Source: Clostridiaceae bacterium
GTDB lineage: Bacteria > Bacillota > Clostridia > DSM-8532
Direction: 5' to 3'
NCBI GenBank assembly: GCA_012839205.1
Contig: DUNT01000047.1
Span: forward strand, 1-40,905
DNA length: 40,905 nucleotides
The translations under genes were made by a program, and so were the position numbers. Below are positions 1 to 40,905 of this stretch, one piece after another. Under the pieces are notes generated by a model. The model was given only the letters and a program-made list of their open reading frames with translations, was not told the origin of the DNA and made no database searches. Position 1 is the first letter of the stretch. Every line of letters begins with the position of its first letter.

Positions 1-46
1 TCAATGGTTTAATAGATAGTATTTATACGACTTTCAGTTGTAACTG

Positions 47-240
47 GCATGTGTCGTTCTGAGCCCCCTTATATCATCCTGAGCCCCTTATGTCATTCTG
101 AGTGAAACGAAGAATCTTATGCGTCGTAATTTAAGATCCTTCGACTCCGCTCCGCTTCGCTCAGGATGACAGATATGGTGCCACGCTTCGCTCAGGATGA
201 CAGATAGGGTGCCACGCTCCTCTCAGGATAACAATGGAGA
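47..240. repeat. Dispersed palindromic repeat, copy A, with internal tandem reiteration
   Basis: This non-coding stretch downstream of argC carries the arm TCATTCTGAG...GAAGAATCTTATGCG followed by the inverted arm TAAGATCCTTCG...CGCTCAGGATGAC. Both arms have been expanded. On the left, a unit of about 20 nt ending in CTGAGCCCCTTA occurs twice and then a third time as the arm itself. On the right, a 31-nt unit at 157-187 is repeated at 188-218 with one difference and then partly at 219-237. No reading frame looks coding. The same arms recur near 5.2, 10.8, 26.4 and 40.7 kb. The first 46 bases hold nothing I recognise. Confidence 0.8.
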
Positions 241-275
241 GCTTTGCTTTTTATAAACAGTGCAGCCGTATTCAG

Positions 276-1319
276 TTACAAATACAGGCCGGGAGACAAT
301 AATCCCTTTGTTTCATCCAAACCGGCCATAATATTCAGAGCCTGGACTGCCTGGCTGGCAGAGCCTTTCCCCAGGTTATCCAAAACAGAAACCACAATAA
401 GCTTATTCAGTCGAGAATCAACTGTTATAGCTATGTCAACATAGTTTGAGCCGGCCACATGTTTTGTTTCCGGAAGCTGCCCTAAAGGAAGAATTCTCAC
501 AAAGGGCTCATTTCGATAATAATCCACATAAAGTGAGTGTATATCAGCAGGACTCAGATTGTCACTATCCAGATTCATGTAAGAAGTAGCAAGCATTCCC
601 CTCTTAAAAGGAGCAAGGTGTGGTGTAAATGATACCATAACCGGTTTTCCGCAAAGCAGTGACAACTCTTGTTCTATTTCAGGAGTATGTCTGTGATTTG
701 CAATACCATAAGCTTTAAAGTTTTCGTCAGTTTCACAAAATGCATAAGCCAGTTCCGACTTGCGTCCTGCTCCCGACACACCGGAAACAGCTGTAATTAC
801 GATATCCTTATGCGATACAATTCTGTTTTCCAAAGCCGGGGCTATGGCCAGAATCGAACAGGTAGGATAGCAGCCGGGATCCGCAACCAAAAAAGCTGTT
901 TTTATCTCATTCCGATATAGTTCAGGCAGCCCATAAACTGCATTACTAATAAGGTGAGGAGCGTTATGAGTTACCTTATACCATTTTTCGTAGACATTGA
1001 CGTCCCTGAACCTGAAATCTCCGCTGTGGTCAATCACTCTTTTACCTTTTTCCAGAAGCCTTGGTATTACCGAAGTAGAGACACCATGGGGAAGGGCGGT
1101 TATAAAAAAGTCGGCCTTTTCTGATATCTCATCTATATCCAGCTTGTCACAAATATTATCATATATCCCTCTTAAAGAAGGATACACAGCAGAAAAGGGC
1201 TGGCCAACAAAACTGTTTGATACTACGGTAGTTATTTTTATGTCGTCCCTCAAAGCTAACAGCCTGACAATTTCAGCACCTACATAACCTGTTGCTCCGA
1301 TGATTCCAAGTTTCAGCAT
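276..1319 (-). CDS. argC: N-acetyl-gamma-glutamyl-phosphate reductase
   Basis: ArgC carries out the third step of arginine synthesis, the NADPH reduction of N-acetylglutamyl-phosphate to the semialdehyde, in the cytoplasm. The product is 347 aa, the usual length. It opens with the nucleotide-binding loop GIIGATGYVG (residues 5-14) and has the catalytic cysteine in DPGCYPT (Cys150) and the HRHTPE motif typical of the family. I chose the start at 1319 because GGTGGAG lies just upstream; an upstream in-frame extension to 1406 has no ribosome site and no homology. No other arg gene is visible, and downstream there is only repeat DNA up to the window edge, so argJBD may lie elsewhere or to the left. 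Regulation is probably by ArgR (see 1414-1451). Confidence 0.95.
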   Translation of the reverse strand: MLKLGIIGATGYVGAEIVRLLALRDDIKITTVVSNSFVGQPFSAVYPSLRGIYDNICDKLDIDEISEKADFFITALPHGVSTSVIPRLLEKGKRVIDHSGDFRFRDVNVYEKWYKVTHNAPHLISNAVYGLPELYRNEIKTAFLVADPGCYPTCSILAIAPALENRIVSHKDIVITAVSGVSGAGRKSELAYAFCETDENFKAYGIANHRHTPEIEQELSLLCGKPVMVSFTPHLAPFKRGMLATSYMNLDSDNLSPADIHSLYVDYYRNEPFVRILPLGQLPETKHVAGSNYVDIAITVDSRLNKLIVVSVLDNLGKGSASQAVQALNIMAGLDETKGLLSPGLYL

Positions 1320-1413
1320 TTTTTTCTCCACCACTTTCAACCCGTTATTTTGGGTATTATTTATAAAACTGTTCAAAATATTTATATAGTACTTACAAAA
1401 AATCAACTGATAT

Positions 1414-1451
1414 GATTAATAATTATACATTCAAATGTATAATAATTCAAT
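1414..1451. promoter_or_regulatory. Double ARG box (ArgR/AhrC operator) of argC
   Basis: Two 18-nt sites, 1414-1431 (read on the minus strand) and 1434-1451 (plus strand), lie back to back with a 2-nt gap. Each resembles the ARG box AATGAATAATTATTCATT: by my hand count about 14 and 15 of 18 positions agree. Together they form a 10-bp inverted repeat, ATTATACATT and AATGTATAAT. Paired ARG boxes 2-3 bp apart are the known arrangement for hexameric ArgR. The pair covers the whole argC promoter, which fits arginine-dependent repression. Confidence 0.75.
1422..1450 (-). promoter_or_regulatory. Sigma-A promoter of argC
   Basis: On the minus strand, TTGAAT (1450-1445), a 17-nt spacer and TATAAT (1427-1422) precede argC by about 100 nt. 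This is a near-consensus housekeeping promoter and it lies inside the ARG boxes. Confidence 0.75.
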
Positions 1452-1577
1452 ACGCGTTTTGTATTTTAGTATTCTTTCAAAAACTTTTGTGGATAATTAC
1501 TAATACAAAGTAGCTAAAAGGCTTTTTCGTTTTTTGGTGATTAGTAAGATAGCTTTAAATGCCGTTTCCGTGATAGA

Positions 1578-1590
1578 TTAGTATTACTAA
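1578..1590. promoter_or_regulatory. Inverted repeat TTAGTA-T-TACTAA upstream of the ABC ATPase
   Basis: A perfect 6-bp inverted repeat around one base lies about 45 nt before the start at 1637. Related half-sites occur upstream: TTACTAA at 1497-1503 and TTAGTAA at 1541-1547. It could be an operator for the ATPase gene, but I cannot name a regulator and see no clear -35/-10 pair. Confidence 0.35.
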
Positions 1591-1636
1591 GCTAGACAAA
1601 TAACTTATTTGCTCAATTTTTAGGAGGTATATTTCA

Positions 1637-2746
1637 ATGGCTGGAGTAACATTAAAGAATGTGTACAAAACATATCCAGGTGGAGTGACAGCTGTAAGTG
1701 ATTTCAATATCGATATTGAGGATAAAGAATTTATTATTCTCGTTGGGCCTTCCGGCTGCGGAAAAACTACAACACTTAGAATGATTGCAGGTCTTGAAGA
1801 AATAACGAAAGGCGAACTATATATAGGGGACAAGCTCTGTAATGATGTAGCACCTAAGGACAGAGATATAGCTATGGTATTCCAGAACTATGCTCTCTAT
1901 CCTCATATGACAGTATTCGACAATATGGCCTTTGGCCTTAAACTAAGAAAGACACCAAAAGAAGAAATAAAGAGAAGGGTTCACGAAGCAGCAAGGATTT
2001 TATCAATAGAGCATCTTCTTGACAGAAAGCCAAAGGCGCTTTCGGGCGGACAGAGGCAGCGTGTAGCACTGGGACGTGCTATTGTACGTGAGCCTAAGGT
2101 GTTTTTGATGGACGAGCCTCTTTCAAACCTTGATGCTAAGCTTAGAGTTCAAATGAGAACAGAGATTTCCAAACTTCATCAAAAGCTGAACACAACCTTT
2201 ATATATGTTACTCATGACCAGACTGAAGCTCTTACAATGGGTACCCGTATTGTAGTTATGAAGGACGGATTTATTCAACAAATAGACAGTCCACAGAAAC
2301 TCTACGACGAACCTGTGAATGTTTTTGTAGCAGGTTTTATTGGTAGTCCTCAAATGAATATGGCCGATGCGCTTGTTGAAAAACAGGGGGATAAGGTTAT
2401 GCTGAAATTTGGCTCATATTCACTGGAATTGCCGGAAAATAAGGCAACAGTACTTGAGAAACAAGGGTATATCGGAAAAGAAGTTATCTTTGGTATTCGT
2501 CCCGAGGATATTCACGATGAAGAGGAATGGCTGGCCAAAGGCAGCAGCACTCTTGATGCCAGTGTTGAGGTTACTGAGCGCTTAGGTTCCGAGACTTATC
2601 TCTATGTTCTTATTAATGATCTGAACTTTACTGCCCGTGTAAGTCCCAAGTCAAAGACAAAATCCGGAGAAACAATCAAAGTGGTATTTGATATTCCTCA
2701 TATCCATATATTTGATAAGGAGACTGAAAAGGCTATAGTACATTAA
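1637..2746 (+). CDS. ugpC: Sugar ABC transporter ATP-binding protein, UgpC/MsmX type
   Basis: This is the ATPase subunit of a CUT1-type carbohydrate importer, working at the inner face of the membrane with two permeases and a lipoprotein binder. The 369-aa protein has Walker A GPSGCGKTT (residues 37-45), Q-loop VFQNYALYPHM, signature LSGGQRQR, Walker B VFLMDEP and the H-loop THD. A C-terminal TOBE/OB regulatory region (about 240-369) ends the protein, as in UgpC, MalK and MsmX. AGGAGG lies 9 nt before the ATG. No permease or binding protein gene is nearby. The gene stands alone with its own terminator, as known for MsmX, a shared ATPase serving several sugar importers; that role is inferred. 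Confidence 0.93.
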   Translation: MAGVTLKNVYKTYPGGVTAVSDFNIDIEDKEFIILVGPSGCGKTTTLRMIAGLEEITKGELYIGDKLCNDVAPKDRDIAMVFQNYALYPHMTVFDNMAFGLKLRKTPKEEIKRRVHEAARILSIEHLLDRKPKALSGGQRQRVALGRAIVREPKVFLMDEPLSNLDAKLRVQMRTEISKLHQKLNTTFIYVTHDQTEALTMGTRIVVMKDGFIQQIDSPQKLYDEPVNVFVAGFIGSPQMNMADALVEKQGDKVMLKFGSYSLELPENKATVLEKQGYIGKEVIFGIRPEDIHDEEEWLAKGSSTLDASVEVTERLGSETYLYVLINDLNFTARVSPKSKTKSGETIKVVFDIPHIHIFDKETEKAIVH

Positions 2747-2763
2747 TTGAAGAAATTGCAAAA

Positions 2764-2789
2764 ATGGCTGTTCCGCAGGGAGCAGCCAT
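2764..2789 (+). other. Hairpin ATGGCTG/CAGCCAT after the ATPase gene
   Basis: A 7-bp stem with a 12-nt loop lies 18 nt after the stop codon and just before the T-rich terminator at 2804. It has no T-run of its own. It may protect the mRNA 3' end or help termination. Confidence 0.45.
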
Positions 2790-2803
2790 CAGACTGAAGA
2801 CAA

Positions 2804-2827
2804 AGCTCACCAAGGGTGGGCTTTTTT
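2804..2827 (+). terminator. Rho-independent terminator of the ABC ATPase gene
   Basis: Stem AGCTCACC/GGTGGGCT (8 bp, one G-T pair) with loop AAG, followed by six T. It separates the ATPase gene from the sigH transcription unit. Confidence 0.8.
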
Positions 2828-2913
2828 CATAGCTTAGAATGTATAAATGTGGTAATATAAACACATGAAACTATCATGAATAAAAGAATTTAGGTTGTTC
2901 TATGTTAAGTATG

Positions 2914-2942
2914 TTTTCATCAGTGCAGATGTGGAATAATAT
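2914..2942 (+). promoter_or_regulatory. Possible promoter of the P-loop/sigH unit
   Basis: TTTTCA, a 17-nt spacer and TAATAT lie about 64 nt before the TTG start at 3006, in an AT-rich gap after the preceding terminator. The match to sigma-A is moderate and no better pair was seen. Confidence 0.35.
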
Positions 2943-3005
2943 AGATATAAAATATTTTTAATATATATTCCAAATATAAATTCCAATTTTGCGGAGGATA
3001 TTTTA

Positions 3006-3839
3006 TTGAGACTTGTAGCGTTTGTCGGGCCAAGCGGATCGGGCAAAAGCCATCGTGCTTTGTGGGTCGCAAGAGAAAATAATCTGGACTATATAATAGA
3101 TGATGGTCTTTTAATTCATGAGAATAAAATAGTTGCAGGGAAATCTGCCAAAAAGGCTCCATCTAAAATTGGCTCTGTGAAGATGGCCCTCTTTTATGAC
3201 GAAGAGCACCAGGACAGTGTAAAAAAAGCTGTTAAGAAGTATCAACCTAAGGGTATACTGGTATTAGGCACATCTGACGGAATGGTGGACAGAATTGCGT
3301 CGGCCCTGGAACTTGGAGAGTATGACAAGAGAATATATATAGAAGATGTGGCCAGTCCATATGAGATAGAACAGGCTAAAAAAACCCGAATTGACCAGGG
3401 CAAGCATGTTATTCCGGTTCCCACTATGCAGTTAAAAAAGCAGTTTTCGGGTTATTTTTTAGACCCTTTGCAGCTTTTTAGAAGAAAAGGGAAGGGGCAG
3501 TTTCAGAATATTGGCGAAAAATCAGTGGTCAGGCCTACATTCAGCTATTTTGGGAATTATACAATATCCGACTATGCAATATATCAATTAGTCAACTATA
3601 ATATTGTTATTATGCCCCAGATGGAGAAAGTGTCCAGATTTCGTACCAGTAACACCCCTGATGGACTTTATATTGATATGGATGTTATAATGGTATTTGG
3701 TTACAATTTAATTGAAGCAGTTAAAGAAGCCAGAGAACAGATCATCAAGGAATTGGACAGATTTGCAGGTTTTAATGTAAATTCATTTAATATACACATT
3801 AAAAATTTAGTATTCAAAAAGAGTCCGCCGGATTTTTAA
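3006..3839 (+). CDS. P-loop protein with C-terminal Asp23/Gls24-like domain
   Basis: The 277-aa protein starts with a clean Walker A motif, GPSGSGKS (residues 8-15), and a hydrophobic strand GILVLGTSDG (83-92) suits a Walker B position. About residues 175-270 (VVRPTFSYFGNYTISDYAIYQL onward) look like an Asp23/Gls24 domain, a small family linked to cell envelope stress in Firmicutes. No signal peptide or membrane segment is seen, so it is probably cytoplasmic. The TTG start is chosen because GGAGG stands 8 nt upstream and the P-loop begins eight residues in. It ends 20 nt before sigH and is probably cotranscribed with it. Function is unknown; a nucleotide-dependent switch tied to the envelope or sporulation is my inference. 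Confidence 0.8.
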   Translation: MRLVAFVGPSGSGKSHRALWVARENNLDYIIDDGLLIHENKIVAGKSAKKAPSKIGSVKMALFYDEEHQDSVKKAVKKYQPKGILVLGTSDGMVDRIASALELGEYDKRIYIEDVASPYEIEQAKKTRIDQGKHVIPVPTMQLKKQFSGYFLDPLQLFRRKGKGQFQNIGEKSVVRPTFSYFGNYTISDYAIYQLVNYNIVIMPQMEKVSRFRTSNTPDGLYIDMDVIMVFGYNLIEAVKEAREQIIKELDRFAGFNVNSFNIHIKNLVFKKSPPDF

Positions 3840-3859
3840 TATTATGGAGGAAAACAAAA

Positions 3860-4516
3860 GTGCCTCGTTTGGGAAAATCTACAACAGACTACCTGAATAT
3901 GAGTGATGAAGAAGTTCTTTCATACGTTCATTCCGGATGCAAACGCGGGATGGAACATCTTATCGAAAAGTATAAGCCGCTGGTAAGAGCCAAGGCCAGA
4001 AGCTATTTTTTGGTGGGCGCCGACAGAGAGGATATTGTTCAGGAAGGCATGATTGGTCTTTTCAAGGCGGTTCGCGATTACAAGGATGATAAGAATATTC
4101 CCTTTAGAGTATTTGCGGAAATATGTATTACCCGCCAGATTATTACCGCTGTTAAAACAGCCACCAGACAAAAGCACATACCTTTGAATACATATGTTTC
4201 ACTTAACAGAAAGGTATTTGATGATAACTCGGATAAATCCCTGATTGAACTGGTACAGGAAGTATCTGTTTCTGATCCGGAAGAGCTTTTTATCAATAAG
4301 GAAGAGTATTCGTTTTTTGAAAACATGGTAATAGAGCTGTTAAGTCCTCTTGAAAGAGAAGTATTAAAAAAGTATTTGACAGGAACAAATTATCATGACA
4401 TTGCAAAACAGCTTAACAAGCCTGTTAAGTCAGTGGATAATGCACTTCAGCGGCTTAAGAAAAAAATAGAGAAGAGTATTCAGGAACTAAAGGCAGAAGA
4501 ATTAGAACAGTGTTAA
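3860..4516 (+). CDS. sigH: RNA polymerase sporulation sigma factor SigH
   Basis: SigH directs RNA polymerase to early sporulation and stationary-phase promoters. The protein is 218 aa, the same as Bacillus SigH. Region 2 contains DREDIVQEGMIGLFKAVRDY and the highly characteristic CITRQIITAVKTATRQKHIPLN. Region 4 has LSPLEREVLKKYLTGTNYHDIAKQL with the helix-turn-helix KPVKSVDNALQRLKKKI. The start is GTG behind GGAGG (about 9-nt spacing). It follows the P-loop/Asp23 gene by 20 nt. In Bacillus sigH sits near ribosomal and translation genes, so this neighbourhood differs. No Spo0A box was seen. Confidence 0.95.
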   Translation: MPRLGKSTTDYLNMSDEEVLSYVHSGCKRGMEHLIEKYKPLVRAKARSYFLVGADREDIVQEGMIGLFKAVRDYKDDKNIPFRVFAEICITRQIITAVKTATRQKHIPLNTYVSLNRKVFDDNSDKSLIELVQEVSVSDPEELFINKEEYSFFENMVIELLSPLEREVLKKYLTGTNYHDIAKQLNKPVKSVDNALQRLKKKIEKSIQELKAEELEQC

Positions 4517-4598
4517 AAAAATATTGGCCTGTTATTAAACAGACCAAAGAAAAAATGTGCTAAAAAGGAGGTAAAAGTATATAAAGGTATAGTGTTAT

Positions 4599-4626
4599 TA
4601 AAATTATATAAGAAAATTGTCGATAT
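4599..4626 (+). promoter_or_regulatory. SigD (sigma-28)-like promoter before hemerythrin
   Basis: TAAA (4599-4602), a 16-nt spacer and GTCGATAT (4619-4626) resemble the flagellar consensus TAAA-N15-GCCGATAA, with two changes in the -10 and one extra spacer base. It would give a leader of about 70 nt for the hemerythrin gene at 4701. Some hemerythrins belong to motility or chemotaxis regulons, so the match makes sense but is weak alone. Confidence 0.35.
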
Positions 4627-4700
4627 AGCAAGAACTTTTGGATAATTAGTACAAATAGTACAAAAAGTCATTAAATTATATTGGGGGGGTTGATTTTATT

Positions 4701-5123
4701 ATGATTATTAAATGGAGGCCTGAGTATAGCTGCTACGATAAAACAATTGATGAACAGCATAAACAACTGATTGATATGATTAATGAAATGTATACGCTGT
4801 CTCTATATGATGATCATATCGATCGTTACGACAGTATAGTAGAGGTTTTTTCACGTTTAAAGGACTATGCTGTTTACCACTTCAGTCATGAGGAAAAGAT
4901 GTTTACAGAACATGATTATGATTCTTTTAATACTAAATTACAAATTCTCGAACATAAAGGCTTTGTAAACAAAATAGCATCTATAGATTTATATGAAGTG
5001 GACGAAAACCAGAATGAAACTATCTCCAATGTGTTAGACTTTTTAAGTAAATGGTTGGAACATCATATTTTAGAAGTAGATAAAAAATTCGGAGAGTTTT
5101 TAATAGCGAAATATGAAAAATAA
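4701..5123 (+). CDS. Bacteriohemerythrin with a His-to-Gln ligand change
   Basis: Hemerythrins are four-helix proteins that bind O2 at a di-iron centre; in anaerobes they are thought to carry, sense or scavenge oxygen. The 140-aa single-domain protein opens with MIIKWRPEYS. It has His20 (DEQHKQLID), His60 and Glu64 (HFSHEEKMF), His85 (EHKGF), and His122 with Asp127 (HHILEVDKKF). The position four residues before His85, normally the first His of HxxxH, is Gln81. So six of the seven usual ligands are present. A GGGGGG ribosome site precedes the ATG. The gene stands alone after sigH, with a possible SigD-type promoter. Confidence 0.92.
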   Translation: MIIKWRPEYSCYDKTIDEQHKQLIDMINEMYTLSLYDDHIDRYDSIVEVFSRLKDYAVYHFSHEEKMFTEHDYDSFNTKLQILEHKGFVNKIASIDLYEVDENQNETISNVLDFLSKWLEHHILEVDKKFGEFLIAKYEK

Positions 5124-5142
5124 AAGCGACAATCGTGATAGG

Positions 5143-5363
5143 ATAACCTCTCCCGTTACCGAAGATGTTATCCTGAGGGTAGCACAGCGGAGTCGAAGGA
5201 TCTTTCACGTTAACGCATAAGATTCTTCGATGACGCTCAGAATGACACAGGGACTCAAAATGACAATAAGGTTCCAGAGAGCATTGAATCAATAAGCAGC
5301 TGCCGTCTGGCAACGGCTTAAAGCAATAAATTGCTTTACTGAACTTATGATATAATATTTATT
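5143..5363 (+). repeat. Dispersed repeat copy B, about 220 bp, ending in a promoter
   Basis: From ATAACCTC (5143) to the AT-rich end near 5363 this matches 40556-40803 in reverse orientation along nearly its whole length, with small indels. Order of parts: CCCGTTACCGAAGATG, the arm ATCCTGAG...GAAGGATCTT, a GTTAAC centre, the arm AAGATTCTTCG...CTCAGAATGACA, GGGACTCAAAAT, GCATTGAATCA, a small hairpin GCCGT/ACGGC, then TAAAGCAATAAATTGCTTTA and GAACTTATGATATAAT. No reading frame in it looks coding. It fills the gap between hemerythrin and zapA. Confidence 0.85.
5348..5356 (+). promoter_or_regulatory. Extended -10 promoter at the end of repeat B, reading into zapA
   Basis: TGATATAAT is an exact extended -10 (TG-N-TATAAT), placed 77 nt before the zapA start. 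No good -35 sits 17 nt upstream, but extended -10 promoters need it less. The same sequence ends repeat E in front of the DUF362 gene. Confidence 0.5.
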
Positions 5364-5432
5364 ATGAAATAGAAAATGATAGAGATCTGCCGACATTACA
5401 TAAGAAAAAACCTTTTGAATGGAGATGGTATC

Positions 5433-5849
5433 TTGGCTGAAAAAAATAAAGTAGCTGTTCGCATTGCAGGCAATGAATATGTAATAACCGGGTCCGAGTC
5501 TCCAGAATACATACAGAAAATTGCTCTTTTTGTGGATAGAAAGGTAATGGAGATAACAAGGAGAAATCATCTCCTAAGTACTTCCATGGCATCTGTTCTG
5601 GCTGCCATAAATATGGCAGATGAAATGTTCCGTGCAAATGAGGAATTGAAAAACACTGCTAATGACTTATCGGAACTAAAGAAGAAGCATCAGGAGCTCA
5701 AGGAAGAAGCACAGAGGATTAAGACTGAAAATGCGAAACTGAAGGAAAGGGAATCCCAGCTTCGCATAGAACTGACAAGACGTGAAACTGAACTAAAAGA
5801 AGTCAGAAACACTCTGAATACTATTTCTAACACAAAGAACAATAATTAA
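5433..5849 (+). CDS. zapA: Cell division protein ZapA
   Basis: ZapA binds FtsZ and promotes Z-ring bundling at midcell. The 138-aa product begins AEKNKVAVRIAGNEYVITG after the initiator, followed by the family pattern EYIQKIALFVDRKVMEI and SVLAAINMADEMF. From about residue 65 to 125 it is a charged coiled coil (ELKKKHQELKEEAQRIK), longer than in classical ZapA but common in Clostridia. I chose TTG at 5433, with GGAGATGG 4-5 nt upstream, instead of the ATG at 5376, which has no ribosome site and would add 19 unrelated residues. It heads a likely operon running to 10619. Confidence 0.88.
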   Translation: MAEKNKVAVRIAGNEYVITGSESPEYIQKIALFVDRKVMEITRRNHLLSTSMASVLAAINMADEMFRANEELKNTANDLSELKKKHQELKEEAQRIKTENAKLKERESQLRIELTRRETELKEVRNTLNTISNTKNNN

Positions 5850-5862
5850 GCGGAGGTTTGCT

Positions 5863-6441
5863 ATGTTTGATGAAATGATATCATGGGGAGAGCTTATAGT
5901 GCTGGTCCTCTTTGTTCTTGGTTCTGCACTTATGTGTTATCTTATACTGGCGGTGGCAAATCTACTACGTATACTCAAGAATGTAAATCAAATAATTGAG
6001 AAGAATAAAGATAATATCAACCAATCTGTTGAAAAGCTGCCGGAAATAACCGATAACGCAGCCAAAATAACAAGTATGGTTAAAGATAATCTCGATGGCC
6101 TTGGAAAAGTTGTAGGAGATGTTGGAAAAATCTCCGAAACAGTAAAGAAAGGTGCCGAGACTATCCAAAATGATATTATTCTAAAAGCAAAGTCACTTCT
6201 GGAAATCATTGACGCAATAAAGAAAATGTATGAAAAGAGAAAGAAGAAGTCAAGTAAGAAAAGTGGGACTGTGTATAAATACAAGTACAAGCCCGGGGTG
6301 GAAAGACCAGATGAAGTCGAGGTTGAAACACCAACAGAAACAGATGAGGATGATATTGCTCCCGATGACTATATAATTGTTGAATCGGAAGTTAGCGATG
6401 AACCGGAAAATGACGAACCGGTGACAGAAGAAGAGGATTAA
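5863..6441 (+). CDS. Membrane-anchored coiled-coil protein, DUF948-like
   Basis: The 192-aa protein has one N-terminal membrane segment (about residues 10-35, ELIVLVLFVLGSALMCYLIL). An amphipathic helix follows (about 40-125) with regular DN and SMV/SET heptad-like spacing, resembling DUF948 proteins. Then comes a very basic patch (YEKRKKKSSKKSG) and a strongly acidic tail of about 45 residues rich in E, D and P. The topology suggests a short outside end and a cytoplasmic tail. GCGGAGG precedes the ATG. It lies 13 nt after zapA and 18 nt before the U32 gene. A link to division or envelope is only suggested by zapA; function is unknown. Confidence 0.7.
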   Translation: MFDEMISWGELIVLVLFVLGSALMCYLILAVANLLRILKNVNQIIEKNKDNINQSVEKLPEITDNAAKITSMVKDNLDGLGKVVGDVGKISETVKKGAETIQNDIILKAKSLLEIIDAIKKMYEKRKKKSSKKSGTVYKYKYKPGVERPDEVEVETPTETDEDDIAPDDYIIVESEVSDEPENDEPVTEEED

Positions 6442-6459
6442 AGACAACAGGTATATAAT

Positions 6460-8919
6460 ATGAGAAAACACAAATTAGAGCTGCTCGCTCCTGCGGGCAG
6501 CTTTGAATCGCTTAAGGCGGCAGTTTCAAATGGTGCCGATGCTATTTATTTAGGCGGAGGCAAGCATAACGCCAGAGTCAATGCGGCCAATTTTACCGAG
6601 AAGGAGTTGGCGGCGGCAATTGACTATGCCCATGAAAGGGACAAAAAGGTTTATACAACGCTTAATACCTTAGTGAAAAATCATGAACTTAAGGATGTAC
6701 TCAGGTTTGCAGAATATATTTATAAAGAGGGGGCAGACGCTGTTATTGTTCAGGATTTGGGTCTGGTCAGGCTTCTTAAAGAGTATCTGCCGGAGCTTTG
6801 TATTCATGCCAGTACCCAGATGACCCTGGCCAACAGTGAAGCGGTTAAAACCGTTGAATCAATGGGTGTTAACAGGGTGGTTCTGCCCAGGGAGTTAACA
6901 CTGGATGAAATCAGGATAATAGGTGAAAACACATCTGTCCAGCTGGAGGTATTTGTTCACGGGGCTCTTTGTGTTTGCTATTCAGGACAATGCCTTATGT
7001 CCTCATTTATTGGAGGAAGAAGTGGCAACCGTGGATTGTGTGCTCAACCCTGCAGACTACCCTGGTCATTATCAAAGGATGGTAAAGTATACGGTAATTC
7101 CTCATATTTAATAAGCCCCAGAGATTTAATGACAATCGAACTTTTACCCCGGTTAAAAAATGCGGGAATTAGCTCCCTTAAGATTGAAGGGCGCATGAAA
7201 TCGCCTGAATATGTGGCTATAATCACATCAATATACAGAAAATATCTGGATTTGCTGGAGAACTTGGGAGAAAGCCGGTATACCGTTGAGAAAGCCGATA
7301 AAGAGATTCTCATGCAGGCATTTAACCGGGGAGGCTTTACCCGGGGATACCTGGAAGGGAGTAGGAATTTCAGCAAACTTGTATATCCAAAGCATCCAAA
7401 AAATCAGGGTGTTTTTATTGGAAAGGTGTTGGATACCAGGCCTTTGTACGTGAAGGTTAAATTAAACAAGTCCCTAAGCATGGGGGACGGTATTGAGATA
7501 TTTAATATGCAGGGGAATGTAGTCAGCTTTATAGTGACGTCAATTTTGGAAAAGAATCAGCAGGTACGTTTTGCCAAGGCAGGATCCGAGGTGTGGCTGG
7601 GGGATGTGAAGACTGCCGTAAAAAAGGAAAGCCCTGTTTACAGGACTCTATCCAGGCAGCTTTTTGATGAGGCAAGAAAAACTTTTGAGCAAAAAGAAAC
7701 ACCTGTCATACCTCTTGACATGGAGTTTACTTTAAAAGAAGGTCAACCTGCAAAACTTACAGTAACAGATCCGGAGGCCAATTCAGTTAGTATTATATCG
7801 GACACGATGGCTGAAAAAGCGGTAAATAAGGTGTTGTCCAATGAACATATCAGAAAACAGCTGGATAAAACCGGAGGAACGCCGTATTATTTGAGGAATT
7901 TGTCTATATCATCCGACAATGATAGTACAATGCCTGTATCAGTCCTTAATGCCATGAGACGTAAAGCTCTGGAAGGTATAAAGGATTTGCGTGTAAATAA
8001 TCATAAAAAACCTTCTCCTCAGGGATTTGATACTTTCAGCAGAGAATGGGCAGTCGAAAAAAACCTGAAGAAAAATACCGGGGAATTACTTTTATCAGCT
8101 TTTTTTTATGCCCCACCGGATTCAATCAGTGAGCTCAATGGATTAGTCGGTCGTGTTTATCTGCCGGTTATGGATCTGCCACAGCTTAATAAGCTAAAAG
8201 AGGAGTTTTATGGCGAAATATACATCTGGACCCCTTCCATACTAAAAGATACCGAATTGGATGCTGTAAAGGAGGAACTACAGAATCTGGTATCCTATAT
8301 TGACGGTATTGCCTGCGGGAATCTTGGTGCCTGCAGAATATATAAAGATGCTTTTTCCGATATGCCCCTTTGTGCAGAGCCTTCAATAAATATATTTAAT
8401 GATGCATCTGTCGAAGTTGTGGAAAAGCTGGATGCCGATACAGCTGTGTTGTCTCCTGAATTAAACCTGAAAGAAGTCAGAAAAATAATATCAGCAAATA
8501 TAAAGCTGGAATCCATAATATATGGAAGAATTCCGCTAATGACCATGGAACATTGTCCTTCGTCACTTGAAATGCCCTGCTCAGGCAGATGTGGTGAATG
8601 CAGCGGTAATAAAGGATTTTTAAAGGACAGGAAGAATGAAGTGTTCCCTTTTATACGGGATACTGTTTTAAGCCGGACCCAAATTTTCAACGCATATCCC
8701 ATTTTCATGGACGATATTGATGCTGTTAAGGAAACAGAAGTAAGTATATTCAGGCTTGTTTTTATAGATGAGAGTAAATCTGTCCGCAAAACTCTTGCCC
8801 AGTATTTCCATGACAAATTAAGTGGTAAGAATAAACATGATGACTGGATTATTGAATCTATAAATGAAATAAAGGACAATGGATTTACAAAAGGCCACTG
8901 GTTCAGGGGAGTAGATTAG
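6460..8919 (+). CDS. U32 family peptidase / RlhA-like protein
   Basis: U32 family proteins were first described as collagenases, but members such as RlhA, TrhP and UbiU/UbiV act in RNA hydroxylation or ubiquinone synthesis and bind Fe-S clusters. The 819-aa protein begins with the U32 barrel LELLAPAGSFESLKAAVSNG. The family signature EVFVHGALCVCYSGQC leads to RSGNRGLCAQPCR (residues 163-199; Cys171, 173, 178, 194, 198). A long second half, the usual extra region of the RlhA-like group, ends with a second cysteine cluster (Cys699 and CSGRCGEC near 709-716). This layout best fits the RlhA type, which hydroxylates 23S rRNA; the substrate here is not proven. The peptidase name is historical. Confidence 0.85.
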   Translation: MRKHKLELLAPAGSFESLKAAVSNGADAIYLGGGKHNARVNAANFTEKELAAAIDYAHERDKKVYTTLNTLVKNHELKDVLRFAEYIYKEGADAVIVQDLGLVRLLKEYLPELCIHASTQMTLANSEAVKTVESMGVNRVVLPRELTLDEIRIIGENTSVQLEVFVHGALCVCYSGQCLMSSFIGGRSGNRGLCAQPCRLPWSLSKDGKVYGNSSYLISPRDLMTIELLPRLKNAGISSLKIEGRMKSPEYVAIITSIYRKYLDLLENLGESRYTVEKADKEILMQAFNRGGFTRGYLEGSRNFSKLVYPKHPKNQGVFIGKVLDTRPLYVKVKLNKSLSMGDGIEIFNMQGNVVSFIVTSILEKNQQVRFAKAGSEVWLGDVKTAVKKESPVYRTLSRQLFDEARKTFEQKETPVIPLDMEFTLKEGQPAKLTVTDPEANSVSIISDTMAEKAVNKVLSNEHIRKQLDKTGGTPYYLRNLSISSDNDSTMPVSVLNAMRRKALEGIKDLRVNNHKKPSPQGFDTFSREWAVEKNLKKNTGELLLSAFFYAPPDSISELNGLVGRVYLPVMDLPQLNKLKEEFYGEIYIWTPSILKDTELDAVKEELQNLVSYIDGIACGNLGACRIYKDAFSDMPLCAEPSINIFNDASVEVVEKLDADTAVLSPELNLKEVRKIISANIKLESIIYGRIPLMTMEHCPSSLEMPCSGRCGECSGNKGFLKDRKNEVFPFIRDTVLSRTQIFNAYPIFMDDIDAVKETEVSIFRLVFIDESKSVRKTLAQYFHDKLSGKNKHDDWIIESINEIKDNGFTKGHWFRGVD

Positions 8920-8957
8920 AAATTTAGAAATATTAATTAGCAGGAGATATGGTTTTT

Positions 8958-9452
8958 ATGGTTGATGTTTATGTCGAAGTAATCAGAGAGGGTGTCAAAC
9001 TGCCTTATTATGCCAATCCTTATGATGCAGGCATGGATGTGTGTGCGGCAGAAGAAATAGTAATAGAGCCGGGACGGACGGCAATAATTCCAACGGGTTT
9101 AAAATTTGCCATACCTGAGGGCTACGAAATTCAAGTTCGTCCCAGAAGCGGGATAAGTTTAAGAACTCCGCTTCGCATTGCCAACTCTCCCGGCACAATT
9201 GATGCAGGTTATAGAGATGAATTGGGTATAATAGTGCATAATTCATCCATAGTAAGTAATGTTAAAAATACCCGGGAGCATCTTGGCCTTGACAGTAAAG
9301 GAAATCAACAGGGTACCTACATTATCAAAAAAGGAGAAAGGATTGCTCAGCTGGTTCTGGCAGAGGTCCCCAGAATGAATTTAAAACTGGTGGATTCAGT
9401 TAAGGATATAGGTACCGACAGAGGTGGAGGCTTCGGTTCCACCGGGCTATAG
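8958..9452 (+). CDS. dut: dUTP diphosphatase
   Basis: Dut hydrolyses dUTP to dUMP and keeps uracil out of DNA. All five motifs of the trimeric family are present in 164 aa: YDAGMDVCA (22-30), RPRSGIS (61-67), GTIDAGYRDELG (79-90), KKGERIAQLV (124-133) and the C-terminal RGGGFGSTG (155-163). Between motifs 3 and 4 there is an insertion of roughly 20 residues (about 97-119, including NTREHLGLDSKGNQQ) compared with short bacterial enzymes. I chose ATG 8958 because AGGAG at 8942-8946 is 11 nt away; the upstream ATG at 8949 would leave only 2 nt. The gene sits in the zapA-to-peptidase operon. Confidence 0.93.
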   Translation: MVDVYVEVIREGVKLPYYANPYDAGMDVCAAEEIVIEPGRTAIIPTGLKFAIPEGYEIQVRPRSGISLRTPLRIANSPGTIDAGYRDELGIIVHNSSIVSNVKNTREHLGLDSKGNQQGTYIIKKGERIAQLVLAEVPRMNLKLVDSVKDIGTDRGGGFGSTGL

Positions 9453-9497
9453 AAAGGGTTAACAACCCGGTGAATTTATCAGAAACGAGGAATGAAA

Positions 9498-10619
9498 ATG
9501 ATAAGCAGACAAAGACTAACAGACGAATTTATAAGTTTAGTAAAGATAGACAGCCTTACCAGGCAGGAAAGGAAAATGGCCGATGCTCTCTTAAAAAAGC
9601 TGAGAGATATGGGGCTTAAACCCTATGAGGATGATACTGCCTCTAAAATCGACGGTAATGCAGGGAATGTGATTTGCCATGTAAAAGGCGAGAAACAAAA
9701 ACCGGCATTGCTGTTAATGGCACATATGGATACAGTAGTGCCGGGAATTTCGAAAAACCCGGTAATTGACGGGGATATAATAAAAACCGATGGAACAACG
9801 GTTTTAGGCGGGGATGATGCCGCAGGAATTGCAGTAATTCTGGAAACTATTAAATCTCTTATGGAGGATAAAACACCCTTTGGGGATATTTATACAGCTT
9901 TTACGGTAGCAGAGGAAAGTGGTCTTTTCGGAGCCAGGAACCTTGATCTTACAAAGATTCCGGCTGATTATGCCATAATACTTGATGAGGGCGGAGAGAT
10001 AGGCACAGTGGCAGTAAAGGCTCCGCATTACAACAGATTCAAAGTAACTTTTATTGGAAAAGCTGCACATGCAGGATTAGAACCTGAAAAAGGCCTCAGC
10101 GCTATTATGATGGCATCAAGGGCAATGGCAGACATGCCTCATTTTGGACGAATAGATGAGGAAAGCACCTCTAATATCGGCATAATAAAAGGAGGACAGG
10201 TTCGTAATATTGTATGTGATACCTGTGAAATAGAAGGGGAAGTAAGGTCTATTTCTGAAGAAAAGATTAACAGATATACTGACGAAATACTGAATCATTT
10301 TAAAAAAGTTTCTGAGGATTTGGGTGGTACAGTAAAAATCGAGCTGGAAAAAATGTATCCCGGATTTGACATAAAGGAATCGGATGATATTATAAGCCTT
10401 CTTAAAGAGGCATCTGCTGAATCGGGGATACCTCTGAAGTTACATGCCACAGGTGGAGGCAGTGACACCAATATTATCAACGGAGCGGGTATACCTGCAA
10501 TAAACACAAGCGTTGGCATGGCAAATGTCCACTCAACTAACGAATATATCCGCATATCCGATATGGAAAAGGCATGTTATTTCCTGACAGCAATTATTAA
10601 GGCAGCGTATCTTCGCTAG
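9498..10619 (+). CDS. PepT-like M20 metallopeptidase
   Basis: A cytoplasmic zinc exopeptidase of the M20 family, PepT-like group, probably a tri- or aminopeptidase in peptide turnover. The 373-aa protein shows the di-zinc ligands and catalytic residues in order: MAHMDTV, GGDDAAG, AEESGLFGA, DEGGEIG and, near the C-terminus, HSTNEYI. The dimerisation insert (about 180-290) contains KAAHAGLEPEKG. I prefer ATG 9498, 7 nt after ACGAGG, over ATG 9492, which would leave only 1 nt. It is the last gene of the zapA operon, 45 nt after dut. The exact substrate cannot be read from the sequence. Confidence 0.88.
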   Translation: MISRQRLTDEFISLVKIDSLTRQERKMADALLKKLRDMGLKPYEDDTASKIDGNAGNVICHVKGEKQKPALLLMAHMDTVVPGISKNPVIDGDIIKTDGTTVLGGDDAAGIAVILETIKSLMEDKTPFGDIYTAFTVAEESGLFGARNLDLTKIPADYAIILDEGGEIGTVAVKAPHYNRFKVTFIGKAAHAGLEPEKGLSAIMMASRAMADMPHFGRIDEESTSNIGIIKGGQVRNIVCDTCEIEGEVRSISEEKINRYTDEILNHFKKVSEDLGGTVKIELEKMYPGFDIKESDDIISLLKEASAESGIPLKLHATGGGSDTNIINGAGIPAINTSVGMANVHSTNEYIRISDMEKACYFLTAIIKAAYLR

Positions 10620-10654
10620 AAACCAAAACCCGCAGTAAAGCATATATAGAATTA

Positions 10655-11065
10655 TATGTAACAAGTTGGTGCCTGTAGAGTGAGTCAAATGCGCCGCTCC
10701 ATGAATCCATCAATTTGGAGGTGAGAGGTGCGAGGCTATCTCTCACATCACGTTATTGTCATCCTGAGCGTCAGCGAAGGATCTTTTTACGTTAAACAGT
10801 GGAGCGCTGTAGCCTGCTACGATTTAGCGCTCCATCTCCAACATCCGGTTTCAAGTCGCGCCCGCTACGCAATCCATGCTCCGCTTTAAATCGCAGCAGC
10901 CACGCCGCTTAATTACGTTTGTTCAAGCATCCTAAGCGCAGCGATAGCCTCCTTTATGTCATCCTGAGCGTCAGCGAAGGATCTTAAACGTCAACGCATA
11001 AGATTCTTCATTTCGCTTCGCTCCATTCAGAATGACACGAGGGGGCCCAGAATGACATCTTTGTT
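10655..11065. repeat. Dispersed repeat cluster, copy C
   Basis: The 557-nt gap between the two convergent genes holds no gene. Its left module (about 10690-10770; GAATCCATC, GGAGGTG-GAGGTGCGAGGC, CTCTCACATCACGTTATT) matches 26446-26530 in reverse orientation. Two arms of the GTCATCCTGAGCGTCAGCGAAGGATCTT type follow (10757-10785 and 10957-10985) in the same orientation, then the opposite arm AAGATTCTTCATTTCGCTTCG...CAGAATGAC (about 11009-11036). Between them are a 9-bp hairpin TGGAGCGCT/AGCGCTCCA (10800-10834) and a GC-rich stretch (10855-10915) unlike the AT-rich surroundings. Confidence 0.8.
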
Positions 11066-11090
11066 CACATTATTCTTAATATACGAGCTG

Positions 11091-11130
11091 TCAAAAAACT
11101 GCCGTTTTGGTAACAACGGCAGTTTTTTGA
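11091..11130. terminator. Bidirectional terminator between the peptidase and gdhA
   Basis: A perfect 16-bp stem, TCAAAAAACTGCCGTT/AACGGCAGTTTTTTGA, with an 8-nt loop. Because each arm carries a run of A on one side and T on the other, it can terminate from both directions. It ends gdhA on the minus strand and any read-through from the plus-strand operon. Confidence 0.88.
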
Positions 11131-11176
11131 TAACGTGTATTTACCCCCCTAAGGTACAAGCTCAATATCAACGTGG

Positions 11177-12550
<1,374 letters not shown>

Positions 12551-12650
12551 CTAAGAATATGCAACAGCTAGAATGCAAACTTGCACAAAATTTAGATAAA
12601 ACAGATATAACAAGTTTAATTTTCTGTTTAACACTCGACAGAAAGCTGAC

Positions 12651-12667
12651 ATTACACCGGATGTAAT
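12651..12667. promoter_or_regulatory. Inverted repeat ATTACA-CCGGA-TGTAAT inside the gdhA leader
   Basis: A 6-bp perfect inverted repeat with a 5-nt centre lies about 55 nt downstream of the gdhA -10 on the minus strand. It could be a small RNA hairpin in the leader or a protein site. It is not followed by a T-run, so it is not a terminator. I cannot name a regulator. Confidence 0.35.
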
Positions 12668-12721
12668 CATTGAGGTATAATGATAACCAAACTTTCAGGA
12701 GAACCAAACAGCACTGCTTTA

Positions 12722-12750
12722 ATTATAACAAAGAGCATATTAAGGTGCAA
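12722..12750 (-). promoter_or_regulatory. Sigma-A promoter of gdhA
   Basis: On the minus strand, TTGCAC (12750-12745), a 17-nt spacer and TATAAT (12727-12722) form a near-consensus promoter. Transcription would start near 12715, giving a leader of about 200 nt before the gdhA ATG. The 342-nt gap between gdhA and nfnB holds this promoter, the leader and the nfnB terminator. Confidence 0.75.
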
Positions 12751-12785
12751 GAAATAATTTTGAAAGTTGCAGATAAAATTTTAAT

Positions 12786-12817
12786 AAAAGCCTGCTCTGT
12801 TTAAAGAGCAGGCTTTT
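12786..12817 (-). terminator. Rho-independent terminator of nfnAB
   Basis: A perfect 13-bp stem, AAAAGCCTGCTCT/AGAGCAGGCTTTT, with a 6-nt loop, 37 nt past the nfnB stop. On the minus strand it ends in TTTTATT. It separates nfnAB from gdhA. Confidence 0.85.
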
Positions 12818-12853
12818 CAATTAGTAACTATTTTCAATTCTTACCGTTAAGGA

Positions 12854-14245
12854 TTACTCTTTATTCTTAATATACTCGTCAATGGCCGCTGCTGCTTTTT
12901 TGCCAGCCCCCATGGCCAGAATAACAGTGGCAGCACCGGTAACTGCATCTCCACCTGCAAATACACCTTCTTTGCTTGTCTGACCGGTTTCTTCATCAGC
13001 AACGATACATCCCCATTTGTTTGTGGAAAGATCGGGGGTAGTGCTGCGAATTAAAGGATTAGGAGATGTTCCGATTGACATAATTACTGTATCTACATCG
13101 ATTACATGCTCACTGCCTTCTTTGGCAATTGGACGGCGACGGCCGGAGGCGTCAGCTTCACCTAATTCCATTTCCACACACTCAATTCCCTTAACCCAGC
13201 CTTCATCATCACCGAGAATTCGGGTAGGATTTGTAAGAACCTTAAATATTATTCCTTCTTCCTTGGCATGATGGATTTCCTCAAGACGGGCAGGCATTTC
13301 AGCTTCGGAGCGTCTGTAAATTATATAAACTTTTTCTGCACCTAAGCGTTTGGCGCATCTTGCAGCATCCATTGCTACATTTCCGCCTCCAACAACCGCT
13401 ATGGCATTTCCATGCTTAATAGGGGTTTCGGCTCCTTCTTTGTAGGCTTTCATAAGATTAATACGGGTCAGGAACTCATTGGCTGAATAAACCCCGTTTA
13501 AGTTCTCGCCGGGAATATTCATAAAAGTTGGAAGCCCTGCGCCTGAACCAATGAATACAGCATCAAAGCCCTCTTCAAACAGCTCATCAATAGTCAGGAC
13601 TTTACCGATAACCATATTTGTTTGTATCTTAACACCTTGCTCTAATAAAACGTCAATTTCTTTCTGAACCAGGCTTTTAGGAAGCCTGAACTCAGGTATT
13701 CCGTATACCAGAACACCACCGGCAAGGTGAAAGGCTTCGAAGATTGTTATTTCGTAGCCCAGCTTGACCAAATCTCCGGCACAGGCTAAACCTGCGGGGC
13801 CGGAGCCAATAACAGCTACCTTTTTGCCGTTGCTGGGGACTTTTTCATAATCCCTTTTGGCGTTATTTATAGCCCAATCAGCAGCAAACCGTTCAAGACG
13901 ACCGATTGCAACAGACTCTCCCTTAATTGCCCGCACACATCTTTCCTCACACTGAGTTTCCTGCGGACACACACGCCCGCAAACAGCCGGAAGACTATTG
14001 GTTTCCAGAATTTTATCATATGCTTCCTCAAATTTGCCCTCTGTTATAAGGGTAATAAATTCGGGAATTTGCACATTAACTGGGCAACCTGCGACACAGG
14101 GCTTATGCTTACAGTTTAAACAGCGCTGTGCTTCTTCTATAGCCATTTCCTCGGTATAGCCCAGAGCCACTTCTTCAAAATTCTTGTTACGTACCTCAGG
14201 GTCCTGTTCAGGCATTGATACTTTTTTTAATGACATATTAGGCAT
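12854..14245 (-). CDS. nfnB: NfnB-type large subunit (GltD-like FAD/Fe-S oxidoreductase)
   Basis: The large subunit of the NADH-dependent reduced ferredoxin:NADP+ oxidoreductase, a flavin-based electron-bifurcating enzyme that makes NADPH from NADH and ferredoxin. The 463-aa protein has an N-terminal Fe-S domain (CLNCKHKPCVAGCPVNVQIP near 42-61, then CGRVCPQETQCEERC near 90-104). An FAD fold follows (IGSGPAGLACAGDL near 147), then an NADP fold (VVGGGNVAMDAARCAKRLGA near 287). Alone it could be called homotetrameric glutamate synthase GltA or SudA. The overlapping nfnA-like gene makes the Nfn assignment much stronger. It overlaps nfnA by 8 nt; GGAGGG precedes the ATG. Confidence 0.88.
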   Translation of the reverse strand: MPNMSLKKVSMPEQDPEVRNKNFEEVALGYTEEMAIEEAQRCLNCKHKPCVAGCPVNVQIPEFITLITEGKFEEAYDKILETNSLPAVCGRVCPQETQCEERCVRAIKGESVAIGRLERFAADWAINNAKRDYEKVPSNGKKVAVIGSGPAGLACAGDLVKLGYEITIFEAFHLAGGVLVYGIPEFRLPKSLVQKEIDVLLEQGVKIQTNMVIGKVLTIDELFEEGFDAVFIGSGAGLPTFMNIPGENLNGVYSANEFLTRINLMKAYKEGAETPIKHGNAIAVVGGGNVAMDAARCAKRLGAEKVYIIYRRSEAEMPARLEEIHHAKEEGIIFKVLTNPTRILGDDEGWVKGIECVEMELGEADASGRRRPIAKEGSEHVIDVDTVIMSIGTSPNPLIRSTTPDLSTNKWGCIVADEETGQTSKEGVFAGGDAVTGAATVILAMGAGKKAAAAIDEYIKNKE

Positions 14246-15083
14246 TTGTTTTACCCTCCAGTCTGCATTGATGTCTCTCTATTGCTGCTTTTTCGTCTCT
14301 CTTGTACATTGAAAGGCGTCGGATAAGTTCATTAAAATCTACTTGGTGACCGTCAAAATCAGGACCGTCAACACAGGCAAACTTAGTTTCTCCTCCCACC
14401 GTTACACGACAACCGCCGCACATTCCTGTTCCGTCAATCATAATTGGATTAAGGCTTACTATAGTCTTGATGCCGTAAGGTCTGGTAACTTCAGAAACGA
14501 CTTTCATCATAATAGGAGGGCCAATGGCTATAACCACATCATATTCATTACCTTCATCAAGCAATTTTTTCAGCACATCTGATACAAAACCTTTTGTCCC
14601 GTAGGAACCATCATCGGTGGTAATAAATAACCTGTCAGATACAGCCGTCATTTCCTTTTCAAGAAACAGAATTTCCTTATTCCTGAATCCGGCAATAAAG
14701 TCCACTGAGACACCCATACTATGAAGTTTTTTAGCCTGTGGGTAAGCTATTGCCACTCCTAAACCTCCGCCTATAACGGCAGCTTTTTTTACATCTTCAA
14801 AATGAGAAGCTACCCCCAATGGACCCACAAAGTCGGCCAAATTATCTCCTTCGGTCATTTTCCCAAGTCTTATTGTTGTAGCACCAACTTCCTGGAAAAT
14901 TATTGTGACGGTTCCCTTTTCCCTGTCATAATCGGCTATGGTAAATGGGATACGCTCACCGTCTTCATCTACGCGGAGAATAATAAATTGACCGGGTTCA
15001 GCTTTACGTGCCACGTAAGGTGCTTCTATCTCAAGGAGTTTAACCTGAGAATTCAATACTTCTTTTCTGACAATTTTATACAT
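14238..15083 (-). CDS. nfnA: NfnA-type small subunit (ferredoxin-NADP reductase-like)
   Basis: The NADH-binding small subunit of the Nfn transhydrogenase. The 281-aa protein has a ferredoxin-reductase FAD domain with RIPFTIAD (residues 44-51), an NAD-binding part (AAVIGGGLGVAIAYPQAKKL and VIAIGPPIMMKVV), and a C-terminal [2Fe-2S] site in MCGGCRVTVGGETKFACVDG. It belongs to the PyrK/SudB family; pairing with a GltD-like partner in the order small-large is the Nfn arrangement known from clostridia. GGGAGGG lies 7 nt before the ATG. A strong promoter lies about 115 nt upstream. A sulfide dehydrogenase reading is possible, as SudAB is the same protein family. Confidence 0.87.
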   Translation of the reverse strand: MYKIVRKEVLNSQVKLLEIEAPYVARKAEPGQFIILRVDEDGERIPFTIADYDREKGTVTIIFQEVGATTIRLGKMTEGDNLADFVGPLGVASHFEDVKKAAVIGGGLGVAIAYPQAKKLHSMGVSVDFIAGFRNKEILFLEKEMTAVSDRLFITTDDGSYGTKGFVSDVLKKLLDEGNEYDVVIAIGPPIMMKVVSEVTRPYGIKTIVSLNPIMIDGTGMCGGCRVTVGGETKFACVDGPDFDGHQVDFNELIRRLSMYKRDEKAAIERHQCRLEGKTNA

Positions 15084-15180
15084 ATAAGCCCTCCCTTTTA
15101 TATAATTATATATGATGCTTAAGAGTCGAGTAAACAGATTAAAGAATTTTATTAATGTAATGATTGTTCACAAAATGATA

Positions 15181-15192
15181 TATGTATACATA
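15181..15192. promoter_or_regulatory. Palindrome TATGTATACATA at the nfnA transcription start
   Basis: A perfect 12-bp palindrome lies 6 nt downstream of the nfnA -10, over the expected transcription start near 15191. This is the usual place for a repressor site. It does not look like the redox regulator Rex (TTGTTAA...TTAACAA); its core TGTATACA is similar to sites of some GntR-type repressors. Confidence 0.45.
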
Positions 15193-15197
15193 ATACA

Positions 15198-15226
15198 ATT
15201 ATATAAGAAAAACAAAAAATATTCAA
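15198..15226 (-). promoter_or_regulatory. Sigma-A promoter of nfnAB
   Basis: On the minus strand TTGAAT (15226-15221), 17 nt, TATAAT (15203-15198). The leader is about 110 nt. The 327-nt gap 15084-15410 contains this promoter, the palindrome beside it and the terminator of the next gene; the rest is AT-rich with nothing else recognised. Confidence 0.75.
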
Positions 15227-15360
15227 TATCAAAAACTAATATGGATTAAAGAGCTATGAATCAATAATCCCTAACTGCAAAGAGTAAAGCTGCCACATCA
15301 ATTTAGTGTTAATTGCCAGCTTATACAATGTATTTGAATACAAACAATAATTATTAAAAG

Positions 15361-15387
15361 ATAAAAGGATCGGACTAAATCCGATCC
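15361..15387 (-). terminator. Rho-independent terminator of the lipoprotein gene
   Basis: Perfect 8-bp stem GGATCGGA/TCCGATCC with a 5-nt loop, 24 nt past the stop codon at 15411, followed on the minus strand by TTTTAT. Confidence 0.85.
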
Positions 15388-15410
15388 CTGCGCTAAGAGT
15401 CAATAAGGTT

Positions 15411-16355
15411 TCAATCGAGGGGATAGAGATAAATCCAGTATTCTACTAAATCTATGCCGTCAAGTTCAGTTTTATAACCACTAATCTCAAAGCTGTACCT
15501 GTGAGCTTCTCCGCTGAGCGAGAAATTAGATGTTGAGCTGGATTTGGACTTATTTGTTATTTCTCCGATAGCTTTTTCGTAGGAGTCCAATATTTCCTTG
15601 AATGTCTTATCTGTGTATATATGAATTGAATAGGATACTTTCCCGTCACTTTCGGATTCGGAAGCATTGGCAATAGCTGCACCCTCTACTATCGGGAAAT
15701 AGTTGGAAGGATAATTATCTGGAAGTTCACCTTCATTCCGCTTTTCCAGAAGTGCTTCAACCGAGGGTAATTTTTCAAGCATTATGGTAAACATAGTATA
15801 ATTTTTATCTGTGTCTTCAGGTGCACAGGAAATTGTGAATATATAACCTTCGTATTTTCCTGAATATACATAGATATTATCCATTGAATAGTCGTTTAAA
15901 TCATCAGAATCTTTAATTATGTCTTTGTAAAAGCTGTTTACCTTTTCGACATTATCTTTGCATACTGCGCTGACATTGAAGGTTTCATTTCCGCTGGATT
16001 TATCAGCAAATGCAATCCAAACCCTTGCGTTTTTATAAATGGGGAATATATCATTTGGATAACTTACCGGTAGATCAACTTCATTGTAATTGGAAAGGAC
16101 ATCATCCTTATCTTTTTTACCTAAGTCAGAATCTTTTTCTTCTTTGTCGTCATCTTCATCTTCTTCATCATCTTTTTTGTCTTTATCTTTTTTGTTTTCC
16201 CTGTCATTATCTTCGTCATCTTCGTCGTATTTTTCCGAGCTTGTCTTGGAACTTCTGCCATTGTCATCATCATCTTTTACTCTTCCTCCGCATGCGGCAA
16301 AAGTAAAAATCATACAAAAAATCAGCAATAGACTAAGCAGTTTTTTTAGATTCAT
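15411..16355 (-). CDS. Lipoprotein with acidic linker and two tandem similar domains
   Basis: The 314-aa protein starts with a lipoprotein signal (MNLKKLLSLLLIFCMIFTFAACGG; lipid cysteine probably Cys22, with Phe rather than Leu at -3). A linker of about 60 residues (25-85) made almost only of D, E, K, S and N follows. Two domains of about 105 residues come next and look like copies of each other: one opens with DLPVSYPNDIFPIYKNA (94-110), the other with ELPDNYPSNYFPIVEGA (210-226). I do not recognise the family. It should be anchored outside the cell membrane. Start chosen at ATG 16355, 8 nt after GGGGAGG; ATG 16361 would leave only 2 nt. It is transcribed away from spoVB. Confidence 0.8.
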   Translation of the reverse strand: MNLKKLLSLLLIFCMIFTFAACGGRVKDDDDNGRSSKTSSEKYDEDDEDNDRENKKDKDKKDDEEDEDDDKEEKDSDLGKKDKDDVLSNYNEVDLPVSYPNDIFPIYKNARVWIAFADKSSGNETFNVSAVCKDNVEKVNSFYKDIIKDSDDLNDYSMDNIYVYSGKYEGYIFTISCAPEDTDKNYTMFTIMLEKLPSVEALLEKRNEGELPDNYPSNYFPIVEGAAIANASESESDGKVSYSIHIYTDKTFKEILDSYEKAIGEITNKSKSSSTSNFSLSGEAHRYSFEISGYKTELDGIDLVEYWIYLYPLD

Positions 16356-16433
16356 AAACATTTCCTCCCCTATAATTAATTTAGTGAAAAGCATCTTTTA
16401 TTAACCATATTATTCCATACCCGGTTTGATGTT

Positions 16434-16462
16434 ATTATACTTTCTTTTTCTTTCTAATGTAA
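16434..16462 (-). promoter_or_regulatory. Sigma-A promoter of the lipoprotein gene
   Basis: On the minus strand TTACAT (16462-16457), 17 nt, TATAAT (16439-16434), about 80 nt before the start. Confidence 0.7.
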
Positions 16463-16479
16463 TCACCCACGGGGTGATT
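16461..16479. promoter_or_regulatory. Inverted repeat AATCACCC-ACG-GGGTGATT
   Basis: A perfect 8-bp inverted repeat with a 3-nt centre overlaps two bases of the -35 of the lipoprotein promoter and extends upstream. No T-run follows on either strand, so it is better read as an operator than a terminator. It lies in the divergent 302-nt gap before spoVB; regulator unknown. Confidence 0.45.
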
Positions 16480-16597
16480 TTCACGGACGCTTATTATTTA
16501 ATGCGGATTTTATAAATTATATCAGTGATTTTTAATATTAATTGTAACTGTATGAAGGTTTATTTTATAACGCTTTATTATGGATTAGCATCACCAA

Positions 16598-16626
16598 TCA
16601 TATTATTTTTGCTTTTCACATAGTAT
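16598..16626 (+). promoter_or_regulatory. SigE-like promoter of spoVB
   Basis: TCATATT (16598-16604) fits the SigE -35 pattern KMATATW exactly. After a 14-nt spacer, CATAGTAT (16619-16626) matches six of eight positions of CATACAHT. The leader is about 25 nt. SpoVB is a mother-cell SigE-regulon gene in Bacillus, which supports the site. Confidence 0.6.
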
Positions 16627-16657
16627 GGAAAGTCAGTAATAATAGTGGGAGATAATG

Positions 16658-18208
16658 ATGGCGCGTCGTTCCTTAAAGTACAATGCGGCTATTTTGACTG
16701 TAACAGGATTTATTGTGAAAGCAATCGGATTTGCATACCGGGTGTTTATCGCCAACAGTATCGGGACTGAAGGATTAGGTCTTTATCAGCTTATGACGCC
16801 TATCTATTCCTTATTGGTTTTAGTGCTCTCTGCCGGTGTTTCTGTAGCTGTTTCAAGGTTTGTAGCCGAAGAAAGCGCTAAAGGATTGACCGGCAGGGGA
16901 AACAAAATAGCATCAATATCAGCCGGCCTTGTTCTTGGAGCGGGGATTATAATTTGTGGTGTTTTATTATTAAATCTGGACACTTTAGTGTTGAGTACAA
17001 CCGGGGATACCAGAACCAGAAATTCATTGTTCTGGATATTAATTTTTGTGCCTCCAATAGCCGCAGCATCGGCTTATAAAGGATATTTCTACGGCAGACA
17101 GGAAATGCTGCCTAATTCAATTGGCCAGATTTTGGAGCAAATAACCAAGATTGTATTTGTAATTGCATTTTACAGCAGCTTTAAGGGTAAAGGTATAGAC
17201 AGCATGTGCTTATTAGCTGTTTTAGCCATGCTGATAGGTGAATGTACAAATGTGATTGTAGTGTACATTGTATTTTTATTTACAAAGTCTAAGGCTGCAA
17301 AAACATATAAAAATAAAGGCGAAAGCACAATAGTAACGGTAAAAAAAATATGCAAAACTGCCATGCCGATTTCAACAAATCGACTTGTGCTGTCATCAAT
17401 AGGCACTATGGAAAACCTGTTAATACCTCAACGCCTGATGCATTACGGGCTTAATTTTCAGGAGAGCCTGAAGTCCTATGGCAGATTAACCGGGATGGCA
17501 GCACCGCTGGTCTTTTTTCCTTCCATGCTCCCTATGGCGCTGGCAACTGCATTGGTACCGGCTATTGCAAATGCTGCAGCGGAAAAAAGATATAATGTTG
17601 CCAACAGACAGATATATCAGTCTATTAGACTGACCATCATAATGGGAATGGTTTTTACATCATTTTTTGCATCCTGCAGTCACGAATTGGCTGAGCTTGT
17701 TTATCCGGGGCAGAATGCCGGAGAAATTCTTCACTTGCTTGCATATACAGGAGTGTTTCTTTATTTACAACAAACTATGCTGGGAATCTTAAATGGTCTT
17801 GCCAAGGAACGAGCTATGCTTATTAACACCCTGGCAGGAAGCATTATAAGACTGGCAGCAATATGGTTCTTTATGCCGGTTTGGGGAGTGAATGCCTATA
17901 TATATGCTGTAATTCTGGGAAGTATAGTTACCATAGCATTAAATTTCAGAACTATTTCCAGGATTACCGGAATATCAATAGACATCGGTGATTGGGTTAT
18001 AAAGCCCTTAACAGCAGCGCTTACAGGTTCTTTTCTTGCACTGTTGTTGAAACAGTTATCAGCTTTTGCCGGGCTGCCCCAGAGGCTGGCTTTACTTCTG
18101 GTTGTTTGCATAACATTTTCATCGATAATAATAATATTTTGGTTAATGGGAATTATAAAGGGAGAAGATCTGAAACGCTGGACAGGCAAAGGAAATATAA
18201 TTATATAG
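16658..18208 (+). CDS. spoVB: Stage V sporulation protein B-like lipid flippase
   Basis: SpoVB belongs to the MOP/MATE flippase superfamily (with MurJ) and is needed for spore cortex peptidoglycan, probably moving lipid-linked precursor across the outer forespore membrane. The 516-aa protein is a multi-pass membrane protein with about 12-14 hydrophobic segments. It opens with the typical ILTVTGFIVKAIGFAYRVFIANSIGTEGLGLYQLM region, here beginning at about residue 14. Two adjacent ATG codons (16655, 16658) are possible; GGAG at 16648-16651 gives better spacing to the second. Other YtgP/SpoVB paralogues exist in Clostridia, so the exact orthology is likely rather than certain. Confidence 0.85.
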   Translation: MARRSLKYNAAILTVTGFIVKAIGFAYRVFIANSIGTEGLGLYQLMTPIYSLLVLVLSAGVSVAVSRFVAEESAKGLTGRGNKIASISAGLVLGAGIIICGVLLLNLDTLVLSTTGDTRTRNSLFWILIFVPPIAAASAYKGYFYGRQEMLPNSIGQILEQITKIVFVIAFYSSFKGKGIDSMCLLAVLAMLIGECTNVIVVYIVFLFTKSKAAKTYKNKGESTIVTVKKICKTAMPISTNRLVLSSIGTMENLLIPQRLMHYGLNFQESLKSYGRLTGMAAPLVFFPSMLPMALATALVPAIANAAAEKRYNVANRQIYQSIRLTIIMGMVFTSFFASCSHELAELVYPGQNAGEILHLLAYTGVFLYLQQTMLGILNGLAKERAMLINTLAGSIIRLAAIWFFMPVWGVNAYIYAVILGSIVTIALNFRTISRITGISIDIGDWVIKPLTAALTGSFLALLLKQLSAFAGLPQRLALLLVVCITFSSIIIIFWLMGIIKGEDLKRWTGKGNIII

Positions 18209-18317
18209 TAGTAGAGTTTATAGCTTTGCTAATTAAATTGAAAGAGAATAAAAACTAAAGAAAACAGAAGAAAATCAATAAAAAGAGCAGCTATATGGTA
18301 ATAGTAGGCATAACAAT

Positions 18318-18334
18318 GGTCAAAGATAGTCAAA
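18318..18334 (+). promoter_or_regulatory. CtsR operator 1 (GGTCAAA-GAT-AGTCAAA)
   Basis: Two heptads in direct repeat separated by 3 nt exactly match the CtsR consensus RGTCAAA-NAN-RGTCAAA. It lies just upstream of the -35 of the hsp20 promoter. Confidence 0.88.
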
Positions 18335-18341
18335 ATCAAAC

Positions 18342-18370
18342 TTGCTAAAGTATAAAACTCCGATTAAAAT
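18342..18370 (+). promoter_or_regulatory. Sigma-A promoter of hsp20
   Basis: TTGCTA (18342-18347), 17 nt, TAAAAT (18365-18370). It is bracketed by the two CtsR boxes, one upstream of the -35 and one at the expected transcription start. Confidence 0.7.
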
Positions 18371-18378
18371 AAAGGTAA

Positions 18379-18395
18379 GGTCAAAGAAGGTCAAA
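18379..18395 (+). promoter_or_regulatory. CtsR operator 2 (GGTCAAA-GAA-GGTCAAA)
   Basis: A second perfect CtsR site begins about 8 nt after the -10, over the expected transcription start, so bound CtsR would block initiation until heat inactivates it. Confidence 0.88.
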
Positions 18396-18437
18396 CGAAG
18401 TACAAATTGAGTAATATAATAATTGGAGGTGTTGTTT

Positions 18438-18887
18438 ATGTTTAACCTTATTCCTTATTCAAGAAGAAACAGCGGCATTTCAAGAAAAGATGACTGGTTT
18501 GGTATTGACAGATTTTTTGATGATTTTTTCAGGGATCCATTTTTTGCGAGAGTCTCTTCATTGACTACTCCAATTAGAGCCGATGTAAGGGAAACAGAGA
18601 AAGAATATGTTGTTGAGGCTGAACTGCCGGGCGTTAACAAGGAAGATATTGTTATTGATCTCCATGACGATGTATTGACACTTGGAGTCGATATCAAGCA
18701 GGAAAAAAATGAAGAAAACGACGGCTACATTTACAGGGAGCGTCAGAGAGGTTCTTACAGACGCAGTTTCAATGTATACAATATTGATAATGAAAAAGTT
18801 AAAGCCTCCTACAAAGATGGTATCCTGACTGTTAATCTTCCAAAGGCAGAAGGAGCTAAGGAGTCAAGAAGAATTAATATTGACTAA
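18438..18887 (+). CDS. hsp20: Small heat shock protein, Hsp20/alpha-crystallin family
   Basis: An ATP-independent holdase chaperone that binds unfolding proteins during heat stress. The 149-aa protein has a short N-terminal arm (MFNLIPYSRRNSG). An alpha-crystallin domain (about 42-140) follows, containing IRADVRETEKEYVVEAELPGVNKEDI and the closing GILTVNLPKAE. A short tail ends ESRRINID with the IxI-like motif. ATG 18438 is chosen over TTG 18423 because GGAGGT lies 7 nt before it, in the usual place. Regulation is most likely by CtsR through two operators. It has its own terminator. Confidence 0.95.
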   Translation: MFNLIPYSRRNSGISRKDDWFGIDRFFDDFFRDPFFARVSSLTTPIRADVRETEKEYVVEAELPGVNKEDIVIDLHDDVLTLGVDIKQEKNEENDGYIYRERQRGSYRRSFNVYNIDNEKVKASYKDGILTVNLPKAEGAKESRRINID

Positions 18888-18916
18888 ATTAAAAAGTATT
18901 TTTCCTCCATATTTTA

Positions 18917-18949
18917 AGAGCTATAGATATAAATTCTATAGCTTTTTAT
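18917..18949 (+). terminator. Rho-independent terminator of hsp20
   Basis: Perfect 9-bp stem AGCTATAGA/TCTATAGCT with a 7-nt loop, followed by TTTTATT. Confidence 0.85.
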
Positions 18950-19058
18950 TTATGAAAAGGCACATCACACTCAAAATAAAACGATGACAGTTTTCAATTT
19001 TGCATGCATCGGGTATAATTGTAGTGTTGTCTTTTAACTATACAGAGGATGTGAACAG

Positions 19059-19784
19059 ATGAAACTTGTTGCAGACTGCCATTTCCACACCATCAGCAGT
19101 GGACATGCTTACAGTACAATAAATGAATACGCTGAAGAAGCATCGGAAAAAGGCCTGGAGCTTATTGGCATGACCGATCATGGCCCCGCCATGTTAGGCG
19201 GGCCACATATTTATCATTTTGATAATTTAAAGGTGATACCGGATAACCTGCACGGAGTTGAGATACTTAAAGGAATTGAAGCTAATATTATAGGGTATGA
19301 TGGAACAATTGATGTAGAGGACGAAAAGCTGGAAGCGCTGAATCTGGATATAGTTATTTCAAGTTTTCACAGCCCGTGCCTGAGGCCATCATCAATAAAA
19401 GATAATACTGCAGCTGTTATAAAGAGCATGGAAAATCGCTGTGTAAATATTATTGGCCATCCGGATGATTCACGGATTGGGCTGGATTACACAGAACTGG
19501 CTAAGGCAGCCGCTGACAGCGGTGTTATGATTGAGGTGAACAATTCCTCTTTAAGGGCTACTTCTTACAGATTAAATGCAAGGGAAAATTATGAAATACT
19601 CCTGAATGAGTGTTACAAATATAATGTTTATATTATTATAAACAGCGATGCTCATTTCCATATCGATATCGGAGAAAATTACGAGGCATTTGAGCTTGTA
19701 AAAAATCTTGGTTATCCAAAAGAATTGATAGCCAACACAAACATAGTAAAGCTAAGACAAAGACTTGAAATAAGGAGAAGGTAA
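19059..19784 (+). CDS. PHP domain phosphatase, YcdX type
   Basis: A metal-dependent hydrolase of the PHP superfamily, YcdX-like phosphatase group (241 aa, usual length about 245). The metal site can be followed along the sequence: [13 protein letters not shown] (6-18), MTDHGP (39-44), GIEANI, SSFHSP, the histidine in IIGHPDD, and the closing NSDAHF. These are the pattern expected for a three-metal centre. The substrate is unknown. GAGGATG lies about 8 nt before the ATG. A TATAAT at 19014-19019 could be its -10, with only a weak -35 (TTTTCA). It ends 7 nt before prfA, so the two are cotranscribed. Confidence 0.85.
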
Positions 19785-19791
19785 AAACCAC

Positions 19792-20868
19792 ATGTTTGAG
19801 AGACTGGAAGCCATAGAGAATCGTTATGAAGAACTAAATATGAGGCTGGCTGATCCTTCGGTAGTGAATGATCAGGAACAGTACCTGAAACTTATGAAAG
19901 AGCATTCAGAATTGACAGAAATAGTGGAGAAATTCCGGGAGCACAAGAAGTATAAAGAAGCATTGGAAGATGCAAAACTGATGCTTGATGAGAAGCCGGA
20001 TAAAGAGCTGGCTGAAATGATTGAGGCCGAGATTGACGATGCCAGGGAAGGTATTGCACGAACCGAAAGGGAGCTGAAAATTCTTTTGATGCCCAAGGAC
20101 CCAAACGATGAAAAGGATGTTATTGTTGAAATACGGGCAGGAGCCGGGGGAGAAGAAGCAGCTCTGTTTGCGGCTGTACTTTTTAGAATGTATTCCCATT
20201 ACGCTGAAAGTAAGGGATGGCAAACGAGTGTTATTGATTCCAACCCTACAGAAATCGGAGGATTTAAGGAAATCGTATTTGAGATTGAAGGTAAAGGTGC
20301 ATACAGCCGCCTGAAATATGAAAGTGGTGTGCATAGGGTACAAAGGGTGCCAACAACCGAATCCAGCGGCAGAATACATACCTCTACGGCAACGGTAGCG
20401 GTTCTGCCCGAAGCAGAGGATGTAGGGGATGTTGAGATTAATCCCAATGATATAGAAGTTGACACCTACAGAGCTTCCGGCGCGGGAGGACAGCATGTTA
20501 ATAAGACCTCTTCTGCCATTCGCATTACCCATATACCATCGGGTATTGTGGTAACCTGCCAGGACCAGCGTTCTCAGCATAAAAACAGGGAAAAGGCCAT
20601 GAAGGTGTTAAAGGCCAAACTTTATGAGATAGAGCGGCAAAAGCACGACTCAGAGCTGGCCGAAAACAGGAAAAGTCAGGTTGGTACCGGCGACAGAAGC
20701 GAGAGAATCAGAACTTATAATTTTCCCCAAAGAAGGGTTACCGATCATAGGATAGGGTTTACTCTTTACCAGATTGAGCAGTTTATAAATGGTGATATGG
20801 ATGAGATGATTGACGCATTGATAACCACAGATCAGGCAAATAAGCTGACCAACGGTGAAGATCTTTAA
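19792..20868 (+). CDS. prfA: Peptide chain release factor 1
   Basis: RF1 reads UAA and UAG stop codons and triggers peptide release on the ribosome. The 358-aa protein has the expected length. It shows the coiled N-terminal domain, the stop-codon recognition PxT motif within [20 protein letters not shown], the catalytic GGQ in [19 protein letters not shown], and the C-terminal [12 protein letters not shown]. In many bacteria prmC, which methylates the GGQ glutamine, follows prfA; here a ZIP transporter follows instead. The ribosome site AAGGAGAAGG overlaps the end of the PHP gene. Confidence 0.97.
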
Positions 20869-20891
20869 TTTAATTTGCAGGGGGTATTTTA

Positions 20892-21701
20892 ATGAATTAT
20901 AATGTTGTAGCCGCTATCGGGCTTTCAATTTTTGCAGGTCTTGCAACAGGTATCGGCGGATTGATACTTCTGCTCTTTAAAAAGGTTAACATTAAGCTAT
21001 TATCCGTTGCCCTGGGATTTTCGGCCGGCGTAATGATTTATGTATCCTTCGTCGAAATTCTGCCTGAGGCAAAAAACTTTTTAACAAACGCATATGGAGG
21101 CACAAAAGGTGATTGGGTCACTTTTATTGCGTTTTTTGCCGGTGTGTTTTTAATAGGAATTATAGATAAGCTGGTTCCGGATGCAGATAATCCTCATGAG
21201 CTACAAAGTATGGAACAGCTTGATGTCTGTGGCCTTGGCCAGAATTCACAAAAACTTATTAAGACAGGAAAGATGGCAGCCCTTGCCATTACTATTCATA
21301 ATTTCCCTGAAGGGCTTGCCACCTTTGTTTCAGGTATGAATGATATCTCTTTAGGTATAGCAATAGCAATAGCTGTCGCTATTCATAATATTCCTGAGGG
21401 TATATCAGTGGCTTTACCCATATACTGTGCCACAGGTAACAAAAAGGAAGCATTTTTCAAGTCACTTATATCCGGTTTAGCCGAACCTGTGGGGGCAATA
21501 GTGGCCTTCTTATTCTTAGGGCCGTTTTTAAATGATGTTATGTTCGGCTTAATATACGCATCAATTGCAGGAATCATGGTATATATATCCTTTGACGAGC
21601 TGTTACCCTCAGCAAGAGAGTATGGCGAGCATCACCTGTCCATATATGGACTGGTAGGAGGCATGATAGTAATGGGCATAAGCCTGTTGCTGTTAGGATG
21701 A
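20892..21701 (+). CDS. ZIP family metal transporter, ZupT-like
   Basis: An integral membrane importer of divalent metals such as Zn2+, Fe2+ or Mn2+. The 269-aa protein has about eight hydrophobic segments and the two paired metal-site helices of the family: HNFPEGLATF (about 136-145) and HNIPEGISVALPI (about 164-176), both with the H-N-x-P-E-G core. A cytoplasmic loop after the third helix contains ADNPHELQSMEQ. It lies 23 nt after prfA, with AGGGGGT before the ATG. It runs convergent with the next gene with only 10 nt between them and no visible terminator. Confidence 0.9.
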   Translation: MNYNVVAAIGLSIFAGLATGIGGLILLLFKKVNIKLLSVALGFSAGVMIYVSFVEILPEAKNFLTNAYGGTKGDWVTFIAFFAGVFLIGIIDKLVPDADNPHELQSMEQLDVCGLGQNSQKLIKTGKMAALAITIHNFPEGLATFVSGMNDISLGIAIAIAVAIHNIPEGISVALPIYCATGNKKEAFFKSLISGLAEPVGAIVAFLFLGPFLNDVMFGLIYASIAGIMVYISFDELLPSAREYGEHHLSIYGLVGGMIVMGISLLLLG

Positions 21702-21711
21702 GTATTTGCTG

Positions 21712-22587
21712 CTACATTCCTATTTTCTTTTCTCTTGCATAATAGAAAAGATATTGCTGGGCAAACCCTGCCAGAGCTCCGAATTTCTCTGCGGCAAACC
21801 TGCTTACCTCTTCATTGCTGGCTTCATAGCCAAGGTATAATTCGGCCATTACTCGCCGTACCCATCTGTCTACAGGGAAAATATCATATCTTATTCCGCT
21901 GAATAAAAGTATGCAGTCAGCAACCTTTTCTCCAACTCCGAAAAGTTTTTTCATTTCAGCTCTGCTTTGGGAAGGATCACCGTTTTTTAAAATATCCATG
22001 TCTATCTCCCCTGAGCATATTTGTTGTGCAGCTTTTTGTATGTATTTGTCTCTGTATCCCGCCCGGACGATTCTTAATTCTTCAAGACTGGTGGCGGCAA
22101 GCCTTTCACAGGTGGGAAATGTTCTTATATCAGGTTTCCCACAGCTAATTGGCTCACCAAATTGTTGTGCCAGGCTTTCTACGATTTTTTGTATCCGGGG
22201 TATTCCGTTGTTCTGAGAAATTATAAAAGATATAACAGTCTCTTGAAAATCCTGCCGGAGAAGCCGGATACCATGCCCAAAACTTATGGCTTCTTTCATA
22301 ACAGGATCGTCCTTTTGAAGCTGATTTTTAATTTCCCCGTAATCCCTGTCCAGGTCAAAATAGGAATACCATACTCTTAAAAAATCATCTTTTTTTGTAT
22401 CATGAAAAATCAAATCTTTGCCGTTCCATTCCAGATTAACAGCTAAGTCTTTTACTATTCCCAACCAGTTATTATCTTCGATTTGTGTCCATCTGAAACA
22501 TTGGCCGCATTCAAAGGTATGAATTGGATCAAAATGTTTAATATCTTTCAAGATTATGTTATTTTTCTCACATTTCCACTTATTCAT
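21712..22587 (-). CDS. ogg: 8-oxoguanine DNA glycosylase, OGG1-like
   Basis: A bifunctional HhH-GPD base-excision repair glycosylase that removes oxidised guanine. The 291-aa protein has an N-terminal OGG domain (FDPIHTFECGQCFRW near 19-33). The HhH motif LFGVGEKVADCILLFSG carries the catalytic lysine, and PVDRWVRRVM carries the catalytic aspartate. SFIISQNNGIPRI is also typical of the OGG1 fold. GGAAGG precedes the ATG. It is the clostridial OGG1-type enzyme rather than MutM. Adjacent genes run in other directions, so it is probably transcribed alone. Confidence 0.9.
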   Translation of the reverse strand: MNKWKCEKNNIILKDIKHFDPIHTFECGQCFRWTQIEDNNWLGIVKDLAVNLEWNGKDLIFHDTKKDDFLRVWYSYFDLDRDYGEIKNQLQKDDPVMKEAISFGHGIRLLRQDFQETVISFIISQNNGIPRIQKIVESLAQQFGEPISCGKPDIRTFPTCERLAATSLEELRIVRAGYRDKYIQKAAQQICSGEIDMDILKNGDPSQSRAEMKKLFGVGEKVADCILLFSGIRYDIFPVDRWVRRVMAELYLGYEASNEEVSRFAAEKFGALAGFAQQYLFYYAREKKIGM

Positions 22588-22800
22588 TTTAAATTTCCTT
22601 CCGATATATAAAGTGTTACAGTTATTTTCTTATAAAGAATTTAAAGGTCTTATATTTGTATTATATATTATCTTGTTGGAGCTTGAGGCACCAAATAATT
22701 ACATTATCACAGTTTTTAGAGATTTGTAATAAGATATCTCGTTAAAAGACGGGATATGGTGGAAAATACTAATTAGCAATAGGGGGGTGGCTTGTTAGTA

Positions 22801-24384
22801 ATGACCTTACTCTACAAAAACGACTATATAGAAATACTGAGAGAAAAAGGAAAGTTTTATATTAAGTCAGTCAGCAGGGGATTTTCATTGGAAATGTTCA
22901 ATGAATTATTAAAGGCTTTTCCAATGATAAAAATCACCAGCTTTATGACCTTGAGAAATGTCATTTGCAATGCTCCAAAAGGTCCGGAAGTCTTTGGGGA
23001 GGAACGGGGAAGAGTACAGCTGAGAGTTTCTGAAGATGGTCTTAAAGCTTACATGACTTTATATGTTTATAATGAAGAGCTTACAGCAGAGAATAGATTA
23101 GGACTTGTAAAAGAGATTTTTAATGCCCTTAATAAAGAAGGCATTGTGTTTGGCATTAATACTAAGGTTTTGGCAAGTCATTTAGAAGCGGGTGTTGAAT
23201 ATCTGATTGCTGAGGGCATTACGCCTGTTAATGGAACGGATGCAGAAGTAAAACTTTATGAACTTTCGGAGCTTAAGCCTCAAGTAATAGATTCCAATAA
23301 TGTAAACCATTATGAACTAAACCTTATAAATCATGTCAAAGCCGGGGATTGGCTTGGTGAGCGCAAAGACCCTACTAATGGAACTCCGGGGAAAAGTGTT
23401 ACCGGCAGAGAAATTCCTGCCATACCAGGACGCAATATTCCCCTGTTTTATGATCGTCTGTCGGTTAAAGAACACTATGAAAATGGTGTTACAACTCTTG
23501 TATCAAAAAAGAACGGGGCAGTATACTATAAAGGCGATTCTATAGGCGTATACGATTATCTTGAAATAAAAGGCGATATTGATTTTTCTACAGGTAATAT
23601 TGATTTTGACGGGTATATGTCTGTTAAAGGTACAATAGAAGATAATTTCAGCGTCGTTGCCAGTAATGATATTGAAATCCTGGGTGAGTACGGGGTTGGC
23701 GCTGCTGATAAAATATCCAGCCGGGAAGGTAATATTTTCATAAAAGGCGGTATTGCAGGAAGAAACAAAGCTGTTGTACGCTGCAAAAAGAATCTTTATG
23801 TAAAATTTTTATCAGATATCACAGTGGAATGTGAAGGAAGTGTATATGTTGGTTTCTATTGCATGAATTCAAATGTCCGGGCGAAACAGCTGATTGTAGA
23901 GTCCCCTAAAGGCAGAATTACAGGTGGAAATATTGATGTAGATATTAAGGTCTCTGCAGCAGAGATTGGAAACAAATCTGAATCACGTACCCTGATCAAA
24001 GTCAGAGGATTTGACCGGAATGAATTAAAAATGGAGCTTGACAGAGCCTTGCATGAGCTTAATGAGAACAAGAATGAAATTATACGGTTAAGACAGCATC
24101 TGCAGGTTTACTGCAGCACTTCTCAGCTTACAAAAGAGCAGGTCAACAAATATGAAGATTTAAAAAATACATATGCTGAAAAAAAGGAAATTATTAAGGA
24201 GCTTGAGTTTAAGTGCAGATGTATAAACGAATATCTTAAAACTCCGGGTGAGGGGGCAATCACAGCAAAAACCCGCATATACCCGAAGGTTAGAGTAGAA
24301 GTAAAAAATTTCTGCGAAGAAGTGCTGAAACCAGTGCCCATTGTGACTTATTACGCCAAGGACAACGAATTCAAAACCATGTGA
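22801..24384 (+). CDS. fapA: FapA / DUF342 family protein
   Basis: FapA (DUF342) proteins are large cytoplasmic proteins linked to flagellar assembly, polar organisation or surface regulation; the biochemical role is unsettled. The 527-aa product has an N-terminal part (1-160), then the DUF342 core from DWLGERKDPTNGTPGKSVTGRE through repeated short beta-strand turns (DYLEIKGDIDFSTGNIDFDG, VKGTIEDNFSV) typical of a right-handed beta-helix. A coiled coil (about 415-485) and a C-terminal strand region follow. A TTG at 22792 is a possible start; I chose ATG 22801 behind GGTGG, but the spacing does not fully settle it. The stop overlaps a possible GTG of the next gene, so the pair is probably an operon. 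Confidence 0.85.
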   Translation: MTLLYKNDYIEILREKGKFYIKSVSRGFSLEMFNELLKAFPMIKITSFMTLRNVICNAPKGPEVFGEERGRVQLRVSEDGLKAYMTLYVYNEELTAENRLGLVKEIFNALNKEGIVFGINTKVLASHLEAGVEYLIAEGITPVNGTDAEVKLYELSELKPQVIDSNNVNHYELNLINHVKAGDWLGERKDPTNGTPGKSVTGREIPAIPGRNIPLFYDRLSVKEHYENGVTTLVSKKNGAVYYKGDSIGVYDYLEIKGDIDFSTGNIDFDGYMSVKGTIEDNFSVVASNDIEILGEYGVGAADKISSREGNIFIKGGIAGRNKAVVRCKKNLYVKFLSDITVECEGSVYVGFYCMNSNVRAKQLIVESPKGRITGGNIDVDIKVSAAEIGNKSESRTLIKVRGFDRNELKMELDRALHELNENKNEIIRLRQHLQVYCSTSQLTKEQVNKYEDLKNTYAEKKEIIKELEFKCRCINEYLKTPGEGAITAKTRIYPKVRVEVKNFCEEVLKPVPIVTYYAKDNEFKTM

Positions 24385-24398
24385 CGTGGAGGATGCAT

Positions 24399-26330
24399 AT
24401 GCAATATAATGATATTTTAAAGAAAATCGAACAGGATATCAAAAATGATAACAGAACTGATTTATATAGATATAATGGTCTTTTAGAGGCTATCAGATTT
24501 TTTTCAAATCGCCTTACATTGGATCAAATTACCGATGCTGCATTTGACTTCGTAAATGAGCTCTTAACTGTAGAAAAGTCAGCCATGTATCTTTTTCAGG
24601 ATAACAGGTATGAGCTGAAAAAACAACGCGGGGTCAAAATGGAAAGCAGTTATATTGCTGTGACACCTGAATTATCAGATTTTATCCTTTACGTGGGGGC
24701 AGTAATAACTGGGCGGGATGCTTTGCTGCAGTATTTTGATGCTTCAATTATAGACAATCTGGGCGCTACGGTAATGATGCCTCTTGGGCTGGATAATAAA
24801 CTATACGGGTTTTTTCTTCTGTCAAGGAGAATTACTGCAGAATTTAATGAAAGCGACATACTGGTTTGTGAAACCTTAATGCACCTTTTTACCAACTCCC
24901 TTGAAAACTGCAATCGTATTGAAAGGCTGAAGATCAGCAATCAGGAGCTGGACGAAAAGATATTCAATTTATTTGCTATTAATCAGTCGGCAAAGGCCAT
25001 GCTTACCGAACATAACCTAAGAGCTCTGTATTTGCTTGCTGTAGACGTTTTTTCGGAACTTACCCAAAGTGCCCATACCGGGTTTATACTCTATGATAAA
25101 CCTTCGGAAAAATATGTTTTACAGGCATATAGAAATGTATTTGACAGTGACAATAAGAAGATAGAAAAAATCTCCTTAAGCCTGAATGCTGAAATAATTC
25201 CCCTCCATCAGATTTTAGATCTTGCAGATGACAATCACCGGGAATTGTTCTGTAAAATGTTTGACAACGGTAAAGAGCTTTTATCGTATTTACAGGCTAA
25301 ATATGTTGTGTTTATTTTTGGGGAGAGCAAAAAAATCCTGGGATTTGTTACTCTAGGGCAGACGGTTACGGGCAATGCCTATAAAAAAGGCGCTTTTGAA
25401 CTGGTGGACAGCCTTGCCACCTATACATACATAGCTCTTACGAATGCCATGCTGCTTGAAAAGGTCAATGATCAAAAAAGACTGCTTCAGGAAAAACTTG
25501 AAAGAATGATAACCCTTAATTGCATATCTAAAAACATAAACTCAGCTCTGGACAGTGAAACCTTAATAGAACTTGCTCTGGAAAGCCTTGGAGTTTCGTT
25601 TGGTGTTCAAAATGGTATGATAGCACTTTATGACGAAGATTCTGACAGCCTTCATGTGGATAAAGCCACCGATTTATCGATGCGGGATCTGGTTATACCA
25701 ATAACCCCTGCTTTGGAACCCCTTAGAAAAGGCAGCACCGTTTTTGAGCCAGAATCGGAAAATCTGCCTGTTATTCTTGGAGAAGATATTGCCGCTAAGA
25801 TTAAAGATAACGCAGGTGCTCTGTTTATTCCAATGACACTGGAGCGATTTGAGACAGTCTTTATAGGAGCTATAATAATTTTTAAAACATCTGCCGGATT
25901 CTTAAGCAATGAAGAAAACACACTGATTTTTGAAACAATTGCAAATCATATGTCTCCTTTAATTGCAGGCTTTAAGAATCTTGAAAAACAACAAGATATA
26001 TTAATACCTGATACGGCAAGGATTTTTGGAAATACTTTGGAATTCCAAATTGACCAATGTAAAGAATATGATTTAGAAATGGAGATTGTCCGCATCACCG
26101 ATAATGATGCCATTCCGTATGAAAAAAGCAAGGTTCCTGAAATATTGGCGGATATAGTAGAAGGCGTATATCCTGTTTCATTTGACAGAACCGAGATTCT
26201 TGTTATGAATGACTTTGAAATTAAATATAACCTGATAAAAGACTCGTTGGCGGGCAGAAATATTACCATCAACAGACTTCAATATAGTAAAGAGTTTACT
26301 GACATGGCGAGCTTTTTGGCTATTAAATGA
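24399..26330 (+). CDS. Triple-GAF sensory protein with degenerate C-terminal domain
   Basis: The 643-aa protein appears to hold three GAF-type sensing domains (about 20-170, 200-350 and 385-540), joined by helical linkers such as ENCNRIERLKISNQELDEKI. The last hundred residues (about 545-643) carry a pattern faintly like a GGDEF cyclase fold (LEFQIDQCKEYDLEMEIVRI, then VSFDRTEILVMNDFEI where GGDEF would be). The catalytic residues are absent, so if related it is a dead or binding-only domain. There is no kinase or HTH part and no membrane segment. Start ATG 24399 is chosen because TGGAGG lies 6 nt upstream. It follows fapA by 14 nt. Confidence 0.75.
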   Translation: MQYNDILKKIEQDIKNDNRTDLYRYNGLLEAIRFFSNRLTLDQITDAAFDFVNELLTVEKSAMYLFQDNRYELKKQRGVKMESSYIAVTPELSDFILYVGAVITGRDALLQYFDASIIDNLGATVMMPLGLDNKLYGFFLLSRRITAEFNESDILVCETLMHLFTNSLENCNRIERLKISNQELDEKIFNLFAINQSAKAMLTEHNLRALYLLAVDVFSELTQSAHTGFILYDKPSEKYVLQAYRNVFDSDNKKIEKISLSLNAEIIPLHQILDLADDNHRELFCKMFDNGKELLSYLQAKYVVFIFGESKKILGFVTLGQTVTGNAYKKGAFELVDSLATYTYIALTNAMLLEKVNDQKRLLQEKLERMITLNCISKNINSALDSETLIELALESLGVSFGVQNGMIALYDEDSDSLHVDKATDLSMRDLVIPITPALEPLRKGSTVFEPESENLPVILGEDIAAKIKDNAGALFIPMTLERFETVFIGAIIIFKTSAGFLSNEENTLIFETIANHMSPLIAGFKNLEKQQDILIPDTARIFGNTLEFQIDQCKEYDLEMEIVRITDNDAIPYEKSKVPEILADIVEGVYPVSFDRTEILVMNDFEIKYNLIKDSLAGRNITINRLQYSKEFTDMASFLAIK

Positions 26331-26344
26331 ATATGTATTTCTGA

Positions 26345-26529
26345 ATGGAGCTAAAGATCCTTCGACTCCGCTTACGCTGCGCTCAGGATGACAGTGCGGG
26401 GTAGCGCTTTGCAAGCCTTAAGATGACAGTGCGGGTGTGCTACGTTCCGTTCAGGATGACAATAACGTGATGTGAGAGACGGCCTCGCACCTCCCACCTC
26501 CCAATAGATGGATTCACTCATGCGGCCGT
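26345..26529. repeat. Dispersed repeat copy D
   Basis: Lies between the 3' ends of two convergent genes. It starts with GATCCTTCGACTCCGC...GCGCTCAGGATGACAG and repeats the unit CTCAGGATGACAGTGCGGG...GCT about three times with growing differences (26382-26460). The right part (26446-26530) matches 10690-10770 in reverse orientation, including ACGTGATGTGAGAGA and GAGGTGGGAGGTG read from the other strand. The element reaches the stop codon of the DUF951 gene. Confidence 0.8.
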
Positions 26530-26727
26530 TTATTTTGCGGTATCATCCACTATCTTTTTAACGCTTTTCTCGAACTTTGGCCTGGGAATCATAAGTGAAT
26601 GCTTGCACCCCAGGCATTCTATCCTGAAGTCAGCTCCGGTTCTTAATATTTTCCAGAGCCTGCTTCCGCATGGATGCTGCTTTTTTAGCTCTACAATATC
26701 GTTGACCTTAAATACTCTGTTTATCAT
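26530..26727 (-). CDS. DUF951 family protein
   Basis: A 65-aa protein of the DUF951 family, widespread in Firmicutes and of unknown function. It shows the family pattern FKVNDIVELKKQHPCGSRLWKILRTGADFRIECLGCKHSLMIPRPKFEK with Cys20 and the pair CLGC, which might bind metal. GGCAGGTGG precedes the ATG. It lies 54 nt downstream of the DUF711 gene on the same strand and may be cotranscribed. Confidence 0.88.
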   Translation of the reverse strand: MINRVFKVNDIVELKKQHPCGSRLWKILRTGADFRIECLGCKHSLMIPRPKFEKSVKKIVDDTAK

Positions 26728-26781
26728 GCAAACACCACCTGCCTCCGAAAGTATATTATAAAGTTATTATAAACACAGCTT

Positions 26782-28140
26782 TTAATTTTTGAGGCTCTGC
26801 AAAGGCGCAGGTATACGGCCTCCGCGGTTAATAAAGTTCTCGGATGAAAATGGGTTAACACTCATGATGGGAGCTCTGCCAAAAAGACCGCCATACTCAA
26901 CCACATCCCCTTCCTTCATACCCGGAACAGGGATTATTCTGACGGCTGTAGTCTTGCTGTTAACCATTCCTATGGCTGCCTCATCAGCGATAATGGCTGA
27001 GATAGCAGATGCCGGTGTGTCACCGGGTATGGCTATCATATCCAGCCCCACAGAACACACACAGGTCATAGCCTCCAGCTTTTCAATAGAAAGAGCCCCG
27101 CTCATTACAGCTTCAATCATTCCCGCATCTTCACTCACAGGGATAAAGGCACCGCTTAAGCCCCCTACATACGAGCTGGCCATTACACCGCCTTTTTTGA
27201 CCGCATCATTCAATAGGGCCAGAGCTGCCGTTGTTCCGTGGGCACCGCATTTTTCCAACCCCATAGCCTCAAGGATGCGGGCAACGCTATCACCCACAGC
27301 AGGGGTTGGAGCCAGTGATAAATCCACAATACCAAATGGTACTTTAAGACGGTTGGATGCTTCCTGTGCGACCAGCTGGCCCATCCTGGTAATCTTAAAC
27401 GCTGTTTTTTTAATAGTCTCGGCTACCGTTCCCAAATCTGCTCCATCCAGTTTATTCAGTGCATGGGCAACAACACCAGGGCCGCTGACTCCCACATTAA
27501 TGACGCATTCAGGTTCCCCTATTCCATGGAAGGCGCCTGCCATAAAGGGATTGTCCTCCGGAACATTGGAAAACACCACAAGTTTGGAGCAGGCAACAGC
27601 GCCTTTATCCTTGGTTCTTTCAGCACATTCCTTTATAATATAGCCCATCTCTTTAACGGCATCCATATTTATTCCGGCCTTGGTAGTAGCAACATTTACT
27701 GATGCACAAACTCTCTCAGTCTCAGAAAGAGCCTCTGGTATGGCTTTAATAAGAAGTCTGTCACCTTTAGTATAACCTTTATGTACCAAAGAAGAAAAGC
27801 CGCCAATGAAGTTTACTCCGACAGCCTTCGCCGCATCATCCAGGACTCTGGCAAAGACAGCATAGTTTTCTTCATCGCTGCTTTCAGCCACAATTGCAAT
27901 GGGAGTAACAGATATTCTTTTATTAATGATAGGGATACCAAAATCTCTCTCAATATCTTCGCCGGTTTTAACTAAATTGTGTGCTTTACGGACTATTTTA
28001 TCGTATATTTTCTGTCCGGTGATTTTGCTGCTGTCAGAAGCACAATCTCTCAGGGATATACCCATTGTAATTGTGCGTATATCAAGATTCTCTTCTGAAA
28101 TCATGTTTATGGTTTCAAGTATCTCATTTACGTTAAACAT
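26782..28140 (-). CDS. PFL family protein (DUF711)
   Basis: The 452-aa protein belongs to the DUF711 or PFL family, distantly related in fold to pyruvate formate-lyase but without a clear glycyl radical loop. Recognised blocks are [49 protein letters not shown] and [15 protein letters not shown]. The enzyme activity is not known. Its start follows the ACT-domain gene by 11 nt; this gene pair is conserved in many Firmicutes, and the ACT protein is presumed to sense an amino acid or similar ligand for it. Confidence 0.9.
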
Positions 28141-28151
28141 TTTTTACTCTC

Positions 28152-28421
28152 CTAAATGCGATGCATACTGGTAAAAATCTCTTCCCTCTGGAACCTTATA
28201 TCCACACCCAGCTCTTCGCCCGCTCGTTTTAACTGGTCACTCAATTCAGAAAACTCGCAGCTCATATTTGAAACATCAACAAGCATAATCATGCTGAATA
28301 TATTCTGCATAATAGTCTGGGATATGTCCAGAATGTTGACATTTGCTTTTGCTAAAACTCCTGTGATAGACGCAATAATACCGATCTTATCACAACCTAT
28401 AACTGTAATAACTGCTTTCAT
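28152..28421 (-). CDS. ACT domain protein, partner of DUF711
   Basis: An 89-aa stand-alone ACT domain (MKAVITVIGCDKIGIIASITGVL...NILDISQTIMQNIFSMIMLVDVS). ACT domains bind amino acids and regulate enzymes. I start at 28421, where GGAGGG lies 7 nt upstream, rather than 28448. The gene ends 11 nt before the DUF711 gene, so the two surely share a transcript. Confidence 0.92.
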   Translation of the reverse strand: MKAVITVIGCDKIGIIASITGVLAKANVNILDISQTIMQNIFSMIMLVDVSNMSCEFSELSDQLKRAGEELGVDIRFQREEIFTSMHRI

Positions 28422-28464
28422 AGAAAGCCCTCCAGTCTTTGTTATCAATGATTTGTTGTTAGAT

Positions 28465-28495
28465 ATTATAATAACACCACCACTTCATAAATCAA
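28465..28495 (-). promoter_or_regulatory. Possible promoter of the ACT-DUF711 unit
   Basis: On the minus strand TTGATT (28495-28490), a long 19-nt spacer, TATAAT (28470-28465), about 45 nt before the ACT gene start. The -10 is perfect but the spacing is wide. Confidence 0.45.
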
Positions 28496-28690
28496 AGATA
28501 TCTAAGCAAATTTAAATTAAATGAATCAAATATTTTAAGATTTCAGTAATTTTAAAATTGTCCCTCTGCATATTGTATGATGAAGAATATGTTGTATAGG
28601 AGAGGATGAAGCCCATTATTGTCTACGTTTTATGAATTAAATAAACAGCAGGTGCGGTAAAATCCTATTTAAAAAAATACTGGGATAGGT

Positions 28691-28734
28691 TAGGCGGAGT
28701 TGTTAAATAAATGAGAAACACTCTGCCTATTTTT
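28691..28734 (+). terminator. Terminator-like hairpin upstream of the DUF3298 gene
   Basis: A 10-bp stem TAGGCGGAGT/ACTCTGCCTA (one G-T pair) with a 19-nt loop, followed by TTTTT, lies 57 nt before the next gene and points towards it. Nothing upstream on this strand is a clear gene, so it could be an attenuator in a leader RNA or the end of a small RNA. The rest of the 369-nt gap 28422-28790 holds a possible minus-strand promoter and AT-rich DNA. Confidence 0.45.
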
Positions 28735-28790
28735 AACTGGACTGGCACAAAAATTGCCTCATATCAGTAAAATGTTGTGAGGTGGTATGA

Positions 28791-29468
28791 ATGAAGTGCG
28801 ATTTTATTAAAACACGGACCATCAAAGACAGTTTATATCATAATAAAGTATTGATGGTTAATGTAAAAATTGATTATCCCAGTATGGCTTCAAACTATAG
28901 CCGAAATTCAATGCGCTTTAACATGTATTACAGACAAAAAGCACATAGAAATTTTCACTATGCTTCAACCAGGCTGTATCCGGCAGCCGTCAAACAATAT
29001 AACGTCGCTGTTTCTCAAGGCTTCCCGTTTAATAACTTTGAGTTGGTTGAAGTTTTTGAACCAACCTACTGTAAAAAACCTTTAATTAGCTTGTTTTATG
29101 ATATTTATGAGTATACAGGCGGTGCTCATGGCAACACTGTCCGACATGGCAATACCTGGGATATAAGAAGAGGCACGCTTATCATACTGGATTCACTGTT
29201 TGTAAGAGACTATAACTATAAACCGGTTATGCTAAAGTATATCGGATCCGAAGCCAGAAGGAGACAAATTACTGGAATGGCACACTACTTTGATAATCTG
29301 GAGGAAAACTTAAATAAATATTTTGATCCAAAAAACTATTATCTGACAGAAGAAGGGTTGGCAATTTTCTATCCTTTATACACAATTGCCCCATATTCCG
29401 AAGGCATTCAATCTTTTATAATACCCTACCATATGTTCGGGGATAATATCAGGTATAACTTAAATTAA
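28791..29468 (+). CDS. DUF3298 domain protein without membrane anchor
   Basis: The 225-aa protein carries a DUF3298 domain, the fold also found in the extracellular part of the anti-sigma factor RsiV and in PdaC-type proteins. The characteristic DIYEYTGGAHGNT is at about residues 103-115, and the C-terminal FIIPYHMFGDNI also fits. No signal peptide or membrane helix is visible, so unlike RsiV it seems to stay inside the cell or to be exported by another route. It contains many Tyr, Asn and Arg residues. GAGGTGG lies 7 nt before the ATG. Function unknown. Confidence 0.8.
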   Translation: MKCDFIKTRTIKDSLYHNKVLMVNVKIDYPSMASNYSRNSMRFNMYYRQKAHRNFHYASTRLYPAAVKQYNVAVSQGFPFNNFELVEVFEPTYCKKPLISLFYDIYEYTGGAHGNTVRHGNTWDIRRGTLIILDSLFVRDYNYKPVMLKYIGSEARRRQITGMAHYFDNLEENLNKYFDPKNYYLTEEGLAIFYPLYTIAPYSEGIQSFIIPYHMFGDNIRYNLN

Positions 29469-29503
29469 TTCAAACCAAGTCTTAGGATTTGTTTGGTTCT
29501 TGC

Positions 29504-29535
29504 AAGGGTGGTTATAGAATAACCACCCTTATTAA
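29504..29535 (+). terminator. Hairpin terminator of the DUF3298 gene
   Basis: Perfect 12-bp stem AAGGGTGGTTAT/ATAACCACCCTT with a 3-nt loop, 35 nt past the stop. The T-run is short (TTATTA), so termination may be partial. Confidence 0.75.
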
Positions 29536-29580
29536 GGCAATTACCTTGCTGCCGCAATGGCAACTTTCTGTAAATCTGTT

Positions 29581-30048
29581 TCAACCTTTCCATTGACTGA
29601 AAGGAAAGCGTACAAGATTAGAATTATAATATCTGGGATCCGAAGTTACCTCTTCCCCAACCCACGGAGGCAGCTCAAAAGTCTGATTTTCAGATTCCAG
29701 CTCAATTTCGGCAATAACCAGACCTTTATTTTTACCGAGGAATTCATCCACTTCCCAGTTGCTACCTTTATATGGAACTAAATAGCGATATTTTTCTATT
29801 AATGATCTTTCACATAACAAGAATAATTCTTCGGCATCTTTTCTGGGGATAATGTATTCATATTCGTTGCGAACAGCACCTTTTGAGATGCTTTTTATGG
29901 TAAGATACCCCCTGTCTCCAACTATTCTTATACGTACAGTTCGTTGTGGATTGGAGCATAAATATCCCTGCTTATAAAATACCCCATCAATCCCTTTTTT
30001 GTAATCATCGTTTAAAACCAAAAATTTTCGTTCTATTTCTTGGGCCAT
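29581..30048 (-). CDS. CYTH domain protein
   Basis: CYTH enzymes form a beta-barrel tunnel that binds triphosphates; members are inorganic triphosphatases, thiamine triphosphatases or class IV adenylate cyclases. The 155-aa protein starts with the signature EIERKFL (residues 4-10) and keeps the alternating charged strands TVRIRIVGDRGYLTIK, VRNEYEYIIP, WEVDEFLGKNKGLVIAEIEL. This length fits the small triphosphatase group; the actual substrate is not known. Ribosome site AAAGGAT upstream. It runs convergent with the DUF3298 gene and divergent from the superoxide dismutase gene. Confidence 0.88.
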   Translation of the reverse strand: MAQEIERKFLVLNDDYKKGIDGVFYKQGYLCSNPQRTVRIRIVGDRGYLTIKSISKGAVRNEYEYIIPRKDAEELFLLCERSLIEKYRYLVPYKGSNWEVDEFLGKNKGLVIAEIELESENQTFELPPWVGEEVTSDPRYYNSNLVRFPFSQWKG

Positions 30049-30213
30049 GTTTTTTAATCCTTTCTTTAAAGTTTACCTCTTATCTCAACAACAGTATTCT
30101 TTATAGAAATTCTAAGCAGTTATTTTTGTTTATGCCGGGAGTGGTTAGCGACATGTCCCACTTGTAGATTTTATGCATATAATATACCGGAATCAATTTA
30201 TAAAGTGAATATT

Positions 30214-30723
30214 ATGAGAATTAAAAAAACCAACTATTTTACTAATATAATACTTAATAAAAAACCTTTTGCCAAGGCTGAAATATCCGGAGGCCCGTTA
30301 GCTCCTTCGATTAATGGTACTGTGAGTTTCTACCCGGTATATAACGGAACTTTGGTAGTTGCAGAGGTTTATAATCTTCCCGGGGCTATTGCTCCTACGA
30401 AAGGCGTACCACCTGTTAATCCCTTTGGATTTCACATTCATGAGGGGAATTCATGTGAAAAGGGTGATCCTTCGGATCCTTTTCAGGCAGCCAAAGGCCA
30501 TTATAATCCAACCAATGTGCCACATCCCTTACATGCCGGTGATATGCCGGTACTGTTTGGTAACAACGGATATGCGTTTTTAGCCTTTTTTACTGACAGA
30601 TTCAGTCCTGCTCAGGTTGTAGGCAGGGTTGTTATAATACATCAAAATCCTGATGATTACAGGTCCCAGCCTGCGGGGAATGCGGGGAAAAGGCTTGCCT
30701 GCGGCGTTATCAGGGCTGTATAA
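30214..30723 (+). CDS. Cu/Zn superoxide dismutase family protein, no export signal
   Basis: The 169-aa protein has the complete SodC ligand set: His74, His76 (GFHIHEG), His96 (GHYNP), His104, His107 and Asp110 (HPLHAGD), and His143 (IIHQNPDD). The disulfide cysteines Cys81 and Cys163 (ACGVI) and the active-site Arg160 are also present. Family members remove superoxide in the periplasm or outside the cell, but this one has no signal peptide or lipobox; the N-terminus is MRIKKTNYFTNIILNKK. The start is uncertain: ATG 30214 or GTG 30205, and neither has a good ribosome site. In spore-formers such proteins can be spore-associated, which could explain the missing signal. Confidence 0.85.
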   Translation: MRIKKTNYFTNIILNKKPFAKAEISGGPLAPSINGTVSFYPVYNGTLVVAEVYNLPGAIAPTKGVPPVNPFGFHIHEGNSCEKGDPSDPFQAAKGHYNPTNVPHPLHAGDMPVLFGNNGYAFLAFFTDRFSPAQVVGRVVIIHQNPDDYRSQPAGNAGKRLACGVIRAV

Positions 30724-30726
30724 GTT

Positions 30727-30754
30727 AAAATAAAAGACGGGTTTCACCCCGTCT
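30727..30754. terminator. Bidirectional terminator between sod and the alcohol dehydrogenase
   Basis: Perfect 7-bp stem AGACGGG/CCCGTCT with a 6-nt loop. On the minus strand it is followed by TTTTATTTT, a strong end for the alcohol dehydrogenase gene. For the plus-strand gene the T-run is poor. Confidence 0.75.
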
Positions 30755-30768
30755 CAAATGATTTCTTA

Positions 30769-31938
30769 TCAGAGAGCCAGCTTCAAAATATTAAGTACAT
30801 CGTTTTTGTTCAGTTTCATAACTGCACCGACCGTTTGTGTGCCGGATGCGGTACACTTGTCTGCCATTTCTTCTAAATGTGCATCATCAATATTGGCGTG
30901 GCTTAACCGGGTAGGCAGGCCGATGGAACTGAGGAAGTTCTCCAGAGCAGCAATTCCTCTTAATGCCACATCTTCAAGGTCAAAAAGATTGTCATCAATA
31001 TTCCAGATTCTTTGTGCATATTGAGCGAATCTCTTGATATCACGCTTATATACATATTTCATCCAGGCCGGGAATACTATTGCCAACCCTGCTCCATGGG
31101 CAATGTCGTATATACCGCTGAGCTCATGTTCAATATCATGGGAGCCCCAGTCTCCCAATCTTCCTGTGTTAAGCAGATTATTATGAGCTACCGTCCCCGC
31201 CCACATTATCTCGGCTCTCGCATTATAATCATCTGGATTTTTCAGTACCAAAGGAACATTGCGGACTACCGTTTTATAGACTGCCTCGCAGAGCCTGTCG
31301 GTTAATTCAACGTTCTGGGTGCTTGTAAAGTAACGCTCCATAATATGAGCCAAAATATCAGCAGCACCGCATGCGGTCTGATAATCCGGAAGGGTATAAG
31401 TGAGCTCAGGATTTAAAATTGAAAATACGGGATATAAAAGCTCATTGCTTAAACCGCGCTTATACCATCCGTCTTCGTTGGTAATAACAGAACTGTGGCT
31501 GGCTTCACTGCCGGCTGCCGGAATGGTCAGAATAGTTGCAACAGGTAATGCTTCTTTTGGTTCGCTGGTACCATCATAAAAGTCCCAAACATTGCCTTCA
31601 TAAGGAACACCTGCCGCAATTGCCTTGGCCGAGTCAATGGAACTTCCTCCACCAACTGCCAATATGAAATTTATATTATTCTTCCTGCAAATATCGATGC
31701 CTTCGTTAACCAAATGAAGTCTGGGATTCGGTTGAACACCCGCCAGCTCAAAAACCTCAACACCGGCGTCTTTAAGAGATTTCATTACTCTATCATATAA
31801 TCCCGACTTTTTGATGCTTCCTCCGCCATAATGAAGGAGAACCTTATTAGCGTATTTCTTGATCTCCTGGCCTACTAATGACTCAGTGTCTTTTCCAAAG
31901 ATAATTTTTGTTGGGTTATTAAAAATGAAATTATCCAT
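30769..31938 (-). CDS. Iron-containing alcohol dehydrogenase, butanol dehydrogenase type
   Basis: A group III (iron-dependent) alcohol dehydrogenase of the butanol dehydrogenase (BDH/YqhD) group, reducing aldehydes to alcohols with NAD(P)H. The 389-aa protein begins MDNFIFNNPTKIIFGKDTES. It has the nucleotide loop GGGSSIDSAKAIAAG, the iron-ligand region ACGAADILAHIMERYF and the later HDIEHELSGIYDIAHGAGLA, whose His residues complete the metal site. GGAGGT lies 6 nt before the start at 31938; an extension to 31965 is rejected. It is transcribed away from the glycan cluster and ends at a shared terminator. Confidence 0.93.
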   Translation of the reverse strand: MDNFIFNNPTKIIFGKDTESLVGQEIKKYANKVLLHYGGGSIKKSGLYDRVMKSLKDAGVEVFELAGVQPNPRLHLVNEGIDICRKNNINFILAVGGGSSIDSAKAIAAGVPYEGNVWDFYDGTSEPKEALPVATILTIPAAGSEASHSSVITNEDGWYKRGLSNELLYPVFSILNPELTYTLPDYQTACGAADILAHIMERYFTSTQNVELTDRLCEAVYKTVVRNVPLVLKNPDDYNARAEIMWAGTVAHNNLLNTGRLGDWGSHDIEHELSGIYDIAHGAGLAIVFPAWMKYVYKRDIKRFAQYAQRIWNIDDNLFDLEDVALRGIAALENFLSSIGLPTRLSHANIDDAHLEEMADKCTASGTQTVGAVMKLNKNDVLNILKLAL

Positions 31939-31994
31939 ACTTACCTCCATTAAACAATACTTCATTTTAATTTACCCATCATAAGGCAGAAAAT

Positions 31995-32010
31995 AACATC
32001 AATTAATGTT
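31995..32010. promoter_or_regulatory. Imperfect palindrome AACATCAATTAATGTT
   Basis: 14 of 16 positions are symmetric. It lies between the divergent alcohol dehydrogenase and glycan-cluster genes, right before the SigK-like -35. It does not match Rex. Possible operator for either side. Confidence 0.3.
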
Positions 32011-32013
32011 CTT

Positions 32014-32042
32014 CACCCTTGTGGGTAATGCCACATAAGATA
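32014..32042 (+). promoter_or_regulatory. SigK-like promoter of the glycan cluster
   Basis: CACC (32014-32017), a 16-nt spacer and CATAAGATA (32034-32042) match the late mother-cell SigK pattern mACm-N16/17-CATAnnnTA at every fixed position. The expected start is near 32049, about 34 nt before the first gene. SigK acts late in sporulation when the coat is built. No sigma-A pair of equal quality was seen in the gap. Confidence 0.55.
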
Positions 32043-32082
32043 CTATATAGTACAACCATAAAGGAAACAAGGAGGAAGAGGG

Positions 32083-32847
32083 ATGAAAGTCGTTATACTA
32101 TGCGGGGGCAAAGGCCTCAGAATGTATGAACTTACTGAGGACATGCCCAAGCCTATGGCTTTAGTGTGCGGAAAACCAATGCTTTGGCATATTATGAAAA
32201 ATTATAAACACTTTGGCTTTAACGATTTTATCCTCCTTTTGGGCTATAAAGGAGAAAAAATAAAAAGTTATTTTGTGGATTATGCCTGGAAGTATCATAA
32301 CTTCAGACTTGATTCCAAAAATGGCAGTATTGAACTTCTGGAGAATCAGGAAGACTGGAAGATAACATTTTTGGACACAGGGCTGGATACTATGACAGGA
32401 AGCCGCATAAAAAGAGCAAAAGATTATATTGGCAATGAAACCTTTATGGCTACATACGGGGATGGACTTTCTAACGTGGATGCAAATGAATTGCTTGCAT
32501 ATCACAAAAGAATGGGGAAAATTGCAACGGTAACCGGAGTAAAGAAAAAAACACAGTACGGGATTTTAACTGTTGAAGATGGTATAGCCAGGTCCTTTGC
32601 TGAAAAAGAGAACTTTGATGGCCTGATTAACGGAGGCTTTTTTGTTTTTGAACCCAAAATATTTGATTACATAAAGGATGACACTACCTGCGTTTTGGAA
32701 CAGGAACCATTGCGGAATCTGGCTTCAGACCGTCAGCTGGCAGTCTATTACCATGAAGGCTACTGGACAGCCTGCGACACATACAGCGATATTTTAAGAA
32801 TTAATAAAGAATGCAGGAATCATCAGTATTTATGGAAGGCGTGGTAA
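32083..32847 (+). CDS. rfbF: Sugar-1-phosphate nucleotidyltransferase, RfbF-like
   Basis: Probably makes CDP-glucose from CTP and glucose-1-phosphate, the entry step for CDP-linked deoxysugars. The 254-aa protein has the nucleotidyltransferase loop [20 protein letters not shown] (residues 6-25), and the RfbF features [12 protein letters not shown], the ligand region [14 protein letters not shown] and [11 protein letters not shown]. Length and motifs fit glucose-1-phosphate cytidylyltransferase better than the dTTP enzyme RmlA. GAGGAAGAGGG precedes the ATG. It is first in a four-gene glycan unit with gaps of 4 nt, a 23-nt overlap and 16 nt. Confidence 0.85.
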
Positions 32848-32851
32848 AGAC

Positions 32852-33841
32852 ATGAGTTTTTGGGATAACAGAAATGTTTTTTTGACAGGCTGTACAGGCT
32901 TTTTGGGAAGTTATGTGGCAAAAGAACTGGTCAACCAGGGAGCAAATGTTACCGGTCTTGTAAGGGACATCGTGCCACAATCAAATCTATATAAAGGGCA
33001 AGAGTATAAAAGAATCAATCTGGTTTCAGGCGCAGTTGAAGATGAACCCCTGTTGGAGCGGATACTGGGTGAATATGAAATTGATACGGTGTTCCATATA
33101 GCAGCCCAGGCCATTGTGGGAATAGCCAACAGAAACCCGTTGTCAACCTTTGAAACCAATATAAGGGGGACATATAACCTTTTAGAGGCTGCAAGGAGAA
33201 GCCCGCTTGTGAAAAGGATTGTAGTTGCGTCAAGCGACAAAGCATACGGGGATCAGACTCAGCTTCCCTACCATGAGGATATGCCCCTTAAAGGCAGCCA
33301 CCCCTATGATGTATCAAAAAGCTGCACCGATTTAATCGCTCAAGCGTATCATAAAACATATGGGCTTCCCGTATGTATCACCCGCTGCGGGAATCTTTAC
33401 GGAGGGGGAGACCTTAATTTTAACAGGATTATTCCACAGACAATAAAAAGTGTACTAAGAGGAGAAAAACCTGTTATACGAAGTGACGGAAAATCCATAA
33501 GGGATTATTTTTATGTTGAGGATGCGGTAAAGGCTTATTTGATTTTGGCTGAAAAGATGATTGATTTAAGGCTGGAGGGGCAGGCATTTAATTTCAGTAA
33601 CGAAATTCAGCTTACGGTACTGGAACTTGTTAATAAAATACTTGCATTGATGAAATCAGACCTGACTCCTGTTATTTTAAATCAAGGGAGCAACGAGATA
33701 GTCCACCAATATCTCTCGGCTGAAAAAGCCAGGGAGGTTTTAGGCTGGAAACCCTCATTTACAATAGATGAGGGATTAATCAGAACGATAAACTGGTACA
33801 GAGAATTTTTGGGGAAGGATGCAAGAAGAAGTGAAGGCTAG
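32852..33841 (+). CDS. rfbG: SDR-type NDP-sugar dehydratase/epimerase, RfbG-like
   Basis: An extended short-chain dehydrogenase acting on the nucleotide sugar made by the preceding gene, most likely a CDP-glucose 4,6-dehydratase. The 329-aa protein has the NAD loop TGCTGFLG (12-19), the active-site SSDKAYG (127-133) and the Tyr152/Lys156 pair in YDVSKS. SSDKAYG with [13 protein letters not shown] is typical of the RfbG group. Four nt separate it from the nucleotidyltransferase. It is shorter than classical RfbG by about 30 residues, so another 4,6-dehydratase or epimerase role is possible. Confidence 0.82.
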
Positions 33842-35039
33842 TATTATCATACCATCCTATAATGCCAGCGAAAGGCTTTACCTGAATCTGACGGCATTAA
33901 ACTGTCAGAGCTATGAAGGTCATGATGTAGAGGTTGTGGTTATTGATAACGGCTCTTCTGATAATACCATGGAGATGGTGGAGGGTTTTAAACTTAAGTA
34001 TCCTGTGAAAATTGTTCGGATAGATAAAAACAAAGGAATCGCATATGGAAGAAATGAGGGGATACTAAACTCAGAAGGCGAAATCCTTATTTTCCACGAC
34101 AGCGATATGATTGCGTCAAAGGATTTTATAAGACATCACCTTGATGCCCATAATAAACCTGATACGGTGGTATGCGGGCTGTTCTGGAAAAGAATTTTTA
34201 CATATTATTATAAAAATTTTTCAGATTATCAGGTTCTTAATTTTGAAAAAATCCGGGAGAAACTTGGTCTTCAACGACTATCCCTGTATTGGGACGGTTA
34301 TCCTCTTATCAATGAAGAATTGATAAAAAATGAAGGATTGTTGCCTTATAGCTTTGATCTTGATTTTGACTTTATTAATGATTTAAAAGAAATCATCAGG
34401 CAATTTGGGCGGGATTTTACTGATTATTATTTACCCTGGCGGTTTTGCATAACAAACAATCTTTCGGTTGAGCGTCAAAAGGTTATAGATGTGGGTATGT
34501 TTGACAGCAATATAGTCCGCTATGGTTATGAGGACTATGATTTGGGGGTAAGGTTATATAAATCCGGGTGCAGATTTGTAATGGCAGATCACATACTGAG
34601 TTTTCATCAGGAACATCCGGCCAATTACCGATCTGACGATCTGGTTGTAAACATTAATTTTATGTGTGATAAGTACAACAATATATATTTTATTGATGTT
34701 CCCCTGGTGTGTATTAGTGATAATCTTCATCTTAACAGTGCTGACCTTAACGGTATTGTCAAAGATATATATCAACTAATCACAAATACCGACTATCACG
34801 ATATATTACAGCTATTCCTGAATGTTTTGCAGGTAATCAGAAGAAGACTTTTTTCTCCTTTGGAAGACAACGGGAAAGAAGTTTTTTTAAGCATTATAAA
34901 TAGATTGGACTATTATGTAAAGAAAATTCTTAAAATTGAGAATAAAGAAGGTGTGAATTACTTTATCAAAGGATTATCGATATTATTTAAACACGCATTT
35001 AACCTTGATTTTGAGAGGTTGCTAGAGGTGAATCGATAG
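33819..35039 (+). CDS. Family 2 glycosyltransferase
   Basis: A GT-A fold inverting glycosyltransferase. The 406-aa protein opens with [28 protein letters not shown], then [10 protein letters not shown], and the metal-binding DSD at residues 94-96 (IFHDSDMIA). The acceptor-side part includes [15 protein letters not shown], a typical ED-motif. The last 120 residues are extra helical sequence with no recognised domain and no membrane segment. ATG 33819 overlaps the previous gene by 23 nt, behind GGGGAAGG; GTG 33831 is another possible start. The donor is probably the sugar made by the two genes before it. Confidence 0.9.
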
Positions 35040-35055
35040 GAAAGGAGAGGTAATT

Positions 35056-35988
35056 ATGAGTAAGTATCATTTTTCGACAGTGGTTTCACAAGGCCATTTA
35101 TTTAAATATCTTGCAATGGTTTCTTCGCTCCGGGCTAATTACAATGATTTTAAGATTTATACTCTTTGTGCCAACGATATAGTATGGCATATTTTAAATA
35201 AAATAAATATTGAAGAAATAGTACCGGTAATGCTGAAAAATGTCGAGAGTGATATGCTGATAAGAGCTAAAAACGAAAGACCATTTCAGGCTTTTTGCTG
35301 GACATTGAAGCCTGTATTTTTGCATTATGTTATGGAGAAATACCCCGACTGTAAATATTTTGCGCATCTTGATGCAGACCTTTTCTTTTTTTCCAGTCCA
35401 GACAATATATTTCTGGAGAACCCGTCGGCATCATTGTTTTTAACCCACCATAGAAATTCCAGGGACTTTCTTAAGTATTATGGCTCCACCGGTGTATTTA
35501 ACACCGGCTTTGTAGGGTGCAAAAATGACGCAAATGCCATGGATGCCATAACTAAATGGAAAACCCAGTGCATATTATATTGTCCTGTTAAAGAAGACAA
35601 GGCAAGGAAAATATTTGGGGACCAAAGATATGTGGAAAGCTGGCCGGAAGAATTCCGGGGTGTTCATGTGGTAAGAAGCAAGGGAGCCAACACTGCGCTT
35701 TGGAATGTTCAAAACTATACTGTCGCCGTAAAAGAAGGAAAAGTATATGTTGATGACGATCCTTTAATTTTCTATCATTTTTCGGGGATGACAATAATAA
35801 GCCGGAATGAGTTTAACCTCAACTGGTATTACCATATTGACGACAAAGGGGTATTGGAATATATCTACAAACCCTATATAAATACACTGGTGCATATAAT
35901 GAATGAAATGCATCGCCATTTTCCATGGTTTATTGCTGGTTTTCTTCCCAAAGAATGTACACCCGACACTCATTATTATGTTGTATAG
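35056..35988 (+). CDS. Putative GT-A glycosyltransferase
   Basis: The 310-aa protein resembles GT8-like transferases: FSTVVSQGHLFKYLAMVSSLRANYNDFKIYTLC near the start and a metal-binding DAD at residues 106-108 (FAHLDADLFFF). FNTGFVGC and FGDQRYVESWP also fit, the latter a D-Q pair usual in this fold. Conserved IFYHFSGMT is near the end. No membrane segment. GGAGAGG precedes the ATG by 8 nt. It closes the glycan cluster and meets the citrate synthase gene tail to tail with 27 nt and no visible hairpin. Sugar and acceptor are unknown. Confidence 0.78.
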   Translation: MSKYHFSTVVSQGHLFKYLAMVSSLRANYNDFKIYTLCANDIVWHILNKINIEEIVPVMLKNVESDMLIRAKNERPFQAFCWTLKPVFLHYVMEKYPDCKYFAHLDADLFFFSSPDNIFLENPSASLFLTHHRNSRDFLKYYGSTGVFNTGFVGCKNDANAMDAITKWKTQCILYCPVKEDKARKIFGDQRYVESWPEEFRGVHVVRSKGANTALWNVQNYTVAVKEGKVYVDDDPLIFYHFSGMTIISRNEFNLNWYYHIDDKGVLEYIYKPYINTLVHIMNEMHRHFPWFIAGFLPKECTPDTHYYVV

Positions 35989-36015
35989 GGCAAAGGATAT
36001 ATAATAAGATTCCTC

Positions 36016-37374
36016 CTACCTTTCATCCATGGGAACGTATTCTCTGCGAGGTGCTATACTCATATAAGCAGGACGGATAATTTTTCCGCTGTTGACTATT
36101 TCCTCAACACGGTGGGCGCTCCAGCCTGCTATTCTGGAAACAGCAAAGATTGGGGTAAACAGTTCAACGGGGATTTCCAGCATACGATAAACAAAACCTG
36201 AATAAAAATCAATATTTGGACTGACACCTTTATATATTTTTCTGGCTTTGCTTATTACAGCAGGAGCTAAAGTCTCTATTTTTGAATAGAGCATGAACTC
36301 ATCCTTTAATCCTTTTTGCTCAGCAAGCTGCCCTACATAATTCTTAAATATTTCGGCTCTCGGGTCAGAAAGTGAATATACAGCATGCCCCATACCGTAA
36401 ATGAGTCCTGAACGGTCAAAAGCCTCCTTGTTCAGCAGCTTATTAAGATATGCCTCAATTTCTTCATTATCTTCCCAATCTTTTACTTCCTTTTTAATCT
36501 CTTCGATCATTTGAACTACTTTTAAGTTAGCCCCGCCGTGTCGTGGCCCTTTTAATGCCCCTAAAGCGGCCGCTATTGCCGAATAAGTATCTGTACCTGT
36601 GGAAGTAACCACATGAGTTGTAAAACTGGAGTTATTTCCTCCGCCATGTTCTGCATGAAGGACCAGTGCAAGATCTAGCAGAACAGCCTCCAGACGGGTA
36701 AAACGGCTGTCAGGTCTTAACATGTGCAGGATATTCTCAGCTGTGCTCAGCTCAGGCAGGGGACTGTGAATAATGAGACTCTTTTTTCCGTGGTAATGGG
36801 TGTATGCCTGATAGCCGTACACTGCTAGCAGAGGGAAATATGCAATCATCTGCAGGCATTGCCTTAAAACATTTTGAACCGAAGTATCGTCAGCATTATC
36901 ATCGAAGCTGTATAATGCCAATACTGACCTTGAAAGAACGTTCATCATGTCTTTTGCGGGGGCTTTCATAATCATGTCCCGGGTAAAATCAACAGGAAGT
37001 TGTCTGTATTGACTAAGATTTGTCTCAAACTCTTTCAGGGATTTTTTATCAGGCAATTCTCCAAAAAGGAGCAGGTAACAGATTTCCTCATAACCAAACC
37101 GGTTCTCTTTTAAAAAACCTTGTACGATATCCTTAATATTATACCCTCTATAAAAGAGCTTGCCACGGCAAGGCACCATTTTGCCGCCTTCAGTATTATA
37201 GCCATGTATTTCACCGATTTCTGTAAGTCCTGTAAGAACGCCTTTACCGCTTATATCCCGCAAACCCCTTTTTACATCGTACTTGTTATAAAGCTCCGGG
37301 TTTATTGTGCTGCTTTTAACAGCCATATCTGTTAATGGAATCAGCCAGTCATTGTTAAAGCTGCTTAAGTCCAT
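36016..37374 (-). CDS. Citrate synthase
   Basis: Condenses oxaloacetate with acetyl-CoA to citrate, feeding 2-oxoglutarate and hence glutamate synthesis. The 452-aa protein shows LTEIGEIHGYN, RGYNIKDIV, LHAEHGGGNNSSFTTHVV with active-site His, LKGPRHGGAN with the next His, and GMGHAVYSLSDPRAEIF followed by SGFVYRMLEIPVELFTPIFA. This is the Si-type enzyme fold, not the Re-type homocitrate synthase-like enzyme of some clostridia. AGGAGGT lies 8 nt before the start at 37374; an extension to 37506 is rejected as it is rich in Ile/Leu/Tyr without homology. 2-methylcitrate activity cannot be excluded. Confidence 0.93.
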   Translation of the reverse strand: MDLSSFNNDWLIPLTDMAVKSSTINPELYNKYDVKRGLRDISGKGVLTGLTEIGEIHGYNTEGGKMVPCRGKLFYRGYNIKDIVQGFLKENRFGYEEICYLLLFGELPDKKSLKEFETNLSQYRQLPVDFTRDMIMKAPAKDMMNVLSRSVLALYSFDDNADDTSVQNVLRQCLQMIAYFPLLAVYGYQAYTHYHGKKSLIIHSPLPELSTAENILHMLRPDSRFTRLEAVLLDLALVLHAEHGGGNNSSFTTHVVTSTGTDTYSAIAAALGALKGPRHGGANLKVVQMIEEIKKEVKDWEDNEEIEAYLNKLLNKEAFDRSGLIYGMGHAVYSLSDPRAEIFKNYVGQLAEQKGLKDEFMLYSKIETLAPAVISKARKIYKGVSPNIDFYSGFVYRMLEIPVELFTPIFAVSRIAGWSAHRVEEIVNSGKIIRPAYMSIAPRREYVPMDER

Positions 37375-37410
37375 AGGAAAATACCTCCTGAGTAAAGTGA
37401 ATATTATACT

Positions 37411-37438
37411 ATTATACATTATTTTCCGCAGCTTTAAA
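37411..37438 (-). promoter_or_regulatory. Promoter of the citrate synthase gene
   Basis: On the minus strand TTTAAA (37438-37433), 16 nt, TATAAT (37416-37411). A second TATAAT-like hexamer lies 9 nt further downstream. The leader is about 30 nt. Confidence 0.5.
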
Positions 37439-37442
37439 GCTG
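37429..37442. promoter_or_regulatory. Palindrome CAGCTTTAAAGCTG over the citrate synthase -35
   Basis: A perfect 14-bp palindrome centred on the -35 hexamer, a natural place for a repressor. The regulator is unknown; it does not resemble a CcpA cre site. Confidence 0.4.
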
Positions 37443-37584
37443 AGCTTAAAGTACAGCTGTTATTGTATTCAATTTTTTCTAAAAAATATACTATATATAT
37501 TAACAATTTTTTTAGGGTTGTTTACTTTGTTATTCTCTCTTTGGTTGTGGGTACTATTATATTATAAGAATGGGAGATGATACT

Positions 37585-37761
37585 ATGGATGTTGCAGCGG
37601 TATCTGTATTAATGAAACAAGAAAAACTTATACAGCAAGTTGGTGTATCTGTTATGAAAAAGGCCATGTCAAGTGATGAAATAAACGTAGAAGCATTAAT
37701 ACAAATGATGGAACAAAGCGTTCAGCCATATTTAGGTCAGAGTATTGACATTAAACTTTAA
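37585..37761 (+). CDS. YjfB family small protein
   Basis: A 58-aa protein of the YjfB family (MDVAAVSVLMKQEKLIQQVGVSVMKKAM). YjfB in Bacillus belongs to the motility (SigD) regulon and its function is unknown. ATG 37585 is chosen because GGGAG is about 10 nt upstream; ATG 37570 would place the ribosome site inside the gene. I see no SigD site here. It has its own terminator and is transcribed away from citrate synthase. Confidence 0.85.
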   Translation: MDVAAVSVLMKQEKLIQQVGVSVMKKAMSSDEINVEALIQMMEQSVQPYLGQSIDIKL

Positions 37762-37771
37762 TTAACTATAA

Positions 37772-37799
37772 AATACCGGGAAATTTCCCGGTATTTTTT
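37772..37799 (+). terminator. Rho-independent terminator of the yjfB-like gene
   Basis: AATACCGGGAAA and TTTCCCGGTATT form a perfect palindrome (stem about 9-10 bp with a small A/T loop) followed by a run of six or more T. Confidence 0.88.
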
Positions 37800-37944
37800 A
37801 TGCGCAGTTTTGTTACTTTGTTACTGTGAAAAAGACAGAAATGTATTATAATAGCATAAAGTTTATAAGCAGGAGCCAACTCACTGAAACACCGCATGAA
37901 TTCAAAAGTACAAAAACTTTTTACTAAATGAAAAGGAGCCGGTT

Positions 37945-38610
37945 ATGAATTATATTATAACTTTTCTGGAAGGGATTATTGCATTTATTTCACCTTGTAT
38001 GCTTCCTTTATTGCCTATTTACGTTTCCTATTTTGCGGGAGGGGAAGAGAACAGAAAGAGGACAATAAAAAACGCAATAGGTTTTGTTCTTGGGTTTACG
38101 GTTGTGTTTGTATTGCTGGGTGCGTTTGCCGGGACCCTGGGTAGCATGCTTGTAAGGTATTCCAAATGGATCAATATTGTAGCTGGGGGTATCATCGTTG
38201 TTTTTGGCCTCATTTATATGGACGTAATAAGAATTTCCTTCTTAAAAAGAAACAGTGGTTTTGATTATAAGCAACAAGAGCCGGGAATCTTTTCATCAAT
38301 CCTGTTTGGAATTATATTTTCAATAGGGTGGACTCCTTGTGTCGGAGCGTTTTTAGGCTCTGCCCTTATGTTGGCAGCCACCTCCCAGGAAAGCTATAAA
38401 GGAGTTCTTATGCTTTTTAGTTTCTCAATGGGCCTGGGAATACCTTTTATTATTTCTGCAGTGATTTTGGATAAGTTGAAGGGTGTTTTTGATTTTATAA
38501 AGAGAAACTATAAAATAATAAATATTATCTCAGGGCTTTTACTTATAATACTTGGTATTGCCATGATGACAGGCTTACTGGGAAAACTGCTGGCTGTTTT
38601 TTCTTATTAG
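37945..38610 (+). CDS. ccdA: CcdA-type thiol:disulfide membrane protein
   Basis: CcdA carries electrons from cytoplasmic thioredoxin across the membrane to extracytoplasmic thioredoxin-like proteins. The 221-aa protein has six hydrophobic segments and the two redox cysteines in their usual places, Cys18 (FISPCMLPLLP) and Cys132 (GWTPCVGAFLGS). AAAGGAGCC precedes the ATG. Its partner TlpA-like gene starts 43 nt downstream. No cytochrome c genes are near, so the pair more likely serves general disulfide reduction or spore cortex functions (as CcdA with StoA) than haem attachment; that is inferred. Confidence 0.93.
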   Translation: MNYIITFLEGIIAFISPCMLPLLPIYVSYFAGGEENRKRTIKNAIGFVLGFTVVFVLLGAFAGTLGSMLVRYSKWINIVAGGIIVVFGLIYMDVIRISFLKRNSGFDYKQQEPGIFSSILFGIIFSIGWTPCVGAFLGSALMLAATSQESYKGVLMLFSFSMGLGIPFIISAVILDKLKGVFDFIKRNYKIINIISGLLLIILGIAMMTGLLGKLLAVFSY

Positions 38611-38653
38611 CAAATATTTTTTATTAAGACTTAAAACATAGGAGAGGTTATCC

Positions 38654-39370
38654 ATGAATCAAAAAATAAAAACTTTATCTTATATTGCAGGCTTTGTAGT
38701 ATTAATTCTGGCAGCGGTTTTTGGCTATAATTATCTAACCGGGAGGTATAATGCACCAAACCCACTTGATTTGCCATCTAAAACAAACTCTCAGACATCT
38801 GTAGCCGATACGCAAAGTCCGAATCCGTCTACGTCCGGCAAAGAGCAAGAATCGGAAGTTCCGTCCGAAGGCGGGAGCAACCAAGAAAAACAGGAACCAC
38901 AAGAGGAAGATCCTCAAGGGAAACAGGATGCGCAAGAGGAGGAGCCTCTGGAGGCCCTGGACTTTACTATGCAGGATTATGACGGAAACGAGGTAAAATT
39001 CTCAGATTATATAGGGACTCCGATAGTTCTCAACTTCTGGGCTTCCTGGTGCCCACCTTGCAGAAATGAAATGCCTCACTTTAACAAGGTATCAGAGGAA
39101 TATCCTAAAGATGAGCTGCTTTTTCTGATGATAGATATGGTGGACGGAGTAAGCGAAACAGTAGATAAGGGAAAGAAGTATGTGGAGGGTAAAGGATATA
39201 CATTTGACGTTTTCTTTGATACTGAGCATGATGCCAGGATAAAGTATGGCATCCGGTCATTGCCCACCACATTATTTATTGATAAAAATGGACATATTGT
39301 CGGGGCTGCCGAGGGAGGCATTGATGAAAAAACTCTGAGGTACGGTGTATCGCTGATTTTAGACCAATAA
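38654..39370 (+). CDS. Membrane-anchored TlpA/ResA-like thioredoxin
   Basis: An extracytoplasmic thiol-disulfide reductase kept reduced by CcdA. The 238-aa protein has an uncleaved N-terminal anchor (about residues 7-27). A linker of about 65 residues (33-98) rich in Q, E, S and P spans the wall region. The thioredoxin domain (100-238) has the active site WASWCPPC (Cys133, Cys136) and the cis-proline in SLPTTLFID. GGAGAGG precedes the ATG. Gene order CcdA-TlpA is a known functional pair. It may equal ResA or StoA; the sequence alone does not decide. Confidence 0.92.
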   Translation: MNQKIKTLSYIAGFVVLILAAVFGYNYLTGRYNAPNPLDLPSKTNSQTSVADTQSPNPSTSGKEQESEVPSEGGSNQEKQEPQEEDPQGKQDAQEEEPLEALDFTMQDYDGNEVKFSDYIGTPIVLNFWASWCPPCRNEMPHFNKVSEEYPKDELLFLMIDMVDGVSETVDKGKKYVEGKGYTFDVFFDTEHDARIKYGIRSLPTTLFIDKNGHIVGAAEGGIDEKTLRYGVSLILDQ

Positions 39371-39371
39371 C

Positions 39372-39397
39372 AAAAAAGGGGGTTGTAACCCCCCTTT
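39372..39397. terminator. Bidirectional terminator between tlpA and the DUF362 gene
   Basis: Stem GGGGGTT/AACCCCC with a 2-nt centre (so a small loop), flanked by A6 on the left and T3 on the right. On the minus strand the T6 run makes it a strong end for the DUF362 gene; it also lies directly after the tlpA stop. Confidence 0.8.
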
Positions 39398-39409
39398 GAT
39401 TCTTAATTA

Positions 39410-40498
39410 TTATTTAATAGTTATAAGCTCATAGTCCTGGCTTCCCAGCCCAACCTTTTCAAGGGCTTCCAGTTGAATATACGGGTCTTTTCCGTGGAGC
39501 TGCTGAAACAAATGGCCTTCTCCTGTAAGTTCCCAGCCCTGAGGCACTCCAACCGGGATAAGATCCTCAACTTTGATAGCATCAAGACTTGCCCGTTCAA
39601 TGGCTACCATATCATCACTTGCCATGATACCTATGTCCGGAACCAATGCGGGAGTGGTAAGCCCCCAACAATCGCAAATGGCAGTTATTGCAGTGAGAAC
39701 GTTAATGTAGTATACACTGCCAGGCTCAAAAGTATCTAAAACAGTTTTCGTACAAATTGCCATTCCCATCTGAAAATCTGTATAGTTATGTGAATCCAAT
39801 GTAATGGCATTAACGGGACAAATCTTTACACAGTGCTGACAAAGGGTACAGTTGTGATAATTAACCATATAATTATCTTCTTCGTCGAAACTGTTGGCAT
39901 TGTGGTTACAGGAATTGATACATTTTTCGCAATATGTACATTTATCCTTAGACCATACAAGACCGCCTTCCAAACCATGTATTTCGCGGCGTGTCCTGTC
40001 AGTGACACAGCCCATTGCAATATTTTTGCATGCGCCACCGTAGCCGCAGGAGCCATGGCCTTTTACATGTGAAAAATCGATCATCATATCAGCATCATGG
40101 ATAAGCCCTGCAATATCAACATGTTTGAAGGATTTGAAATCAACTTCTTTAGTATAGTAATACTTGCCGAAGTAACCGCAGTTATCCAAAACAGGGCAAC
40201 CCAGGTTGCTTTCGGTATAACCGCGCCTTTCCGGATGCCGTCTGTAAACATAATGGTCTGTAATAAAACAGTCTCCCTTATTACTTTTAATGAAATCAAC
40301 CAGTTTACGCACAAAAACCGGTGGAATGGTGGAATAGTTCACCCCATCTCCCACATGCATTTTTATTGCTACGGTCTTACCATTTACTTTTTCTGCAAGG
40401 CCGCTTTTTTGAAGTATGCGTGTAAATTTTTCAGGCAGGGTCTGGGATGCTTCATAACGTGAATAAGCCATCGGGGCGAATAATACTTTTGCTGCCAT
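39410..40498 (-). CDS. DUF362 protein with two ferredoxin clusters
   Basis: The 362-aa protein joins a DUF362 domain with a ferredoxin module: two CxxCxxCxxxC motifs, CTYCEKCINSC and CTLCQHCVKICP, lie near residues 187-230 and should bind two [4Fe-4S] clusters. The N-terminal DUF362 part contains AIKMHVGDGVNYSTIPP, ITDHYVYRRHPERRGYTESN and FSHVKGHGSCGYGGACKNIAMG. The role of DUF362 is not established; such proteins are common in anaerobes and thought to act in electron transfer or metal handling. GGAGGAT precedes the ATG. Its likely promoter lies in the repeat copy at 40556. Confidence 0.88.
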   Translation of the reverse strand: MAAKVLFAPMAYSRYEASQTLPEKFTRILQKSGLAEKVNGKTVAIKMHVGDGVNYSTIPPVFVRKLVDFIKSNKGDCFITDHYVYRRHPERRGYTESNLGCPVLDNCGYFGKYYYTKEVDFKSFKHVDIAGLIHDADMMIDFSHVKGHGSCGYGGACKNIAMGCVTDRTRREIHGLEGGLVWSKDKCTYCEKCINSCNHNANSFDEEDNYMVNYHNCTLCQHCVKICPVNAITLDSHNYTDFQMGMAICTKTVLDTFEPGSVYYINVLTAITAICDCWGLTTPALVPDIGIMASDDMVAIERASLDAIKVEDLIPVGVPQGWELTGEGHLFQQLHGKDPYIQLEALEKVGLGSQDYELITIK

Positions 40499-40555
40499 AA
40501 TATCCTCCTTAGTTGCATTGGTAAATCAAATTTAAACAAATTAACACCACTATCG

Positions 40556-40803
40556 CAATAATATAATAATATCATAAGTTCAGTAAAGCAATTTATTGCT
40601 TTAAGCAGTCGTCAGACGGCGCTACCGCATGTTGTGCAGGCGGTAGTTGCTTAATGATTCAATGCTCCCGGGTACCTTATTATGATTTTGAGTCCCTATG
40701 TCATTCTGAGCGTCAGCGAAGAATCTTATGCGTTAACATGTAAGATCCTTCGACTCCGCTGCGCTCGCTCAGGATGACATCTTCGGTAACGGGTGAGGTT
40801 ATT
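40556..40803 (-). repeat. Dispersed repeat copy E, inverted partner of copy B
   Basis: Read on the minus strand it follows copy B (5143-5363) from AATAACCTC through the arms and GTTAAC centre, GGGACTCAAAATCAT, GCATTGAATCATTAAGCA, to TAAAGCAATAAATTGCTTTA and GAACTTATGATATTAT. Compared with B it carries an extra hairpin CTACCGC/GCGGTAG (about 40622-40646) and CCGGGTACC. The 407-nt gap 40499-40905 contains only this element, the start of a second one and the DUF362 leader. Confidence 0.85.
40566..40574 (-). promoter_or_regulatory. Extended -10 promoter at the end of repeat E, reading into the DUF362 gene
   Basis: On the minus strand TGATATTAT fits an extended -10. It stands about 68 nt before the DUF362 start, at the same point in the element as the TGATATAAT of copy B before zapA. 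Confidence 0.45.
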
Positions 40804-40818
40804 ACGTAGTAACTAGGT

Positions 40819-40895
40819 TCCCGGGTACCCCAGCAGCAATCTTCAATTTCGCGCTGGGTGGGGTTCTTATTATATCATAAGTTAAGTAATGGCCT
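40819..40895 (-). repeat. Partial second element with the same promoter end
   Basis: On the minus strand the stretch contains TTACTTAACTTATGATATAAT (complement of 40869-40889), close to the end of copies B and E. A hairpin CCCAGC/GCTGGG and CCCGGGTACC follow towards copy E. It looks like a variant unit placed in the same direction next to copy E, cut off by or ending near the window edge. Confidence 0.55.
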
Positions 40896-40905
40896 TAGAT
40901 ATCAA

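Follow-up and report, generated by a model that had tools for sequence, protein, structure and literature searches.

The fusion gene and its surroundings

The window, by which we mean the whole stretch of 40,905 nucleotides that was analysed, encodes at 3006..3839 of its forward strand a protein of 277 amino acids, with a TTG start codon, a GGAGGA ribosome-binding site ahead of it, and an N-terminus that reads MRLVAFVGPSGSGKSH. Two domains are joined in this protein. The first is a P-loop domain of the kinase-like NTPase type (residues 1–133, 3006..3404), placed by an AlphaFold2 model with weak Foldseek and VIA fold matches, and the second is an Asp23 domain (residues 186–270, 3561..3815), identified by Pfam, hhalign, and AlphaFold2, with an alpha-beta-beta-alpha-beta order and a predicted fold like that of CDF C-terminal domains. 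A conserved connecting region (residues 134–185, 3405..3560) lies between them. All of these features are on the forward strand, as are sigH, ugpC, and the hairpin and promoter-like block described next.

The fusion gene stops at 3839 and sigH (3860..4516) begins 20 nt further on, the spacing that had been read from the sequence alone; the interval first singled out, 3006–4516, takes in the two genes. The sigH product scores 307.5 bits against NF006148 (cut-off 208) and 289.0 against TIGR02859, slightly below that model's cut-off of 294.8. It is the sole SigH-type sigma factor found in the host genome, and across the family sigH is present in a single copy per genome, so the neighbour of the fusion gene is a genuine SigH. 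In this genus, sigH has the fusion gene on one side and bacteriohemerythrin, then zapA, on the other (3860–5849 in the window); the usual surroundings of sigH are secE and rlmB.

On the other side lies a gene for a UgpC/MalK-type ABC ATPase (1637..2746), followed by a terminator-like hairpin with a T run (2803..2827; −16 kcal/mol, z −4.3) that separates ugpC from the fusion–sigH unit. About 65–75 nt upstream of the fusion start codon is a promoter-like block, GTGGAATAAT (2931..2940), that can be read as an extended −10 (TGG-AATAAT) and is near-identical in 10 congeners. A second similar copy, TGTGGTAATA, is found at about 2848–2857, roughly 85 nt upstream of the first. The hairpin, the conserved promoter-like block, and a 20-nt gap that leaves no room for a second promoter make it likely, as judged from these sequence signals, that the fusion gene and sigH are co-transcribed in this genus. 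We rejected a SigH promoter before the fusion gene: GTGGAAT fits the −10 of the consensus used (AGGA −35, GAAT-type −10), but a correctly spaced AGGA −35 is absent and one congener breaks GAAT.

Elsewhere in the window, some 9 kb away from this locus, the reverse strand encodes a GltA/NfnB-like flavoprotein (12854–15083; Fer4_20, Pyr_redox_2), and the start of its gene is overlapped by a 281-aa open reading frame, possibly NfnA. No RNA families or tRNAs were found in the window, and a defence system was discarded as a candidate, PADLOC having given one P-loop match only, which is meaningless.

The Asp23 and P-loop domains

Asp23 (PF03780) is the sole Pfam family above its cut-off in the fusion protein, by a narrow margin (28.7 bits against 28, residues 218–268), and all 54 aligned fusion relatives match it (E-values up to 0.1, the best 2e-11). 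When the profile of the fusion family was compared by hhalign with a canonical profile built from single-domain Asp23 proteins of the host's bacterial family, the match extended over residues 180–277, the whole domain (probability 97%, E=3e-11). AlphaFold2 models residues 186–270 as alpha-beta-beta-alpha-beta, with pLDDT mostly above 75, and the model matches the C-terminal domains of the CDF proteins MamM, YiiP, and CzcD at Z of about 10–11; the best of these matches is to MamM 6hhs (Z 11.1, rmsd 2.0, 80 of 83 residues). The sequence-only reading had called this end of the protein Asp23-like, and the profile comparison confirms the kinship, while structure prediction gives the domain a CDF-like fold. 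The assignment of that fold rests on the model, because sequence searches found no relative of solved structure for canonical Asp23; the whole protein and the N-terminal domain gave only P-loop-level or chance matches in such searches. CDF C-terminal domains are dimerisation modules. Some 80 residues of the fusion match them in predicted fold, but identity is about 10% and the fusion has no transporter part. The predicted relation between the Asp23 and CDF C-terminal-domain folds was found in no paper searched.

With canonical Asp23/Gls24 proteins (Staphylococcus aureus Asp23, Bacillus subtilis YqhY and YloU), the C-terminal 85–100 residues of the fusion align throughout. The canonical proteins, however, have a long loop with a conserved N-x-S-x-VLGRKN(P), where the fusion shows a gap of about 18 residues in the alignment. 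This loop is a trait of canonical members in this bacterial family and falls outside Pfam's definition; its absence marks the fused Asp23 domain as a divergent branch. The fusion also carries an extra 180-residue P-loop domain in front, which canonical Asp23 lacks, and accBC and yloV are not seen beside the fusion gene, in contrast to the canonical members. AmaP tethers S. aureus Asp23 to the membrane; this Asp23 forms filaments in vitro and is described as acting in envelope homeostasis (PMC6954212), and B. subtilis YqhY has been proposed to restrain acetyl-CoA carboxylase (PMC5437119).

The N-terminal domain was modelled separately because rows for MamM, YiiP, and similar proteins filled the first fold search. 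Modelled alone (AlphaFold2, 113 sequences), its strands and helices follow the P-loop order with pLDDT of about 85–95 up to residue 130; residues ~137–185 are of low confidence in the models, with pLDDT below 50 at ~141–155 and 171–186. The perfect Walker A noted earlier at the very N-terminus is well founded: GPSGSGKS (residues 8–15, 3027..3050; family consensus GxSG[ST]GKS) stands at the first strand-helix turn, between strand 2–7 and helix 14–24, and its glycines, lysine, and final serine (G8, G11, G13, K14, S15) do not vary. They belong to 19 positions that are invariant among the 113 sequences. Of the remainder, D32, D33, G34, and K49 fall in the block IIDDGLLI...AGKSAK (residues 30–49, 3093..3152), H134, P137, and G183 in the connecting region, where R176 and P177 are nearly invariant, and A61, T89, S90, M93, L101, A124, and R128 elsewhere in the domain. 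Conservation is far lower in the C-terminal domain than in the N-terminal half. The third strand (83–88) is followed by the invariant T89-S90 and a variable D91, and the invariant acids D32-D33 come after strand 2.

The folds retrieved with the N-terminal domain are those of small-molecule, nucleotide, and polynucleotide kinases. Structure prediction thus gave a P-loop order and a kinase-like fold for this part of the protein, but the matches themselves are weak (Z 5–6, the best 6.3; no Foldseek E below 1e-3). Gluconate kinase, adenylate kinase, and Clp1 have the Walker A and the overall alpha/beta order in common with it, whereas its invariant IDDG, AGxSAK, GTSxxM, and R...GKHxIPVP motifs fit no named family found. 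By sequence, no kinase family scored above its cut-off for the fusion protein or its relatives.

Distribution and gene neighbours of the fusion

A search with the single sequence detected the protein in 52 of 61 relatives; in one genome (G048) the match covers the Asp23 part only. Across a sample of the phylum, the full-length fusion is present in 127 of 299 genomes, with E-values of at most 3.4e-57 and every match reaching at least profile position 255. In a second sample, of 398 genomes, the N-terminal domain occurs in 168 (one of them on a weak match, 4e-7), in one copy each save for one genome, in which two contigs carry identical matches. The open frames that hold the listed N-terminal domain matches are all 269 aa or longer, enough room for both domains, and no stand-alone N-terminal domain was seen among the matches listed for these 398 genomes; its fusion to Asp23 is obligate. 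Relatives down to 33–37% identity across the phylum keep the invariant motifs, so the fusion sequence is not due to chance. The P-loop/Asp23 fusion is a real, well-conserved, and old clostridial family. A two-pattern scan of viral contigs showed no carriage of the fusion. Canonical single-domain Asp23 is encoded, in one copy, by 30 of 31 family relatives of the host. A search of the host genome did not find it; since 30 of 31 relatives possess one, an assembly gap is the most likely reason.

The gene had been described as unannotated-looking, which holds only in part. NCBI already labels a relative with the Asp23/Gls24 name: on a Monoglobus plasmid or chromid, where the fusion stands between rex and a DNA glycosylase gene, it is annotated ‘Asp23/Gls24 family envelope stress response protein’. 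In the open-licence literature, on the other hand, we came across no account of the P-loop domain, nor of the P-loop/Asp23 fusion as a family.

Within the GTDB family of the host, the fusion and sigH are adjacent and co-oriented in 29 of the 30 genomes that have both on one contig, the exception having them about 7.7 kb apart. At the level of open reading frames the gap between them ranges from −32 to 270 nt (25 loci), where negative values reflect mechanically extended ORF starts. Beyond this family the pair disappears: sigH was within five genes of the fusion at none of 82 loci, and in the sister family, the only other family of the order among the genomes compared, the two genes are on different contigs while ugpC is still upstream of the fusion. 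The pair is thus conserved in one GTDB family but not outside it; most simply read, the two genes became neighbours at the root of that family and then stayed paired. Nor is the fusion associated with Spo0A, which is found in 257 of 299 genomes, comprising 111 of the 127 with the fusion and 146 of the 172 without it (Fisher p=0.61, uncorrected for phylogeny; both counts were read off result tables for the same genomes).

At the 82 loci outside the family, the same-strand neighbours within two genes of the fusion include ogg (9 loci), rex (7), NfnA-like (5), NfnB/GltA-like (5), and PHP-like (5) genes, and NuoE-like, NuoF-like, SpoVS, and YmdB genes (4 each). The families behind these names were checked, except for the PHP-like gene, for which Pfam gave nothing at 1e-8. 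The opposite strand often carries DnaD. When the range is widened to three genes, rex, ogg, NfnA/NfnB-like, or NuoE/NuoF-like genes accompany the fusion on the same strand at 20 of the 82 loci. The neighbours are mixed, but a redox setting of the fusion gene is suggested.

Proposed function and its alternatives

The reading that we prefer, with about an even chance of being right, is that the protein is a two-domain, nucleotide-driven enzyme or switch that works through an Asp23 dimer or oligomer. A kinase-like P-loop domain that binds nucleotide would be permanently joined to an Asp23 domain serving as a dimeric or oligomeric scaffold, by analogy with the membrane-anchored filaments of single-domain Asp23, and nucleotide binding or hydrolysis by the N-terminal domain, or phosphoryl transfer to a substrate, would be coupled to the state of Asp23 assembly. 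In clostridia the protein would serve general vegetative physiology, and its place ahead of sigH would be a family-specific genome arrangement in which the two genes are co-transcribed and not functionally tied.

The invariance of the Walker A together with that of D32, D33, K49, T89, S90, M93, R128, H134, and P137, set against a much less conserved C-terminal domain, is what a working nucleotide site would show, although no canonical Walker B acid can be recognised at the end of the third strand. The obligate fusion and the predicted dimerisation-type fold of the Asp23 half also support this reading. The N-terminal domain may be a kinase or an ATPase, its fold matches being weak. Residues ~137–185, modelled with low confidence, are a likely coupling region. 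Filament formation may not carry over to the fusion, since the fused Asp23 domain has no GRKN(P) loop.

The chief rival, possible but clearly less probable, is that the N-terminal domain works in central or redox metabolism as a small-molecule or nucleotide kinase and uses Asp23 as a mere dimerisation module with no envelope role. The top fold matches, which are gluconate, cytidylate, shikimate, adenylate, and polynucleotide kinases, point in this direction, as do the redox-type neighbours at 20 of the 82 loci and the predicted CDF dimerisation fold of the C-terminal domain. The neighbours are heterogeneous, however, with dnaD/dnaC, spoVS/ymdB, and sigH settings also common, and the redox context may go back to common descent within a few lineages; these numbers are uncorrected for phylogeny. 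Nor does any kinase family score above its cut-off by sequence.

The sequence-only reading had gone further and proposed a control link with SigH, in which the fusion protein would control the sigma factor, or be co-controlled with it, and so tie the state of the envelope or of energy supply to a stationary-phase and sporulation sigma factor. We consider this unlikely, and reject it as a general function. The 20-nt gap and the probable single operon speak for it, as does the retention of the pair with a single-copy, and hence real, SigH in 29 of 30 family genomes despite varying gap lengths. Yet the adjacency is lineage-bound, being absent from all 82 loci outside the family, the sister family included, in which the ugpC–fusion linkage is intact, and the fusion shows no association with Spo0A. 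The sigH adjacency is a quirk of one family.

Least probable is that the N-terminal half joined to Asp23 is a divergent transferase domain of the MiaA/IPT type. The motifs are attractive (IIDDGLLI...AGKSAK resembles MiaA IISADSMQIY...IGTAKP, and LGTS resembles GGT), 29 of the 113 family sequences match MiaA weakly (best 3e-5) and 11 of 54 relatives match IPT, and an hhalign alignment covers 167 columns with MiaA but 27 with adenylate kinase. Once the P-loop is taken out, however, the MiaA score (19.1) does not stand above that of column-shuffled controls, 3 of 40 of which reach it, and the best 50 VIA rows hold no MiaA or IPT structure, although one IPT (2ze7) is at Foldseek rank 21. We therefore assign no kinase family to the N-terminal domain.

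It is thus the joined protein, and not a sporulation link, that is of interest, and the sigH angle carries little weight beyond one family. Little is understood of Asp23 proteins, which are widespread and abundant, and in the literature searched we found neither a partner enzyme nor a nucleotide switch for them. One form of the nucleotide-driven enzyme or switch that we favour, which we put forward tentatively and regard as rather improbable, is a regulator of Asp23 assembly, in which an Asp23-type scaffold would polymerise or be released when NTP is bound or hydrolysed. If true, this would be the first known switch for Asp23 proteins, present in about two fifths of clostridia. The obligate fusion in about 40% of the phylum genomes sampled hints strongly that NTP binding or phosphoryl transfer can be coupled to the function of Asp23, and with it a single, tractable protein is at hand in which that coupling may be tested.
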